This document shows positions 1-64,000 of a DNA stretch of 64,000 bases, piece after piece. A program made the translations under genes and the position numbers. A model generated the notes under the pieces. The model saw nothing but the letters and a program-made list of their open reading frames with translations. It had not been told where the DNA came from and made no database searches. Position 1 is the first letter of the stretch. Every line of letters begins with the position of its first letter. Source of the DNA: Phycisphaerae bacterium (GTDB taxonomy: Bacteria; Planctomycetota; Phycisphaerae; Sedimentisphaerales; Anaerobacaceae); the NCBI GenBank assembly GCA_030601845.1, contig JAUWAY010000005.1:24792-88791 (forward strand). The letters are read 5' to 3'.

Positions 1-520
1 CCGCTTCGACAATGGCGATACAGCCATTGGCGTAATAACAGATATTTTTTCGAATCTTGTCCAAAAGGTTCAATCGTCCACAAATATCCTCCCACAATCC
101 TTTCAGACAATCTATGACCGAGACACCAACACGCACACCTGGCCTGGCCATATCTTCGACGCAGCGTATATTCTTTGGGTTGCCCGCAGGGACAATAATA
201 GCCGAATTACGGTAAGCTATGGTACGACGCTGGCCTCTTTGCACAATCCCTCGAACCTCCCCGTCATCAAGCAGATACTCGGCCCCAGCTATGGCAAGGT
301 CGTGTATTCCGGCATCGGCAATTTCCAACAGGAAATCATCGCCGCCGGTCTCTCCTGTAGCCTCTTCAGCGACCGGTTTGGCACAATGGCGACTACAGAC
401 GCTGATTTCTACCTTGATGCCGGTCTGCTCCTCAAACAACTTGGCGGCTTTTTCCAAGGGCGCCGCACATGCCCTGGCACTGAAAATACGCACAGTGGTG
501 TTGTCAGGTTCCTGGCTCAT
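1..520 (-). CDS. Periplasmic substrate-binding protein, molybdate/tungstate-type (partial, runs off the window edge)
   Basis: Reverse-strand reading from the ATG at 518-520: MSQEPDNTTVRIFSARACAAPLEKAAKLFEEQTGIKVEISV...; 'VPAGNPKNI...ARPGVRVGV' matches the motifs in the three downstream paralogs. Overlaps the end of the TauE ORF. Confidence 0.7.
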   Translation of the reverse strand, partial: MSQEPDNTTVRIFSARACAAPLEKAAKLFEEQTGIKVEISVCSRHCAKPVAEEATGETGGDDFLLEIADAGIHDLAIAGAEYLLDDGEVRGIVQRGQRRTIAYRNSAIIVPAGNPKNIRCVEDMARPGVRVGVSVIDCLKGLWEDICGRLNLLDKIRKNICYYANGCIAIVEA

Positions 521-980
521 TTTTTATACCTCCATGTTCAACTGAACTTACACTTTCTTGATTTATCAAACTGTTATTAACATCAGGTTGTTTTGGTCCT
601 GACGAACTTATAAACAATATCACAGCCGCTATTACCATCACAACCGCAAATACTTTCCCTAGTATATGGTTCGGAAGCCGACCGGCTAATTCCGTCCCTG
701 CTAACGTACCGGCCACAGCGCCGCAGATAATCAACCCGATAACCACTGCATTCATCTCGATTTGTGGATTCTTCCAGTACCGCAGCGCCCCGACCAGCGC
801 CATCGGCACCATCACCGCCAGAGACATCCCCTGGGCGCTTTTCTGTCCAAAGCTGCAAACTAACACAAGCGTGGGCACAAGTATAATACCTGCGCCTATT
901 CCCAGGGTGCCGCTGAGAATACCCGCTCCGACACCTAACAAAACAAAAACCCACCACGGATTAGATAACTGTCCTATCAT
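504..980 (-). CDS. Sulfite exporter TauE/SafE family (half-size, about 158 aa) membrane protein
   Basis: ORF 504-1031; likely start MIGQLSNPWWVFVLLGVGAGILSGTLGIGAGIILVPTLV, a TauE/SafE-type N-terminal motif with hydrophobic segments. Confidence 0.65.
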   Translation of the reverse strand: MIGQLSNPWWVFVLLGVGAGILSGTLGIGAGIILVPTLVLVCSFGQKSAQGMSLAVMVPMALVGALRYWKNPQIEMNAVVIGLIICGAVAGTLAGTELAGRLPNHILGKVFAVVMVIAAVILFISSSGPKQPDVNNSLINQESVSSVEHGGIKNEPGT

Positions 981-1188
981 AATTGATCTCCAAAATATTT
1001 CCGATGATATTGATATCTGCTTTTGCCACAAAGATTATAGCAGGTCACACTACTATTTGCATTACAAATACTCACAAACAACTCTCCAATCTGTCGGAAT
1101 ATCGCACAAAACCTAATATCCTTTACAGCTTTATGAAAAAAAACTGCTCCAAACCGCAACTAAGCTGCGCTCGCTGTAAAATTCATTT

Positions 1189-1977
1189 TTATTTCGGAGG
1201 CTCAACGCTGTAAAGATGTTTTTTGAAGATGGCCCTTCCTTGCTCGGACGCAGCGAATTCCACAAATTTTTCGGCCAGTTCTCTATTTTTGGTAAATTTC
1301 AGCACACCTATATCCACGGTGGAAATCACATTTTTATCAACAGGGATGGTGATTTCCTCGCCGTGTTCGCTGTAGTATCGGGCAATGGCATCCCAGACAA
1401 TAACTGCATCGAGGGCTTTCGCCTGGATTTGCATGCCGAGCACGTTGACGGTAGCCGCTTGAAACTTGAGGTTCTTTTCAACATCTGTCCACGAAATTTT
1501 ATTCTTTTCGAAAATATTTTTTGCAATACGACCTACCGGCAAATTGCAAGGGTGTCCCAGACCCAGTTTTATACCGGGCTTTATCAGACCGTGCAAGCTG
1601 CTAATCTTCTTTGGATTACCTTTTTGAACCAAAATGGTTGGTATAAAATAGCAAACTGATTTTTGAGAGAGAATTAGCCCCTCTTCGCCGGCTTGATTGA
1701 CATATTGCTTGTCACCGGGCATATACAGGTCGCCTTGACTACTCAGGTTTATTTTTGATAAAAGCACCTCGGCGCCAGCGTAATCGGGAACGATTTTAGC
1801 GCCATATTTACCCTCAAAAGTTTCAACCAGTTCATCCGCTGGCGGGCGAATCCCGGCGCCGCAAAAAAGCAACAGTTCCGTTTCTTCTGACGGGTACTTT
1901 TCAGGGTGTTTTTTTTCGCAGCCGAGCATTAAACCAACTGTAACGACAAAAACAGTCAAAAAAAGTGTGACTCTCAT
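1189..1977 (-). CDS. Extracellular substrate-binding lipoprotein (molybdate-type), paralog C
   Basis: Start MRVTLFLTVFVVTVGLMLGCEKK (lipobox); ELLLFCGAGIRPPADELVETF...VQKGNPKKISSL; closely similar to 2021-2782. Confidence 0.75.
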   Translation of the reverse strand: MRVTLFLTVFVVTVGLMLGCEKKHPEKYPSEETELLLFCGAGIRPPADELVETFEGKYGAKIVPDYAGAEVLLSKINLSSQGDLYMPGDKQYVNQAGEEGLILSQKSVCYFIPTILVQKGNPKKISSLHGLIKPGIKLGLGHPCNLPVGRIAKNIFEKNKISWTDVEKNLKFQAATVNVLGMQIQAKALDAVIVWDAIARYYSEHGEEITIPVDKNVISTVDIGVLKFTKNRELAEKFVEFAASEQGRAIFKKHLYSVEPPK

Positions 1978-2020
1978 GGGTATTTGCCCTTTCAGTAACA
2001 CAGTTGCCGGGCCGTCATTA

Positions 2021-2782
2021 TTATTGAGGAGGCTCGACAGTGTAATTGTGTTTTCTGAAGATGTTACGGCCACGCGCCGAGGCAGCGAATTCCACAAATT
2101 CTTCAGCCAGCGAGCGGTTCTTGGTAAAAGAAAGCACACCTATATCCACGGTGGAAATCACATTTTTCTCAACAAGGATGGGGATTTCCTCACCGTACTC
2201 ACTGTAGTATTGGGCAATGGCATCCCAGACAATGACGGCATCGAGTGAGGTGGCCTGAATCTGCATTCCCAGCTCATTGACCGTCAGGGACTGGAATTTG
2301 AGGTTTTTTTCGACCTCGGCCCAGGCGATATTGTTTTTGGCAAATATTCTTTTGCACTTTCGGCCAATTGCGCAGGCCTTCTCATCGCCCAGCCCTAACT
2401 TCACACCAGGCTTGAGTAAATCTTCTAAGCTAGAGATATTCTTTGGATTGCCTTTTTGCACCAGAATTGTGGGTACAAAGTAGCAGACCGACCGTTGCGA
2501 AAGGATCATACCTTCCCGGGCGGCCTGCTCGACATAGTGTTTGTCGCCGGGCATATACAGGTCACCCCGGCGAACAAGCCTTATTGTTGACAGCAGCGTT
2601 TCGCTGCCAGCGTAATCAGTGGCAATTTTGACCCCATGTTCGCGTCTGAAAGTTTCAACCAGTTCCTCTGCCGGCGGGCGAATCCCGGCACCACAATAAA
2701 GTAGTAACTCTTTACTTTTCCTGCTGCAGCCGGCAAACATTACAGCTGCGACGAGAGTTATAGCCAATATTATTCGCTTCAT
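2021..2782 (-). CDS. Extracellular substrate-binding lipoprotein (molybdate-type), paralog B
   Basis: MKRIILAITLVAAVMFAGCSRKSKELLLYCGAGIRPPAEELVETFRREHGVKI...; lipobox and SBP motifs. Confidence 0.78.
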   Translation of the reverse strand: MKRIILAITLVAAVMFAGCSRKSKELLLYCGAGIRPPAEELVETFRREHGVKIATDYAGSETLLSTIRLVRRGDLYMPGDKHYVEQAAREGMILSQRSVCYFVPTILVQKGNPKNISSLEDLLKPGVKLGLGDEKACAIGRKCKRIFAKNNIAWAEVEKNLKFQSLTVNELGMQIQATSLDAVIVWDAIAQYYSEYGEEIPILVEKNVISTVDIGVLSFTKNRSLAEEFVEFAASARGRNIFRKHNYTVEPPQ

Positions 2783-2800
2783 TTAGTCTTGTCTCCTCAG

Positions 2801-3589
2801 CTATTTTACATAGCCGTGCTCAGAGAAGATTTCCGGGCCCCTGTTTCGGGCAAATTCAATGAATTGTTTGAGCGATTCGGCTTCCTTGGAATAGCTCAAG
2901 CTAATAATATGCACGCCAATTTCCTTATCGTATTCATAAGGCGCAGGAACAATCTCCAGGCTGTCACGGAATGTATGGGCCACGCCGTTCCACATAATGA
3001 CCGCATCAACCGCCTGGGTTTTGAGCAAGTTTCCCAGGTTGCTGTGTCCTTTGGTCAGGCGGTTTTCGACGTTTTTCATCACCGCCTCCTTTATGCCTTT
3101 CTTGACCAGCAGGCCAAAGACCATTTCCCCGCAGGTAGAGTATTGCGGATTGCTCAGGGCTACTCTCACTCCGGGCCGGGTCAGGTCGTTTATGCCTGTT
3201 ATGCCTTTGGGGTTGCCTTTCTGCACCGCCACCACCGGCGCCACGAAACCCACCTGAACGTGATCTGCCAGGGCATTGGCGTCAGCGACGTAATCAAGGT
3301 ATGGGTCGTGAGTAACAAGGATGTCCCCCTCTCGGCCGGCCTTGACCAGAGGTAAAAAGTCCTCGCTGCCTGAAACCGTCGTAGTAACTTTAATGCCTGT
3401 TTTGGCGGTGAACTCCAAACATAGCTGTTCCATCGGCTTGGGGAATGAACTACCACATAAAAGCACAAGTTCGTTGTGTTTACCCTCCGTCTCTTTCTTG
3501 CTGCAACCAAATACGACCACTAAACCAAGTGCACCGGCTAAGAACAGAAGCGAAAGCATCTTCGCCATACATCTGTGTTTATCTGCCAT
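2801..3589 (-). CDS. Extracellular substrate-binding lipoprotein (molybdate-type), paralog A
   Basis: ORF 2801-3772; likely start MADKHRCMAKMLSLLFLAGALGLVVVFGCSKKE, NELVLLCGSSFPKPMEQLCLEFTAKTGIKV..., VAVQKGNPKGITGINDLTRPGVRVALSNP. Confidence 0.75.
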   Translation of the reverse strand: MADKHRCMAKMLSLLFLAGALGLVVVFGCSKKETEGKHNELVLLCGSSFPKPMEQLCLEFTAKTGIKVTTTVSGSEDFLPLVKAGREGDILVTHDPYLDYVADANALADHVQVGFVAPVVAVQKGNPKGITGINDLTRPGVRVALSNPQYSTCGEMVFGLLVKKGIKEAVMKNVENRLTKGHSNLGNLLKTQAVDAVIMWNGVAHTFRDSLEIVPAPYEYDKEIGVHIISLSYSKEAESLKQFIEFARNRGPEIFSEHGYVK

Positions 3590-3819
3590 TGCCTCTCCCC
3601 TTTTTGTTTTTAAGGTTACATATCTCGGCCCTAACAAATTGTCGACAAAGTTTACAGCGCGTATTATACAGCATAAAGGTTTTGGTGAAAAGACACAAAA
3701 TCGCCTGCCCAAGATGAGTGCATCAACCAGATTGTCAGCCAGATGCAATCCTGTTAATGCGCTTTTCTCCATAAAGATACGTGTACCATAAAGCTGCGCC
3801 TCGTCGACTATCTTAACAT

Positions 3820-4509
3820 ATGGCTCTAATCACAGTTATTCCCACTTGCCGCTGTCGGCGGGACCGACCCAGCCGAACTGCTGTTCATATCGCCATATCC
3901 GATAATTACAGTGGGGCATTCTATATACATTCGTCGGTGGGCGCGAATATAACAAACTGCACTATAAGTGATAATAGAGATTACCCTGCTGTTGTAAGCT
4001 TCCGAGGTCACGTTTATATTACTAATAACATAATATGGGCTAATGAGGGTGGGGACATTGGAACTGATTGCTGGAGTAAACATGCCGGACACGTCACGGC
4101 AAGTTTCAGTATTCTACAGTATGATTGGAAAGACGTAAGTCCGTGTGTCACTGTTAATAATTGTATTGTGGCAGACCCTTGTTTTGCCGACCCGTGCAGT
4201 GGTGATTTGCATCTAAAATCTCAGGCCGGTCGGTGGGACCCGAACAGCGAAAGCTGGGTTCAGGATGTGGTAACCAGCCCCGCTATAGATGCTGGGGACC
4301 CTGCCAGTCCGATAGGATTAGAGCCGTTTCCTAACGGTGGCATTATCAATATGGGGGCATACGGGGGAACTGAGGAGGCAAGCAAATCATATTTCGGCAC
4401 AGTGCCTTGTGAGACGATCGTTGCCGGCGATATAAACGGCGACTGCAGGGTGAACTTTTTAGACTTTCAGCTCATGGCTTTGCATTGGCTTAGAGATGAA
4501 AGCCCCTAA
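3820..4509 (+). pseudogene. C-terminal remnant of a right-handed beta-helix protein with a dockerin-like tail
   Basis: NCTISDNRDYPAVVSFRGHVYITNNIIWAN..., DSPAIDAGDP-like segment, C-term GDINGDCRVNFLDFQLMALHWL; no signal peptide or N-terminal repeats. Confidence 0.5.
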
Positions 4510-4721
4510 CAGCCGCATGTTCTACGAGCGTTAAAGCCCCACAAGGCTGCTTCCGTGAGATTCTGGGGGCTGGGCTTGAGGAGTTTTCGGGCACCTAAAA
4601 ACAGACACAGAGCCGAATACCCGCACTAAGGGGACAGGGGGATAAATATAGCTATAGCCTGACAAAATGTAGACTGCAACAGTAACCGCATGTTTTTTTT
4701 ATTCCATTACAACAAAACAAC

Positions 4722-4808
4722 GGAGAGGGCGGGATTCGAACCCGCGGTAGGGACAAGCCCTACACAGCCTTTCCAAGGCTGCTCGATAAGCCACTCCGAC
4801 ACCTCTCC
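4722..4808 (-). tRNA. tRNA-Ser(GGA)
   Basis: Reverse complement folds: GGAGAGG...GGGTTCGAATCCC...CCTCTCC with anticodon loop TTGGAAA and a long variable arm. Confidence 0.95.
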
Positions 4809-4996
4809 AAAACGATTTACTATTGACTATTTTCTATTTACTATTACTTTAGTATAGCGGTAGAATGAAAAGTTTGCAATTGGAATCTGTCGTAAGGCTG
4901 GAGCTTCGCATCGCTGAACTAAATGAGGCAGTCAAAAACAAGTAAACATAATAAGCTGAGACTCTGAATTTACGTGGTCTAAGGAAAGGAGTAACT

Positions 4997-5554
4997 ATGA
5001 AAGTAATTCGACAAATTGGCTCGCTGGCGTTTGTTGCAGGGCTGTTCATTGTGATATTTGCCGGCGTACCGTGGCACGTGCTCGTTGAAGATGACCCGGT
5101 CATCCCCTGGTGGCTGCGGATAGCGGTCTTCTGCCTTCTCGGCGGTATCCTTGTGGTCCTGCTGACGGTGGCTCTGGAACAAAGGAAATTCAAGAGTCTG
5201 ACAGAGGCGCCACTGCCTGCCGAATCTGAAGCGGGAGTTTTGCTGATGAATTCCACAGAGATACCCGGCCGCCAGACACGTGAGATTTTAGGTCTCGTCC
5301 AGGGCCATACAGTATTTGCTATCTGGCTTGGCAAGGACCTGTCCGCCATAGTGAGGTTAATCCTCGGCGGCGAATTGACTGAATACACAGAGATGATGGG
5401 AAGGGCTCGGGCAGTAGCTACTAATAGAATGATGGCCAAAGCAGTAGAGATGGGAGCGGATGCGATAATCAATGTTCGCTATATGACTACCAGTGTTGTG
5501 GGCAGTGCCGCTGAACTTTTAGCTTACGGCACGGCTGTCAAGCTCAGCGAATAG
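4997..5554 (+). CDS. YbjQ/heavy-metal-binding-like (DUF74) domain membrane protein
   Basis: C-terminal EIPGRQTREILGLVQGHTV...GELTEYTEMMGRARAVATNRMMAKAVEMGADAIINVRYMTTS is typical of the YbjQ family; two N-terminal TM segments. Confidence 0.8.
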   Translation: MKVIRQIGSLAFVAGLFIVIFAGVPWHVLVEDDPVIPWWLRIAVFCLLGGILVVLLTVALEQRKFKSLTEAPLPAESEAGVLLMNSTEIPGRQTREILGLVQGHTVFAIWLGKDLSAIVRLILGGELTEYTEMMGRARAVATNRMMAKAVEMGADAIINVRYMTTSVVGSAAELLAYGTAVKLSE

Positions 5555-5558
5555 ACCT

Positions 5559-6038
5559 TTATTGATTGTTTTTTTTCTCTATTCGCCGTTTTGCAAAGAA
5601 TTCCTGCAGCTGCTGACTGCATTGCTCTGCTAATACACCGCTTGTAACTTCAAGGCGGTGATTTAACCGGTCATCCTGAACGATATTATACAAACTTTTG
5701 CACGCTCCTGCTTTTGGGTCATCGCAGCCATATACTAATCTGTCCATTCTGCTCAGCACCAGCGCCCCGGCACACATAGGACAAGGCTCCAAGGTAACGT
5801 ACATCGTACATCCGTTCAAATGCCAGTTTTCCTTATACGCTGCCGCCTGCGTTAGAGCAACAATTTCAGCGTGAGCCGTCGGGTCCTGCAACTGCTGCCT
5901 TTGATTATATGCCTTTGCGATTATCTGGTTTTTATAAACGATGACCGCCCCTATGGGCACATCGCCGTTTTCCTCGGCTATGGCCGCAGCCGAAATAGCC
6001 GCCCGCATAAATCGCTGGTCTTCTTTGCTATTACCCAT
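5559..6038 (-). CDS. tadA: tRNA-specific adenosine deaminase
   Basis: DPTAHAEIVAL ... TLEPCPMCAGALVLSRMDRLVYGCDDPKAGACKS: HAE and PCxxC motifs. Confidence 0.92.
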   Translation of the reverse strand: MGNSKEDQRFMRAAISAAAIAEENGDVPIGAVIVYKNQIIAKAYNQRQQLQDPTAHAEIVALTQAAAYKENWHLNGCTMYVTLEPCPMCAGALVLSRMDRLVYGCDDPKAGACKSLYNIVQDDRLNHRLEVTSGVLAEQCSQQLQEFFAKRRIEKKNNQ

Positions 6039-6082
6039 TATTCAATAATCAATAGCCAATAGAAAATAATAAATAAAAAAAT

Positions 6083-6154
6083 ACCCCCAAGGGGAGTCGA
6101 ACCCCTGTCTCCAGGATGAGAACCTGATATCCTAGGCCACTAGACGATGGGGGC
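6083..6154 (-). tRNA. tRNA-Glu(CTC)
   Basis: Reverse complement GCCCCCATCGTCTAGTGG...CAGGTTCTCATCCTG...GGTTCGACTCC...GGGGGT; loop TTCTCAT. Confidence 0.93.
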
Positions 6155-6180
6155 AAAGCAATTTACTATTTTCTATTAAA

Positions 6181-6254
6181 TAGCGGCGGTTGGACTCGAA
6201 CCAACGACCCTGGGCTTATGAATCCCATGCTCTAACCAGCTGAGCTACGCCGCC
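6181..6254 (-). tRNA. tRNA-Met(CAT) (elongator Met; Ile2-type CAT not excluded)
   Basis: Reverse complement GGCGGCGTAGCTCAGCTGGTTAGAGC...TTCATAA...GGTTCGAGTCC...; anticodon CAT. Confidence 0.9.
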
Positions 6255-6366
6255 AAAATCTTCATATACCCCAAATCCGCCGATAATTTACAAAATCCCA
6301 CCCTATATTGCAAGAAAATCTTTTGTCTTTATCCCACCGTAACATTGTTATATTTAGCAAAAATTA

Positions 6367-6396
6367 TTGACATACTGTTGGGATTAGATTAGTTTT
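6367..6396 (+). promoter_or_regulatory. Possible sigma70-like promoter of rpsB
   Basis: TTGACA, a 17-nt spacer, then TAGTTT, upstream of rpsB. Pattern only. Confidence 0.3.
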
Positions 6397-6461
6397 GCGA
6401 TTCTGGCTGTCCGTATGTGACAGGTGAATGTAAGTTTTCCAAATTTGTTTGGAGGTTTTTT

Positions 6462-7328
6462 GTGGCTAAAGAGCTGGTTCGTGAACTCATTAACGCTGGG
6501 GTGCATTTCGGGCACAGCGTCAGCCGCTGGAATCCCAAAATGGCCCCGTTTATCTTCGCAAAACGCGGCAATATCCATATTATCGATGTTAAGAAAACCT
6601 TAAAGGGGTTGCTGATAGCTAAAAAGCTTCTTACCGAGGTGGTTTCGTCGGGAAAAGATGTTGTTTTTGTAGGCACGAAGCGTCAGGCCCAAAAGGTCGT
6701 TGAGGCCGTCGCCGAGAGGTGCGGAATGCACTACGTTTCCCAGCGTTGGCTTGGCGGGATGCTTACCAATTTCAGAACCATACGCTCTCGCCTACAAAGA
6801 TTGCAGGAGCTGGAAGCCATGCAGGCCGATGGAGCGCTTGAGAGCGAGAGCAAAAAGCATGCGTCCCGGCTCAAACGCGAGATGAGAAAGATAAAAGCCA
6901 ATTTGCAGGGCATTCGGAACATGTCTCGTCTGCCAGGTGCCGTTGTAGTTGTTGATGCAAAAAAGGAATCTATTGCCCTGCATGAAGCAGAAAAGCTGGG
7001 GATTGCGACGGTCGGGCTTATCGACACGGATTCCAACCCTGATACGGTGGATGTGGCCATCCCGGCGAATGATGATTCTATCAGAGCAATTGAGTTGATA
7101 CTCAACGAGCTGGCTGATGCCGTAGCGATTGGCAAGACGATGATTTCAGCCCGGCCCGAACCGACACCAAGGCCGAAGCGAGCCCGTCCGCGAAGACGGC
7201 TGGCATTGGCGCATGCCGACGAAGGCGAATCCGAGACTGTTACAGCCGTCGAGGAAACCTCAGCGGAGACTCCAGAATCGGCCTCGCAAGAAAGTGAAAC
7301 CCAGCAGCAACCATCAGAACAGTCCTGA
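6462..7328 (+). CDS. rpsB: 30S ribosomal protein S2
   Basis: GTG start preceded by GGAGG; VAKELVRELINAGVHFGHSVSRWNPKMAPFIFAKRGNIHIIDVKKT; acidic/proline-rich C-terminal extension. Confidence 0.96.
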   Translation: MAKELVRELINAGVHFGHSVSRWNPKMAPFIFAKRGNIHIIDVKKTLKGLLIAKKLLTEVVSSGKDVVFVGTKRQAQKVVEAVAERCGMHYVSQRWLGGMLTNFRTIRSRLQRLQELEAMQADGALESESKKHASRLKREMRKIKANLQGIRNMSRLPGAVVVVDAKKESIALHEAEKLGIATVGLIDTDSNPDTVDVAIPANDDSIRAIELILNELADAVAIGKTMISARPEPTPRPKRARPRRRLALAHADEGESETVTAVEETSAETPESASQESETQQQPSEQS

Positions 7329-7540
7329 AAAGATAAATACGAAATCCAAAGCACGAGAGAAGAAATCAAAAATTAAAATGCAAAAAGAGAGGTTGTCTTC
7401 CCCGGGAGTAGATTTCGCCGCCCGCAATGACATTTTGCATTTTGATATGTAATTTTGATACTTGATTTTTGATATTTACTTTTATTTTCGGATTTCGATA
7501 TTCGAGTTTCGGATTTATATGAGATAGGAGTCTTAAAATA

Positions 7541-8410
7541 ATGGAAATTTCAGCTTCGATGGTGGCTAAACTTCGCAAGATGAGCGGACAAGGAATGATG
7601 GACTGCAAAAAGGCGCTTCAAGAAGCCGACGGCGACTTTGACCAGGCCATAGGAATACTTAGAAAAAAAGGCCTTGCAACTTTAGCAAAGCGTGCAGAAC
7701 GGGAAACCTCCGAGGGAACTATTGTCTCCTGGGAAAGCGACGCTCTAAAGATGGCAGGTTTGGCTGTACTTCGCTGCGAGACTGATTTTGTAGCCAACAG
7801 CAACAACTTTAGGGCTATGGTAGAAGCCATCGAGAAGGCTGTACAGGAGTGCGACGCCGATGAAGGTGCAAAGAATCTTCTTGACACTGCTGTTGACGGT
7901 AAGAAGCTGGACGACATGCGGATGGAGGTAGCCAGTAAAACTGGTGAGAAAATACACATGGTTGAGGAAGAATACGTAAGATATAAGCTCGATGGCCCGG
8001 GACTTATACGTACATACATTCATTTCAACGGAAAAGTTGGGGCGATGGTTGAGATTGAGACCAGCGATGAAACAACAGCGGCGGCAGATGCGCTAAAGCA
8101 AACCGCATCCGATATTGCGATGCACATTACCGCCACGAATCCCTTAGCTTTGGATAAAGACGGTATTGACCCCGAAACAATCCAGCGCGAGAAAGCGATT
8201 TTCGCCGAGCAGGTCAAAAACAAGCCCACAAACATCATAGATAAAATCGTTGAAGGCAAGTTGAAAAAGTTCTTTGCGGAGAATTGTCTTTTGGAGCAAG
8301 CGTTTGTCAAGGACGACAGCAAATCTGTCGCCCAGGTTCTCGCCGAAGCCGCAAAACAGGCCAACGGTGAGGCAAAAATAAAAAGATTCACCAGATTCGA
8401 AGTCGGATGA
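7541..8410 (+). CDS. tsf: Translation elongation factor Ts
   Basis: MEISASMVAKLRKMSGQGMMDCKKALQEADGDFDQAIGILRKKGLATLAKRAER... Confidence 0.96.
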   Translation: MEISASMVAKLRKMSGQGMMDCKKALQEADGDFDQAIGILRKKGLATLAKRAERETSEGTIVSWESDALKMAGLAVLRCETDFVANSNNFRAMVEAIEKAVQECDADEGAKNLLDTAVDGKKLDDMRMEVASKTGEKIHMVEEEYVRYKLDGPGLIRTYIHFNGKVGAMVEIETSDETTAAADALKQTASDIAMHITATNPLALDKDGIDPETIQREKAIFAEQVKNKPTNIIDKIVEGKLKKFFAENCLLEQAFVKDDSKSVAQVLAEAAKQANGEAKIKRFTRFEVG

Positions 8411-8456
8411 AAAGTGTATCTCGAACGAGATATGAACTACAAGATACGAGAAATAA

Positions 8457-9173
8457 ATGGCAAAGAGCAAATATAAGCGGGTGTTGTTGAAACTTTCGGG
8501 CGAAAGTTTTTGCAAGCCGGGGGGCTTTGGCATTGACGGCTCTGCGCTTAAGTCGATTGCTGAAAGGATATTAGAGACCTGCAAGCTCGGCCCGCAGATC
8601 GCCGTGGTGGTTGGAGCAGGCAATTTCCTTAGAGGAAAGAACTTTTCCCAGGTAAGCGGTATACCCAGAAACACGGCCGATTATATGGGGATGTTGGCCA
8701 CCATTATCAATGCCTGTGCCCTGCAGGAGACGCTTGAGAAGTTAGGTCAGCCAACGAGGGTCCTCAGTGCGATAGATGTTGCGGCGATGTGTGAGCCGTT
8801 CATTCGCAGAAGGGCCCTTCGGCACCTTGAGCAAGGAAGGGTCGCAATATTGGCGGGCGGAACCGGAAATCCTTTCTTTACAACCGACACCTGCGCGGCT
8901 TTAAGGGCCTCAGAACTCGATGCGGACCTGCTGATTAAGGCAACAAAAGTTGATGGTGTTTACAGCGACGACCCCGAGAAAAATCCTAACGCACTGCTGT
9001 TCGAAAAATTATCTTTTAACGATTTGTTAAAGAAAAACCTCAGGGTAATGGACCACTCGGCGATAAGCCTTTGTCGGGATAACGGAATTCGGATTATCGT
9101 TTTGAATATCTTCAAAGAGGGTAACTTGGTAAAGGCGCTTTGCGGCCAGCACGTCGGCACATTGATTTGCTGA
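8457..9173 (+). CDS. pyrH: UMP kinase
   Basis: YKRVLLKLSGESF...AVVVGAGNFLRG...GGTGNPFFTTDTCAALRASELDADLLIKATKVDGVYSDDP. Confidence 0.96.
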   Translation: MAKSKYKRVLLKLSGESFCKPGGFGIDGSALKSIAERILETCKLGPQIAVVVGAGNFLRGKNFSQVSGIPRNTADYMGMLATIINACALQETLEKLGQPTRVLSAIDVAAMCEPFIRRRALRHLEQGRVAILAGGTGNPFFTTDTCAALRASELDADLLIKATKVDGVYSDDPEKNPNALLFEKLSFNDLLKKNLRVMDHSAISLCRDNGIRIIVLNIFKEGNLVKALCGQHVGTLIC

Positions 9174-9285
9174 GTGTGGCGTAAAATTCACTGCACTGGG
9201 TAGAGGTAAGTAAGATTAAAGCCGCCTCTCAAAGGCGAATCTATCAAAACTGCTGTAACTTAAATAGAATTCAAGAAGTGAAAAG

Positions 9286-11040
9286 ATGGGAACTACGTTA
9301 AAAAACGAGCCGAGTAAGTGGCCGTTTGTAGTTTACCTGGGGCTGGTAGTGTGTTCACTCACGGTCTGTTTTACAACTACAGCCGATGCCGGCAATTCGA
9401 AAGACCCCAGCGACTATTTACAAGCCGGTGAGCAAGACATACAGCGTTGGCGGGAAATGAAGTTTGGGCTATTTGTTCACTGGGGCCCGGTGAGTCTGAT
9501 GGGCGTGGAGATCGGCTGGGGCCGGGCCGGGCCTCGGCCGGGAAGAAGCTCTAAAGACAACAGACCCCAGGTGCCGATAGAGGTCTACGACAACCTTTAC
9601 AAGAGTTTTTATCCCGCGCAGTTTGATGCCAAACAGTGGGTCCAAATCGCCAGAGATGCCGGGATGAAGTATCTGGTGTTCACCACCAAACACCACGATG
9701 GGTTCTGCATGTTCGACAGCGCCCTGACCGATTACAAAATTACCAACTCACCGTTTAAGCGTGATATTGTTAAGGAGCTTGCCGACGCCTGTCACGAAGC
9801 CGGTTTGAAGCTCGGCTTCTACTACTCGCCACCCGACTGGTACCACCCCGACTACCGCAGCGAAAATCATGCTCGCTACATTAAGTATCTGCACGGCCAG
9901 CTCCGCGAATTGTGCACCAACTACGGTAAGGTTGATATAATCTGGTTTGATGGCCTGGGCGGAAAACCCGAAGACTGGGACGCTGAGAACTTAATCAAAA
10001 TGGTTCGCCGGCTTCAGCCGCACGTGATTATCAACAACCGGGCCGGACTCGAAGCCGACTACGATACACCTGAACAGAATATCGGAAAGTTTCAAACCGA
10101 GCGAGCGTGGGAAACCTGTATGACAATCGGTGACCAATGGGCGTGGAAGCCAAACGATAGTATCAAGTCGCTGAAGCAATGCATTCAGACGCTGGTGAAG
10201 GTCGCCGGTGCAGACGGGAACTTCCTTTTCAATGTTGGGCCTATGCCGACCGGCGAGATTGAGCCGAGGCAGGTTGCACGACTTAAAGAAATGGGCGACT
10301 GGCTACGAAAGTACGGCCAGAGCATTTATGGCACCCGAGGCGGCCCGTTCAAAGATGCATCCTGGGGTGTTGCCACCCATAAGGGCAATAAAATCTATGT
10401 CCACATCCTCAACTGGCGCAGCAAGACCGTCACTCTGCCGCCAATCCAGACCAAAATCATCGCAAGCTCGCTGCTGACTGGCGGCACCACTACTGTAAAA
10501 CAAACCGAAGAGTCCATCGAGGTTACCGTCCCGAAGGCCTATCAGCAGGAGCTTGACACAATTATCATGCTGCGGCTCGATGGGCCGGCAGCAGAGGTAA
10601 AACCGGCCTCGGCACCTGCAGGACTGTATTCCACCACAGCAACGGCATCGAGTGTAAACCCCCGGATAAGCCATGGGCTAAAAGCCCACGACCCGTCAAA
10701 AGCGTTTGATGGCAACTTCGATAGCTATTGGACTACCGACAAAAATACCCGGCAGGCCTGGCTGGAGCTGGATATGGAAAAGCCCGCGACTTTTAACCGG
10801 GCCCTGATTAGCGAACCAACTCACCGCAGAGCCGGCCCGCTGCACTATGTGCAGCAATTCGAGTTGCAGCACAAGGACGGTGACCAATGGCAGACGTTTG
10901 CTCGGGGCAGAGAAATCGGCGATAGACTCGAGTTGAAGTTCTCACCCGTTACCGCCCGCTATGTTCGGCTGAACATTCTAAAGGCCAGCAGCGCCCCAGC
11001 CATCGCCGAGCTCCAGCTTTTCGCACCGGATGGGAAGTGA
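9286..11040 (+). CDS. Alpha-L-fucosidase (GH29) with C-terminal F5/8-type C (discoidin-like) domain
   Basis: WREMKFGLFVHWGPVSL..., MKYLVFTTKHHDGFCMFDSALTDYKI..., WFDGLGGKPEDW; C-terminal LELDMEKPATFNRALISE...ARYVRLNIL. Confidence 0.9.
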   Translation: MGTTLKNEPSKWPFVVYLGLVVCSLTVCFTTTADAGNSKDPSDYLQAGEQDIQRWREMKFGLFVHWGPVSLMGVEIGWGRAGPRPGRSSKDNRPQVPIEVYDNLYKSFYPAQFDAKQWVQIARDAGMKYLVFTTKHHDGFCMFDSALTDYKITNSPFKRDIVKELADACHEAGLKLGFYYSPPDWYHPDYRSENHARYIKYLHGQLRELCTNYGKVDIIWFDGLGGKPEDWDAENLIKMVRRLQPHVIINNRAGLEADYDTPEQNIGKFQTERAWETCMTIGDQWAWKPNDSIKSLKQCIQTLVKVAGADGNFLFNVGPMPTGEIEPRQVARLKEMGDWLRKYGQSIYGTRGGPFKDASWGVATHKGNKIYVHILNWRSKTVTLPPIQTKIIASSLLTGGTTTVKQTEESIEVTVPKAYQQELDTIIMLRLDGPAAEVKPASAPAGLYSTTATASSVNPRISHGLKAHDPSKAFDGNFDSYWTTDKNTRQAWLELDMEKPATFNRALISEPTHRRAGPLHYVQQFELQHKDGDQWQTFARGREIGDRLELKFSPVTARYVRLNILKASSAPAIAELQLFAPDGK

Positions 11041-11129
11041 CGGAGCTGTTATTTGTCTTATTGGATATTGTGTTGTTGTACGCGTTTTGAAAAAGGCTTT
11101 AATTTGCTAAATGAATGTGGAGGTTGTAA

Positions 11130-11690
11130 ATGCGAACTGGCGAAATAGTCTCCGACGGTGAAGCCAAAATGAAAAAGGCGGTGGAATTCCTGCAGGATGA
11201 GTTAAAATCGGTGCGAACCGGCAGGGCTTCTACCGGACTTGTCGAGAATATAAAGGCCGATTTTTACGGCACGCCTACGCCGTTGAAACAAATGGCAACG
11301 CTGGCGGCACCACAGCCGGATATGGTTGTGATTAAACCATTCGACCCTGCCTCGGTCAAGGATATCGAAAAGGCAATCAAAAGCAGCGACCTGAGCATTG
11401 CGCCGATTGTGGACGGCAAACTCATCCGCCTTAATATCCCGCCACTCAGTGAGGAAAGAAGAAAACAGCTTGTTGCCCAGGCCAAACAGACCGGAGAACA
11501 GACAAAGGTTACCATTCGTAACATACGAAGGGACGCAAACAAGCAGCTCGAAAAAGAGCAGAAAGACAAAATTATCACTGAAGATGACCTCCAGACCGGC
11601 AAAAAGCAAATCGACGATGTTACGAGAGAATACTCCGACAGGGTTGACGCGGTAGTCAAAAATAAATCGGATGAAATAATGCTCGAGTAA
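11130..11690 (+). CDS. frr: Ribosome recycling factor
   Basis: MKKAVEFLQDELKSVRTGRASTGLVENIKADFYGTPTPLKQMATL...PPLSEERRKQLVAQAKQ. Confidence 0.96.
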   Translation: MRTGEIVSDGEAKMKKAVEFLQDELKSVRTGRASTGLVENIKADFYGTPTPLKQMATLAAPQPDMVVIKPFDPASVKDIEKAIKSSDLSIAPIVDGKLIRLNIPPLSEERRKQLVAQAKQTGEQTKVTIRNIRRDANKQLEKEQKDKIITEDDLQTGKKQIDDVTREYSDRVDAVVKNKSDEIMLE

Positions 11691-11774
11691 TTTTACCACA
11701 ACTGCTCTTGTACACTTATGCTCTTTATTTAGTCAATACTGGTTTGATTTGGAACTTTAATCTTTCTTTTTCTT

Positions 11775-14700
11775 TTGGGGGACAAAACGATGCAAGCTGA
11801 AGAAAACCTAAAAGCTGTAGCTCAGGGAAAAACTAAGTCTAAGAAAAAGACCAGGATTCTCAGGTGGGTGCTGCTGCTCGTAGTTGTTCTGATTGTGTTA
11901 GCGTTTTTCCTGTTGCCTGTATTTATATCGAGCGAAAGAGGCCGAAGAACGATACTGGCCAAAATCAATAATTCCATTGACGGCCAGACGGATTTTGCCA
12001 CGCTTACAATGGGCTGGTTCAAAGGCATCAAGGTTACAGATTTTAGTTTCAACGACAATATCGGCCAAACCTCGGTCAAGGTAAAGCAAATCGCCACCAG
12101 GCCGCACTATGCCCCCATCTTGACCGGCAGTCTGTCCTTTGGCGAAACGGTTATTGATGAGCCGAGGGTAGAGATAAATCTTAAAGCCGCCCGCCCGGAG
12201 AAGGCCGAACCCGCTCGCCCGGAACCGTCGGCCGACAAAAAAGCACGGCCAGTTGTATTACCTATCAAAAAAATCGACCTCGTCGTCAACAACGGCAATG
12301 TAAAAGTAACCAACCAGCAAGCTCAGACTGTTGAGCTTTCGCAGATAAACTCCAACCTGAATTTGCGCCCTCCGGGCCAGCAAACACGTCTCGATATAGA
12401 TATGGTTGTGGTTGGTCAAGCTAAACAGGCAAAGGTCAGCGCGGAAGCTCAAATTACACCCGGCAAAAAAACCGGCTGGACCCTTAAAGGAACCACCGGC
12501 AATTTGAATATTGAGGTCAACGATCTGGACCTTGGCTCTTTAGGTCCCATTTTTGTGTTAGCTGGGCTTGATGTGCAGGCCAAAGGTGCCCTTTCCGCCA
12601 ATATCAAGACCGAAATTAAAGATGGTCAAGTTGAAGATTTAAGCGGAACGCTCAAAGCAATGAATCTTGATATAACCGGCGCCGAACTAAAAGGCGACAG
12701 ATTCAAAACCAGCCGTTTGGACATTGACGTAAAACTGCAAAGCAGCAATGGCTCAATAAATATCGACCGGCTCCGGCTTGACAGCGACTGGATGCAGGCT
12801 AATGCCAGGGGAGTAGTTCCTACAACACTTGGCTCGTTAACCGATTTTCTAACGTCAACTGCAGATTACAATTTAAGCGGCAGCTTCGACTGCGATTTGG
12901 CCGTTGCTTTGTCGCAGATGCCTCACACATTTGCCCTTAAAGAGGGGATGAAGGTAACTTCGGGACAGCTAAATGGAAACATCGAGGCACAGAGCGGTAA
13001 AATTCAAGGCCAGGCAAATCTTGTCGGATTAGCAGGAACTGTTGACGGAAAAAAGATTGCCCTTTCCGAACCGGTTATTGCCAGGATCGAAATAACCGCC
13101 GACGATAAAAAAATAAATTTTGATAACGTGGATGTGTCAGCCGCATTTGCGAAAATCAGCGCCACCGGCACCATTGAACAGATTCAATATGAAGGCCGAG
13201 TTGATTTGGCAAAACTTCAGGCCGAGTTAGGACAGTTTGTAGATATTGGCCAATACCAGATGGCCGGTGAGCTTATAAGCCAAGGCCAGGTATCCATCAA
13301 GGAAGACAAAATCACCGCTGTCGGCTCATCTGAGATTAAAGACCTCATCTTGCGTTCGGCCGAAGGAGTCACTGCATCCGAGCCGATGGCTGAGATAGCC
13401 TTTGCCTTTGAGATAGACCAGAAAAATAATATCGTTACCGTTGATTCTATAAAAGCCAATGCAAGTTTCGGCCAGGTCGGAATAAAAAACGCCGTGCTGC
13501 CGCTGAATGAAAAGGCGGCAAAACCTATGGAGCTGGCTATCTCCGCCGATGATATTGACCTTGAGAAGTTGCAGCCTTTTGCCGTGCTGTTTGCGTCTTT
13601 CCCGAAAGAAATGCAATTGGCAGGAATCGCCCAATCGAGTATCCATATCAGTGCCAAAAAGGACACCTACCATATCACAAGTGATGCGACAGAAATTAAA
13701 AATCTAAAGATTCTCTATCCGCAGCAGCAGCCTTTCGAGCAGGAAAAAGTTCTGCTTATTGCTGATGCTGAGGTTAATCCGGTTGACAAAACATTCGCAG
13801 TAAAAAAGCTGCAGCTGCTAACCGAGCAAATAAAGGTCAGCTTCGCGCCTGTTAGTCTTACGACCAAAAACGGTAAAAGCAAACTCCAGGGGCGAATTGA
13901 TTGTGAATATGACTGGGCGGCGGTCAGCACTGTTGCCGCGCCTTTTTTGCCGCAGGGCTTGAAACTCGAGGGACAAAGAAAAGATACCATTAATTTTTCC
14001 AGCGAATACCCGACCGACCAGACCGAAAAAATACTGGAAAATCTCAACACGGTGGCAAAAGCCGGATTCACATCGGCCAATTATATGGGTCTGAATTTCG
14101 GCCCGACCGAGGTGAACATTAAAGTCCAAAACGGCCTGCTGGAAATCACCCCCTTTTCGACGACCGTAAACAATGGACAGTTCAACTTTGCCGGTGGAGC
14201 AGATTTCAAGCAGGAGCCGACACTATTGAAAACACCAAAGCCGATTCACATAGTGAAGGATGTTCAAATCAACGACGAGATGAGCAGAATGCTTTTAACT
14301 TATTTGAACCCGATTTTTGTCGACGCCGTCAATGTAACCGGCGTGGCAAACTTTAACTGTGAACGCCTTGCCATACCACTGGCCGGAGGTGACAACAATG
14401 ACATTGAAGTAAGTGGCACAGCTTCAATAGACAGGTTGATTTTGCAGCCGACAGGTTTGCTCGGCCAGCTCCTTCCATTAGTCGGCACCAGCGCACAGGG
14501 ACAGGATATAACAATCCATCCGACAAAATTTGTCTTGCAGAACGGTTTCCTTAGATACGACAATATGCAGATGGATATCGGCGACACTCCGGTTAATTTC
14601 AAGGATGCTGTTATTGGGCTGGATACGAGTTATGATATGACCGTCGTTTTGCCGTGGACGCTTCGTGGCAGAACAGCGAGGGTCGGTGAAGATACCGAGG

Positions 14701-14849
14701 ACAAAAGGATAGAGCTCAGGCTTAAAGCGGCCGCCGGTGAAAAACCCAAACTTGACACGGCTAAGCTGCTCGAAGATCAGTTAAAGAAGCAATTAGAAGA
14801 GCGATTGAAGGAAGAGTTGCGAAAGGGCCTTGAGGGACTATTTCGGTAA
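11775..14849 (+). CDS. AsmA-like / DUF748-type large membrane-anchored protein
   Basis: Single N-terminal TM followed by long beta-rich repeats; C-terminal region (ATVSGTASIDRLILQPTG...VLPWTLRGRT) resembles AsmA/TamB-like proteins. Confidence 0.65.
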   Translation: MGDKTMQAEENLKAVAQGKTKSKKKTRILRWVLLLVVVLIVLAFFLLPVFISSERGRRTILAKINNSIDGQTDFATLTMGWFKGIKVTDFSFNDNIGQTSVKVKQIATRPHYAPILTGSLSFGETVIDEPRVEINLKAARPEKAEPARPEPSADKKARPVVLPIKKIDLVVNNGNVKVTNQQAQTVELSQINSNLNLRPPGQQTRLDIDMVVVGQAKQAKVSAEAQITPGKKTGWTLKGTTGNLNIEVNDLDLGSLGPIFVLAGLDVQAKGALSANIKTEIKDGQVEDLSGTLKAMNLDITGAELKGDRFKTSRLDIDVKLQSSNGSINIDRLRLDSDWMQANARGVVPTTLGSLTDFLTSTADYNLSGSFDCDLAVALSQMPHTFALKEGMKVTSGQLNGNIEAQSGKIQGQANLVGLAGTVDGKKIALSEPVIARIEITADDKKINFDNVDVSAAFAKISATGTIEQIQYEGRVDLAKLQAELGQFVDIGQYQMAGELISQGQVSIKEDKITAVGSSEIKDLILRSAEGVTASEPMAEIAFAFEIDQKNNIVTVDSIKANASFGQVGIKNAVLPLNEKAAKPMELAISADDIDLEKLQPFAVLFASFPKEMQLAGIAQSSIHISAKKDTYHITSDATEIKNLKILYPQQQPFEQEKVLLIADAEVNPVDKTFAVKKLQLLTEQIKVSFAPVSLTTKNGKSKLQGRIDCEYDWAAVSTVAAPFLPQGLKLEGQRKDTINFSSEYPTDQTEKILENLNTVAKAGFTSANYMGLNFGPTEVNIKVQNGLLEITPFSTTVNNGQFNFAGGADFKQEPTLLKTPKPIHIVKDVQINDEMSRMLLTYLNPIFVDAVNVTGVANFNCERLAIPLAGGDNNDIEVSGTASIDRLILQPTGLLGQLLPLVGTSAQGQDITIHPTKFVLQNGFLRYDNMQMDIGDTPVNFKDAVIGLDTSYDMTVVLPWTLRGRTARVGEDTEDKRIELRLKAAAGEKPKLDTAKLLEDQLKKQLEERLKEELRKGLEGLFR

Positions 14850-14929
14850 TTAACTCGAAACGACAGGTTTGTTTCCAAAATCTCGGCGCATAGAAAAACT
14901 TTTTATTTACTCGAACCGGCCGATTAGGT

Positions 14930-14995
14930 TGTCATGCTGAGCCACGCAGCTTCGATTTGCGAAGCATCCGGCCTTAGAAAGGCAATGCAATGACA
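14930..14995. repeat. REP-like dispersed palindromic element (TGTCATGCTGAG...ATGACA)
   Basis: TGTCAT/ATGACA inverted ends with internal GCTTCG/CGAAGC; same layout as 31080-31164. Confidence 0.6.
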
Positions 14996-15042
14996 TTCGG
15001 GTAATTTTGTTAGAGTCACTTTCGAATCGAAAGGGAATCGAA

Positions 15043-16350
15043 ATGTTGGAGAAATTCTTATCCACACCTACCGCACAGCTCGGCAGAGCGGGCCGCTTTG
15101 CGGCCTTTCAAATCAAACTCTGGTCGCACTGCGCCAGACTCTTAAAGAAAAACCGCGCAGGTCAACAGGCCGCCGCCCTGTCGTATCGCACCATATTCGG
15201 CATTGTCCCGCTGGCTATCGTAATGCTTTTGATGTTTCAGTCACTCTCGGCCTTTGAGGATATAGGTGAGAAGGTCAAGAGTCTGGTTTATGACCAGCTT
15301 CACTTCTCACAGGTCAAATTGAGCACGGCGGAGACGGAAGAAAAAATGCTCACAGAATACCTGGACGAAATAGTCGGCGCCTTTTTCACGGGATTAAACA
15401 AGGGCTCCCTGACCATAGTTAGCGGAATCCTCGTTATTTGGGCTGCACTGGCTTTGTTGTCAACAATAGAAAGAGCATTCAACAATATCTGGCATGTCGG
15501 TAGGGGCAGGAGTTTTCTGCACAGAATAATTAACTACTGGGCGCTTCTGACACTTGGCCCGCTGCTTCTTGGTGCTGGCATCTACATTACCACAGAGTAT
15601 TCGGCTATCGGTCGATTGCAAGAAACTGGTTTAACTCATTTCGGCTCGGTCGTTCTGTCTTACATAGTTGCGACCGTTGCCTTTTTCCTGCTCTACTTTG
15701 TCTTGCCAAACACCAGGGTTCAGGCAAAGGCCGCTATCTGGGGCGCAGCGGTGGCCGCTTTGGTCTGGTGTGTTGCAAAGTGGGGTTTCGGGCAATACGT
15801 TACACAGTTTATCCCTTACAGTAAGGTTTACGGCGTTATGGGCCTTATTCCATTATGCGTCTTCTGGATCCATCTCTCCTGGCTCATCGTCCTGTTCGGC
15901 CTGCAGTTGACATTTACCACTCAGCACTTAAAGACCCTTGACGCCGCTGAGATTGCCGCCGCCAAAAAGACCGAGGAGTATTTCATAGCCAACGATTTGA
16001 CCGTCATCAATATCGCCAGGGAAATTGCCGCCGCTTTTGAACAGAATAAAGCCCCCATTTCGTCTGAAGTTATCTGCAGCAAATTAGATATCCCCGCCGA
16101 GTTCGGCGAAAAAATCCTTAATCACCTTGTAGCCAGCGAGATTATTGTAAAGAGCTCCGAGCCGAAAGCCGGTTTTCTCCCGGCCCAGGACCCGGAAAAT
16201 ATCAAGTTATCCGACATCGCCGAGGCCGTCGCCGCAGCCGGCTTCGCCCAGTCAACAACCGACCAGCCGGCAAGTCTCCAGCAGATAGCCCAGTCCCACC
16301 GTGATGTCCTGGCACAGTACAACCTCAAACAAATCATTGACGTTGAATAG
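15043..16350 (+). CDS. YihY/virulence factor BrkB family membrane protein
   Basis: QQAAALSYRTIFGIVPLAIVMLLMFQ...NNIWHVGRGRSFLHRIINYWALLTLGPLLLG...; C-terminal winged-helix-like part. Confidence 0.88.
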   Translation: MLEKFLSTPTAQLGRAGRFAAFQIKLWSHCARLLKKNRAGQQAAALSYRTIFGIVPLAIVMLLMFQSLSAFEDIGEKVKSLVYDQLHFSQVKLSTAETEEKMLTEYLDEIVGAFFTGLNKGSLTIVSGILVIWAALALLSTIERAFNNIWHVGRGRSFLHRIINYWALLTLGPLLLGAGIYITTEYSAIGRLQETGLTHFGSVVLSYIVATVAFFLLYFVLPNTRVQAKAAIWGAAVAALVWCVAKWGFGQYVTQFIPYSKVYGVMGLIPLCVFWIHLSWLIVLFGLQLTFTTQHLKTLDAAEIAAAKKTEEYFIANDLTVINIAREIAAAFEQNKAPISSEVICSKLDIPAEFGEKILNHLVASEIIVKSSEPKAGFLPAQDPENIKLSDIAEAVAAAGFAQSTTDQPASLQQIAQSHRDVLAQYNLKQIIDVE

Positions 16351-16640
16351 TAGGGGCAGGCCTCTGTGTCTGCCCAACTTGTTTTACATTCAGCCCCCCA
16401 AATTTATTTGAAGTGTTATCCTTTATATTTAGTCCCGCGTTTCACGCGGGGTTTTCCATCCGTCCCCCATTGCCGACGCTATACACAATACAAATATTTC
16501 GACATTCGAAATTCCTTGCCTGTCCCGGTTTCGTCTGTCGGGGTTCGATATTCGATATTCCTTATGGTCATTGCGAGCGCAGCGAAGCAATCCCGAAATA
16601 ATCAATAATATTGTCATCCCCGCGCAAGCGGGGACAATAA

Positions 16641-17516
16641 TCAATTTCCCCGTCTCCGCCTCAGCAACGCCAGACCACCCAGGCCCAGCAGCAAAACCGT
16701 CCCCGGCTCAGGAACTCGGAACTCGCCACCCAAGATGTTTTCCCTTGACAAGCTGGGATAAGTCTGAGAATTCAGTAGCAGCCCAGCCTTTGAGTATTGC
16801 TCAAACACCAGTACAGCAGAATGGAGTGTATTTCTATCGTGCAGCCAGAGCGTCCCATCTGCCGGGTCCAGTGCCAAAGCTACGTTTTGGTCATGGGCCA
16901 GAGTAAACGAACTTAGGAGCGTCCCATTCATCGCTCGATTCTCAACGACATTGCCAACAGAGCCCTCCCAACCAGAAAGCCAGAGCGAATCATTCGTCGG
17001 GTCATATGTAATTCCCAACATCCTACCGCTACCAGTCCCAAGTGTAAACAACTGAACCGGGTTTGCCCAATTCAGGTCGAATCGATAGGCGGTGCCGTTG
17101 TCAAAATCCCACGCATAGTTAGAAGTGCCATCAGTCGTTCCATCGAAAAATCTCGCTCCGACTACTGGCTGTGTGTAGGTCGTCCCCGTGGGTGTACCAT
17201 CGAGCGTGTACTCGGCTCCTTGATCAGAATGGCGTATGCCAAGTGTGCGAACCGTCGCCAGAACGGCGATTGCGTACTCCTCCTCTCCCGACACTTGCCC
17301 CCACGTTCGGTTCACATTTGAGCCTTGGACAACATGGATTCTCTGCCATTGACCAGCGGTTAGATAGTATTCGCTTACTGGGCCAGCAACAGCTATGGAA
17401 GTACCGCACAACACCAACGCAAGCACTGCCACAAGTATTGTGGCACGCATTCCGAACAAAGAAATTGAATTTGGTGATTTCATGTAAGTCTTCATTCTTT
17501 CTTTACTCCTTTTCAA
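16641..17516 (-). CDS. PEP-CTERM sorting domain protein
   Basis: C-terminus RVPEPGTVLLLGLGGLALLRRRRGN; N-terminal signal segment. Confidence 0.88.
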   Translation of the reverse strand: MKRSKERMKTYMKSPNSISLFGMRATILVAVLALVLCGTSIAVAGPVSEYYLTAGQWQRIHVVQGSNVNRTWGQVSGEEEYAIAVLATVRTLGIRHSDQGAEYTLDGTPTGTTYTQPVVGARFFDGTTDGTSNYAWDFDNGTAYRFDLNWANPVQLFTLGTGSGRMLGITYDPTNDSLWLSGWEGSVGNVVENRAMNGTLLSSFTLAHDQNVALALDPADGTLWLHDRNTLHSAVLVFEQYSKAGLLLNSQTYPSLSRENILGGEFRVPEPGTVLLLGLGGLALLRRRRGN

Positions 17517-17518
17517 TT

Positions 17519-17554
17519 GGCCCCCTGCTTTCTTGCGAAAGCAAGAAGGGGGCC
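17519..17554. repeat. Palindromic element GGCCCCC-TGCTTTCTTGCGAAAGCAAGAA-GGGGGCC
   Basis: Near-perfect inverted repeat; 18-nt core identical (reverse complement) to 44252-44269 inside a CDS. Confidence 0.75.
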
Positions 17555-18195
17555 GGTTCTTAATTCATCTACTACTCTGCGAAGTATCGCTACGTAGCAC
17601 AAGTCGGCTGGGACCGCCTCAACCAACTAAATTGTCTTAAACTCTCTGCGTTCTCAGCGCTCTCTGCGGTTAATAGTTTCTGCGTTTCCTCATCACCGCC
17701 GGCTTGCGCAGAAATACCACACAAGCTGAATGCAGTGGGTCCTGAACAAATAGAAACTCTCTGCATTACACGCACATTAACCTTCACCGACCTTCACTTT
17801 TCGTGCATGCTGACTACAGAATCCCTTCTTGTTCGGAAAGACTGTGGATTGAGAAAAATCCGGGTAGGAATAATACGAGTGCCTGCCCTCCTCCTGTTTT
17901 CTCTCATCGCTATGAGCGGAATAATTGTAATGAGCGGAATAATTGTTACTTTCTTATGTCTGTCAGTATTTATACCCGAAATCGCCGCGAAGTCAAGAAA
18001 AAAATCCTATTTGGGGGGATTTTCTTTGGATGTTTCTCGACATCCGCCTTTAAATGAAAAAAACGCTGGCGGCGTGAACTTATTGGCGATAAAATCGTAA
18101 AATCAATACGGTGATTGGTGAGTGAGAAACGACCAGTTAACTAATTAACCAATTAACTATTCTGTCTTAATTATATAAGAGATTGGGAGGTAAAA

Positions 18196-19716
18196 ATGCA
18201 GATTTTCAGTTTCAGCCGTGCTCCGGCGGGCGCCTCTGCCCAGACGAGACACAATAAAGCAACCCCACGGCTCTGTTTAATTTCAGCCCTGTTTGTGCTC
18301 CTGCTGTTTATCAGCCCGGCACCGGCCTTTGCGAAGGATGACGGCGACATCGATACCCTTCGGCAGATGGGCAAGGCCTTTGCCGAAATCGCCGAAAAGG
18401 CCTCACCAGCCGTAGTTGGTATAAAGGCCGAAAAGACCATCACGTGGGAATATCCAACAATGCCCGAATGGCCCTTTGGCGAGCCATTTGACCCATTCGA
18501 TGATGATTTCTTTGACCGTTTCTTTCGTTGGCGCTCCCCCCGCCGACGCTCACCGCAACAGCGAAAATACCAGCAGATAGCCCAGGGCTCCGGATTTATT
18601 ATATCAGCCGACGGCTATATCCTGACAAACAATCATCTTGCCGAGGATGCCGGCAAAATCACCGTCATACTTGCAGATGGCGAAGAGTTTGAAGCAGAAA
18701 CCATCGGCACAGACCCCGAATCCGATATTGCTGTGTTAAAAATTGATGACGACGACTTGCCCTGTCTCGAACTGGCCGACTCCGACGCCCTCAAGGTCGG
18801 CGAATGGGTTCTGGCCATCGGCAATCCGTTCGGCCTGACTCATACCGTTACCGCTGGAATCGTAAGCGCCAAAGGCAGAGGTGGCTTCCGTCTCACCGAG
18901 TTCGAAAATTACATTCAGACCGATGCCGCCATAAATCCGGGTAATTCCGGCGGACCTCTATTAAACCTTGATGGAGAGGTGGTCGGAATTAACACCTTTA
19001 TAATCAGTGGCAGCGGCGGCTTTATGGGTATCGGCTTTGCCATTCCCATCAATATAGCTAAATCCGTTTATCCTCAGCTTATTGAGAGCGGAAAGGTTGT
19101 CCATGGCTTCCTCGGTGTCGCCATCCAGGATTTAACTGACGAATTGGCCAAATCCTTTGGCTTGAAAAATACCAAAGGTGTGCTTATTTCCGAGGTTACC
19201 GAGGACTCCGCAGCCGAAAAAGCCGGACTAAAGCAGGGCGATATCGTTGTTGAGTTAGACGGCCAGGGTGTTGAAAAAGTCAATGTGTTGCAGAGCCGCA
19301 TCGCAATGCGAAAACCCGGCACCAGCGTAAAAGTAGTGGTGCTGCGGGACGGCAAACGAAAAACTCTCACTGTCGAACTCGGCGAGCGCCCGCCGGAGCA
19401 AATTATAGCCGGCCAGTCAGAGATACTGGAAGAATTAGGCCTTACCGTCAATAACCTTACCGACGATTTGGCTGAACGGCTTGGGTTCGAGGGCCTGACC
19501 GGCGTTGTCGTTACCGGCGTTGAGTCCGGCTCTGAAGCCAATCGGAAGGGTATTACGGCTGGAACACTGATTATGAAAGTTAACCGAACGCAAGTCTCGA
19601 ATGTAAAAGAGTTTAACGAAGCTGTAGAACAGGCCGGCAAGGAAGGCGCCATTCTGCTATTAATCAATGATGGACGCTACATACGCTTCGCAGTGCTGAA
19701 ATTGCCCAAAAAATAA
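18196..19716 (+). CDS. HtrA/Deg-family serine protease with two PDZ domains
   Basis: GSGFIISADGYILTNNHLAEDA..., DIAVLKI, INPGNSGGPLLNLDGEVVGIN; two PDZ segments. Confidence 0.93.
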   Translation: MQIFSFSRAPAGASAQTRHNKATPRLCLISALFVLLLFISPAPAFAKDDGDIDTLRQMGKAFAEIAEKASPAVVGIKAEKTITWEYPTMPEWPFGEPFDPFDDDFFDRFFRWRSPRRRSPQQRKYQQIAQGSGFIISADGYILTNNHLAEDAGKITVILADGEEFEAETIGTDPESDIAVLKIDDDDLPCLELADSDALKVGEWVLAIGNPFGLTHTVTAGIVSAKGRGGFRLTEFENYIQTDAAINPGNSGGPLLNLDGEVVGINTFIISGSGGFMGIGFAIPINIAKSVYPQLIESGKVVHGFLGVAIQDLTDELAKSFGLKNTKGVLISEVTEDSAAEKAGLKQGDIVVELDGQGVEKVNVLQSRIAMRKPGTSVKVVVLRDGKRKTLTVELGERPPEQIIAGQSEILEELGLTVNNLTDDLAERLGFEGLTGVVVTGVESGSEANRKGITAGTLIMKVNRTQVSNVKEFNEAVEQAGKEGAILLLINDGRYIRFAVLKLPKK

Positions 19717-19761
19717 TGCCAAAAGATACGGAGACGTAAGAGCTTTTACATAAACACCTTA

Positions 19762-19784
19762 GCCCCGCTTTGAGCGGGGCTTTT
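19762..19784 (+). terminator. Rho-independent terminator downstream of the Deg protease
   Basis: GCCCCGC-TTTGA-GCGGGGC followed by TTTT. Confidence 0.7.
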
Positions 19785-19854
19785 GCATTGGTAAAGGGGC
19801 TGTTTTGAGCTGAGCGGCAGGGGCAAAAATGGACAGTTGGGTAGTTGGGAATTG

Positions 19855-20046
19855 GCTGGTTTTTTGCCTTTGAAATTGGGTTTGATTGGGTTTGTATTTC
19901 GTATCGCGTATTGCGTATTGCGTATCGCGCTGGGGGAATTGGGTTTGTTTTGGGTTTGTTTTGGGTTTGATTGGCTTTGTATTGGCTTTGATTGGGTTTG
20001 TATTGGGTTTGATTGGGTTCGTATTGGGTTTGTATTGGGTTTGTTT
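19855..20046. repeat. Degenerate GGGTTTGNATT / TTGGGTTTGT tandem repeat tract
   Basis: About a dozen or more GGGTTTG/GGCTTTG-(A/T)TT units in tandem, with CGTATTGCGTATCGCG words beside them. Confidence 0.8.
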
Positions 20047-20540
20047 TTATCGTCATTGTTCATAGTTATTTGTTCATAGTTCATTGTTTTAACAGGGCTT
20101 ACGTTTATTTAGTCGTTGCGGAAATTGGGTTTGTTTTGCATAAAAGAGTGAGCTAAAGTGACTAAAGTTATAATTTGACACAGATTAACACAGATTAACA
20201 TTGTTCTTGGTAGAAACCCGGTGGTCATGAGTAACACCCTATCTTACTGATTATTGATATTTGGCTGGTCCAGCTGGCCCTAAGGCCGTGCCACGCCCTT
20301 CATAATTAGGGTGAACTTGCGCATTTGGTCGAAAAAAGTCCTTGATTCTTGATTCCCGATGCTCGTAACTTGTTGCCAGAAAAGAAATTAAAAATTTTGA
20401 AATTAGCCGTTTTTGGTGTGCAGGTAGCTGCGCTTTTGATTGAAAATTGGCTGGATGCTTGATACTCGTGGGTCGGCCTTGACGGATTAGAAAATTTTGG
20501 GTAGTGTGGTTTGGAAGTGGGAGAGAATCGGAGTTTAGAC

Positions 20541-21725
20541 ATGATTACAAAAAAAGACTTTTTGAAAAAATACAACATATTAGAGGCCTCTTTTAAAAAA
20601 GCCAAGCTCACATGGTCGAAACTGGAAGCGATATATGCTGATTATTTGAAACGTCGACCCAGCTTGGAGCCCTATCTTGGTTATTTTACAGAGGCTCTGA
20701 GACATGCGCCAAACGTTCACTCTATAAAGGCCAGGTTAAAAGATCCTGAGCACCTTATAGAAAAGATCATCAGGCTCAAGGAAGAAAATCCCTCTCGCAA
20801 GATCACCTTGCAAAACTATCGTGACGAAATCACTGACCTCATTGGCATACGAGCATTACATCTATTTAAGAATGATTGGCCACTTATCCATACCTACATA
20901 GTTAAGACATGGGAGTTAAAATCACAGCCTATTGCAAACATTCGAGAGGGGGACCCTCAAGAGCTTTTGCAGATGTTCGAAGAAAAAGGCTGCGAAGTAA
21001 AAAAGCATCCCTTCGGGTATAGGTCTGTACATTACCTTATAGTCTCCAAACCATCTAGGGAAGAAATTACAGCTGAAATTCAAGTTCGAACCATTTTTGA
21101 GGAAGGTTGGAGTGAAATTGATCATCTAATAAGATACCCTTACGTGAAAGATGAACCGATTCTTACTCAATTCTTGGATATGTTTAATAAATTGGCAGGC
21201 AATGCTGATGAAATGGGTTCGTTTATAAGGTTTCTTAAGGTTGCGTTGAAATTGAAAGAAACAGATGCTCAGCAGGCAATTGAGGAACAATCTAAAAAAA
21301 TTGGAGAGCTGAAAAAAAGAATAGATGAGTTAAACATACAGAGTAAAGATAGAACCTCTTTGAAGTTAGACCTGGACGAGATCTCAGGATTTAAAGTTCC
21401 AAGCGTTGACCTTTCAGGCCTTACAGTGGGGGTATCAGACCTTATAGGAGGACCGGGCGTGGATCTTTCACAGCTTACTACAGTACCGGGCGTGGATCTT
21501 TCACAGCTTACTACAGTACCAGGCGTGGATCTTTCACAGCTTACTATAGTACCAGGCGTGGATCTTTCAGGCCTTCTAACTACAAAAGTAGATTTATCAG
21601 GGCTTAAGGTGCCAACTCAAGAATCCTTAGATTTGCTCACGACACCTCTGCCAGTAATCGAGTGTGATTCAAATAAAAAAAATAGAAAGAGGAAAAAGAA
21701 AAAAGGGAAAACTAAAGACAAGTAA
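20541..21725 (+). CDS. Stand-alone RelA/SpoT-type (p)ppGpp synthetase domain protein with C-terminal VDLSxL repeats
   Basis: YRDEITDLIGIRALHLF..., HPFGYRSVHYLI..., AEIQVRTIFEEGWSEIDHLIRYP motifs; C-term (PGVDLSQLTTV)n. Confidence 0.82.
   Translation: MITKKDFLKKYNILEASFKKAKLTWSKLEAIYADYLKRRPSLEPYLGYFTEALRHAPNVHSIKARLKDPEHLIEKIIRLKEENPSRKITLQNYRDEITDLIGIRALHLFKNDWPLIHTYIVKTWELKSQPIANIREGDPQELLQMFEEKGCEVKKHPFGYRSVHYLIVSKPSREEITAEIQVRTIFEEGWSEIDHLIRYPYVKDEPILTQFLDMFNKLAGNADEMGSFIRFLKVALKLKETDAQQAIEEQSKKIGELKKRIDELNIQSKDRTSLKLDLDEISGFKVPSVDLSGLTVGVSDLIGGPGVDLSQLTTVPGVDLSQLTTVPGVDLSQLTIVPGVDLSGLLTTKVDLSGLKVPTQESLDLLTTPLPVIECDSNKKNRKRKKKKGKTKDK
21453..21584 (+). repeat. 33-bp coding tandem repeat (PGVDLSQLTTV x4)
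   Basis: Near-identical units ccgggcgtggatctttcacagcttactacagta; degenerate copies on both sides. Confidence 0.9.
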
Positions 21726-22185
21726 CGCTGTTGAAAAACTTGATTGAGTCTGCAAAAATAGGTTGGGTGGTGCTGATTTTCGTTGTATGTTGGTAGCCCG
21801 TTGAGAAAACACAATATAAGCATTGCATTCTTGGTAAATTTATGGTAGTATTTTTATGGTGCGTTCCAGCACATGTGCTTGTGGTGGAAGCGGACGGCGA
21901 TTAGACGAAAGGAGGAGGTAATTTTGAGCTCCTGTTTTTCATCGGGTTTTTAGATAGAGTTCTTACGGGCTTTAATATTTAACAGGTGTATTGTGCGCAA
22001 CTTGACGCGCAGGAAATGTTGTACGTAGTTGTAAAGCACGAGTTGGCAAGAAGTTAGTTTGTGTGAACAAAATGGTTCACGAGCAGTCCAGATTTATGAC
22101 GATACATTCTGTATAGTATCACATGTTAGCAATTGGCGGCTCAGGATCAATAAAAAGAAAGCCGGAAAGAAAGGGATGGTGTGTT

Positions 22186-22464
22186 ATGGTTACGGAAGGA
22201 TGGCTTGATTGTACAATATCTCAGGGACAATTTACTGGGGAGTTTGCCGTTCGAGGTGAGATGTTTGACTCGACAGTTTTTTCTCTGTTCGCTCCAAGAG
22301 AAGATTTGCGGTTAAGTGAAGAACCTACGGGAGATAAGCACGTAAAAGGATCGATTCGTGTGATACCTTTGGACGAGAAAGACGAACTAATGTTGATTGC
22401 TCTTCCTCGACCGACATTCGAGAATGGCCGAACAATAACAGTCAAAAAAAACCAAGTCAAATAG
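22186..22464 (+). CDS. Hypothetical protein, 93 aa
   Basis: ORF 22123-22464; likely start MVTEGWLDCTISQGQFTGEFAV; stop lies about 7 nt before the next start. Confidence 0.6.
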   Translation: MVTEGWLDCTISQGQFTGEFAVRGEMFDSTVFSLFAPREDLRLSEEPTGDKHVKGSIRVIPLDEKDELMLIALPRPTFENGRTITVKKNQVK

Positions 22465-22471
22465 GTCTGGA

Positions 22472-23059
22472 ATGATTCTCTCGAACCTTGAAATTCATAA
22501 AGCACTCGACGAAGGAAGACTTGTCATCAAACCAGAACCTCTGCCTCGAAAGAAAGGAATAGGTGTTAAGTATTGTCCATATGATACACACTCGGTTGAT
22601 TTGAGACTTAGCAGTGAAATTACGATCCCGAAACCCAGCACATATGCTTATGACTTCCTAGCGCCGGGCAACATAGCAGACCTTATAGCTAAAAATTCGG
22701 AGAAGCACACTTTAGAAAAAGACCGCCCTTATCATTTGAAAACAAACCAATTTATCCTCGCCCAAACTTTGGAAACAATTGAGTTGCCGATTGAAAAAGG
22801 TCCACCATATTTGGGAGCAAGAATTGAAGGAAAAAGCAGTAGGGCTCGGTGTGGATTGCTTGTTCATTTCACCGCCCCCACTGTTCATCCAGAATGGTCG
22901 GGACAACTCACACTTGAAATTATTAACCTTGGCAAAACACCATTTTTACTACACAGCGGGATGCCCATTGCACAGTTGATTATTGAGCAAGTCAAAGGCA
23001 AGATAGAAACGAATCGAAGCCAGTTTCACAGACAACTAACTCCCGAGGGAACGCACTAG
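22472..23059 (+). CDS. dCTP deaminase / dUTPase-fold protein
   Basis: MILSNLEIHKALDEGRLVIKPEPL...YDTHSVDLRLSSE...LGARIEGKSSRARCGLLVHFTAPTVHPEWSGQLTLEIINLGKTPFLLHSGMPIAQLIIEQVKG. Confidence 0.88.
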   Translation: MILSNLEIHKALDEGRLVIKPEPLPRKKGIGVKYCPYDTHSVDLRLSSEITIPKPSTYAYDFLAPGNIADLIAKNSEKHTLEKDRPYHLKTNQFILAQTLETIELPIEKGPPYLGARIEGKSSRARCGLLVHFTAPTVHPEWSGQLTLEIINLGKTPFLLHSGMPIAQLIIEQVKGKIETNRSQFHRQLTPEGTH

Positions 23060-23469
23060 CAGTTTTCTCGATTGGCATAGAAACTATATAAATTTACCCT
23101 CCACTAAAAAAGCCCCGAACCGGCCTGGGGTTGCGTATCTCCCTTCGACTTTGCTCAGGGCAGAAGATAGCGTATAGTCCTTCGGCAAGCTCAGGATAAA
23201 CTTATAGCGTATAGGAAATCGTATTGCGTTGTGCGTATCGCGTATCGCGTATTGCGGATAGATTCCGTGTCCCCAGCCAACGAATTGCCAGGACAGGCAA
23301 GCACGGAATGCCATAAGCGAAGACTGGGTTCTCGGTACTGGATGCTCGATACTCGTAGTTTTGGATACCCGCTACCCGCTTTCGCGGGCACAAGCTTCGG
23401 GGCACAAGTTTTCGATTGACGATTTGCGATTGTGGGGTTAAAATTGCTTCGCTTCGCTCGCAATGACGT

Positions 23470-23760
23470 ATGAAGCAATATTATGTTTATATAATGGCCA
23501 ATAAAGCAAATACGGTACTCTATACCGGCGCAACAAATGACCTCAAAAGGCGAGTATATGAACACAAAGGAAAACTGTTCGACGGCTTCACTCAAAAATA
23601 CAATGTTGTAAAGCTTGTCTACTATGAGGTATTCAAGACGGTGGAAAGTGCAATAAAGAGAGAAAAACAGATAAAAAGATGGAGGAGAGAATGGAAAACG
23701 AAATTGATTGAAAAGGTGAATCCCGAGTGGGATGACTTGTATTGCGATATAGTTGATTGA
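23470..23760 (+). CDS. GIY-YIG nuclease family protein
   Basis: MKQYYVYIMANKANTVLYTGATNDLKRRVYEHK...; YVYIM/LYTGATN GIY-YIG core. Confidence 0.92.
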   Translation: MKQYYVYIMANKANTVLYTGATNDLKRRVYEHKGKLFDGFTQKYNVVKLVYYEVFKTVESAIKREKQIKRWRREWKTKLIEKVNPEWDDLYCDIVD

Positions 23761-23829
23761 AAGAAATAATAGGTCCCCTGTTGCTTGCCCAAAGAGGGCA
23801 GGTTCTCGGGGATGACAAAAGGAGTTATT

Positions 23830-24588
23830 ATGCCTGATACATTTGCCATAACTGTAATCTTTATTGTCTTGGCTACGGTTGTTGCTGCCTTTATCAGAAG
23901 GATAAAAAGGGATAAATGCCTGAAGGATTTTTCGGAAACAATGGCAACGCTGGAAAAAACGGATGGTAAGATAATCTGGGGCAAATTGAACGTAGAAAAT
24001 ACCGGTCTGGAATTTATTTATCCAGCCAAACACAAAGATAAAGAAGGACACGATGAGACGAGCTTTATTCTGTATAAATACGAGTATCCCAATATTGCGG
24101 CGTTGATTCGGTTTCACGATGAACTAAGTGAAAGCAATAAAAAGGAAAGGGAGAAGGAATTAGAAAGGACCTATCATCCCGGTCTGATGCGAAGACTTAA
24201 AAGAAAAATACAAAACGCCTTCAAGACGGTAAGAGATTCGGTGATGGAGGTAGTAAATCTGTTAATCAGCCAGGCCAAGAAGGCCGGGCCGGGCGGGGCG
24301 GTGCTGACTTCACAGGATAAATATGTTTCTCAGATGAAGCAGGAATTGATGGGTTCTGCGGGGACTTCCTTCGAGCCGTTATTGGAAAGATATATTGGCC
24401 ATAAGGTTGTGCTTGAGCTGCTTAAAGGTGATAAGATATTTGAACATTGCGGTGTGCTAAAAGAGTATACGGCGGAGTTTATTGAAATAATGGATGTTGA
24501 TTATAAAGTAAAAGAGGACCAGGTAAGCCGAAAGGCAGACCTGGTTGTGCTTCGGAAATACGGTGTCATCCGGCATCTCGGAGAATAG
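23830..24588 (+). CDS. Conserved hypothetical membrane-anchored protein
   Basis: MPDTFAITVIFIVLATVVAAFIRRIKRDK (N-terminal TM) and a basic soluble domain; SD AAAGGAG. Confidence 0.65.
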   Translation: MPDTFAITVIFIVLATVVAAFIRRIKRDKCLKDFSETMATLEKTDGKIIWGKLNVENTGLEFIYPAKHKDKEGHDETSFILYKYEYPNIAALIRFHDELSESNKKEREKELERTYHPGLMRRLKRKIQNAFKTVRDSVMEVVNLLISQAKKAGPGGAVLTSQDKYVSQMKQELMGSAGTSFEPLLERYIGHKVVLELLKGDKIFEHCGVLKEYTAEFIEIMDVDYKVKEDQVSRKADLVVLRKYGVIRHLGE

Positions 24589-26288
24589 CATTCGTATTTC
24601 TTATTGTGGTGGGTAAACGGAAAAGAAGAAGGAATGTCGAATGATGAAGTGAAGTCGAAAGATACTGATTGCGAGGAGCGGTTCCACTGTTCGAGCATCT
24701 GCTGAAACTTTTCCGATTCCCAATTGTCCGGCTTTTGATAGTCCTGGTTTTCCTGCAGTTGTTCAAGGGTTGGGGTTTTTGACGGCACACCATCGGGCGG
24801 CACGTCGGCGCCGGTAATCCAGACAAGGGCGTTCAGTACGAGCTTGCGAAAGTCGCTGTGCGCCCAATTCCAGTGCCAGTGTGCACCTGTGAAGCCGAAG
24901 CCACGTCCACCATTGGGTCGCTGGTATGCCCAGGCCACGTGCTCGGCCATACCCATTCTGTCGCGGACGTGGGGATTTGAGCTGTGGGCCCCATCGTTCC
25001 TCTGGCGTGTACTATCAGGCGGGACAGCAGAGAGGATGGGGGTTACACCCTGCATATCCCTGGCGAAGCGCATATGGTAGTACCACTCGTCATTTATTGC
25101 GAAGGGTTTGACGCCGCGGGTGATTGGGTGGTCGGGCAATCGCTTAAAGTCGGCGAGCCAGTGGGGGTTGACCGACCAGAAGGTTTCAAAGTACCCGCCG
25201 AGCCAGTTGAGCAGGTAATTTCCGGGCCGGCCCTTTGGTATCTCGACGGCATAGTGTATACAGGCCAGGCCGACGCCCTTGCTCATCAGCTCGTCGATTT
25301 GCTTGAGGTGTGGCATAAGGACGTGTCTGTCACCGCCGTCGCAGTAGATAGCGATGGCGTCGGCATTGTCGAATGCGGTTGGGTCGGCGGGCCAGCCGTT
25401 GCGGTATACTGCTGCGTAAATGTTGGGGATGTTTTCATTGAGCAGTTTTGCCAGCAGCAGGCACCCGGCGTTGTGCTCGTGGGTGCCGTAACGGTGGCTG
25501 GGCGGCCCGGCAACCAAAACTATCTTCTTCCTCTCGGACATCTTCAGCCGCTTAAGGACGATGTCCTTGAACTGGACCTTCATAGGCGGTCCGACGTGCA
25601 ACTGCAGGGCCAGCACGCCGGAGAGCCGGCGGTGCTGCTGTTGGTTGTCGATTACTTCGGACGTTACTTTTCCGTTGATTTTCAAAATAATGTGCCCACC
25701 CTGAGCGATGATGTGATAATCGTTCCAGTCATCCTTTTTTAGGTTGTCCCAGAGGATTTGCGGGTCGGTAATTACGGTGCTGGTCATTTTTCCGTCGGGC
25801 TGGATGATGGTTTTCTGACCTCTCTGTGCGAGGAGTCTTCGGCCTTGCTCTTCGTATAGTGCCCCTGTCCATTTTCCGGCCAGGTCGATGTCGGCCTGGT
25901 AGCCGACGACGTGGTCATCCTCTCGGACGCGGCTGCGGAACTGGATGCCGGAGTTTGCCTTTTGGGTGCCTGTAATGCGGTACTTTAGCTTCAGCTCGAA
26001 GTCGTCCAGCTCTGCTAATTGCCAGAGGAGGAACTGGTTTGCCTTTGCGGGATGCTGCTGGGTGGTTTGTGCGGTGACGGCGCCGTTTTCTACTGACCAG
26101 TAGCTCATGTCCGGTGCTTTCCAGCCGTCCAGTGTTCTGCCGTCGAAGATGGGTTTAAAGCCGCTGGCTTTGGCCTCGCCGGCGTCTTCAGCGGGACCGG
26201 ATTTAGCACAAGCGGGAAATTGCAGCCCGACAAAACCCAAAAGACCGAGCAAGGTAATCCGAATGAGGCAGGAGTAAATCTTGCACAT
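24501..26288 (-). CDS. 3-keto-disaccharide hydrolase (DUF1080) fused to a ThuA-like domain
   Basis: FKPIFDGRTLDGWKAPDMSYWSVENGAVTAQ...GIQFRSRV; then KIVLVAGPPSHRYGTHEHNAGCLLLAKLLNE...GYFETFW...GMAEHVAWAYQRPNGGRGFGFTGAHWHWNW. Confidence 0.88.
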   Translation of the reverse strand: MCKIYSCLIRITLLGLLGFVGLQFPACAKSGPAEDAGEAKASGFKPIFDGRTLDGWKAPDMSYWSVENGAVTAQTTQQHPAKANQFLLWQLAELDDFELKLKYRITGTQKANSGIQFRSRVREDDHVVGYQADIDLAGKWTGALYEEQGRRLLAQRGQKTIIQPDGKMTSTVITDPQILWDNLKKDDWNDYHIIAQGGHIILKINGKVTSEVIDNQQQHRRLSGVLALQLHVGPPMKVQFKDIVLKRLKMSERKKIVLVAGPPSHRYGTHEHNAGCLLLAKLLNENIPNIYAAVYRNGWPADPTAFDNADAIAIYCDGGDRHVLMPHLKQIDELMSKGVGLACIHYAVEIPKGRPGNYLLNWLGGYFETFWSVNPHWLADFKRLPDHPITRGVKPFAINDEWYYHMRFARDMQGVTPILSAVPPDSTRQRNDGAHSSNPHVRDRMGMAEHVAWAYQRPNGGRGFGFTGAHWHWNWAHSDFRKLVLNALVWITGADVPPDGVPSKTPTLEQLQENQDYQKPDNWESEKFQQMLEQWNRSSQSVSFDFTSSFDIPSSFPFTHHNKKYECYSPRCRMTPYFRSTTRSAFRLTWSSFTL

Positions 26289-26347
26289 AATAATTTCTCC
26301 GTTTTAATGACATAAAAATGCAGTCATAGCATAACAACAGAGCTTGT

Positions 26348-26382
26348 GTTCGCCCTCGCCCCTCCCGGAGGGGCGGGGTTCG
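26348..26382. repeat. GC-rich palindrome with short flanking direct repeat GTTCG
   Basis: GTTCG-CCCTCGCCCCTCCCGGAGGGGCGGG-GTTCG, 30-bp period between the direct repeats. Confidence 0.65.
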
Positions 26383-26793
26383 TAATTTTGATAATATAAC
26401 ACTGGCCGTAGCTTGCTGTCAAACGATAATCCCGGTTTAGCTGATTAAGCTGCTTTCGATGCGGCCTTTATTTTGTCAACAAGATAGCTACAGGCATCTC
26501 CGATGGTGTATGCAGCTACGGGTTTGGATTGTGCGGGGTGCCTGGAGGGTTGGAGTTGAGACGGTAGTTTCAATACCCGCCTGCGCGGGCACAAGTTTAC
26601 GATTTCGAGTTGGGTTTAAGCTTGACTTAAAAAACGTCTTTGGTTATTGTAGTTTGTGTTCATTGTTAGTGGTTTGTGAATCGTAGCTGATGGTTCATAG
26701 TTTTGACTTTAGCATAGGGCAAGTAGATGATTGCGGGCCTGTTTTCCCTCTGTTTTCCGTTTTCTATTCAAACTTATATGTAGGAGATATCTT

Positions 26794-28170
26794 ATGAAAA
26801 AGTCTTTATTAACGCGGCGAACATTCATAAAGAAGACTTCAGCAAGGTTAGCCGGCGCAGCCTTAGCCACTGCCGGGACGGGTTCTCTTTATGGAGATAT
26901 TGTTAAAAAAACAAACACCCTTGCCATTCTTGGCGGCAGTCCTGTCCGCACCAGGCCGTTTCTTTCCACCTGGCCTATTTTCGATGAGAGTGAAGAAAAA
27001 GCCCTGTTGAAAGCGCTTCGCAGCCGAAACTGGTGCTGTTTGAAAGGTAACGTTGTTTACGACTTTGAAAAAGCCTTCGCGGACGCAATGGGTGCGCCTT
27101 ACTGCGCTTTGTCAAATGGAGGAACTACCGCGCTTAGTGCTTCTCTGCACGTGCTCGGTGTAGGTCCCGGTGATGAGGTCATTACTACGCCGCACACATT
27201 TATCGCAACTATCAATGTTATATGCAATGCGCATGCACTACCTGTATTTGTTGATGTTGACCCTGACACCGGCTCGATGAATGCTGACCTTATAGAAGAT
27301 GCTATAACAGAACATACAAAGGTAATTCTGCCTGTTCATCTGGCTGGGTACCCGGCAGATATAGAGAAAATTATGTCCATAGCCAACAAGTATAAAATTC
27401 CCGTTGTTGAAGATGCATGCCAATCGGTGTTCGCTGAAGTAAATAATAAAAAAGTCGGCACATTCGGCACCACGGGCTGTATCAGTTTTCAGGAGTGGAA
27501 ATCATTGGTGTGCGGTGAAGGCGGCGCCATCCTTGGAGGTGATGAAGACCTGATGCACAGGTGTGCGGCATTTGTAAACAATGGAAGAGACCCGAAAAAA
27601 ACCAAAAGTGGCTTTCCTTATCCCGGGTCCAATCATCGAATGACGGAATTTCAGGCTGCCATTCTTACAGAACAGTTTAAGCGTTTTAAGAAACAAGACA
27701 AGATTCGTCAGAAAAATGGGAAATACATTGAGGAGAAATTAAAAGAAATTCCCGGCCTCAAACCCAGAAAGCTATACTGTGAAGAAACGAGAATCACATA
27801 CGTCAGGTTTGAGTTAGATTACGATAGAGAATATTTTCACAATGTTTCTGCATCAAAGTTCGCAGAGGCCGTTCAGGCCGAAGGTGTCCCAATTTCAGGC
27901 GAAGAAAGAAGATACACAAGAGGGTGTCACAAGGAAGGGATGTTAGAAGAGCACCTGAATTCGCACGCATTCGGCGCGGCATTCTCCAAAGCCCGGCTTA
28001 AAAAATACAGAGAATCCTTACACCTGCCGGTTATGGATAATATCAGGCCAAGCGGCAAAGAAATGCTTTCTATAGAGGGCAAAACGGCTTTTCTCGGCGC
28101 CAAGAAAGATATGGACGATATTATAGAAGCCATTACAAAGGTCGCAAAGAATACCGATAAACTGACATAG
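26794..28170 (+). CDS. DegT/DnrJ/EryC1/StrS-family PLP aminotransferase with Tat-like signal
   Basis: MKKSLLTRRTFIKKTSARLAGAALA; ALSNGGTTALSASLHVLGVGPGDEVITTPHTFIATINVI..., VVEDACQSVFAE..., SFQEWKSLVCGEGGAILG. Confidence 0.88.
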   Translation: MKKSLLTRRTFIKKTSARLAGAALATAGTGSLYGDIVKKTNTLAILGGSPVRTRPFLSTWPIFDESEEKALLKALRSRNWCCLKGNVVYDFEKAFADAMGAPYCALSNGGTTALSASLHVLGVGPGDEVITTPHTFIATINVICNAHALPVFVDVDPDTGSMNADLIEDAITEHTKVILPVHLAGYPADIEKIMSIANKYKIPVVEDACQSVFAEVNNKKVGTFGTTGCISFQEWKSLVCGEGGAILGGDEDLMHRCAAFVNNGRDPKKTKSGFPYPGSNHRMTEFQAAILTEQFKRFKKQDKIRQKNGKYIEEKLKEIPGLKPRKLYCEETRITYVRFELDYDREYFHNVSASKFAEAVQAEGVPISGEERRYTRGCHKEGMLEEHLNSHAFGAAFSKARLKKYRESLHLPVMDNIRPSGKEMLSIEGKTAFLGAKKDMDDIIEAITKVAKNTDKLT

Positions 28171-28311
28171 TGTTAAAATTCAGCAGAAATCAGAAGTCTG
28201 ATGTCAGAAGTCAGATTTTTCTGTCTTCTGTTCTCTGTCTTCTGACTTCTGGTGGTTTTAGAGGCAACAATATGTTGTTCCGAAAAAAGCATTATGTTAG
28301 GGAGGATTACT

Positions 28312-29625
28312 ATGAGAACACTATCGCTGGTTTGGCTTAAGCGAGTTTGGACTGTCGCCATAGTTTTTACTATTTGTCTTTTCTCTGCAACATCAATTGT
28401 ACAATCCAGGGAAAGTGAAAATATTTTGCGCGCAGGGGCTGCAAAGGTCGATATAACACCGAAAAAACCTGTTAAAATGGCCGGCTATGCAAGTCGAACA
28501 GGATTATCGAAAGGTGTTCACGACCCGTTATCCGCGCGAGTAATCGTATTTGAAAATAATGGTAAACGCCTTGTGCTGGTCTCAACAGACCTGATTGGTT
28601 TTTATAATGGAACCGCCGAGCATTTTCGGAAAGTTATCTTAGATGAATTCAAACTCAAGCCGTCTGAACTTTTTCTCAGCGGCATACATACACACGCCGG
28701 GCCGAGTCTGACCATAGACAAGGAAAATGGGCATGCGAATAATCTCGAATATACAGAAAACTTGAAAGGTAAGTTAATAGAAGCAATTCGCAAAGCATTC
28801 GATAATATGGGGTCAGTCCATATAGGTGTAGGTATTGGATATTCCCCGGTTGGCAACAATCGACGTGAGCTAAAAATCAGTGCTATCGGGGAAAGTTCAA
28901 TAAAGCTCGGACGCAATCCCTATGGTCCGACCGACAAGGAAGTTCTGGTGATGAAAGTGGCAAAACCTGACGGCGCTGTCATTGCAGCAGCATTTGATTA
29001 TGCGATACACGCTACCTGTTTAAGTGGTAAAAACCATATTATCAGCGGCGATGTCCTGGGATTAGCCGAGCAGTTTGTCGAAAAGATACTTGGTGAAGAT
29101 GTAATTGCTCCTGCATTTACAGGTGCCTCCGGCAACATCAACCCGTGGTTTAAAGGGCTTCCTGCATTCAACACCGAACCCGGCTGGATTCCGGAACCTG
29201 TACTGCTGGGAACGATGTTAGGTGAAGAAGTAGTGCATGTTTTTCGTGACATTGAAAAAGTTTCCGCCGGTGGAGAAATAAAAACTGCTTTTCTAACGCT
29301 CGAACTTCCCGGTAAACCACGAGATGAAGTTGCTGTGAAGAAAGATTATCCGCCCACCCCACTAAATATAACAGTAGCGCGCATCGGCGATATTGCCTTT
29401 GTAGGTATCGGCTGTGAAGTGCTGACCGAAATCGGTATGGCAATCAAGGATGCTTCTCCCTATAAGCATACGTTTGTGATTACACACTGCAACGGTGCAG
29501 CTGGTTACCTGGCGCCCGAACATCTATACATAGAAGGAGGGTATGAAATCAGGAAAAGCCCCTTCGCGCCTCAAGCAGCCGATATGGTTGCAAAACAGGC
29601 GGTCAAAATGCTTCATGAGTTATAA
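28312..29625 (+). CDS. Neutral/alkaline ceramidase-like (N-terminal domain) secreted protein
   Basis: LRAGAAKVDITPKKPVKMAGYASRTG..., SGIHTHAGPSL, VVTHCNGAAGYLAPEHLYIEGGYE. Confidence 0.85.
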   Translation: MRTLSLVWLKRVWTVAIVFTICLFSATSIVQSRESENILRAGAAKVDITPKKPVKMAGYASRTGLSKGVHDPLSARVIVFENNGKRLVLVSTDLIGFYNGTAEHFRKVILDEFKLKPSELFLSGIHTHAGPSLTIDKENGHANNLEYTENLKGKLIEAIRKAFDNMGSVHIGVGIGYSPVGNNRRELKISAIGESSIKLGRNPYGPTDKEVLVMKVAKPDGAVIAAAFDYAIHATCLSGKNHIISGDVLGLAEQFVEKILGEDVIAPAFTGASGNINPWFKGLPAFNTEPGWIPEPVLLGTMLGEEVVHVFRDIEKVSAGGEIKTAFLTLELPGKPRDEVAVKKDYPPTPLNITVARIGDIAFVGIGCEVLTEIGMAIKDASPYKHTFVITHCNGAAGYLAPEHLYIEGGYEIRKSPFAPQAADMVAKQAVKMLHEL

Positions 29626-29714
29626 CGTACACCTTATCCGACAACGAAATTTGCGCGTTTATCCGCAAATCTTCCCAAAGAGACTTAACTGAGAAGAAAT
29701 TTTTGAAATTTTAC

Positions 29715-29788
29715 CACGCCCGGCAGGACTCGAACCTGCGACCTACGGATTAGAAATCCGTTGCTCTATCCGCCTGAGCTACGGGCGC
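29715..29788 (-). tRNA. tRNA-Arg(TCT)
   Basis: Reverse complement GCGCCCGTAGCTCAGGCGGATAGAGC...ACGGATTTCTAATCCGT...GGTTCGAGTCC; anticodon TCT. Confidence 0.94.
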
Positions 29789-30166
29789 TTCAATCTTAAG
29801 TCTTTGCAATATAACAGCTCCCTGGATATATTATCAAATGTTTCAGGGAGCAGAAAGGTAAAAATCAGCCAAAACCGCCATTTCCGTGTCAATCGTCACA
29901 CGTTTTAGCCGCAATATTCTTTAACAGCTTGCCTGCAGAAATAGAGCTTTGGTTCACACAGTCGAGTAATATTTCCTTGTTGTTTGGAATGGGCGGGCAA
30001 CATCGTATAGCCGTAACCGCAGACCACATACTTTAAGTAATTCCGATAATAATTTCATCGCGGAGTCCTATCCTGTGGCTGGACGCAAAGTCCTATCGGA
30101 CCTGGAAAAAGTTGCCTTTTTTGTACCCTGAGCTGATTTGATGAACAGGAATTATTAATTATATTT

Positions 30167-30314
30167 TATTTGGCGGTTTGTACGAGCACCTTATGCGCTT
30201 GTGGGCGGTCTACGGTGTGGCGCTGCCTTATGTGATTTTGCTCGTGAGAGGCCATATTAGCTCTGGTAACAGCACTATGCCGTACCCTGCTCTGTGCGGG
30301 GACCCCGCCAAATA
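30167..30314 (+). ncRNA. Candidate structured RNA / 5' leader upstream of the Hsp70-like operon
   Basis: Terminal stem TATTTGGCGG/CCGCCAAATA (10 bp perfect) enclosing about 128 nt, a second stem GTACGAGCA/TGCTC-T-GTGC, and an alternative ACGAGCA/TGCTCGT pairing. Confidence 0.4.
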
Positions 30315-30341
30315 GACGGTTAATAACTAAGATTTGAGAAT

Positions 30342-31655
30342 ATGCGTAAAAAATTTGTTATTCTTGGTTTAGTATTATTACTCGCCGGCGCTGCTGTGCT
30401 CGGATGGGTCATTGCTGAGAAAAAGAAAGAACAGCAGCAGGTTGCCCACTATAAATTGAAGTATGGCTCAGAGCCGGACGAGTACCTCAAGCAATATAAT
30501 CAATGGCTGCAATCGGCGGTGGAGCGAACCGAGTTACCCACAGAGTTGGAGAAATACAGGAAAGACAAAACGGCAGCCCAGCTACTACAAGAACAGCAGG
30601 AAAGACTCAAAGCAGACCTGGACAAATTGGCTGCCGGTGAAATGGCAGCCCCGGCCCTTGCCGATATTCTTTACGGCGAGAACTGGCAACAAGAATTGGA
30701 CGAATACAAAGCGCAAAAAGAGCAGAAGGAACTTATCCTTACCAGCTCTATCGTGTGCACATTTACAGGAGGGGGGATTGTTAGCTGGTGGCTGCTGCTG
30801 TGGACGGCTCGCCTGATTATCAGATGCTCGTCTCTTTTAAGGAAATTCTCCACCGATGTTTTCAGACGTCGAGGAGAAGACAAAGATAAACAGCTGACCG
30901 AAGACCCCACAAAAGAAGATTCAGAAAATTCGCAGCAGCAAAAACCCCTTAAGAAACATTCAAAAGTCCTTATAAATTCGGGCTGGCACGATTTTGAGGC
31001 GACCACCAAATGTGGGCCGATGGAAGAGGGACGAGGGACGACAGACGAGAGACGAACATCGAGCATCGAGCATCAAAAATGTCATTCTGAACGAAGCGTT
31101 AGCGAAGTGAAGAATCTCTCTTCCACTGCAGGCCAGATGCTTCGCCTTTCGGCTCAGCATGACAGGCATCGAGAATCGAGCACACTTGAGCATGAAGAGC
31201 CAATCAGAAACAGCCTTAAAGAACTCACCCAACAGGTATCTGCCATTCGTGAATATGCCTCGCAGCAACAGGACAGAGTAGAAAAACTTCAGGATGGATA
31301 TGATTGGAATATTATCAGAACTTTTTGTCTGAGAGTTATTCGTTGCATCGACAATCTCGAAAACCGCATTGATCAGTTATCCAAACAGAATATTGAGACG
31401 ACAGACCTTGAAGAGGTAAGAGATGAGCTCATCTTTGCTCTCGAATCCAGTGGTGTGGAACAATTTGAGCCGGAAATCAACAGTGATTATCGCGGGCAGG
31501 AAAAAAATGCAGAAGCCGTAAAAGACAGAAAACGCTGCAAAGACTCTAAGCTGACAGGCAAAATCGCAAAGGTCATCAGGTCGGGTTACCGATACTTTAT
31601 TGATGAGGAGAATGTCAAGGTAGTACGTGCAGCTCAGGTCAAGCTATTTGGTTGA
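30342..31655 (+). CDS. Membrane-anchored protein with C-terminal GrpE-like domain
   Basis: Two TM segments; cytoplasmic tail YDWNIIRTFCLRVIRCIDNLENRI...VRDELIFALESSGVEQFEP...VVRAAQVKLFG looks GrpE-like; next gene is Hsp70. Confidence 0.6.
   Translation: MRKKFVILGLVLLLAGAAVLGWVIAEKKKEQQQVAHYKLKYGSEPDEYLKQYNQWLQSAVERTELPTELEKYRKDKTAAQLLQEQQERLKADLDKLAAGEMAAPALADILYGENWQQELDEYKAQKEQKELILTSSIVCTFTGGGIVSWWLLLWTARLIIRCSSLLRKFSTDVFRRRGEDKDKQLTEDPTKEDSENSQQQKPLKKHSKVLINSGWHDFEATTKCGPMEEGRGTTDERRTSSIEHQKCHSERSVSEVKNLSSTAGQMLRLSAQHDRHRESSTLEHEEPIRNSLKELTQQVSAIREYASQQQDRVEKLQDGYDWNIIRTFCLRVIRCIDNLENRIDQLSKQNIETTDLEEVRDELIFALESSGVEQFEPEINSDYRGQEKNAEAVKDRKRCKDSKLTGKIAKVIRSGYRYFIDEENVKVVRAAQVKLFG
31080..31164. 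repeat. REP-like dispersed palindromic element inside a CDS
   Basis: TGTCATTCTGAACGAAGCGTTAGCGAAGTGAAGAATCTC...CTTTCGGCTCAGCATGACA; same family as 14930-14995. Confidence 0.7.
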
Positions 31656-31711
31656 CTATTGAATGGTGAATCGAGCGAGGAGTCACGAGCCACGAAATAG
31701 GGGACGTAAAT

Positions 31712-33262
31712 ATGACTAATATAGTAGGTATAGATCTGGGAACAACTTTCTCAGCATTAGCGATTCTCAATGCCATCGGCAAGCCGGAGATAGTCCCAAA
31801 TGCCGATGGCGACAGAATCACTCCATCAGCGATTTTCTTCGATGAAGAGAACCCTGATATAATCCGCGTAGGTATTGAAGCGATTAATTCACGGTATCTG
31901 AATGCTCAAAGGTCGGTTCGCTGGATAAAGCGGCATATGGGAGATGCCAAATACACCAAGAAAGTTGACGGAAAGAGCTGGACTCCTGTGGAATTATCAA
32001 GTCTGATTTTGAAAAAGCTCAAACAGGACTGCTCCGCCGAGCACGGCCAAATCCGTGATGCCGTTATTTCTGTGCCTGCTCATTTTGACGAAGTGCGAAG
32101 AAAAGCAACTATGGATGCCGGAGCTATGGCAGGACTCAACGTCATTGGAATCGTCAATGAACCTGTGGCCGCTGCGTTGTGTTATGCTACTGCCCGCAAG
32201 GTTTCAGGAAAAATCCTCGTATATGACCTCGGCGGAGGAACCTTCGATGTAACCGTAATGGATGTCAAGGGACATCAAATGGAGATTATTTGTTCCCAGG
32301 GTGACCATGCGCTTGGCGGAATCGACTTCGACAGGAAAATATTGGAGATGCTGGAACAAAGCTACAGGGAAAAGTTCGATAGCGAGCTAATCAATTCAGA
32401 CGAGGATAGAGCAAAGTATGAAGACGAAGCCGAAGATATTAAAAAGACATTGTCGAGACGTCCTGTTGCAAAAAAGATGCTCTACGGCTCGGCAGGCAGT
32501 AGAAAAACGGAAATCACCCGCGAGATGTTCGAACAAGCCATTTCCTCGCTGATAACTCGTACAGATATCCTGCTCGAAGTGGTTCTTGAGGAGGCAGGGT
32601 GCCAGCCTTCCGAAATTGACAGGGTGCTCCTGGTAGGTGGCAGCACTCGAATCCCATTAGTCCAGCGGCACCTTGAAAAAATGTTCGCCTTCCCGCCCGA
32701 AACAACGGTTAATGTGGACGAATGTGTTGCGCTCGGTGCCGCTTTACACGCCGGTTTGACAATGCTCAGGGAAAAACCAGATTCGGTTCCGGCGGGAATT
32801 TCCAGCGGACTAAAAGGTATTAACCTCACAGATGTTTGTAATCACAGCTATGGGACTATTTGCGCTCCTGTTGATAAGGAAACCGGGCGACGCACAATTG
32901 CCAATCGTATCATCCTCAAGAAAAACACACCGCTTCCCTGCGAATGTACACAGATGTTCTACACTATGTCTAAAGGACAAACAGAGCTTGAGGTGACCAT
33001 AACCCAGGGTGAAGATACTGCCCCTGAATACGTAAATAAGATTGCAACGTATAAATTTGAGCTTCCCCCGTCTCGGCCGGCAAAATGCCCCATTAAGGTC
33101 ACTTATAGTTATGATGTAAACCAGAGAATGCACTGCAAATTCCAGGACCTTGAATCAGGCAGAGTCCTTGAAGTCGATTTTTGCCTGGACCAAAACGACG
33201 AAATGTCCCAGAGCAACACAACAGAAAAGGCCGAACAGTTGGAGGCCTTGAAAGTCAAATAG
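31712..33262 (+). CDS. Hsp70 (DnaK-like) family protein, short form without C-terminal lid
   Basis: IVGIDLGTTFSALAIL..., VISVPAHFDEVRRKATMDAGAMAGLNVIGIVNEPVAAAL, LVYDLGGGTFDVTVMDV, RVLLVGGSTRIPLVQ. Confidence 0.95.
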   Translation: MTNIVGIDLGTTFSALAILNAIGKPEIVPNADGDRITPSAIFFDEENPDIIRVGIEAINSRYLNAQRSVRWIKRHMGDAKYTKKVDGKSWTPVELSSLILKKLKQDCSAEHGQIRDAVISVPAHFDEVRRKATMDAGAMAGLNVIGIVNEPVAAALCYATARKVSGKILVYDLGGGTFDVTVMDVKGHQMEIICSQGDHALGGIDFDRKILEMLEQSYREKFDSELINSDEDRAKYEDEAEDIKKTLSRRPVAKKMLYGSAGSRKTEITREMFEQAISSLITRTDILLEVVLEEAGCQPSEIDRVLLVGGSTRIPLVQRHLEKMFAFPPETTVNVDECVALGAALHAGLTMLREKPDSVPAGISSGLKGINLTDVCNHSYGTICAPVDKETGRRTIANRIILKKNTPLPCECTQMFYTMSKGQTELEVTITQGEDTAPEYVNKIATYKFELPPSRPAKCPIKVTYSYDVNQRMHCKFQDLESGRVLEVDFCLDQNDEMSQSNTTEKAEQLEALKVK

Positions 33263-33281
33263 TGCTGTCCGCAGGTGTGAA

Positions 33282-34604
33282 ATGGCCGAACTTCTGATTA
33301 CTATTTTGATTGTGCTTCTGGCACTTGCATTATTGATTTCTCTTGGTTTGGTTAGTTCCCTCGACTTCCGGCTATTAGTCAGCCACTTTAAGTGCTCGGC
33401 TTTGATCGGTCGCTTCGACTTTCGGGAGTTGCTCCGTTGCTTCAACTTTCCAGTTTTGCCCAAAGTGGGCCTCAACGAAGCTGCCAAGCCTTGTGAACAG
33501 CCCGACCCGAAAGTTCTCAATTGTCGAGTTCAACTGATAAGACAGGAAAAGGATAACCGTGTCTTTGACGCTTTTAACGTGGAAATTCGCGGCTCAATTC
33601 ACGCACCAGGAGATAGGCACTATACCACTGTGCAAGTTCTGATAACAGACGTGACAGATGGAATCACCGAAGCTAAACCAGTGCAAGCCCGAGTTGAGCA
33701 GTGGCAGCAGAGTCCCCAAACGCAAAAAAAGGCGTTTGCCTCCCCCCAGCTATACGATTCGCCCGCCTTTTGCTACAACGCCGACCTCGGCAGGCTCCCT
33801 CACGCAGAGAGTATTTTATCAGACTGGACTGCTGTTGCCCAGTTAGACGTGACACCGATGATATTCCCTCGCAAAGGGAAGAGAAACCTGCATTTCAATA
33901 TATCAATACTCTCTCGGGAAAACGGCGAAGAGCTTGCCTGTGCCACCTGCACCTTTAGTTACGAAAATGCCTCGTTTGGCTACATCGATTTACAGGAAAA
34001 TATCCAGCGAACAAAAACCCTCGCGGTGGCACTGGCATTTGCCGTCAGTGCCGCAGATAAAAAACTGTATGATTGCGAAGTTGAACTTATAAAAAACTGG
34101 GCAAGAGGTAACATCGATGTTTCTAAGGTGTCTGATAAAGCCAGGCGCAAATTTGACAAAGCGCTGGACGAGGCGCTTGGTTTTTTCCTCGATGGTAATC
34201 AGCTCGACACATATAAAATCTGTAAAGAAATTGCTGAAATTGCGCCACTCGCAGAACGCTGTGAAATTTTAGACCTTTGCCTGCGTGTAGCACGAGCCAA
34301 CGGCTCCGTCGCCGCCGAGGAACTGGCTATCTTGAAGAACCTGGCAAACTGGCTCGAAGTTGACATGAACAGATTCCGCGCAATGGCGGAAAAAATTCTT
34401 CCGGTTGGTATGCACCAGGTCGAAGATGTGGAAGTTACAATCGGCGTCAATTCGAATATGAGCAAAGAGGAAACACGGCGACATCTCAATAAAGAGTACC
34501 GTAAATGGAATGCAAGGGTTACCAACTTCGACCCTGAAATTCAAACCCAGGCCGACCAGATGCTCAAGCTAATCGCGGAGGCAAGAAGCCAATATGTAGG
34601 GTAG
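33282..34604 (+). CDS. Membrane-anchored protein with TerB-like domain and J-domain-like C-terminus
   Basis: N-terminal TM; TKTLAVALAFAVSAADKKLYDCEVELIKNWARG...EILDLCLRVARANGSVAAEELAILKNLANWLEVD (TerB-like); EETRRHLNKEYRKWNARVTN...QADQMLKLIAEARSQY (J-like). Confidence 0.65.
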   Translation: MAELLITILIVLLALALLISLGLVSSLDFRLLVSHFKCSALIGRFDFRELLRCFNFPVLPKVGLNEAAKPCEQPDPKVLNCRVQLIRQEKDNRVFDAFNVEIRGSIHAPGDRHYTTVQVLITDVTDGITEAKPVQARVEQWQQSPQTQKKAFASPQLYDSPAFCYNADLGRLPHAESILSDWTAVAQLDVTPMIFPRKGKRNLHFNISILSRENGEELACATCTFSYENASFGYIDLQENIQRTKTLAVALAFAVSAADKKLYDCEVELIKNWARGNIDVSKVSDKARRKFDKALDEALGFFLDGNQLDTYKICKEIAEIAPLAERCEILDLCLRVARANGSVAAEELAILKNLANWLEVDMNRFRAMAEKILPVGMHQVEDVEVTIGVNSNMSKEETRRHLNKEYRKWNARVTNFDPEIQTQADQMLKLIAEARSQYVG

Positions 34605-34620
34605 GACGGCTCGGATTCAA

Positions 34621-34658
34621 GGGCGAGCCCCGACCCCTGCGGCAGGGGCGGGGCGAGC
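34621..34658. repeat. GC-rich palindrome flanked by 8-bp direct repeat GGGCGAGC
   Basis: GGGCGAGC-CCCGACCCCTGCGGCAGGGGCG-GGGCGAGC. Confidence 0.8.
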
Positions 34659-34675
34659 GTTTATTTTGTTAGAAA

Positions 34676-35887
34676 CTAAATGAGAATTCCTGCAATCGCT
34701 GCCGTCATAAACGCGGCAAGTGAGCCGCCAATCATTGCCCGCAATCCCATCTTCGCAAAATCTTTTCTGCGAGTGGGTACGAGCGAGCCGTATCCGCCGA
34801 TCTGAATGGCGATTGAACCGAAATTTGCAAAGCCACATAAAGCGTAGGTGGCAATGGTAAAAGACCTTTGTGAAATCACATCTTTGTATTTGACTAGATC
34901 GAGATAGGCCACAAACTCATTCAAGATTGTCTTCTTACCCATAAGCATACCGACGGTGCGGGCGTCATTCCATTCGATGCCCATCACCCAGGCCAGCGGT
35001 GCGCACAACCAGCCAAGCATACGTTCCAGCGTCAGTGGCGCGCCCAGTATATCAGGCAATAGGGATAACAACCAGTTCAGCAGGGCCACGAACGCGATAA
35101 AGCAGATGAGCATCGCAGCGATATTGATGGCCAGCTTTGCTCCTTCAGATGCACCGCGACACGCAGCATCAAGGATGTTGGTGTCTTGTTTGGGGATGTC
35201 CACCTTAACAGCGCCTTTGGTGAGGGATTGCTCGCTTTCGGGAATCATAATCTTGGCAATCACCAGCGCCGCTGGCGCCGAAATGATCGAAGCCGTTAGC
35301 AAATGTCCTGCGTCGGCACCTAAACCCGCATAGGCCGCCAAGGTGGCACCCGAGATGGTGGCCATACCGCCCGTCATCATCGCCATCAATTCAGACCGTG
35401 TCATTGTTTTCATATAGGGCTTAATGACCAGCGGGGCCTCGGCCATTCCAACAAAGACGTTCGCAGCAGTAGCAAGGGACTCGGAACCTGAAACGTCCAT
35501 AACGTATACCATCACTTTCGCCATAAACTCGGCGACCTTCTGCAATATGCCGAGGTGGAAGAGCACAGCCATTAAGGATGATATGAAAACTATAGTCGGC
35601 AATACTGAAAAGGCAAAGAAATGCTCCTTGAAGGCGCTTCCGAAAACGAACTCTGCGCCGGCATCCGAAAATCTAATCACCTCAGTTACAAGGTCCCGAG
35701 CATAAGAAAACATCAGCCGGCCGGGCCAGGTCCGCAAAATGAGCACGGCTAATATGAACTGCAGAACTACCCCACTGACAATCAACCTGATGTTCATCCG
35801 TCTGCGGTCGACTGACAACAGCCAGGCCAGAAGCAGCATTGCCAGCAGTCCAGATAAACTGACGATGCGTTCCATATAAAACCGCAC
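34676..35887 (-). CDS. Concentrative nucleoside transporter (NupC/CNT family)
   Basis: VFVGMAEAPLVIKPYMKTMTRSELMAMMTGGMATISGATLAAYAGLGA, NEFVAYLDL, ATYALCGFANFGSIAIQIGG. Confidence 0.92.
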   Translation of the reverse strand: MRFYMERIVSLSGLLAMLLLAWLLSVDRRRMNIRLIVSGVVLQFILAVLILRTWPGRLMFSYARDLVTEVIRFSDAGAEFVFGSAFKEHFFAFSVLPTIVFISSLMAVLFHLGILQKVAEFMAKVMVYVMDVSGSESLATAANVFVGMAEAPLVIKPYMKTMTRSELMAMMTGGMATISGATLAAYAGLGADAGHLLTASIISAPAALVIAKIMIPESEQSLTKGAVKVDIPKQDTNILDAACRGASEGAKLAINIAAMLICFIAFVALLNWLLSLLPDILGAPLTLERMLGWLCAPLAWVMGIEWNDARTVGMLMGKKTILNEFVAYLDLVKYKDVISQRSFTIATYALCGFANFGSIAIQIGGYGSLVPTRRKDFAKMGLRAMIGGSLAAFMTAAIAGILI

Positions 35888-36095
35888 CTTTCATCGATAA
35901 CTAACAACCAACAGGGCCTTTCTTAGACATCGGCCGAACTGTCCTGCTATCGCCAATAAACTTCCGAAAAACAAGACAAATCAAGTTCAAATGCAAATCG
36001 TTTGCTTTTCTTTGCCAATTATGTAAAATGAACGCTCCTTCATCGGTTCTTTTGGATAATATACAGGATATTGTATTGAGGCCCTGAAGTGGATT

Positions 36096-37511
36096 ATGGC
36101 AAAGCAAAACGAACAATTGTTGCGAAAACTGCCCTCGGTGGATGCCCTGTTAAAAGCGCCGGACCTGCAAAGTTGCATCAGTAACATTCCCGGAAAGGTG
36201 GTGGTCAATTCAATCCGCCAGGCAGTCGACGAAATTCGAGAGCTTCTTATTGCCCAGGAAGTATCTAAGATAGATGAAGACACGGTTCGTCAAAAAATCA
36301 TAGCCGAAACTAAGCGTCGTCTCGAAGCGGTTATGTCCCCGCACTATCGCAGAGTCATCAACGCAACGGGTATCATTTTGCATACCGGCCTGGGTCGCGC
36401 ACCTCTGCCGGTCCAGGCACTGCAACAAATCCAGGACCAGCTTCAGAGCTACTCACTGCTCCAGCTGGATATTGAAACCGGCAAACGCTCAAAACGCGAT
36501 GGGCGTATCGAATGGCTGCTCCAGCAACTGACCGGCGCCGAGGCAGCCACTGTCGTTAATAATAATGCCGCCGCCACAGCTATTGTATTAAATACTGTCG
36601 CGAAGGATAAAGAGGTCATCGTTTCCCGGGGCCAGCTTGTTGAAATCGGCGGCTCATTTCGCCTGCCGGACGTTATGGCTTTCAGCGGCGCAAAACTCGT
36701 TGAGGTCGGCACCACCAACAAAACCCACCCTCACGACTACGCCGATGCCATTACCGAAAACACCGCTGCAATTCTACGCGTACATCCCAGCAATTACAAA
36801 ATTCAAGGATTCTCCTCGGAAGTACCGCTCGATGAGCTCGTTGAAATCGCACACGCGCACGGACTGATTATGATCGACGACGTCGGAGCCGGTGCCCTTA
36901 TAGATTTTTCCCGTTTCGGATTTGAGCCTGAACCCACTCTGACCGAATCGATTAGCACCGGCGCTGACATTGTCACTTCAAGTGCTGACAAACTGATAGG
37001 CGCCTCGCAGGGAGGAATCATCCTCGGTAAAGCCAAACTGATAAATGCGATACGCAAAAATCAATTCGCCAGGATTGTCCGCGTCGGAAAACTTACTCTT
37101 GCAGCACTGGAAGCAACCTTGAAGCTCTTTCTCGATGAAACCACCGCTCTCTCCGAGGTCCCCATTCTGCAAATGCTGATGAGGGACACCTCCGAAATCA
37201 CTGATGAAGCGCAGCGTTTTGCCTCACAGCTGCGCAAAGGCATCTCTAATGCAGCTGTTACAACCACCCCCGGTTTTTCGCAGATGGGCAGCGGTTCCCT
37301 GCCCACACAGAATCTCGCAACAACACTGGTAGCCCTGCGACCGGAAAAAATCAGCGCAGAATCACTGACCAAACAGCTTCGCCTCTACCGCCCGCCGATT
37401 TTTACCCGCATCCAGAACGACCAGGTACTCATCGACCCACGCACTCTGCGTGGTGGGGATGGAAAGAAAATCATCGAAGCGCTGCTCGAGATTCTCGGCC
37501 AAAGAGACTAA
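36096..37511 (+). CDS. selA: L-seryl-tRNA(Sec) selenium transferase
   Basis: LRKLPSVDALLKAP..., RRVINATGIILHTGLGRAPL..., EAATVVNNNAAATAIVLNT, SADKLIGASQGGIILGK; followed by selB. Confidence 0.95.
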   Translation: MAKQNEQLLRKLPSVDALLKAPDLQSCISNIPGKVVVNSIRQAVDEIRELLIAQEVSKIDEDTVRQKIIAETKRRLEAVMSPHYRRVINATGIILHTGLGRAPLPVQALQQIQDQLQSYSLLQLDIETGKRSKRDGRIEWLLQQLTGAEAATVVNNNAAATAIVLNTVAKDKEVIVSRGQLVEIGGSFRLPDVMAFSGAKLVEVGTTNKTHPHDYADAITENTAAILRVHPSNYKIQGFSSEVPLDELVEIAHAHGLIMIDDVGAGALIDFSRFGFEPEPTLTESISTGADIVTSSADKLIGASQGGIILGKAKLINAIRKNQFARIVRVGKLTLAALEATLKLFLDETTALSEVPILQMLMRDTSEITDEAQRFASQLRKGISNAAVTTTPGFSQMGSGSLPTQNLATTLVALRPEKISAESLTKQLRLYRPPIFTRIQNDQVLIDPRTLRGGDGKKIIEALLEILGQRD

Positions 37512-37516
37512 AACCT

Positions 37517-39463
37517 ATGGGGACAACCCAAATCAATATTACACTTGGCACTGCCGGTCATATAGACCACGGCAAAACAGCCCTGATAAAGTGCCTGACC
37601 GGATGCGATACCGACCGGCTCAAAGCCGAAAAGCAGCGCGGAATGTCTATCGACCTTGGATTTGCACCCTGCAGAATCTCCGGTATGGAAATCGGTATCG
37701 TCGATGTCCCCGGTCATGAGAATTTTATAAAAACAATGGTTGCCGGTGCAAGCGGTATCGATGGCGTTATTTTCGTTATTGCTGCTGACGATGGTGTTAT
37801 GCCCCAAACGCGTGAACATCTCGATATCCTCACCCTGCTCGGTGTCAAACACGGCGTCGTGGCTTTGACAAAAGTGGATTGCATCGAGCCGGACCGTCTT
37901 CAAATTGTTACTGCCGAGGTTAAGAACTTTCTTGTGGGTACATTTTTGCAGAACGCCCCCGTCCTTCCTCTATCCAGCATAACAGGACAGGGCTTCGATG
38001 CCTTCTACGAAGCACTGAAAGAGCTCGTCAGTACCATCAAGCCGAAACAAACCGATGGAGTATTTCGAATGCCGGTTGAGCGGGCCTTCTCTCTCAAGGG
38101 CTACGGCACAGTCGTTGCCGGCATCCCGGTTTCAGGTGCAACCAAAACCGGAGACGAGGTCCTGCTTCTGCCACAGGAAACCAAAGGCCGAATAAAAGCA
38201 ATACAGGTCTACAAAAGAGACAGTGATACCGCTGTAACCGGCCAGTGTGCAGCGCTTAATATCCCTCAGTTGGACTATAAAACTATCAGGCGCGGCAACG
38301 TGGTTACCATCGGCGAGTATTTCTCACCCCAGCAGTGGTATCTCTGTAAACTTCACGTCCTCGGCTCAAATAAAATCACGCTTAAAACCGGCACCACCAT
38401 AAAATTTCACACCGGAACCTCAGAAATCCTCTCGACAATCTATCTAATGCAAGCCAATAATGTCACTGCCGGCCAGGAATGTATCGTTCAATTCAAATTA
38501 AGCACGCCTGTCGTAGCAGCACCGGGGGATCGGTTCATATTGCGAAGTCTCTCGCCCGTCCGGACAGTAGGTGGCGGAATGATTATAGAGGCAATCCCAA
38601 AAAAGCTAAAACGTAGCCACCCCGAGATACTCCAGGATGCTAAGACCCGGGCAAAAGCCGTACTTACACGGAAGGATTTTGTTGAATACTGTATAAAAAC
38701 CGCCAACGCCTCAGCCGCTAATGAAACTGGGCTTTCACTTCGTACAAAGATACTGTCAAACCAGTTGAAGGAAATCCTTGCGGAACTTATCCGCGAGGAA
38801 AAAGTACTCAGTTTGGCTGCCCCCCCTGCCTCAAAGTGCTATATCCATAGTGACAGCGCCGCTTATGCTCAGCAACGGCTGCTTAACATAGTCAGTGAGT
38901 TTCACCGCGCCAGACCCGAAAGCCCCGGAATTAGCACCGAGCAATTTTACGGAGCGTCAGGCCTCAAAAAGAATGTCTTCGATGGTCTTGTTAGACTGCT
39001 CATTTCACAGGGCAAACTTGTGCAAAGAAAACATCGCCTCGCCTTGCCAGACCATCGCGAAACATTCAACCAGGACGAACAAAAATTGCTCGAGACCGTC
39101 GATTCACTTTTCAAAAACCGGCCATTTAATCCACCAAAACGCGAAGAAATTATTGAATACGCCACAGCCACCCAGGAAACGGTACAGAAAATTCTGCAAA
39201 TACTAATCGAGCAGGAAAATCTTGTGCAGGTCGAAAACAATCTTCTTTTCCACTATACCGCTGTTGAGCGAGCTCGCAAAATTCTAACTTCGTTTATCGA
39301 GAAAGAAGGAAAGCTCGAAAGTGTAAAGTTCAAGTATCTCCTTGATACGACCAGAAAATTCGCTATTCCGCTGCTTGACTACTTCGACCGCATCGGCCTG
39401 ACACGCCGTGTCGGCAACACTCGATATTTGAAAACACCTGCCGGGCCTGTTTCAGATAGTTAA
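37517..39463 (+). CDS. selB: Selenocysteine-specific elongation factor SelB
   Basis: ITLGTAGHIDHGKTALIKCLTGCDTDRLKAEKQRGMSIDLGFAP, VDVPGHENFIKTMVAGASGIDGVIFVIAADDGVMPQT; long C-terminal winged-helix region. Confidence 0.95.
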   Translation: MGTTQINITLGTAGHIDHGKTALIKCLTGCDTDRLKAEKQRGMSIDLGFAPCRISGMEIGIVDVPGHENFIKTMVAGASGIDGVIFVIAADDGVMPQTREHLDILTLLGVKHGVVALTKVDCIEPDRLQIVTAEVKNFLVGTFLQNAPVLPLSSITGQGFDAFYEALKELVSTIKPKQTDGVFRMPVERAFSLKGYGTVVAGIPVSGATKTGDEVLLLPQETKGRIKAIQVYKRDSDTAVTGQCAALNIPQLDYKTIRRGNVVTIGEYFSPQQWYLCKLHVLGSNKITLKTGTTIKFHTGTSEILSTIYLMQANNVTAGQECIVQFKLSTPVVAAPGDRFILRSLSPVRTVGGGMIIEAIPKKLKRSHPEILQDAKTRAKAVLTRKDFVEYCIKTANASAANETGLSLRTKILSNQLKEILAELIREEKVLSLAAPPASKCYIHSDSAAYAQQRLLNIVSEFHRARPESPGISTEQFYGASGLKKNVFDGLVRLLISQGKLVQRKHRLALPDHRETFNQDEQKLLETVDSLFKNRPFNPPKREEIIEYATATQETVQKILQILIEQENLVQVENNLLFHYTAVERARKILTSFIEKEGKLESVKFKYLLDTTRKFAIPLLDYFDRIGLTRRVGNTRYLKTPAGPVSDS

Positions 39464-39695
39464 GTGACTGTTACCGCTTGAACCTTACAGCTAAAATAAC
39501 AGTCTCATTTCAGAAACTTGGTCGCCCTTGAAAAACAAGAACTTAGAAGAATCTGCGACGTTTGGCGTAATCTCTGTCTCCATAAACAGATATGGAACAT
39601 TTTCAATTAAAGCAGACCACAAGAAAAAAAACGTCATAGATGCGAAAAAACACCACAAAAACAAACTTTTGTTGGCGGTTTGGCGTAATTAACGA

Positions 39696-39706
39696 TATAA
39701 TATAAT
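39696..39706 (+). promoter_or_regulatory. Possible -10 element of ssrA
   Basis: TATAATATAAT about 60 nt upstream of the mature tmRNA 5' end. Confidence 0.35.
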
Positions 39707-39762
39707 AGCGTAGGTGCAGGCGGCTTATTGAGCCCTGCACCGCATCTTTGAAAAGTGAATAT

Positions 39763-40115
39763 GGGGGCGAATGGCTTCGACCGGATGGCGGAGAGCCAAG
39801 TTGCATGTCCAGGACGCCGGTTGGCCTGGCTAATCATCCGGCAAAAAATTTAAGCGACAACTATCAGTTGCGCATGGCTGCCTAATTTGGCAGCCCGTCC
39901 TGCCTGACTTTGCCTGCGGGTCTGGTAAGGGCGTCAAACAGCAGGCTGGCCGAACCGGTTGTTCGGGCCCGCAACCCAAGAAATAAACCCGAAATAGCCG
40001 AGTTAAGAGCCTGTCGTTTGGCGCTTAATGAGGCGAAAAAACAATTAAACGACTAAGCATGTAGACGCTTGTCTCGAAACATCTCGGGACGGGGGTTCGA
40101 ATCCCCCCGCCTCCA
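39763..40115 (+). ncRNA. ssrA: tmRNA (transfer-messenger RNA)
   Basis: 5' GGGGGCGAATGGCTTCGACC... and 3' ...GGGGGTTCGAATCCCCCCGCCTCCA; tag reading frame GCA AAA AAT TTA AGC GAC AAC TAT CAG TTG CGC ATG GCT GCC TAA (AKNLSDNYQLRMAA). Confidence 0.95.
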
Positions 40116-40223
40116 GTCTTCGCTCGGAGCGGTAGCGTAGAGCGAAGACTGCCGCGTCGGAGTGTAAGCGAAGACGGGCTGTCTTTACCTTCACAAATCA
40201 GAATATAACTTTTTTGAAAGGTA

Positions 40224-40850
40224 ATGATTATGAAGAAGTTGTCAAAAACAGTTTGTATTGTGATTTTAGTCTGCCTGCCGGCAATTGCAATTCTATATGC
40301 AAAAGCCACAGCTGAGCCGGTAGTGCTTGTTGAAGCATTGATAGTACAGGTCGGCAGCGAAGCATCGCAAACATTAGGGATGGATGTATTTGAACCTGGC
40401 GCAGAAGTAACCATACCCGTTGCGGAACTGCTGTGGTTGCTGGCAGATGCTAATAGCGCAAAGCTCATTGCCTCGGCAAAACTCAAGGTGCCGGCCGGCG
40501 AAACAGCTAAGGTCGGTACCGGGGAGAAAGTAAAATTCCTTATCAAAAAAGACGATGGTTCCCTCGAGCAGAAGACCACAGATACGCCCATTGGGACGAC
40601 ATTGGAAGCAACACCAGTTATTGATAAAGATGGGGACATTTTATTGGATTTTAAGTTTGAGCATTTTTCAGCAGCTCCAGCGAAGGAGATTGACCCTCAA
40701 ACGTCTTTACCGATAGGCCCCCCGATAATCAGCATTCAATCAGAAAGGAGTCGGCTGAAACTCAAATCCGGTGAATCGATGATTGCCGGGGGTTGGACGA
40801 ACGTCGCAGCGCAGCGATTCGTCCTCGTGCGAGCTACAATTCTGGAATAG
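40224..40850 (+). CDS. Hypothetical secreted protein
   Basis: Signal peptide MKKLSKTVCIVILVCLPAIAILYAKA; secretin-like phrase DKDGDILLDFKFEHFSAAP. Confidence 0.6.
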   Translation: MIMKKLSKTVCIVILVCLPAIAILYAKATAEPVVLVEALIVQVGSEASQTLGMDVFEPGAEVTIPVAELLWLLADANSAKLIASAKLKVPAGETAKVGTGEKVKFLIKKDDGSLEQKTTDTPIGTTLEATPVIDKDGDILLDFKFEHFSAAPAKEIDPQTSLPIGPPIISIQSERSRLKLKSGESMIAGGWTNVAAQRFVLVRATILE

Positions 40851-40856
40851 TTTACT

Positions 40857-41366
40857 ATGATAACTGCGGAGGAAATAATAAGATTTTTTGGAATGAAGCC
40901 GCTGCCGGACGAGGGTGGTTATTATGTTGAGACGTATCGGTGCCGGGAGAAGATTGCCCGGGCCGGCCTGCCGGCAAGATATACCGGCGAAAGAAATTTT
41001 GCCACGGCGATTCTTTACCTTCTCACACCTGATACATTCTCCACTCTGCACCGAGTTGCCGGCGATGAGATATTTCATTTTTACTTAGGCGATGCAGTAA
41101 CAATGCTGCAGCTTCACCCGGACGGGTCCTCTGAAGTAATAGATTTAGGCCCGGATATAATGACGGGCCAGCGTGTGCAGGTTACGGTGCCGCGAAGTAC
41201 CTGGCAGGGATGTTTCTTGAAGCAAGGAGGTAAGTTTGCTTTAATGGGAACGACTATCGCGCCGGGTTTTGAATTCGCGGACTTCGAGGCCGGGGCCAGA
41301 GATGAGTTACTGGCGAAATACCCCGGCCAACGGGACCTTATCCTGAGGCTTACTCGGGAAGAATAG
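40857..41366 (+). CDS. Cupin superfamily (DUF985) protein
   Basis: FFGMKPLPDEGGYYVETYR...RNFATAILYLLTPDTFSTLHRVAGDEIFHFYLGDAVTMLQLHPDG...PRSTWQGCFL. Confidence 0.9.
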   Translation: MITAEEIIRFFGMKPLPDEGGYYVETYRCREKIARAGLPARYTGERNFATAILYLLTPDTFSTLHRVAGDEIFHFYLGDAVTMLQLHPDGSSEVIDLGPDIMTGQRVQVTVPRSTWQGCFLKQGGKFALMGTTIAPGFEFADFEAGARDELLAKYPGQRDLILRLTREE

Positions 41367-41410
41367 TAGGCAGAGAAAAAACAGATTAACCAATTAAAAA
41401 AGGGAAAGTT

Positions 41411-42667
41411 ATGAAAGAATTGATAAAACTAACACAAAAAAGGAACGCCAAATGTGCGATGGGGACGCTTACTTCTGTGAGCAACTGGCCTTTATTAATT
41501 TGTATCTTTTTGCTGATTTTTTTAGGTGCCACCGGTTGTGGGCAAAATTACGGATTTGATGGCCTGGGTATGGGTATGGGGAATTTGCCTCGTTTGTCAA
41601 ATGCCAAGACGCGCTCGATAAGTCCGGAGAATTTCACCGGTGAAAAAGGCAAGGGTGGTATGGCGACAGAAGGCACGGGGGCCATGCCAGGGCGCGAGCT
41701 CGGACTGGGCTGGAAGATTTCTCCTTCAATCAATATTGACCCCGGCCAGACCTTTGTGCTCGCCGACATCAAAGGCACCGGCGCCATCCAGCATATCTGG
41801 ATGACCCCTACCGGAAACAATCGGCTCACTATCCTGCGGATTTACTGGGACGGCGAAAAGAGGCCGTCCGTCGAATGCCCCGTGGGTGACTTCTTCGCCT
41901 GCGGGATGGGGCAGTATGTCAAGGTTACCTCATTAGCGGTTTGCGTCAATCCCAAAAGCGGCTTCAACTGTTATTGGGAGATGCCCTTTCGCAAACGCTG
42001 CAAAATTACGATGACCAATATCGACGAGAAGCGGATGAGACTGTATTACCAGATTGACTATACGCTGACCGACGTTCCGGAAGATGCGGCTTATTTCCAT
42101 GCGCAATTCCGCAGGACCAACCCGCTGCCGTACAAAGGGGTTTATACAATTCTTGACGGTGTACGCGGACGGGGACACTACGTTGGGACCTATATGACGT
42201 GGGGGTCAAACAGTCCCGGCTGGTGGGGCGAAGGCGAGATAAAGTTCTTTATGGATGGCGACAAGGAATTCCCCACAATTTGCGGTACCGGAACGGAAGA
42301 TTATTTCTGCGGTTCCTACGGCTTTAACAAACCGGGAACGCGACCGGGAACGCGTGAGTATCAGGAATTCAATACCGCTTATGCGGGTATGCCGCAGGTA
42401 ATCAAGGCCGCTGCAGAGGTGGTCAAGGATGGCAAGGTAATCAAGCCCAAGACGCAGCCGCGCTTCGGCCTGTACCGCTGGCATATTATGGACCCGGTCA
42501 GGTTTGAAAAGGACCTGAAAGTAACAATGCAGGCATTAGGATGGCAGACCGGCAGGAGGTATCTGCCCCTGCAGGATGATATCTCTTCGGTTGCATTCTG
42601 GTATCAAACCGAGCCCCACGCCGCTTTTCCGAAACTGCCCGATAAGGATTACCTGCAAATCAAATAG
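41411..42667 (+). CDS. DUF2961 / GH172-family protein
   Basis: GKGGMATEGTG...GWKISPSINIDPGQTFVLADIKGTGAIQHIWMT..., GTGTEDYFCGSYGF. Confidence 0.9.
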   Translation: MKELIKLTQKRNAKCAMGTLTSVSNWPLLICIFLLIFLGATGCGQNYGFDGLGMGMGNLPRLSNAKTRSISPENFTGEKGKGGMATEGTGAMPGRELGLGWKISPSINIDPGQTFVLADIKGTGAIQHIWMTPTGNNRLTILRIYWDGEKRPSVECPVGDFFACGMGQYVKVTSLAVCVNPKSGFNCYWEMPFRKRCKITMTNIDEKRMRLYYQIDYTLTDVPEDAAYFHAQFRRTNPLPYKGVYTILDGVRGRGHYVGTYMTWGSNSPGWWGEGEIKFFMDGDKEFPTICGTGTEDYFCGSYGFNKPGTRPGTREYQEFNTAYAGMPQVIKAAAEVVKDGKVIKPKTQPRFGLYRWHIMDPVRFEKDLKVTMQALGWQTGRRYLPLQDDISSVAFWYQTEPHAAFPKLPDKDYLQIK

Positions 42668-42732
42668 CGGTTATAAGGCGGACAAACTGATTTTGCATTT
42701 TTATAAGAAAACAATATACGAGCCAGAAAGGT

Positions 42733-43782
42733 ATGACCAAAAAGAAATTAAGCAGCAGGGAACGCGTTTTTGCAATGCTCAAAGGCGGGCAGGTTGACCC
42801 CGCCCCTCGGAGGAGCGGGGTTGACCATTTGCCCCTTATGCCCATTACTATGCAATTCGCCGGTGACCTTATCGGCAGAAAATACTATGACTATGCGATG
42901 GACCATAAGGTCCTGGTTGAAGGGCAGTTGAGAGTGGCTGAAGAATTTGACTTCGACTATGTCTCCTGTATATCCGACCCAACGAGGGAGGCGGCAGACT
43001 GCGGAGCAGCGATTATTTATAAAGAGGATTCTCCGCCGGCTATAGATAACCAGAATGCCCTGCTGGCCGATAAAACCAAACTTGCCAGTCTGAAGATGCC
43101 CGATGTTCTTGGCGGCGGCCGAATGCACGACAGGGTCAAAGCAGCCGAGCTTTTTAAGGACAAAGCAGCTAACGACAAAATTATCGAGGGCTGGATTGAA
43201 GGGCCTTGTGCCGAAGGCGCCGACCTGCGCGGTATCAATACTATAATGATGGACTTCTATGAAGAGCCCGAATTTATTCGGGAGCTATTTGAATTTGTAA
43301 TTGAAATGGAATTGAACTTTGCCAGGTGCCAGATTGAGGCCGGCGTCGATTTGATTGGTATCGGAGATGCTGCTGCCTCGCTTATTGGGCCAAAGCTATA
43401 TGAGGAATTCGTCTGGCCTTATGAAAAGCGGCTGATAGACGGCGTTCATAAGCTGGGGGCGGCGGTTCGGCTGCACATCTGCGGCGACACACGAGCTATT
43501 CTCGAAGGTATGGGGCGGCTGGGCTGTGAAATCGTTGACCTGGACTATCTTGCCCCGATTTCTAAGGGCAGGGAAAAGATGGGGCCCGCCCAGGTGCTGC
43601 TCGGCAATATCGACCCCGTATCGGTCCTGCAGGATGGCACAGCCGAGCAGGTCTATCGGGCCATAGAGCAGTGTCATAAAGAGGCGGGCGGCAATTTTAT
43701 TGTCGGTGCCGGCTGTGAAGTTACTCGCAGCACGCCACACGAGAACCTGCGCGTGCTTACAGATTACGCCCTCTCACACTAA
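42733..43782 (+). CDS. Uroporphyrinogen decarboxylase (URO-D/MtaA)-family protein
   Basis: RERVFAMLKGGQVD...PITMQFAGDLIGRKY..., LHICGDTRAILEGMGRLGCEIVDLDY, GNIDPVSVLQDGTAEQVYRAIEQC. Confidence 0.9.
   Translation: MTKKKLSSRERVFAMLKGGQVDPAPRRSGVDHLPLMPITMQFAGDLIGRKYYDYAMDHKVLVEGQLRVAEEFDFDYVSCISDPTREAADCGAAIIYKEDSPPAIDNQNALLADKTKLASLKMPDVLGGGRMHDRVKAAELFKDKAANDKIIEGWIEGPCAEGADLRGINTIMMDFYEEPEFIRELFEFVIEMELNFARCQIEAGVDLIGIGDAAASLIGPKLYEEFVWPYEKRLIDGVHKLGAAVRLHICGDTRAILEGMGRLGCEIVDLDYLAPISKGREKMGPAQVLLGNIDPVSVLQDGTAEQVYRAIEQCHKEAGGNFIVGAGCEVTRSTPHENLRVLTDYALSH
42792..42826. repeat. In-frame GC-rich palindrome flanked by 8-bp direct repeat GGTTGACC
   Basis: GGTTGACC-CCGCCCCTCGGAGGAGCGG-GGTTGACC, 27-bp period, inside the URO-D gene (protein ...GQVDPAPRRSGVDHL...). 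Confidence 0.85.
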
Positions 43783-43806
43783 GGCAAATCTTTGTTTGGG
43801 TGTATT

Positions 43807-44655
43807 TTATATTATTTCGAGTCGGCGGAGAATGGCCTTTGCCCATCTGGCGCTGCGCAGTTGTGACAAGATAAGCAGCAGTAGAACGAGCAGCCAGCAG
43901 CCGGTGAACCGCAAATAGTAAAGGGCTGCTGCGAATATTCCGCCGGTCTGTTGTGCGTAGGAGCTTAATAATTCATTAGGTGTGTATATCGCTCCGACGA
44001 TTACAGGGGCAAAGAGCCGTTGCCAGGGCAGCAAAAGGACGACAAGAGTGAGCGACAGGAAGAATGCTCTGGCGATATGGCTTATTCCGCCGAGCCGGCC
44101 CAAAAGTGAGACCTTCAGGCTAAACAGCATTGTCAGGCAGTAAAGTGCAGCGGCGAGTATCAGGACGAAGTTAAGGAACCGGATGAGCCAGGAGAGATGT
44201 TTGAATTTTATGCCGAGGAGCGTGCCGGCTTTCTGCTGTTGTTCGCCCCCGTTCTTGCTTTCGCAAGAAAGCACTGGGGCGGGCTGCGATGCTGGTTCGG
44301 CCGGCTGGTTCGGCGGCTCAGCGACTGTCTGCTCCGCAGCTTTTTCTATTTTGTCTGATATTTCAGCCGATTGGCTTGTCTGCTTCTCTTCGAGAGGAAC
44401 GACAAGGTCCTTTGCCGGCGGCGGTGTGACTACGGGAGGTGGTTTGGTTAGCGGAGCCGTAGTTTCTGACGTCGCGGCTTTGTCTTCGGCTTTAACGCAG
44501 CCGGTATCCACGAGCCAGAAGCATACCTGGAGCAGCAGAAGGCATAAAGCTATGATTACGAACAAGCCGTTTTTCCAGCACCTAAAGACTCCTATCGCTT
44601 CGAGACAGTCGGTAGTATCAACCAAATCGTTTTGCCTGTCCTGGTTTTCATTCAT
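43807..44655 (-). CDS. Hypothetical membrane protein with Pro/Ala-rich linker
   Basis: Multiple TM helices; low-complexity KPPPVVTPPPAKD segment. Confidence 0.6.
   Translation of the reverse strand: MNENQDRQNDLVDTTDCLEAIGVFRCWKNGLFVIIALCLLLLQVCFWLVDTGCVKAEDKAATSETTAPLTKPPPVVTPPPAKDLVVPLEEKQTSQSAEISDKIEKAAEQTVAEPPNQPAEPASQPAPVLSCESKNGGEQQQKAGTLLGIKFKHLSWLIRFLNFVLILAAALYCLTMLFSLKVSLLGRLGGISHIARAFFLSLTLVVLLLPWQRLFAPVIVGAIYTPNELLSSYAQQTGGIFAAALYYLRFTGCWLLVLLLLILSQLRSARWAKAILRRLEII
44245..44280. repeat. Palindromic element inside a CDS, shared with 17519-17554
   Basis: GCCCCCGTTCTTGCTTTCGCAAGAAAGCACTGGGGC; core TTCTTGCTTTCGCAAGAA identical to the intergenic copy. Confidence 0.75.
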
Positions 44656-44719
44656 TTTTAATCTCCCTTGACGATTGATTATTTACTATTGATTATTGAC
44701 TATTTTCGATTATCAGTTC

Positions 44720-46012
44720 TCACTTGTCAATTATCATCTGGAAACTATTTTTGGCTGCTTCGATGGTCTTTTCAATATCCTGCTGTGAGTGGGCCAGTGA
44801 GACAAACATTGCCTCATAGGCACTTGGGGCGAGATAAATGCCGTGCTCTAACATCTCTGCGAAGAATTTTTTGAATTGTTTTATATTGGTTGACCGGACA
44901 TCCGCGAAATTTCGCACTTTTCTTTCGGTGAAGAAGCAGCTCATAATCGAGCCGACGCGATTGATAGCAACAGGTATGTTTGCCCCTCTGGCGGCATCGG
45001 CCAGGCCGGCCTGCAATAGGGCAGCGGAAGATTCGAGTTTTTGGTAGCAATCTTGTTTTGTGAGTATATCCAGCGTCGCATTTGCTGCTGCGGTGGCGAT
45101 TGGGTTACCGCTTAGTGTGCCGGCCTGATAGACCGGGCCGGCCGGGGCAAGCAGAGCCATAATATCCACTCTGGCGCCGAGTGCTGCTGCGGGCAGCCCT
45201 CCACCCATGATTTTGCCCAGGCAGGTAATATCGGCTTTTATGTTGAAGAGCTGTTGCGCTCCGCCGGGGGCCAGGCGAAAGCCGGTTATCACTTCATCAA
45301 ATATCAAGAGAGCATCATCGGCGTCGCATAAATTCCGAAGCGTCTGAAGGTAGCCATCTACCGGCGGCACCACGCCCATATTTGCAGCAACGGGTTCGGC
45401 CAGGACTGCCGCGATTTTGCCTTTGTGAATTCTAAAGGCCGTCTCTGCCGCATCTATATCGTTATATGGTATTACAACGGTGAGTTTGGCAATCGGCCCG
45501 GGGACGCCGGCGCTTGAAGGGATAGCGGCCTCAGCAAGACCGGAACCTGCGGCAACCAGCAGCGAATCACTGTGGCCGTGATAACAGCCGGCCATTTTGA
45601 TTATTAAATCTTTTTTGGTGTATGCACGGGCGAGGCGCACAGCCGTCATTACCGCTTCGGTCCCGCTGCTTACCAGTCGAACCTTTTCGATGGAGTCGAA
45701 GGCGGCAACTATTCTTTCGGCCAACTCGGTTTCGGCTAACGTCGGTGCGCCGAATGAGGTTCCCTTCTGCGCTGCGGTCTGGATAGCTTTCAATACCTTC
45801 GGATGGGCGTGTCCGACAATCATCGCTCCCCAGGAGCCGACGTAGTCGGTATACTCATTGCCGTCAATATCGTAGATTTTCGAGCCGGATGCACGCTCGA
45901 TGAAAATTGGCCCGATATCCACGCCGCCAAAGGCCCTTACCGGCGAATTGACCCCGCCGGGCAGAAAATTTCCAGCCTCGCTAAAGGCCTCGGCTGACTT
46001 CGTATCTCGCAT
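44720..46012 (-). CDS. hemL: Glutamate-1-semialdehyde 2,1-aminomutase
   Basis: FLPGGVNSPVRAFGGVDIGPIFIERASGSKIYDIDGNEYTDYVGSWGAMIVGHAHP..., LLIFDEVITGFRLAPGGAQ, CLGKIMGGGLPAAALG. Confidence 0.96.
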   Translation of the reverse strand: MRDTKSAEAFSEAGNFLPGGVNSPVRAFGGVDIGPIFIERASGSKIYDIDGNEYTDYVGSWGAMIVGHAHPKVLKAIQTAAQKGTSFGAPTLAETELAERIVAAFDSIEKVRLVSSGTEAVMTAVRLARAYTKKDLIIKMAGCYHGHSDSLLVAAGSGLAEAAIPSSAGVPGPIAKLTVVIPYNDIDAAETAFRIHKGKIAAVLAEPVAANMGVVPPVDGYLQTLRNLCDADDALLIFDEVITGFRLAPGGAQQLFNIKADITCLGKIMGGGLPAAALGARVDIMALLAPAGPVYQAGTLSGNPIATAAANATLDILTKQDCYQKLESSAALLQAGLADAARGANIPVAINRVGSIMSCFFTERKVRNFADVRSTNIKQFKKFFAEMLEHGIYLAPSAYEAMFVSLAHSQQDIEKTIEAAKNSFQMIIDK

Positions 46013-46115
46013 CTCGTATCTCGTATATTGAAAACAGGAAATTAAAAATTATCAATCGTTTATTGTCGGTTGTCAATTGCTATTTTTTCTTGCAAAGCTC
46101 ATATCAGTTGCATAT

Positions 46116-46160
46116 ACTTTAGGCACTTTAGCTCACTTTAGTTCACTTTAGGCACTTTAT
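46116..46160. repeat. About 10-bp-period CACTTTAG(N)N tandem repeat
   Basis: ACTTTAGGC ACTTTAGCTC ACTTTAGTTC ACTTTAGGC ACTTTA, directly upstream of the 46174 gene's SD. Confidence 0.75.
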
Positions 46161-46173
46161 AAGGAGCACCAAT

Positions 46174-48507
46174 ATGAATTTAGTGAAGTGGTTTCGCAAA
46201 AATAACAAGAAAATAATGGCTGTTGTGGTCATCGGTATAATGTTCGCTTTTATAGGGGGCTCGGCTCTCCAACATTTTCTTGAAGGAGGAAAAACAGGGC
46301 TACATAGGACCATTGCCTACTTCGCCGATGACAGGAAAATAACAAACTATGACCTGTATGTTTTGGCCCGGCGAGAACTGGAAATCCTAAGACGCCTGGG
46401 GGCGGATACTATGCTAAGGAGCATTATCGAGCCGGTATCGCGCACACCGGACTTGCGGATGCTTCTGCTGAGCGAGCTTCTTTTCTCTGAGCGGCAAACT
46501 TCACCGGAATCAATCATGCGGATAAAACAAACGATAAGATCAAATGGGTACAGAATCAGCGATAAACAAATCAATGATATTTACAGACGCTCGGTGCCGG
46601 CCGATTGCTACTGGCTGCTGCTGGAAAACGAAGCCCAGCTCGCAGGGGTGAGGATATCAAACAAGAATTCGGGCAGTCAGCTCGCAAGAATAATACCACA
46701 ACTTTTTCCCGGTGCAACATATTCGCAGCTAATCGGGTCAATAGTAAACCGGCAGGGGATTCCGGAAGACCAGATATTAACAACATTCGGCAAATTGTTA
46801 GCCGTTTCGGAGTACGCCAACGTGATTTGCTCAGGCGAAAATGCTACATCGGCGCAAATAATGCAAACGATAAGCCAGGAGGAGGAAAGAATCGATGTTG
46901 AATTTGTTAAATTTGACTCGACTGTATTTACCGGCCTCGCCGCCGAAACTCAAGAGGAGCCGACCGAAGAAAAAATATCTGCGCATTTTGACAGGTACAA
47001 GAGATTCTTTGCCGGTGCCGTAAGCGGGGAAAACCCTTACGGGTTCGGGTATAAACTTGCTGACAGAGTTCGCCTTGAATACATCGCGGTCAAGCTTGAC
47101 GATGTTTCAGGGATAGTGACCCCGCCTACACAGGACGAGGCACAAGAATATTACAGAAGGAACGAAGAACAATTCAAAGAACAAGTGCTCTCTGACCCGA
47201 ACGACCCGAATTCTCCGCTAACCGAACGAAGTAAAACCTATGCCGAGGTGGCCAGTATCATTTCAAAAGCCCTGTTGCAGAACAAAATAAATTCGAAGGC
47301 AGAAAAGATTTTGCAGGAGGCAGGGACACTTACCGAGGACGGTTTGCAAGAGACAGATATAAGCTCCGGGAATCTCAGCGCCGAGCAGCTTAAGGCAATG
47401 AGCGGCGATTATGAGAGTACCGCCGACCAATTGAGTAAAAAATATAATGTCAGGGTATATGCCGGGCAGACGGGGCTGTTCGACGCAGTCGATGTGCAGA
47501 CCGACAGACACCTTGGAATGCTGTACCTGCAGCGCCACGGATATAACCCCGTGGGATTAACTCAGGTTGTATTCGCACTCGATGAGCTTGGGGCCAGCGA
47601 GCTTGGTCCTTTTGATGTGCCGAAGCCGAGAATGTATGAAAACATTGGGCCGATGAAAGATATGTTCGGACAAACAATGGTGGTTGTGCGGGTCATAGAA
47701 GCCAAAAAGGCCTCTGAGCCGGAAAGCATAAATCAAACTTTCAGCAAAGAGACGCTTAGACTTGAGACAGGGGACAAGCAGGCGAGCGAAGATGTTTACT
47801 CGGTAAGAGAAAAAGTGGCCGAAGACTTGAAAAAACTTGCAGCGATGGATACTGTCAAAAGCAAAGCCGAGGAGTTTATCACCCTGGCGGCAAAGGACGG
47901 CTGGGAAAGCACGATAGAAAAATTTAACGAGCTCTATGGTGAGAAAGAGCAGCCGGACAAAGGCGACCCCAACGCAACAGGAGACCCAAACGTGATAAAG
48001 GGCGTCGGTGAACAACCCTTCAAGCTGCAGAATTTGAGCGGCCTGCAGAGAATCTCAAAAGAGGTAATAGGGACATTGGCTGTGCAAAGTGCGGGTAATC
48101 CGGTGGCACGGCCTTCTGTTGAAGGAGCTAAAAAAGAGGCGTTGTTTAGAGAACAGCTTTATTCGCTTGTGCCGCAGGATAGCAACACCGTTGAAACCTT
48201 GCCTTTGGTTATGGAATTCAAGCCGGATTTGAGCTACTATTGTTTGAAGGGAATTTCTGTTAAACGTCTTGAACGGCAGGAATACGAAAAAATCAAGACG
48301 ATACGAGTATATAAAGAAGACGCCGTTCAATCTCAATCTCTGGCAGTGGTGCACTTTAACCCCGAAAATATATTGAAACGTATGAACTTTAGATGGGCCG
48401 AAGAGGTCGAAACGGCGACGGATGTCAACGCACCGGAAGATGCCAACGCCCCGCAACAAGACAGAGGACAGAAAACAGAGGACGGAAAACAGAGCCCCGA
48501 ACGTTAG
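46174..48507 (+). CDS. SurA-N / PpiD-like periplasmic foldase
   Basis: MNLVKWFRKNNKKIMAVVVIGIMFAFIGGSALQ single TM anchor; long SurA-N-like helical region with peptidyl-prolyl isomerase-like architecture. Confidence 0.7.
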   Translation: MNLVKWFRKNNKKIMAVVVIGIMFAFIGGSALQHFLEGGKTGLHRTIAYFADDRKITNYDLYVLARRELEILRRLGADTMLRSIIEPVSRTPDLRMLLLSELLFSERQTSPESIMRIKQTIRSNGYRISDKQINDIYRRSVPADCYWLLLENEAQLAGVRISNKNSGSQLARIIPQLFPGATYSQLIGSIVNRQGIPEDQILTTFGKLLAVSEYANVICSGENATSAQIMQTISQEEERIDVEFVKFDSTVFTGLAAETQEEPTEEKISAHFDRYKRFFAGAVSGENPYGFGYKLADRVRLEYIAVKLDDVSGIVTPPTQDEAQEYYRRNEEQFKEQVLSDPNDPNSPLTERSKTYAEVASIISKALLQNKINSKAEKILQEAGTLTEDGLQETDISSGNLSAEQLKAMSGDYESTADQLSKKYNVRVYAGQTGLFDAVDVQTDRHLGMLYLQRHGYNPVGLTQVVFALDELGASELGPFDVPKPRMYENIGPMKDMFGQTMVVVRVIEAKKASEPESINQTFSKETLRLETGDKQASEDVYSVREKVAEDLKKLAAMDTVKSKAEEFITLAAKDGWESTIEKFNELYGEKEQPDKGDPNATGDPNVIKGVGEQPFKLQNLSGLQRISKEVIGTLAVQSAGNPVARPSVEGAKKEALFREQLYSLVPQDSNTVETLPLVMEFKPDLSYYCLKGISVKRLERQEYEKIKTIRVYKEDAVQSQSLAVVHFNPENILKRMNFRWAEEVETATDVNAPEDANAPQQDRGQKTEDGKQSPER

Positions 48508-48545
48508 TGAGGGGTGACTTTCTTCGAGGGTAGGTAAAAATTGTA

Positions 48546-48947
48546 ATGGCGGAACGCTGGGAAAAAAACCACACGTTGTTTTTGTTAATTGTTGGGCTGC
48601 TGGCCTGGTTTGTGCCGGGTGCGGGGCATTTTGCGCTCGGGGAAAAGAAGCGCGCGATAATTATATTCGTAACCATTGTCGCCACTTTCTGCACGGGGCT
48701 ATATATCGGCTCAGTTGGGGTAATCGACCGTGTCGTAGCGTGGTGGTGGTATGTGGCACAGATTATGAATTCGCCGATGGTGGCGGTGTTGGGGCATTTT
48801 ACTGCCGGGGGAGGTTATCCTGCCTACGGCAGGCCGAACGAAATCGGACAGATATATACGAGCATCGCGGGCCTGCTTAACCTCTTGTGCATTGTCAATG
48901 CTGTTTATTTAGCTCATCTGCGAGGCACAGAAACAGCCGGAGGCTAA
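48546..48947 (+). CDS. Small hypothetical membrane protein (DUF6677-like)
   Basis: LLAWFVPGAGHFALGEKKRAIIIFVTIVATFCTGLYIG; multiple TMs. Confidence 0.6.
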   Translation: MAERWEKNHTLFLLIVGLLAWFVPGAGHFALGEKKRAIIIFVTIVATFCTGLYIGSVGVIDRVVAWWWYVAQIMNSPMVAVLGHFTAGGGYPAYGRPNEIGQIYTSIAGLLNLLCIVNAVYLAHLRGTETAGG

Positions 48948-49020
48948 CTTAATGTCTATTTTCTATTTTCTATTTTCTATTTATCAAATTTCAATAGTCA
49001 ATAGTCAATTGTCAATTACT

Positions 49021-49248
49021 ATGGCAACCTTTACCACCCCGGAAAAGATCGGGACAACTCCGGCCTCAATGCTGTGGCTGCTGCCATTAGCTGCGTCGAT
49101 AACTATCACCTACAAAGCAACGAAACTGCCGACAATCACGGCTCGCAACTTCATCAAAGAGGTGGCGATGTTATTCGGCTCGATAGTTGTTTTCATAATC
49201 ATAACTGCATTGGTCTTATGGGCTTTGGCTTGGCTAATCACGGAGTAA
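49021..49248 (+). CDS. Small hypothetical membrane protein
   Basis: ORF 48952-49248; likely start MATFTTPEKIGTTPASMLWLLPLAASITITYKATK; C-terminal TM. Confidence 0.55.
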   Translation: MATFTTPEKIGTTPASMLWLLPLAASITITYKATKLPTITARNFIKEVAMLFGSIVVFIIITALVLWALAWLITE

Positions 49249-49283
49249 CTGTCAAACGTTAGGGGTGGATTTTTCTTAACTCT

Positions 49284-49769
49284 TTAAGGTCCAACCCAGG
49301 AAACCGTAAGTGTTTGGGTGGCACTGTAATCGCCCGCATTAGCCAGTTCATTGGGGTAATTGCTCACCTTAACAGAAAGCGTTACTTGTACATCATTGTC
49401 ATCTGGTACATGGGTAACACTGACAGAGGGGTTTAGAAATGAATCATAACTGGTAAAATCAACCGTTGAACCACCGGTCTTGCTTGTTCCGTTGCCATCG
49501 AATTCGAGTTTGTACTCTGTGTATAAGCTGACACCACCGACTTCGGTAAGTCTGGCTGCATTAGTATTGTCTGCGGAGATTTCCGCATCGCCGTTCGTAA
49601 ACAGAGTTACCTGTGAACTTCCTTGGCGCACTTGGTCTCTGTTTCCAATATTTTGTAACGCAATGGGGCTGAAATTACCACTCCAGTACATAAAATCTGC
49701 GCCCAGAAGCAAGGGAAAGCAAATCAGAATAAGTATAACTACGATGATATAGGCTACTACCAGCTTCAT
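49284..49769 (-). CDS. Hypothetical envelope/pseudopilin-like protein linked to the secretin
   Basis: N-terminal TM (LVVAYIIVVILILICFPLLLGADF); downstream of the secretin gene by 4 nt; C-term homologous to the 51139-51459 fragment. Confidence 0.55.
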   Translation of the reverse strand: MKLVVAYIIVVILILICFPLLLGADFMYWSGNFSPIALQNIGNRDQVRQGSSQVTLFTNGDAEISADNTNAARLTEVGGVSLYTEYKLEFDGNGTSKTGGSTVDFTSYDSFLNPSVSVTHVPDDNDVQVTLSVKVSNYPNELANAGDYSATQTLTVSWVGP

Positions 49770-49773
49770 TTGA

Positions 49774-51138
49774 TCACGGGGACTTTCTACGTAAAGATTT
49801 ACGTTCCTTGTCTACATCGAGCAAATTGTGGCGGTCGGAAAAGGCAATTTTCCCTTCCTTCATCAATCGTGGCGTAATAAAGATTATCACCTCTTTTTCT
49901 ATGGTATTGCTCTTGGTGGAACGGAATAGACCGCCCACAAGCGGAATATCGCCAAGAATCGGCACTTTCTCGACACTGCTTTGTTCCTGAGTTTCAATAA
50001 GACCTCCTATGACTATTGCATCGCCTTCCTTGACTCGAACGCAAGTGTCGGCCTTACGGCGTCGAATTATCGGCAGGTTCCCCGAATTGTTCCCAGCTAC
50101 CTGGTTCCGACGAGAAGCTACATCGCTGACTTCAGTGACAACATCAACTGTAATGTCGTTATTGTCACCTATGTGCGGTGTTATTTCCAGGAGCACGCCG
50201 GATTTGATTATTTGCAGTTGCGTCCGCAGCGCACCACCAGAATAGCCGAGGTCTGTAACAATGGTGTAGTATTCCTCGAGGGATATATCTATGGTAGCTT
50301 TTTGGCCGTTAAGGGTGGCTACTCGCGGCCGGGACCTTATGCGGGCCTGGCCTTTGCCGACCAGCATCTTAAGGGTAAAAAGCAGAGTCGTGAATTCAGC
50401 TTCAGGTACGCTTGTGTATTTTGCTATGCCCGTAAAAATTCCGATACCATGTTTCATATCGAGAGAAATATGGGGACGGGAGAATTCCCAATCTATGCCG
50501 AATTCCTTGCCGGCTTCTTCCCAGAGCTCCACAACAAGAACCTCCAGTACCACCTGTCGGCGGGGAACGTCCAGCTTGGCGACGATTTCCATAATATGTT
50601 TCATAATTTTAGGCACCGCGCAAATCAGCACTTCATTCGGCCTTTCCCCACTGGATACGCACTGCTGGACAGACCGCGGGAGAGAAGACTTGAGATGCTT
50701 TGCAGTTATGTATTTGAGGTAGAGCCGTTTCGAGTCTGCGATTTCCAGGAAACTCGGGCACGTAGGTTCTCCGCAGCTAATAAGGTAGAACCGCTTGTTT
50801 TCTGGATGAACGAAAAGGCCTCGTCCAGTCACAAGCTCATCCAGACACTCTTCCAATGGCTTGCCCGAACCGGCGTCGAGCGAAATCAGCGGGTCGGGCA
50901 CATGAGGGCAGAGGGCTATAACGACACCTGTTTCCATTGATATGTCACGGAAAACCTGGGTCAGCGGCACATCAACCCACACATTGTTAACCATTATAAC
51001 TTCGTTGGTATCGATGGCCTCAACAGTAGATTCTTCAGCAATGGCGACACCACAAGACAGGCCAAACAGTAGCACAAATAGCACCGCTGCATCTATTTTC
51101 CATAGTTTGCGTCTTTGCTTTATAATCAGCCCAATCAT
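49774..51138 (-). CDS. Type II/III secretin family protein
   Basis: VPRRQVVLEVLVVELWEE..., ATLNGQKATIDISLEEYY..., ITPHIGDNNDITVDVVTEVSDV..., VKEGDAIVIGGLIETQEQSSVEKVPILGDIPLVGGLFRS...VIIFITPRLM. Confidence 0.92.
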   Translation of the reverse strand: MIGLIIKQRRKLWKIDAAVLFVLLFGLSCGVAIAEESTVEAIDTNEVIMVNNVWVDVPLTQVFRDISMETGVVIALCPHVPDPLISLDAGSGKPLEECLDELVTGRGLFVHPENKRFYLISCGEPTCPSFLEIADSKRLYLKYITAKHLKSSLPRSVQQCVSSGERPNEVLICAVPKIMKHIMEIVAKLDVPRRQVVLEVLVVELWEEAGKEFGIDWEFSRPHISLDMKHGIGIFTGIAKYTSVPEAEFTTLLFTLKMLVGKGQARIRSRPRVATLNGQKATIDISLEEYYTIVTDLGYSGGALRTQLQIIKSGVLLEITPHIGDNNDITVDVVTEVSDVASRRNQVAGNNSGNLPIIRRRKADTCVRVKEGDAIVIGGLIETQEQSSVEKVPILGDIPLVGGLFRSTKSNTIEKEVIIFITPRLMKEGKIAFSDRHNLLDVDKERKSLRRKSP

Positions 51139-51459
51139 AAGCTCGTTACAGAGTACAAGCTGGCATATGATGCTTTTGGGGTAAACAAAACGGGTGGCAG
51201 CACTGTGGAGTGGAGCAACTATGACCGCTTCCTCAGTGAAGGTTCAACAGTGACGCACGTTTCCGGTGATGGAGCCGTCGAGGTTACTCTGTCAGTGAGG
51301 GTTTCCAACGACAGTGGTGGCTTTGGGAATTCATTGACTCCAAATTTAATGTCGGCCAATCCATATAGTTCCAATGCCGCGTGCATTATATCGTGTACTC
51401 TCGAAAACGTCGGTGAGTGCACTGCAACTCAGACCCTTACGGTCTGCTGGAAATCGTAA
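51139..51459 (+). pseudogene. 5'-truncated copy of the 49284-49769 protein, inverted orientation
   Basis: LVTEYKLAYDAFGVNKTGGSTVEWSNYDRFLSEGSTVTHVSGDGAVEVTLSVRVSN...GECTATQTLTVCW aligns with LYTEYKLEFDGNGTSKTGGSTVDFTSYDSFLNPSVSVTHVPDDNDVQVTLSVKVSN...GDYSATQTLTVSW. Confidence 0.75.
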
Positions 51460-51486
51460 TCGACTTTTTCAAGAGTCCCACTGTCT

Positions 51487-52197
51487 CTAACTGTCATGGT
51501 CTGGCAAAGTGCCGTTAAGAATACCTAACTCGAGGAGGGCGTTGAAAGCCGCTTTTTGCTCTGCCTGTTTTTTGTTTGTCCCCCAGGCACTTGGGAAATG
51601 GCGCTCGGAGATAACGACCTGCAGCTCAAAACATTTATTATGGTCGGGGCCTTTTTCATCAAGCAGTTCGTAAACAGGTGTGGTGTTAAACTGCTGCTGA
51701 GTGTACTGCTGTAGTAAGGATTTGAAATTACCCTGTGCCTGTTCTGCGTCTGCCTGGTCAATTAATGGACCAAAAGTCCTTAAGATAAAAGTTCGGGCAG
51801 CGCTAAAGCCGCCATCGATATAAATTACTGCGACAAGGGCTTCCAGCAGGCCAGCTGCAACAGAGCCGGACAAAGCCTGGCTGGAGACCATGCCTTTGCC
51901 GACTTTTAGGAACTTTTGTAGGCCGAACTGCTTGGCGACTCTGGCGCACGTTCTGCGGGAAACAAGCATACTCTTTACTTTTGTTAAGTCACCTTCCAGA
52001 TAGGCCGGGAACCGCTCGAAAAGGGTTTGACAGATAACCACGGCTAAAACGGCATCGCCAAGAAACTCAAGACGTTCATTACTCAAAAGACGATTGTCAA
52101 CGCCGGAGGAATGAGTAAATGCCTTGGTTAAAAGGTTGGCATTGGAAAATTTGTAACCTATTATCTGCTCGATTTGCTGCAGAACTTCTTTGTCCAT
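51487..52197 (-). CDS. rnc: Ribonuclease III
   Basis: MDKEVLQQIEQIIGYKFSNANLLTKAFTHSSGVDNRLLSNERLEFLGDAVLAVVICQTLF... Confidence 0.95.
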   Translation of the reverse strand: MDKEVLQQIEQIIGYKFSNANLLTKAFTHSSGVDNRLLSNERLEFLGDAVLAVVICQTLFERFPAYLEGDLTKVKSMLVSRRTCARVAKQFGLQKFLKVGKGMVSSQALSGSVAAGLLEALVAVIYIDGGFSAARTFILRTFGPLIDQADAEQAQGNFKSLLQQYTQQQFNTTPVYELLDEKGPDHNKCFELQVVISERHFPSAWGTNKKQAEQKAAFNALLELGILNGTLPDHDS

Positions 52198-52435
52198 TTG
52201 ATTGTGTCCTACTTTTGCCCTGCACCTGAAAAAGCAGTTCGCAGTGCTGCATTTTTGGTGCGGGTTGCAACAACCTTGCGAGCAGGTTACGAAAACCGCC
52301 GCCATCAGCGATTTTCGTAGCCGGCTCAACAGATACCTGAACTATATTAGGCAAAATCAAGCTGTTTATCAAGGATTAAAGAGCATAAAAGCACAAGGAT
52401 GCTTATGGCTGGTGCACTTACAACTTGTGCTGTTG

Positions 52436-52771
52436 TTAACTGACCATCTGCAAACTTGCCAGGGCAACAAACTTGTCATCAACAGTTTCAAAAATTCCAT
52501 CAAGACCGGTTATCGTAAGGACGCCTTTTGTTGCGGGGGCTACATTGCATAAAACAAGCCGATGCTCACAATCCGCCAACAGCTTACGCAGCTTCAGGAA
52601 CTTTGATAGACTTGAAGAGGTCACAATATCGACGCTGGAAAAATCAACTACCACGTCACAGTCGCCTCTATCACGAACGATTTCGGTGACGGTTTGCAAC
52701 TCATCTCCCATCTGCGGTTCGGCGGGCAAGTCAACCAGAATAATGTCGTCCGACCAATTCTGAATCCCCAT
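52436..52771 (-). CDS. STAS-domain protein (anti-sigma factor antagonist-like)
   Basis: MGIQNWSDDIILVDLPAEPQMGDELQTVTEIVRDRGDCDVVVDFSSVDIVTSSSLSKFLKLRKLL... Confidence 0.82.
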   Translation of the reverse strand: MGIQNWSDDIILVDLPAEPQMGDELQTVTEIVRDRGDCDVVVDFSSVDIVTSSSLSKFLKLRKLLADCEHRLVLCNVAPATKGVLTITGLDGIFETVDDKFVALASLQMVS

Positions 52772-53146
52772 CTGAATTTCTCCTAATTCAACCCAATACG
52801 GTTTGCGTAACTTTACCCCTGCCGGTTTGCTTCGACTTCGGCGAGCCCGTCTCGAGGTCCCCGAGAGAGCTCTGCCGAGCCGCAAAAGCGAAGCCGCAGG
52901 GGCGTCAATTATTGTATCGGCACAAGCTTGGCACAAGTTAAGCGAAAAAACTAAACTGAACTTAATTTGTCCTCTCCGAAATATCAAAAATCAAAATGCA
53001 AAATTAAGGAATTCGTTGCCGCAAAGCGGCAACTCCAAAATTTTAATTTTTGATTTTTGAACTTTGATTTGTTTTCGTGGCCAAGTTCGGTCATCGCTTA
53101 CCTGAGTATTAGCTCCCTTGCTCCTGGTCGCGGTCCTGGCCAGCGC

Positions 53147-54547
53147 CTACACGTCATACATAATCTTCGCCTTGTCAGGCGTAGCAGGAAATGGGTCGTT
53201 GGTTTTTTGCTTCCAGGCCTCCAGTTCAGCCAAGAGCGCTTCCTGCAGGCCGGCATGCTCAGGCAAATCGACGAGATTATTCATTTCATACGGGTCGTTC
53301 GCCAGGTCAAACAGTTTCGTAGCGGTTTGAATACCCTCTATTGATTCGACCACAAATTTATGCTGGCCCATTATCACAGCCCGCCAGTCTCCCGCCCTCT
53401 CTGCATAGATAGACTCGTCCAGCCCCTCCGAGGGGCGGGACTCGTCCGCCAAACTCCGGCTAACCAGTGCCGCCGCGGACTTGTCCTTTCCGGTACAACT
53501 CCCGGGCGCTTCCAGACCGCATACAGACAGTATCGTCGGCATCAGGTCGATGGAGCTTACCAGGTTATCAACCACCTGACCGTTCTTGAGGCGGCCCGGC
53601 AGCCGCATAATCAGCGGTATATGACACGACTCCTCCTCCGGATGATTTTTATGGTCTATCCCGTGCGACCGTATACAGTCGCCGTGGTCGGCAGTGAAAA
53701 CCACGAGAGTGTTGTCTTCTAATCCTAACTCCTCCAGCGCCTCCATCAAACGACCAAACTCGTGGTCAAGAGAGGTGCATAGTCCAAAGTATTTGGCCAA
53801 ACTACTGCGATTGCCATCCACAACGTTTGGACGAAAAACGATATCGTCCGGGTTGTATATATCAAAACCATCCGGCGGATTGTATGGAGTATGTGGTGGC
53901 CCCCACGAGACGTAACAGAAGAAGGGGCTATTCTTGTTTTGCTTTATAAAATCGATCGCCAGGTCGGTCTGGAACGCCGGCTCGTATTCACCCGATGTGT
54001 ACTGTCCGGTAGTGGACATCGGCACGCCATCGTTAGTAAACGTCGGTGAATCGTAGTAAAAGTGCCCGCGATTGAACCCTTCGTAGGTTGTAAAGCCGCG
54101 ACGCCGCCAGCCCTTGGGAACAAAGCCCGGCTTGGCCTCCCCATCCATATGCCACTTGCCGATGTAGTGACACTTATAGCCCGATTCGCCAAACACCTCC
54201 GCTATGCACCGCTCGCTGGGCGGCAGCATTAAACTATTTGTAATCATACCGCTCTCGTGCGGAAATCGCCCGGTAATAATGGCCGCGCGATTCGGAGTGC
54301 ACAAAGGGTGCGCAGAATAGCACCGAGACCAACGCACACCTTGTTGAGCCATTTTGTCGAAGTTGGGAGTCTGCACCAGCTCATCATGATACGCACCATG
54401 ACTGAACGCGCAGTCCCGCCACTGGTCAGCCAAGATAAACAGCACATTGGTGTGTTTGGCACCGATACGGACTTTCAAAGACCGGTTCGACAGCAGAAAT
54501 CCTCCTGCTGCGCCTGCGCATTTCTTCAAAAAATCACGCCGATTCAT
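53147..54547 (-). CDS. Sulfatase with Tat-like signal
   Basis: MNRRDFLKKCAGAAGGFLLSN; NVLFILADQWRDCAFSHGAYHDELVQTPNFDKMAQQGVRWSRCYSAHPLCTPNRAAIITGRFPHESGM (CxPxR formylglycine motif). Confidence 0.94.
   Translation of the reverse strand: MNRRDFLKKCAGAAGGFLLSNRSLKVRIGAKHTNVLFILADQWRDCAFSHGAYHDELVQTPNFDKMAQQGVRWSRCYSAHPLCTPNRAAIITGRFPHESGMITNSLMLPPSERCIAEVFGESGYKCHYIGKWHMDGEAKPGFVPKGWRRRGFTTYEGFNRGHFYYDSPTFTNDGVPMSTTGQYTSGEYEPAFQTDLAIDFIKQNKNSPFFCYVSWGPPHTPYNPPDGFDIYNPDDIVFRPNVVDGNRSSLAKYFGLCTSLDHEFGRLMEALEELGLEDNTLVVFTADHGDCIRSHGIDHKNHPEEESCHIPLIMRLPGRLKNGQVVDNLVSSIDLMPTILSVCGLEAPGSCTGKDKSAAALVSRSLADESRPSEGLDESIYAERAGDWRAVIMGQHKFVVESIEGIQTATKLFDLANDPYEMNNLVDLPEHAGLQEALLAELEAWKQKTNDPFPATPDKAKIMYDV
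53412..53447. repeat. In-frame GC-rich palindrome flanked by 9-bp direct repeat GACTCGTCC
   Basis: GACTCGTCC-AGCCCCTCCGAGGGGCGG-GACTCGTCC, 27-bp period, inside the sulfatase (protein ...ADESRPSEGLDES...). Confidence 0.85.
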
Positions 54548-54746
54548 TTGTGTCCTCTCCAGATATATTCGAAAGAGCTCCTGCAAAATGCGGAAAATTG
54601 TCATTCCCACACAGCACCCTCAATTCCATTTCATTCTACCATAAAACAACTTTGTTTTCAAGTGCAACCTCCAGGAACTGACACGCACTTCAAGTTTCCT
54701 GCGGGAGAAACTTTGTCTTGAATACCCCCCTTTTCGGAAGTTGATT

Positions 54747-56318
54747 TTATAATTTTCTGTCTAATTTTCGGTAACTTATTGCTTCTGCAATGTGCTCCGG
54801 AACGATGTTTTCGATGCCGGCCAGATCTGCTATTGTGCGCGCGGTTTTGCAGATTTTATCATGAGCACGGGCGCTCAGGCCAAATTCCGTCATCGCCTGC
54901 TTGAGCATCATTTCAGAGGGAGAGTCAAGCTCACAGAATTTTCGAACCTGCTTATGGCTCATCCGCGAGTTGGTCATCGGGGTCCCCAAACGCACTCTAT
55001 CACGCTTGGCCGACCCCATCACCTTGCCATTGCCGAAACGCTTCGCCTGGGCGTCTTTGGCCTTAACAACATTCTCCATCATCGTAGATGAGTCAAGCTG
55101 GCCCGACTTTGAACGCAGCTTGCTGAAACTTATCGCAGGAACATCGATGTGAATATCAATCCTGTCCACCAACGGCCCGGATATCTTCGACAGATATCGC
55201 TCAATCTGCCGAGGTGTGCATTTACACCTTCTCGCATCGGTGCCGAAATAGCCGCAGGGACAGGGGTTCATTGCGGCAACGAGCATAAACTGTGCGGGAA
55301 AGCGGATAGTGCCTTTAGCACGCGAGACGTTGATAAAACCATCCTCCATGGGCTGGCGAATCATCTCTAAGATATGCCTGGGGAATTCGGCAAATTCGTC
55401 GAGAAACAATATCCCGAAATGCGCCAATGACAATTCACCCGGCCGGGGATTTGTCCCGCCGCCTACCAAAGCCGGCCCGCTCGCCGAGTGGTGCGGCATT
55501 CGTACAGGCCGAATCGCTAACAACGCCCTGTTCTTGCCTAACAGACCCACCGACGAATATATACACGTTGTTTCGAGCGATTCTCCTAAACTCAAAGGAG
55601 GCAAAACGGTCGCCAACCGCTGCGCAAGCATCGTCTTGCCTGCTCCGGGCGGGCCAATCATCATTATATTATGTCCGCCGGCAGCAGCAACGGTCAGTGC
55701 TCGCTTGACACTCTCCTGCCCCTTAACATCTGCAAAATCAACTTCATAATTTGATGCTACGTTAAAAAGCTCCTCGATATCAACGGTGGTCGTCTCGAGT
55801 GGCAATTGTCCGGAAAGAAAGCCAACCGCCTGAGCGAGTGAGCCGACGCCGAAGACCTCCATATCGGCAACGACCGCAGCTTCACTGGCGTTTTCCAGAG
55901 GGACTATCACTTGGCCAAAACCATTTGCGGCGGCGGTCATCGCCATATTCAATACGCCGTTGACAGGCCGGACCCTGCCGTCCAGAGCTAACTCGCCAAT
56001 GATGACAAAATCTTTAAGCGATGAGCTGACCAGAACGCCTTGGCCGATGAGCATACCTAAAGCAATAGGCAAATCGAAGGCCGGCCCCGCCTTTTTCACA
56101 TCCGCCGGAGCCAGATTTATCACCGACTGGGTCTTGGGATACTTGTAGCCGGAGTTTATGATGGCGCTTTTGACCCGCTCGGTGCTCTCTTTCACGGCGG
56201 CATCCGGCAGACCTACGATGAGCGACTTTTCAAATCCGCCGCGGGCAACATCCACCTCAACCTCGCAAACAATACCCTCGATTCCAACTAACGTAACACT
56301 CTGCAGCCGAGCCAGCAT
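54747..56318 (-). CDS. comM: YifB/ComM-family Mg-chelatase-like AAA+ ATPase
   Basis: MLARLQSVTLVGIEGIVCEVEVDVARGGFEKSLIVGLPDAAVKESTERVKSAI..., VKGQESVKRALTVAAAGGHNIMMIGPPGAGKTMLAQRL, NPCPCGY. Confidence 0.95.
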   Translation of the reverse strand: MLARLQSVTLVGIEGIVCEVEVDVARGGFEKSLIVGLPDAAVKESTERVKSAIINSGYKYPKTQSVINLAPADVKKAGPAFDLPIALGMLIGQGVLVSSSLKDFVIIGELALDGRVRPVNGVLNMAMTAAANGFGQVIVPLENASEAAVVADMEVFGVGSLAQAVGFLSGQLPLETTTVDIEELFNVASNYEVDFADVKGQESVKRALTVAAAGGHNIMMIGPPGAGKTMLAQRLATVLPPLSLGESLETTCIYSSVGLLGKNRALLAIRPVRMPHHSASGPALVGGGTNPRPGELSLAHFGILFLDEFAEFPRHILEMIRQPMEDGFINVSRAKGTIRFPAQFMLVAAMNPCPCGYFGTDARRCKCTPRQIERYLSKISGPLVDRIDIHIDVPAISFSKLRSKSGQLDSSTMMENVVKAKDAQAKRFGNGKVMGSAKRDRVRLGTPMTNSRMSHKQVRKFCELDSPSEMMLKQAMTEFGLSARAHDKICKTARTIADLAGIENIVPEHIAEAISYRKLDRKL

Positions 56319-56591
56319 ACTTTATTTCCTTATTTTCAGTGAAAAAGGATTATAAGCATGTCTTGGCTTTACCGCAAGCCTTTTTCGGCCTTTTCGGGCT
56401 TGGTAAGCAACCCTCTATATTTAGCCCCGCCACCTCTGGGCGGGGTTAGGTTTTCCCGTCCTCCGGCCGGGGTTGTCTTTGTACTTAGCCCCTTAGTTTA
56501 TTAAGGGGTTTTGTTTTGAACTTTTGGATTTCCAATTTCGAATTTGTTTCGGATTTAGTGTTTCCCCAACGAGGTCCACTGCACCCCGATA

Positions 56592-57233
56592 TTAGCGAAA
56601 GTATTCTGGCGGTGCTATGGTGAACAATTTCCATCCCTTAGCGGTTTCGCGGAACAGGTAGTAAGCAAGGCCGTTTGTGCGAACAAGCATCATGGTTCCT
56701 TTAATTTCAACTCCCAACAACGTCTCCGTTTTCTCCGCCTGGGTGGTATCCACTGTGATCGACTCAATTTTGGCATTTGCTATCTCCTGCAAAGTTCCCG
56801 GCCTCCTCGGAAATTTACGCATACGCTCCCGTCTTTCATCACGAGACCAATCCCGTCCATCGATCGACATCTTTATTTCATAATCCCAAAAATCAAGATA
56901 TCCCTCGATATCATTGGCCTTGCAGACCTTTTGTAAAGATATAAAAGTTCTTCGAACTTCTTCTACTTGCTTCTCTAATCCTTCTGCGCCTCCTTTTCCC
57001 GCTTCCTTTTCTGCCTTTGCCTCAATTTCTGCAGTAGTTGGTTGAGACGTAGTTTCCCCTGGCTTAATGATTTGACTATCATCCGTTGACGATGGACTCT
57101 TTGATTCTAAGTTGCTGTCGGTTTCCTCCTCAGACCTGTCCTCTTTCTTGGCACAACCCCACATCGAGCTAAACAATACTGATACCGCAAGGACATAAAT
57201 AATGACTCGGCTAATCTTCATAAGAATCTCCAT
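56592..57233 (-). CDS. Hypothetical lipoprotein, SnoaL/NTF2-like C-terminus possible
   Basis: Lipobox VLFSSMWGCAKKEDRS; C-terminal SLQKVCKANDIEGYLDFWDYEIKM... Confidence 0.6.
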   Translation of the reverse strand: MEILMKISRVIIYVLAVSVLFSSMWGCAKKEDRSEEETDSNLESKSPSSTDDSQIIKPGETTSQPTTAEIEAKAEKEAGKGGAEGLEKQVEEVRRTFISLQKVCKANDIEGYLDFWDYEIKMSIDGRDWSRDERRERMRKFPRRPGTLQEIANAKIESITVDTTQAEKTETLLGVEIKGTMMLVRTNGLAYYLFRETAKGWKLFTIAPPEYFR

Positions 57234-57380
57234 TCTTACTTCTCAATTCTAAATTCTAAATTCTAAATTAAATCCCGGTTTTGCACACGCGGAAAAAACT
57301 TCTTGTTAGCCCCCGGCACTGTCCGGGGTTTCCTTCCCAAGCCCTGACCCCACAGAGCCCCGACCGTGAGGGAGGGGTAA

Positions 57381-60300
57381 TCACTTTTTGATGATTTCGA
57401 TGCAGCAGCCGTCAAACATCGCAAAATCTACGAAATTAACCGCCGAATCCTGGTCAAGGTCAAGGCCGCTGCACCAATCCGGCTTACCACAGTCCTGCTC
57501 AAGCCAGTGAGATGCCAGAACACCAAGGTACTTGAAATTGCCGGTTATTATCTTAATTGTGTCTGTTCCATAAAAGTATTGGCCGGTGCCAAATACGCCT
57601 ATAACCGTAACGGTTCCATCAACCGGCCCGGCTGCACAGAACTCGGCCCGGCTAAAAGCCGCCTCAATCTCAACTAACCCATCTTCATTGACAAAGACAT
57701 TCATATAGTCCGATTCGATACCTAACGGCTCAATCCAGGCCGGCCTACTAACATCCACATCCTCAACTACAAATCCCTCGGGCAGAACAAAATGCGCCTT
57801 CATCCAGTTGCCTTTGCTTTTGGGATTTAGTGCCTGCGGCGTAAATTTCATTGCCACTTGTAGCGCCGGCACAAACTCATCAGCTCCCATATCGACTCGC
57901 CCATCCCATACACGCGGCTCTCCGTCAATATCCGTCTCGTTCGGCCCAGCCACAAAATTCGGGTCGCCGGCATTTATACACGGTGAATCCTCTAACAAAT
58001 GATAATCACCATTAATCCAAACCGCATTTGGGTCATTCGGCTCAACAATAATATTAGGATCGTTAGCATCAACCCAATAGCCGGGCGAAACAAAACAGGG
58101 GTCGTCGTCAATATTGCCAGCACCCCAAATAATGGTGCAACTTGGATCAACGTAGACCCCTGCCTCTCCCCCTTCAATATCGCTGTAGGATACCTCTACG
58201 CTGGAAGGACTTGAAGAAAAACGTAAAGCTATCTCAGGTCCAGCTGCGGCTGTATCACCCCAAAAGATGCAGTTGCTCAGTGTTGCATTGCTGTCCATGT
58301 AGTTGTACAACCCGCCGCCGTACTCCCCCGCCGAGTTGCCGCTGAACGTGCAGTTTATTAAGTTCGGACTGCTTATGTGACTGTTGGCCATCCCGCCGCC
58401 GTCGTGCTCTTCTGCCGAGTTGCCGCTGAACGTGCAGTTCGTTAGTGTCGGGGAGCTGTCGCGGTTGTCCATCCCGCCGCCGTAGTAGCCAGCCGAGTTC
58501 TCAATGAACGTGCAGTTCGTTAGTGTCTGGTTGCTTCCTTCGCGGTTGTACATCCCGCCGCCGCTGCGAGCTGAGTTCTGACTGAACGTGCAGTTCGTTA
58601 AGTTTGGGTCGCTGCTGACATTGTACATCCCGCCGCCATAGCGCTCGGCCTGGTTGCCGCTGAACGTACAGTTGGTCAGCGTCAGGCTGCTCCCGGAGTT
58701 GTACATCCCACCACCCCTGCTAAGTATTCCTACGGCTGAGTTCCCGATGAAAGTGCAGTTACTCAGCGTCAAGCTGTTATCTTTATAGTTGTACATCCCG
58801 CCGCCGCGGGCACGTTCTCCTACAACCGAGTTCCCGCTGAACGTACAATTAGTCAGCATTAGACTGCTCCGCGTGTTGTACATCACGCCGCCGCGGTAGT
58901 CAGTCGAGTTCCCGATGAAAGTACAGTTCATCAGCGTCAAGCTGCTATTTGAGTTGTACATCACACCGCCATAGGAGCGGCCTTCTTCACCCGTGGCCGA
59001 GTTGCCGCTGAACGTACAGTTTATTAAGTTCGGATTGCTGTAGTAGTTGTACATCCCACCACCCCTGCCATAACCGCTGGAACTGGTGGCCGAGTTCCCG
59101 CTAAATGTGCAGCCAGTCAGCGTCGGGCTGCTGCCTTCGCGGTTGTACATCCCGCCGCCATAGCGTGCCGAGTTCCCGCTAAATGTGCAGTTGGTTAGTG
59201 TCGGGCTGCTGTTCGAGTCACCGTACAATCCGGCGCCGAACTCCGCCGAGTTTCCGCTGAAGTTGCAGTCGGCCAGCATCGGGCTTGCATTACTACAGAA
59301 GATAGCACCACCGTATCCTGCGTAACCATTGGTAATAGTTAAGCCGGCCAAAACAGAGTTTCCATCCTCATTGTTGATGAAATTAAACCCTCGATGTGGG
59401 TCACCTTTTGTCCCGTTGCAGTCGATAACCGTCTCCGCGACTACATTGGGGTCATTCGGGTTAGTGCTGCGCACAGTAATCGCCTTGCCCAAAAAGTCGA
59501 TATCCCGATTTCCTGGGCCGGTATAGGTGCCCGGCGCTATAACGACCGTATTACCATCAACAGCCGCATCTATCGCCGCCTGGATTGTGGGGAATACACG
59601 TGGTACTTCCAAATTTATACCATACCGATGTAAGATTACATTCACGGTCTTTGGACTGTTGATAGCATTGCTATCGGAAACTTTCAGAATGCAGTTATAC
59701 ATACCAATATCCAAGCCGTTAGCATCTACACTGACAACAACTTCATCAACCTCGCCTGAAGATTGGCCAGAGGTCGGCCAGACATCCAGCCAGTTACAAT
59801 CCTCGTTAATCCGCCAGTTAAGCATTCCGATATCATCATTCCATACCGATAGAATCTGTGGTCCGGGACTTTGGCCACCCTTAGGATATAAGAAATTAAG
59901 CTCACTTGGCGTAACGCCAATAATAGGTGCTCTGACATCTAAGTTTACTGTGACGTATTGTGGAGAGTTTATTGCATTGGGATCGGAAACTGTTAGCAAA
60001 TAACTATATTGGCCTTGGCCCAGGCCGTTGGCATCTACACTAATAACCACTTCATCAACTTCACCCAAAGATTGGCCGGAGGCAGGCCAAACATCCAGCC
60101 AGTTACAATCCTCAGTAATCTGCCAATTCAGTCTACCAATAAAATCATTCCACACCGACAGAATCTGTGGTTCAGGATTGGGGCCACCCAAAGGACAGAC
60201 AAAATCAAACTCAGTTGGAGTAACCCCGATAACAGGCGCTTTGACATCCAAGTTTACTGTGACGTATTGTGGAGAGTTTATTGCATTGTTATCGGAAACT

Positions 60301-61715
60301 TCCAGGACGCAGCTATGCTTACCAACATCGAGGTCTCTAACATCAATGCTTATAATCACTTCATTGATTTGCCCCGAAGATTGACCGGAGGCAGGGGAAA
60401 CATCCAGCCAGTTACAATCCTCAGTAATTTGCCAATTCAGTATCCCGATATCATCATTCCATACCGATAGAATCTGTGGTCCAGGATTTGGGCCACCAAT
60501 GCCATAGGAGAAATAAAACTCGGTTGGTGAAACTCCGATAATAGGAGTCTCGGGATGAAACTCGTCAGCTCCTATGTCAACCCGACCATTGATGATGCGA
60601 GGCTGGCCATCAATGTCGGTCTGACCGGTATAGTCGCCGTTTGGGTTTCCTGTATCAATGCAAGGCGAATCCGGCAATAAGTGGTAGTCACCGACAGCCG
60701 GCCTCGCAAACAGTGGGTCATCGCCGAAGTTGCCCGTGCCTCCCAAACTGCCCGTCCAGCCCTGGATGCAGCAATAGTTGATGACCGGCGTACTACTCTC
60801 GTTGTAGAATTGCGATGACTCATCTGTGGCGCCGTTGCCCCAGAGAATACAGTTAGTTAGTCTCGGGATACCAGCTTCATTATAGATTCCAGTACCCAGG
60901 CGACCAGAAGACCTGTTTCCGCTGAACGTGCAGTTGATCAACGTCAGATAGCTCTCGTAGTTCCACATCCCGCCGCCTTTTCTTCCCGAATTTCCGCTGA
61001 ACATGCAGTTTTTCACGTTTGGGTTGCTGCCATGCGTGTTGAACATCCCGCCGCCAAGACCCGCCGAGTTCCCGCTGAACGTGCAATTCGTTACTTTCGG
61101 GCCACTATTTACGCTGTTCGACATCCCGCCGCCCCAACTCGCTGAATTCCCGCTGAATGTGCAGTTGGTCACAATTGGCCTGCTTCTATCGTAGTTTTGC
61201 ATCCCACCACCGAATGCGCGACCTCCGGGCCCATCCCAAAAAGCTGAGTTATTGCTGATGATACAATTTTTCACTGTTGGGCTACTGTGCCGACAGTATA
61301 TACCACCACCGTTTTCTATAGCGTAACCGTTTGCGTAACCATTTCTAATCGTGAAGCCATCTAAGACTGAACTTGAATCCTCGCGGCTGTGGAAACTAAA
61401 CCCTCGATGTGGTTGGGTCTTGGTCCCTTGGCAATCAATAATGCAGTTCTCCGGGCCATTTTCCGATTTGACTGTAATGGCCCTTCCTTTAAAGTCAATA
61501 TCGCGATTGCCATCGCCCGTATAAGTGCCGGGGGCTACTATAACCACATCCCCATCAACAGCAGCGTCTATTGCCGCCTGGATATTGTTGAAATCCGCAA
61601 GGCCATCGTCATCGACGGTGATTATTCGTCCCGCAAAACTCGTCCCCACCATAGCCGGCAGAAAAACCGCCATCACCAGCCAGATTTTTGGTTTTTTTCT
61701 CCAGCTCATTTTCAC
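57381..61715 (-). CDS. Giant surface beta-helix protein: two polymorphic beta-helix blocks separated by BACON-like domains, dockerin-like C-terminus
   Basis: Dozens of GGGMYN(x)nLTNCTFSGNSA repeats; three repeats of IGVTPTEF...GPQILSVWNDDIGxLNWQITEDCNWLDVxPASGQSxGEVDEVVISVD; C-term LDLDQDSAVNFVDFAMF. Confidence 0.85.
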   Translation of the reverse strand: MKMSWRKKPKIWLVMAVFLPAMVGTSFAGRIITVDDDGLADFNNIQAAIDAAVDGDVVIVAPGTYTGDGNRDIDFKGRAITVKSENGPENCIIDCQGTKTQPHRGFSFHSREDSSSVLDGFTIRNGYANGYAIENGGGIYCRHSSPTVKNCIISNNSAFWDGPGGRAFGGGMQNYDRSRPIVTNCTFSGNSASWGGGMSNSVNSGPKVTNCTFSGNSAGLGGGMFNTHGSNPNVKNCMFSGNSGRKGGGMWNYESYLTLINCTFSGNRSSGRLGTGIYNEAGIPRLTNCILWGNGATDESSQFYNESSTPVINYCCIQGWTGSLGGTGNFGDDPLFARPAVGDYHLLPDSPCIDTGNPNGDYTGQTDIDGQPRIINGRVDIGADEFHPETPIIGVSPTEFYFSYGIGGPNPGPQILSVWNDDIGILNWQITEDCNWLDVSPASGQSSGQINEVIISIDVRDLDVGKHSCVLEVSDNNAINSPQYVTVNLDVKAPVIGVTPTEFDFVCPLGGPNPEPQILSVWNDFIGRLNWQITEDCNWLDVWPASGQSLGEVDEVVISVDANGLGQGQYSYLLTVSDPNAINSPQYVTVNLDVRAPIIGVTPSELNFLYPKGGQSPGPQILSVWNDDIGMLNWRINEDCNWLDVWPTSGQSSGEVDEVVVSVDANGLDIGMYNCILKVSDSNAINSPKTVNVILHRYGINLEVPRVFPTIQAAIDAAVDGNTVVIAPGTYTGPGNRDIDFLGKAITVRSTNPNDPNVVAETVIDCNGTKGDPHRGFNFINNEDGNSVLAGLTITNGYAGYGGAIFCSNASPMLADCNFSGNSAEFGAGLYGDSNSSPTLTNCTFSGNSARYGGGMYNREGSSPTLTGCTFSGNSATSSSGYGRGGGMYNYYSNPNLINCTFSGNSATGEEGRSYGGVMYNSNSSLTLMNCTFIGNSTDYRGGVMYNTRSSLMLTNCTFSGNSVVGERARGGGMYNYKDNSLTLSNCTFIGNSAVGILSRGGGMYNSGSSLTLTNCTFSGNQAERYGGGMYNVSSDPNLTNCTFSQNSARSGGGMYNREGSNQTLTNCTFIENSAGYYGGGMDNRDSSPTLTNCTFSGNSAEEHDGGGMANSHISSPNLINCTFSGNSAGEYGGGLYNYMDSNATLSNCIFWGDTAAAGPEIALRFSSSPSSVEVSYSDIEGGEAGVYVDPSCTIIWGAGNIDDDPCFVSPGYWVDANDPNIIVEPNDPNAVWINGDYHLLEDSPCINAGDPNFVAGPNETDIDGEPRVWDGRVDMGADEFVPALQVAMKFTPQALNPKSKGNWMKAHFVLPEGFVVEDVDVSRPAWIEPLGIESDYMNVFVNEDGLVEIEAAFSRAEFCAAGPVDGTVTVIGVFGTGQYFYGTDTIKIITGNFKYLGVLASHWLEQDCGKPDWCSGLDLDQDSAVNFVDFAMFDGCCIEIIKK

Positions 61716-62227
61716 ACCTCCCTTTTTCGGCTAAATTTCCACCCGCCACAGAAGATAACGCGCTCTCTTTGGGGGCAAAACCCCTTTACAGCAAGCACAA
61801 AGACACTTTCTTTCTGAAATGCAAAGTTAATGTATCAATTTCGAGTGTAACAGTCAAGAAATTTTTTTGTCATTTTTGAGATTTTTATTATTTTTGAGAA
61901 TTTTTCCAATACTTTTCTCCGTAATCTACGTCCTTCGCGCTCAATAAATCGTTGTCGATATGTGAAATCCGTGAAATTCATCCTTCGTAGCAATTCTACT
62001 GCGGAGAATGGACTTGTGCCCGCGAAGCTTGTTCTCGACTCCGATCGGGGAGCGGGAACCCAGCCGTCCCTCGCCCCTCATCCATCGTCAATCTGCCTCT
62101 TACAACCTGATATCCTAATTCCTGGTATCCTGCACCCTGATTTCCTGATATCCAGATATCCCAATTTCCGTCCTCTGACTTCTGACCCCCGACCCCTGTC
62201 TTCTGCCTTCCGTCTTCCGTGCTCTGT

Positions 62228-62328
62228 CGTTAGTCTTGAGTCTTGTGTCTTGGGTCTTGAGTCTTGTGTCTTGTGTCTTGAGTCTTGTGTCTTGAGTCTT
62301 GAGTCTTGTGTCTTGTGTCTTGAGTCTG
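62228..62328. repeat. 7-bp tandem repeat GTCTTG(A/T/G)
   Basis: About 13 uninterrupted GTCTTGN units. Confidence 0.9.
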
Positions 62329-62334
62329 TGTTCA

Positions 62335-62456
62335 TTTTTCGCAATTTTTCTCTATTTTTTGCAAATTTTCGCAATTTTGTCGCTACTTTTCGCAATTTTT
62401 CGCTACTTTTCTCATTTTTTCTCTACTTTTCGCTACTTTTCACCACTTTTTTCCTA
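62335..62456. repeat. About 10-bp-period TTTTCGCNAN tandem repeat
   Basis: TTTTCGCAAT/TTTTCTCTAT/TTTTCGCTAC-type units repeated about 11 times. Confidence 0.8.
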
Positions 62457-62523
62457 CCTATTTTACCCAACCCCTACAAACTAACCCACCAACCCCCATT
62501 TTTACCCGAAAAATCAGTGTAAT

Positions 62524-62628
62524 CTGTGAAATCCGTGGTTAAATTTTGCCAATTTTATCAAATTCCGGATAATTTCAATCCTAAATTTTGTTCTTCCAGT
62601 TCTTAAAATCCTCCATACTCACAGCCCT
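62524..62628. repeat. 105-bp inverted repeat, left copy (flanks dprA)
   Basis: Reverse complement matches 63896-64000 with about 5 mismatches. Confidence 0.93.
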
Positions 62629-62643
62629 GAGGGCAAAAAACCG

Positions 62644-63798
62644 TTATTTCCTCAGGAACAAACTGCCCGGAAGCTGTTTTATCAGGCCCTTGAGCCGTAG
62701 TGATATCAACCCGGCGTTAGTGCTGCCCGGAGCCAAATCCGTCTCGGCGATTATTTGCTCTGTATGCAGCGGCTCTTTGCCAAGACAATCATAAATCTTT
62801 TTCTCGTCTTCACTTAGATTCAGCCGGCTAACGTCGAATAAGGGCGTCTCGAACTTTTCAGATGCCTCGGCTGCCGCCGTACTTACGTGGCCGTGCAACT
62901 GTTCACCGATATAGCCCAGAGCTTCGGTCACATCTTCAACGGATTCGACCAGCTTTGCCCCTTGTTTTATCAATTGATGTGCCCCTTTACTCAACGGCGA
63001 ATCAACTTTGCCCGGCACCGCCATCACATCGCGGTTATTGTCCAGTGCCGCTCTGGCGGTAATCAACGCTCCCGAACGCAAGCCGGCCTCGACAACAATT
63101 GTCCCCAGCGACAGTCCTGCTATTATTCTGTTGCGGGGCGGGAAGTTTTCCGGCAGTGGTTCGTACCGCAATGGCAGTTCGCTGATGCAGGCGCCGGATT
63201 CGGCTATAAGTTCAAACAGCTTCTTATTCTCCGGTGGGAAGATATTTGCCAGGCCGCAACCCTGCACAGCGATTGTACGGCCGCCGGCCGACAGCGCACC
63301 TTGATGTGCGGCGGCGTCTATGCCGCGGGCCATACCGGAACAGATTGTAAAGCCGGCTGAACTTAAAAAATGAGCTAAACGAGATGACTGCTCCTGGCCA
63401 TACAAACTGCAACGCCGGGAGCCAACTATCGAAATACACAGATTGTCCTGCCGGGATAAAGTGCCCTTTATGTAAAGAACCGGAGGCGGGTCGTAAATCC
63501 GCTTTAAGACCGGCGGATAACGCTTATCGTCGAGGTGGATTAGCCAGACGCCGAGCTTCTCAGCTAATTCCAATTCAGCTTTGGTATCAAACTTGTTACG
63601 TGTTGCGGCGATTTGTTCAGCGGTCTTGAAGCCGACGCCGTTTATTTTGGCCAGCTCACTGACCGAAGTACCCAAGGCCCGGTCGGCTGAGCCGAAATGC
63701 TTTATCAGCTTTGCGAATGTGGTTGGGCCGATCCCATCAGCCCTGATTAACTTGAGCCATTTTTCGATATCAATGGAATTTTGCTGTAATTTTGCCAT
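62644..63798 (-). CDS. dprA: DNA-processing protein DprA
   Basis: ORF 62644-63819; LKRIYDPPPVLYIKGTL..., ISIVGSRRCSLYGQEQSSRLAHFLSSAGFTICSGMARGIDAAAHQGALSAGGRTIAVQGCGL, ISELPLRYEPLPENFPPRNRIIAGLSLGTIVVEA. Confidence 0.95.
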   Translation of the reverse strand: MAKLQQNSIDIEKWLKLIRADGIGPTTFAKLIKHFGSADRALGTSVSELAKINGVGFKTAEQIAATRNKFDTKAELELAEKLGVWLIHLDDKRYPPVLKRIYDPPPVLYIKGTLSRQDNLCISIVGSRRCSLYGQEQSSRLAHFLSSAGFTICSGMARGIDAAAHQGALSAGGRTIAVQGCGLANIFPPENKKLFELIAESGACISELPLRYEPLPENFPPRNRIIAGLSLGTIVVEAGLRSGALITARAALDNNRDVMAVPGKVDSPLSKGAHQLIKQGAKLVESVEDVTEALGYIGEQLHGHVSTAAAEASEKFETPLFDVSRLNLSEDEKKIYDCLGKEPLHTEQIIAETDLAPGSTNAGLISLRLKGLIKQLPGSLFLRK

Positions 63799-63895
63799 TA
63801 TTTGGCTATCGGGAAACAATTAACTCGGCGGGAGTCTATCTAATAGTGACTAAATGGTCAACCGAAATTGGTTGGTTTAAGGAGTTATACAAATT

Positions 63896-64000
63896 AGGGC
63901 TGTAAGTATGGAGGATTTTAAGAACTGGAAGAACAAAATTTAGGACTGAAATTATCCAGAATTTGATAAAATTGGCGAAATTTAACCACAGATTTCACAG
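63896..64000. repeat. 105-bp inverted repeat, right copy (reaches the window end, may extend)
   Basis: AGGGCTGTAAGTATGGAGGATTTTAAGAACTGGAAG...ACCACAGATTTCACAG, inverted match to 62524-62628. Confidence 0.93.

Follow-up and report, generated by a model that had tools for sequence, protein, structure and literature searches.

A 21-bp palindromic element of Phycisphaerae, most probably moved in trans, that adds nine codons to genes

Fungal mitochondria carry byp-like elements and GC clusters, ultra-short mobile hairpins that in some cases lie in frame within genes, and the SDRs of Nostoc and relatives, which are confined to this one bacterial group, are, by the account reportedly given by Elhai and colleagues in 2008, dispersed and recently mobile sequences of 21-27 nt that form hairpins with compensatory changes; we know of no enzyme that moves them. 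Two papers cite the SDRs of Nostoc and relatives (PMC4390886, PMC3116915), the former stating that the insertion point of SDR5 lies precisely between the third and fourth bases of HIP1. Rickettsia palindromic elements (RPEs) are mobile palindromes of ~150 bp that are found, without shifting the reading frame, in numerous unrelated protein genes and are tolerated by the host (PMC10969869); REPs and REPINs are linked to RAYT Y1 transposases (PMC3116915, PMC3733652), slightly more than 10% of REPs being intragenic (PMC3733652); and MITEs measure 70-300 bp (PMC3733652).

Here we describe a 21-bp palindromic element, present in a 64-kb stretch of Phycisphaerae DNA (the window), whose nearest kinds are the cyanobacterial SDRs and the Rickettsia RPEs. 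The element is like SDRs in size range, in forming a hairpin with compensatory changes, in dispersal, in recent mobility and in confinement to one bacterial group; it is unlike them in belonging to a different phylum, in having a clear target-site duplication with a fixed 27-bp gain, in targeting a degenerate YNNR rather than HIP1, and in lying mostly within genes and in frame, and its sequence apparently differs from theirs as well. Like RPEs, it is inserted in frame in many protein-coding genes whose homologues are empty, but it is 21 bp long and always contributes nine codons with a target duplication, whereas an RPE is ~150 bp long and contributes a longer peptide. With REPs and REPINs it shares a short GC-rich imperfect palindrome, high copy number and, as in some REPs, an intragenic location, but it shows no correlation with Y1, lacks the unpaired GTAG or CGTC tag that REPs carry at one end and forms no doublets, and it has a target duplication and is mostly intragenic. 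With prokaryotic MITEs it shares inverted repeats, a target-site duplication and, presumably, movement in trans; unlike MITEs, which have distinct ends, an interior and a parent IS, it consists of 21 bp with abutting ends, and we detected no longer element that shares its ends. The byp-like and GC-cluster hairpins of fungi are organellar, and the Phycisphaerae element shows no bypassing signal. In the literature searched we found neither an earlier description of such an element in Planctomycetes nor a description of the combination of 21 bp, a fixed 27-bp duplicating gain and mostly in-gene, in-frame copies.

Two copies in the window and their empty sites

An earlier note on this DNA reported a palindrome with duplicated flanks inside a sulfatase gene (53147-54610, minus strand), and the arrangement GACTCGTCC-AGCCCCTCCGAGGGGCGG-GACTCGTCC is present at 53412-53447 exactly as claimed. 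In the register of the family, the element occupies 53419-53439 in minus orientation, reads CCAGCCCCTCCGAGGGGCGGG on the plus strand and CCCGCCCCTCGGAGGGGCTGG on the minus strand, and is organised as CCAGCCCCTC-C-GAGGGGCGGG about a single centre base, with the target duplication ACTCGT (YNNR core CTCG) at 53413-53418 on its left and at 53440-53445 on its right, a direct repeat of period 27. The bases that match beyond ACTCGT in the duplicate at 53412-53447 are partly a coincidence. The sister copy placed by the note near 42800 exists as CCCGCCCCTCGGAGGAGCGGG, at 42799-42819 on the plus strand; it is organised as CCCGCCCCTC-G-GAGGAGCGGG, again about a single centre base, and is flanked by GTTGAC at 42793-42798 and 42820-42825, with the same exact 27-bp period that had been asserted for both sites. 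Both copies lie within real ORFs and keep the reading frame, as the note had it: in the sulfatase gene the element contributes RPSEGLDES (ADESRPSEGLDES), and in a uroporphyrinogen-decarboxylase-like (UroD-like) gene at 42733-43782 on the plus strand it adds PAPRRSGVD near the N terminus.

Comparison with homologues reveals the corresponding empty sites. RPSEGLDES, which the note expected homologous sulfatases to lack, is unconserved, and sulfatase orthologues in genomes G009, G013 and G035, which are 75-80% identical, are missing exactly nine residues at the site (SLA---------DESIYAE vs. SLADESRPSEGLDESIYAE). UroD-like homologues in G022, G029 and G017 are likewise missing exactly nine residues at the insertion. 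When 20 coding sites of G022, a related genome of a different genus, were searched in related genomes using one chimeric query, 14 of the 20 proved to have one or more homologues that lack exactly nine residues, at identities of up to 90% (for example, YSYDHICFTQPLGGAGFTEQGTPIK vs. YSYDHIC---------FTEQGTPIK in a homologue of 90% identity); the other six sites, which show gaps of different size or two element copies, were left uncounted. G022 and G093 both carry the element at two of the sites and differ at others, and thus insertions both predate and postdate the split between these genomes. The predicted tryptic peptides for the sulfatase site are SLADESRPSEGLDESIYAER if the insert is translated and SLADESIYAER if it is bypassed or excised.

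Family, footprint and target

The further genomic copies that the note anticipated are abundant. The window's genome (G000; 1.86 Mb, 75% complete) contains at least 30 element sites at three or fewer mismatches, compared with 0 for a reversed control pattern, and G022 contains ~142. Matches occur in 13 of 161 genomes of the order, all of one family, with five or more matches in six; the distribution is patchy even inside genera, and most relatives among the 161 have none. Within single genera, G066 carries the element where its sisters G015 and G067 do not, and G072 carries it where G012 and G069-G071 do not. An exact-match scan of 84,980 species returned 28 stretches, 25 of them from Phycisphaerae/Planctomycetes metagenome assemblies (including RBG_13_46_10), two from Streptomyces and one from Isosphaera; the last three were rejected as family members because the flank repeat is absent. 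Analogous palindromes of other sequence were sought in four element-free relatives, with none convincing in 400 kb. The sole IMG/VR match (L204; IMGVR_UViG_3300033148_006761) is a viral-classed contig on which the element has a perfect GTTAAT duplication; its genes are bacterial (sulfatase, proB), the viral label looks wrong for the element-bearing stretch, and a phage vector was rejected on this ground.

The element consensus, CCCG CCC N TC S GA N' GGGC K GG, spans 21 bp and forms an imperfect palindrome whose arms covary. The position 8/14 pair is C-G, U-A, A-U or G-C, and these compensatory changes fit a hairpin and a dyad-binding protein equally. Many copies share a mismatch at position 3/19 (CCCG...CTGG), which points to copying of the element as a whole and in a given orientation. 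Half-elements are absent both from the window's genome, in which, at 75% completeness, 27 of 27 arm matches are full palindromes, and from the stretches read, which hold 119 full elements; no longer parent element or insertion sequence with the same ends was found among the same arm matches or in the same stretches. A search of four stretches against Rfam returned a tRNA and nothing else.

The footprint was assessed in 88 element copies read in G000 and G022. At least three of the four core flank bases are repeated at period 27 in 82 of the 88, and period-27 identity at positions -5 to -2 is 91, 93, 100 and 99%, compared with 33-50% for shuffled partners. At the outer target positions, -6 and -1, identity is 63 and 67% (z > 6), and elsewhere it is at background level. 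Given this weaker repetition of the outer bases, the duplication may be 4, 5 or 6 bp long, with a certain core of at least 4 bp. A consensus-free scan based on palindromy and flanking repeat alone yielded 44 cases at length 21 and, by the same criteria, zero cases at lengths 18-20 or 22-35. Period 27 is seen in copies judged non-coding too, and therefore is set by mechanism and not by frame selection alone. The fixed-length target-site duplication by which MITEs are recognised thus takes the form here of a period of 27 throughout, a strictly duplicated 4-bp core and partly duplicated outer bases. Position -5 is Y in 81 of the 82 copies with clear repeats and position -2 is R in all of them, the common duplicated cores being TGAA/TTCA, CGAG/CTCG and CCAG; the target is a short, roughly dyad-symmetric R-YNNR-Y, mostly YTCR/YGAR, of which the strict YNNR core is duplicated. 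Oriented copies show YGAR in preference to YTCR (GA:TC 23:9), a mild orientation effect that a symmetric model does not predict and that hints at a less symmetric process.

Other arrangements of palindromes were also observed. A longer look-alike (CGCCCCTCCCGGAGGGGCGGG, core CGCCCCTCCCGGAGGGGCG) lies at 26357-26377 of the window, with GTTCG flanks and a period of 30, likewise a multiple of three, and the longer variant recurs at L119:2185; it is a possible divergent relative, was left out of the proven members, and could form a sister length class. G022 has a dispersed repeat of ~90 bp, TGCATGAAGCAAGTTCAC-[element+GTTCAC]-GTAAGTCCTTCAATGACAAGTAGGACGGAGTTTTTCGGGGGGACA, with the palindrome in four of four copies (L128:3990-4084, L128:14996-15085, L133:16372-16466 and L142:14312-14400); one copy has GTTTAC in both target copies, a matched change, and the repeat is possibly a composite mobile unit. 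At G000:C4:17544-17599 (L111:4545-4600) two element copies lie 35 bp apart, one perfect and one degenerate, and thus an old and a young insertion are adjacent.

Host genes and reading frame

Long, coding-scored ORFs make up ~80% of the stretches read and contain 63 of the 88 copies (~72%). Hosts include dapB, ftsK, an AddA/UvrD-like helicase gene, an endonuclease III-like gene and the gene for 2-oxoacid dehydrogenase E2, as well as GH10, GFO/IDH, FGE and IS110 transposase genes. Each in-gene insertion adds nine amino acids with no truncation, because 27 bp correspond to nine codons and because the element, with C as its first base and G as its last, is stop-free in six frames: with all element variants tested, and with any flank, insertion creates no stop codon in any of the six. 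A centre base of A or T would give a stop codon; 90% of shuffled arms of the same composition are also stop-free, and composition alone nearly suffices to account for the property. Copies per reading phase number 13/13/35, compared with 15.7/18.4/26.9 expected, and selection on reading phase was rejected because this bias is largely accounted for by target preference. Copies are rarer inside Pfam domains (8 seen vs. 15.6 expected, P=0.003), a depletion to be read with the caveat that insertion itself can shorten a domain match. In an AlphaFold2 model of the window sulfatase, residues 384-397 form a low-confidence loop (pLDDT<50), and the insert, at about residues 391-399, starts there, at the loop edge.

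Some G022 genes contain several copies. A UroD-like gene (L141:265-1626) and a PQQ/beta-propeller gene (L141:15299-19570) have three copies each, which indicates repeated insertion into one ORF. Three copies are also found in a 278-aa ORF (L127:10387-11223), which by eye looks TsaB-like, near tandem ACGAGCG/ACCAGCG heptamers, a setting reminiscent of the heptamers reported around Nostoc SDRs.

Mode of movement

Our direct observations comprise a family, a fixed footprint with duplication, empty sites, differing insertion ages, an in-gene location and no half-elements, and we regard the mobility of the element and the duplication of its target as near certain. We favour, at a probability of about 0.88, the reading that it is an ultra-short non-autonomous mobile element that makes a target-site duplication and is moved by an enzyme acting in trans. 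According to this reading, the trans-supplied enzyme would cut an R-YNNR-Y target with a 4-6 nt stagger; a copy of the 21-bp element would be joined at the cut, much as in DDE-type strand transfer, with the element serving as two abutting ends; 4-6 bp of target would be duplicated, with the net gain fixed at 27 bp; and the resulting nine-residue insertions in loops and linkers would persist. That the mobiliser is a DDE-type enzyme is a guess, which we offer tentatively and to which the probability above does not extend; a DDE synapse would have to accommodate ends separated by just 21 bp, a sterically unusual arrangement. IS701 makes YTAR duplications, which was the ground for trying DDE_5; this domain was undetected in five carriers (G000, G022, G093, G072 and G066), and the DDE_5 family was rejected as mobiliser, with the proviso that an absent gene is weak evidence in genomes that are for the most part draft metagenome assemblies of 54-98% completeness. 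The mobiliser may differ between sister genomes, because presence or absence of the element differs between them.

Insertion could instead proceed via an RNA copy, by target-primed reverse transcription of a 21-nt hairpin RNA. The stable hairpin with compensatory changes and the target orientation bias are in keeping with such a route, and Elhai and colleagues are said to have argued in 2008 for RNA intermediates in the similar 21-27-nt cyanobacterial elements; however, the RVT_1 reverse transcriptase was undetected in the main carriers (G000, G022, G093, G094 and G072), in a search whose profile misses some reverse transcriptase types and whose genomes are incomplete, and we regard the route as unlikely. 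We are similarly doubtful of break repair, in which an R-YNNR-Y cut would leave 4-6-nt 5' overhangs that are filled by polymerase, and a fixed 21-bp hairpin or duplex oligonucleotide would be ligated. Such repair would yield the fixed 21 + 4-6 footprint and could account for the variable fidelity of the outer target bases, but it requires a dedicated supply of one 21-mer, and the 3/19 mismatch common to many copies implies that whole elements are templated.

The Y1/TnpA_REP mobiliser suggested by the earlier note fares worse. REP/REPIN-type palindromes, mobilised by Y1 (RAYT/TnpA_REP) transposases, are likewise short GC-rich hairpins, imperfectly palindromic and of high copy number, and PVC bacteria such as Opitutus terrae are known to have intragenic REPs (PMC3733652). 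Nevertheless, Y1_Tnp has 0 matches in the window's genome (75% complete) and two weak matches in ~142-copy G022, is abundant in relatives without the element, and does not track the element in abundance; there is no fixed tag, CGTC abutting 14 of 88 copies as part of the variable target and GTAG none of the 88; and copies are as a rule single, not inverted doublets, with the majority noted above in long ORFs. Target-site duplications, moreover, are present, and Y1 transposition (IS200/IS605) is not expected to give them. We conclude that this explanation is very improbable. Still less credible is translational bypassing, in which ribosomes would hop between duplicated codons over the hairpin and the nine residues would never be made. 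An in-frame hairpin flanked by matching codons would suit it, and byp-like mobile elements are reported, by Lang and colleagues in 2014, to have inserted in frame in yeast mitochondria; but no stop codon blocks translation, 27 nt in frame make a bypass unneeded, ~28% of copies are non-coding, and the depletion inside Pfam domains is as expected of a translated peptide. Palindromes arisen by chance, or plain tandem duplication within GC-rich coding sequence, are a negligible prospect, already refuted by the 30 sites against 0 in the control, the restriction of the scan result to length 21 and the nine-residue empty sites, with none in relatives of similar or higher GC; the note's argument that two loci make chance unlikely holds genome-wide, far beyond chance, whereas in the window alone two copies in 64 kb are mildly unusual and could be coincidence, since loose matches arise by chance.

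The trans-mobilised element favoured here is among the smallest mobile DNA elements seen. It is perhaps the smallest target-duplicating bacterial mobile element known, with nine-codon, stop-free insertions spread through genes, including essential ones, at near coding-content density, and with a mobilising enzyme from a class not previously linked to such elements, a reading that we put forward with reserve. It represents selfish DNA whose shortness and exact length suit it to life inside working genes, and it provides a natural insertional-mutagenesis experiment in which nine residues have been added at dozens of protein sites. Because its presence or absence differs between sister genomes, it also offers a clean system that makes the mover of ~20-bp elements a testable question.
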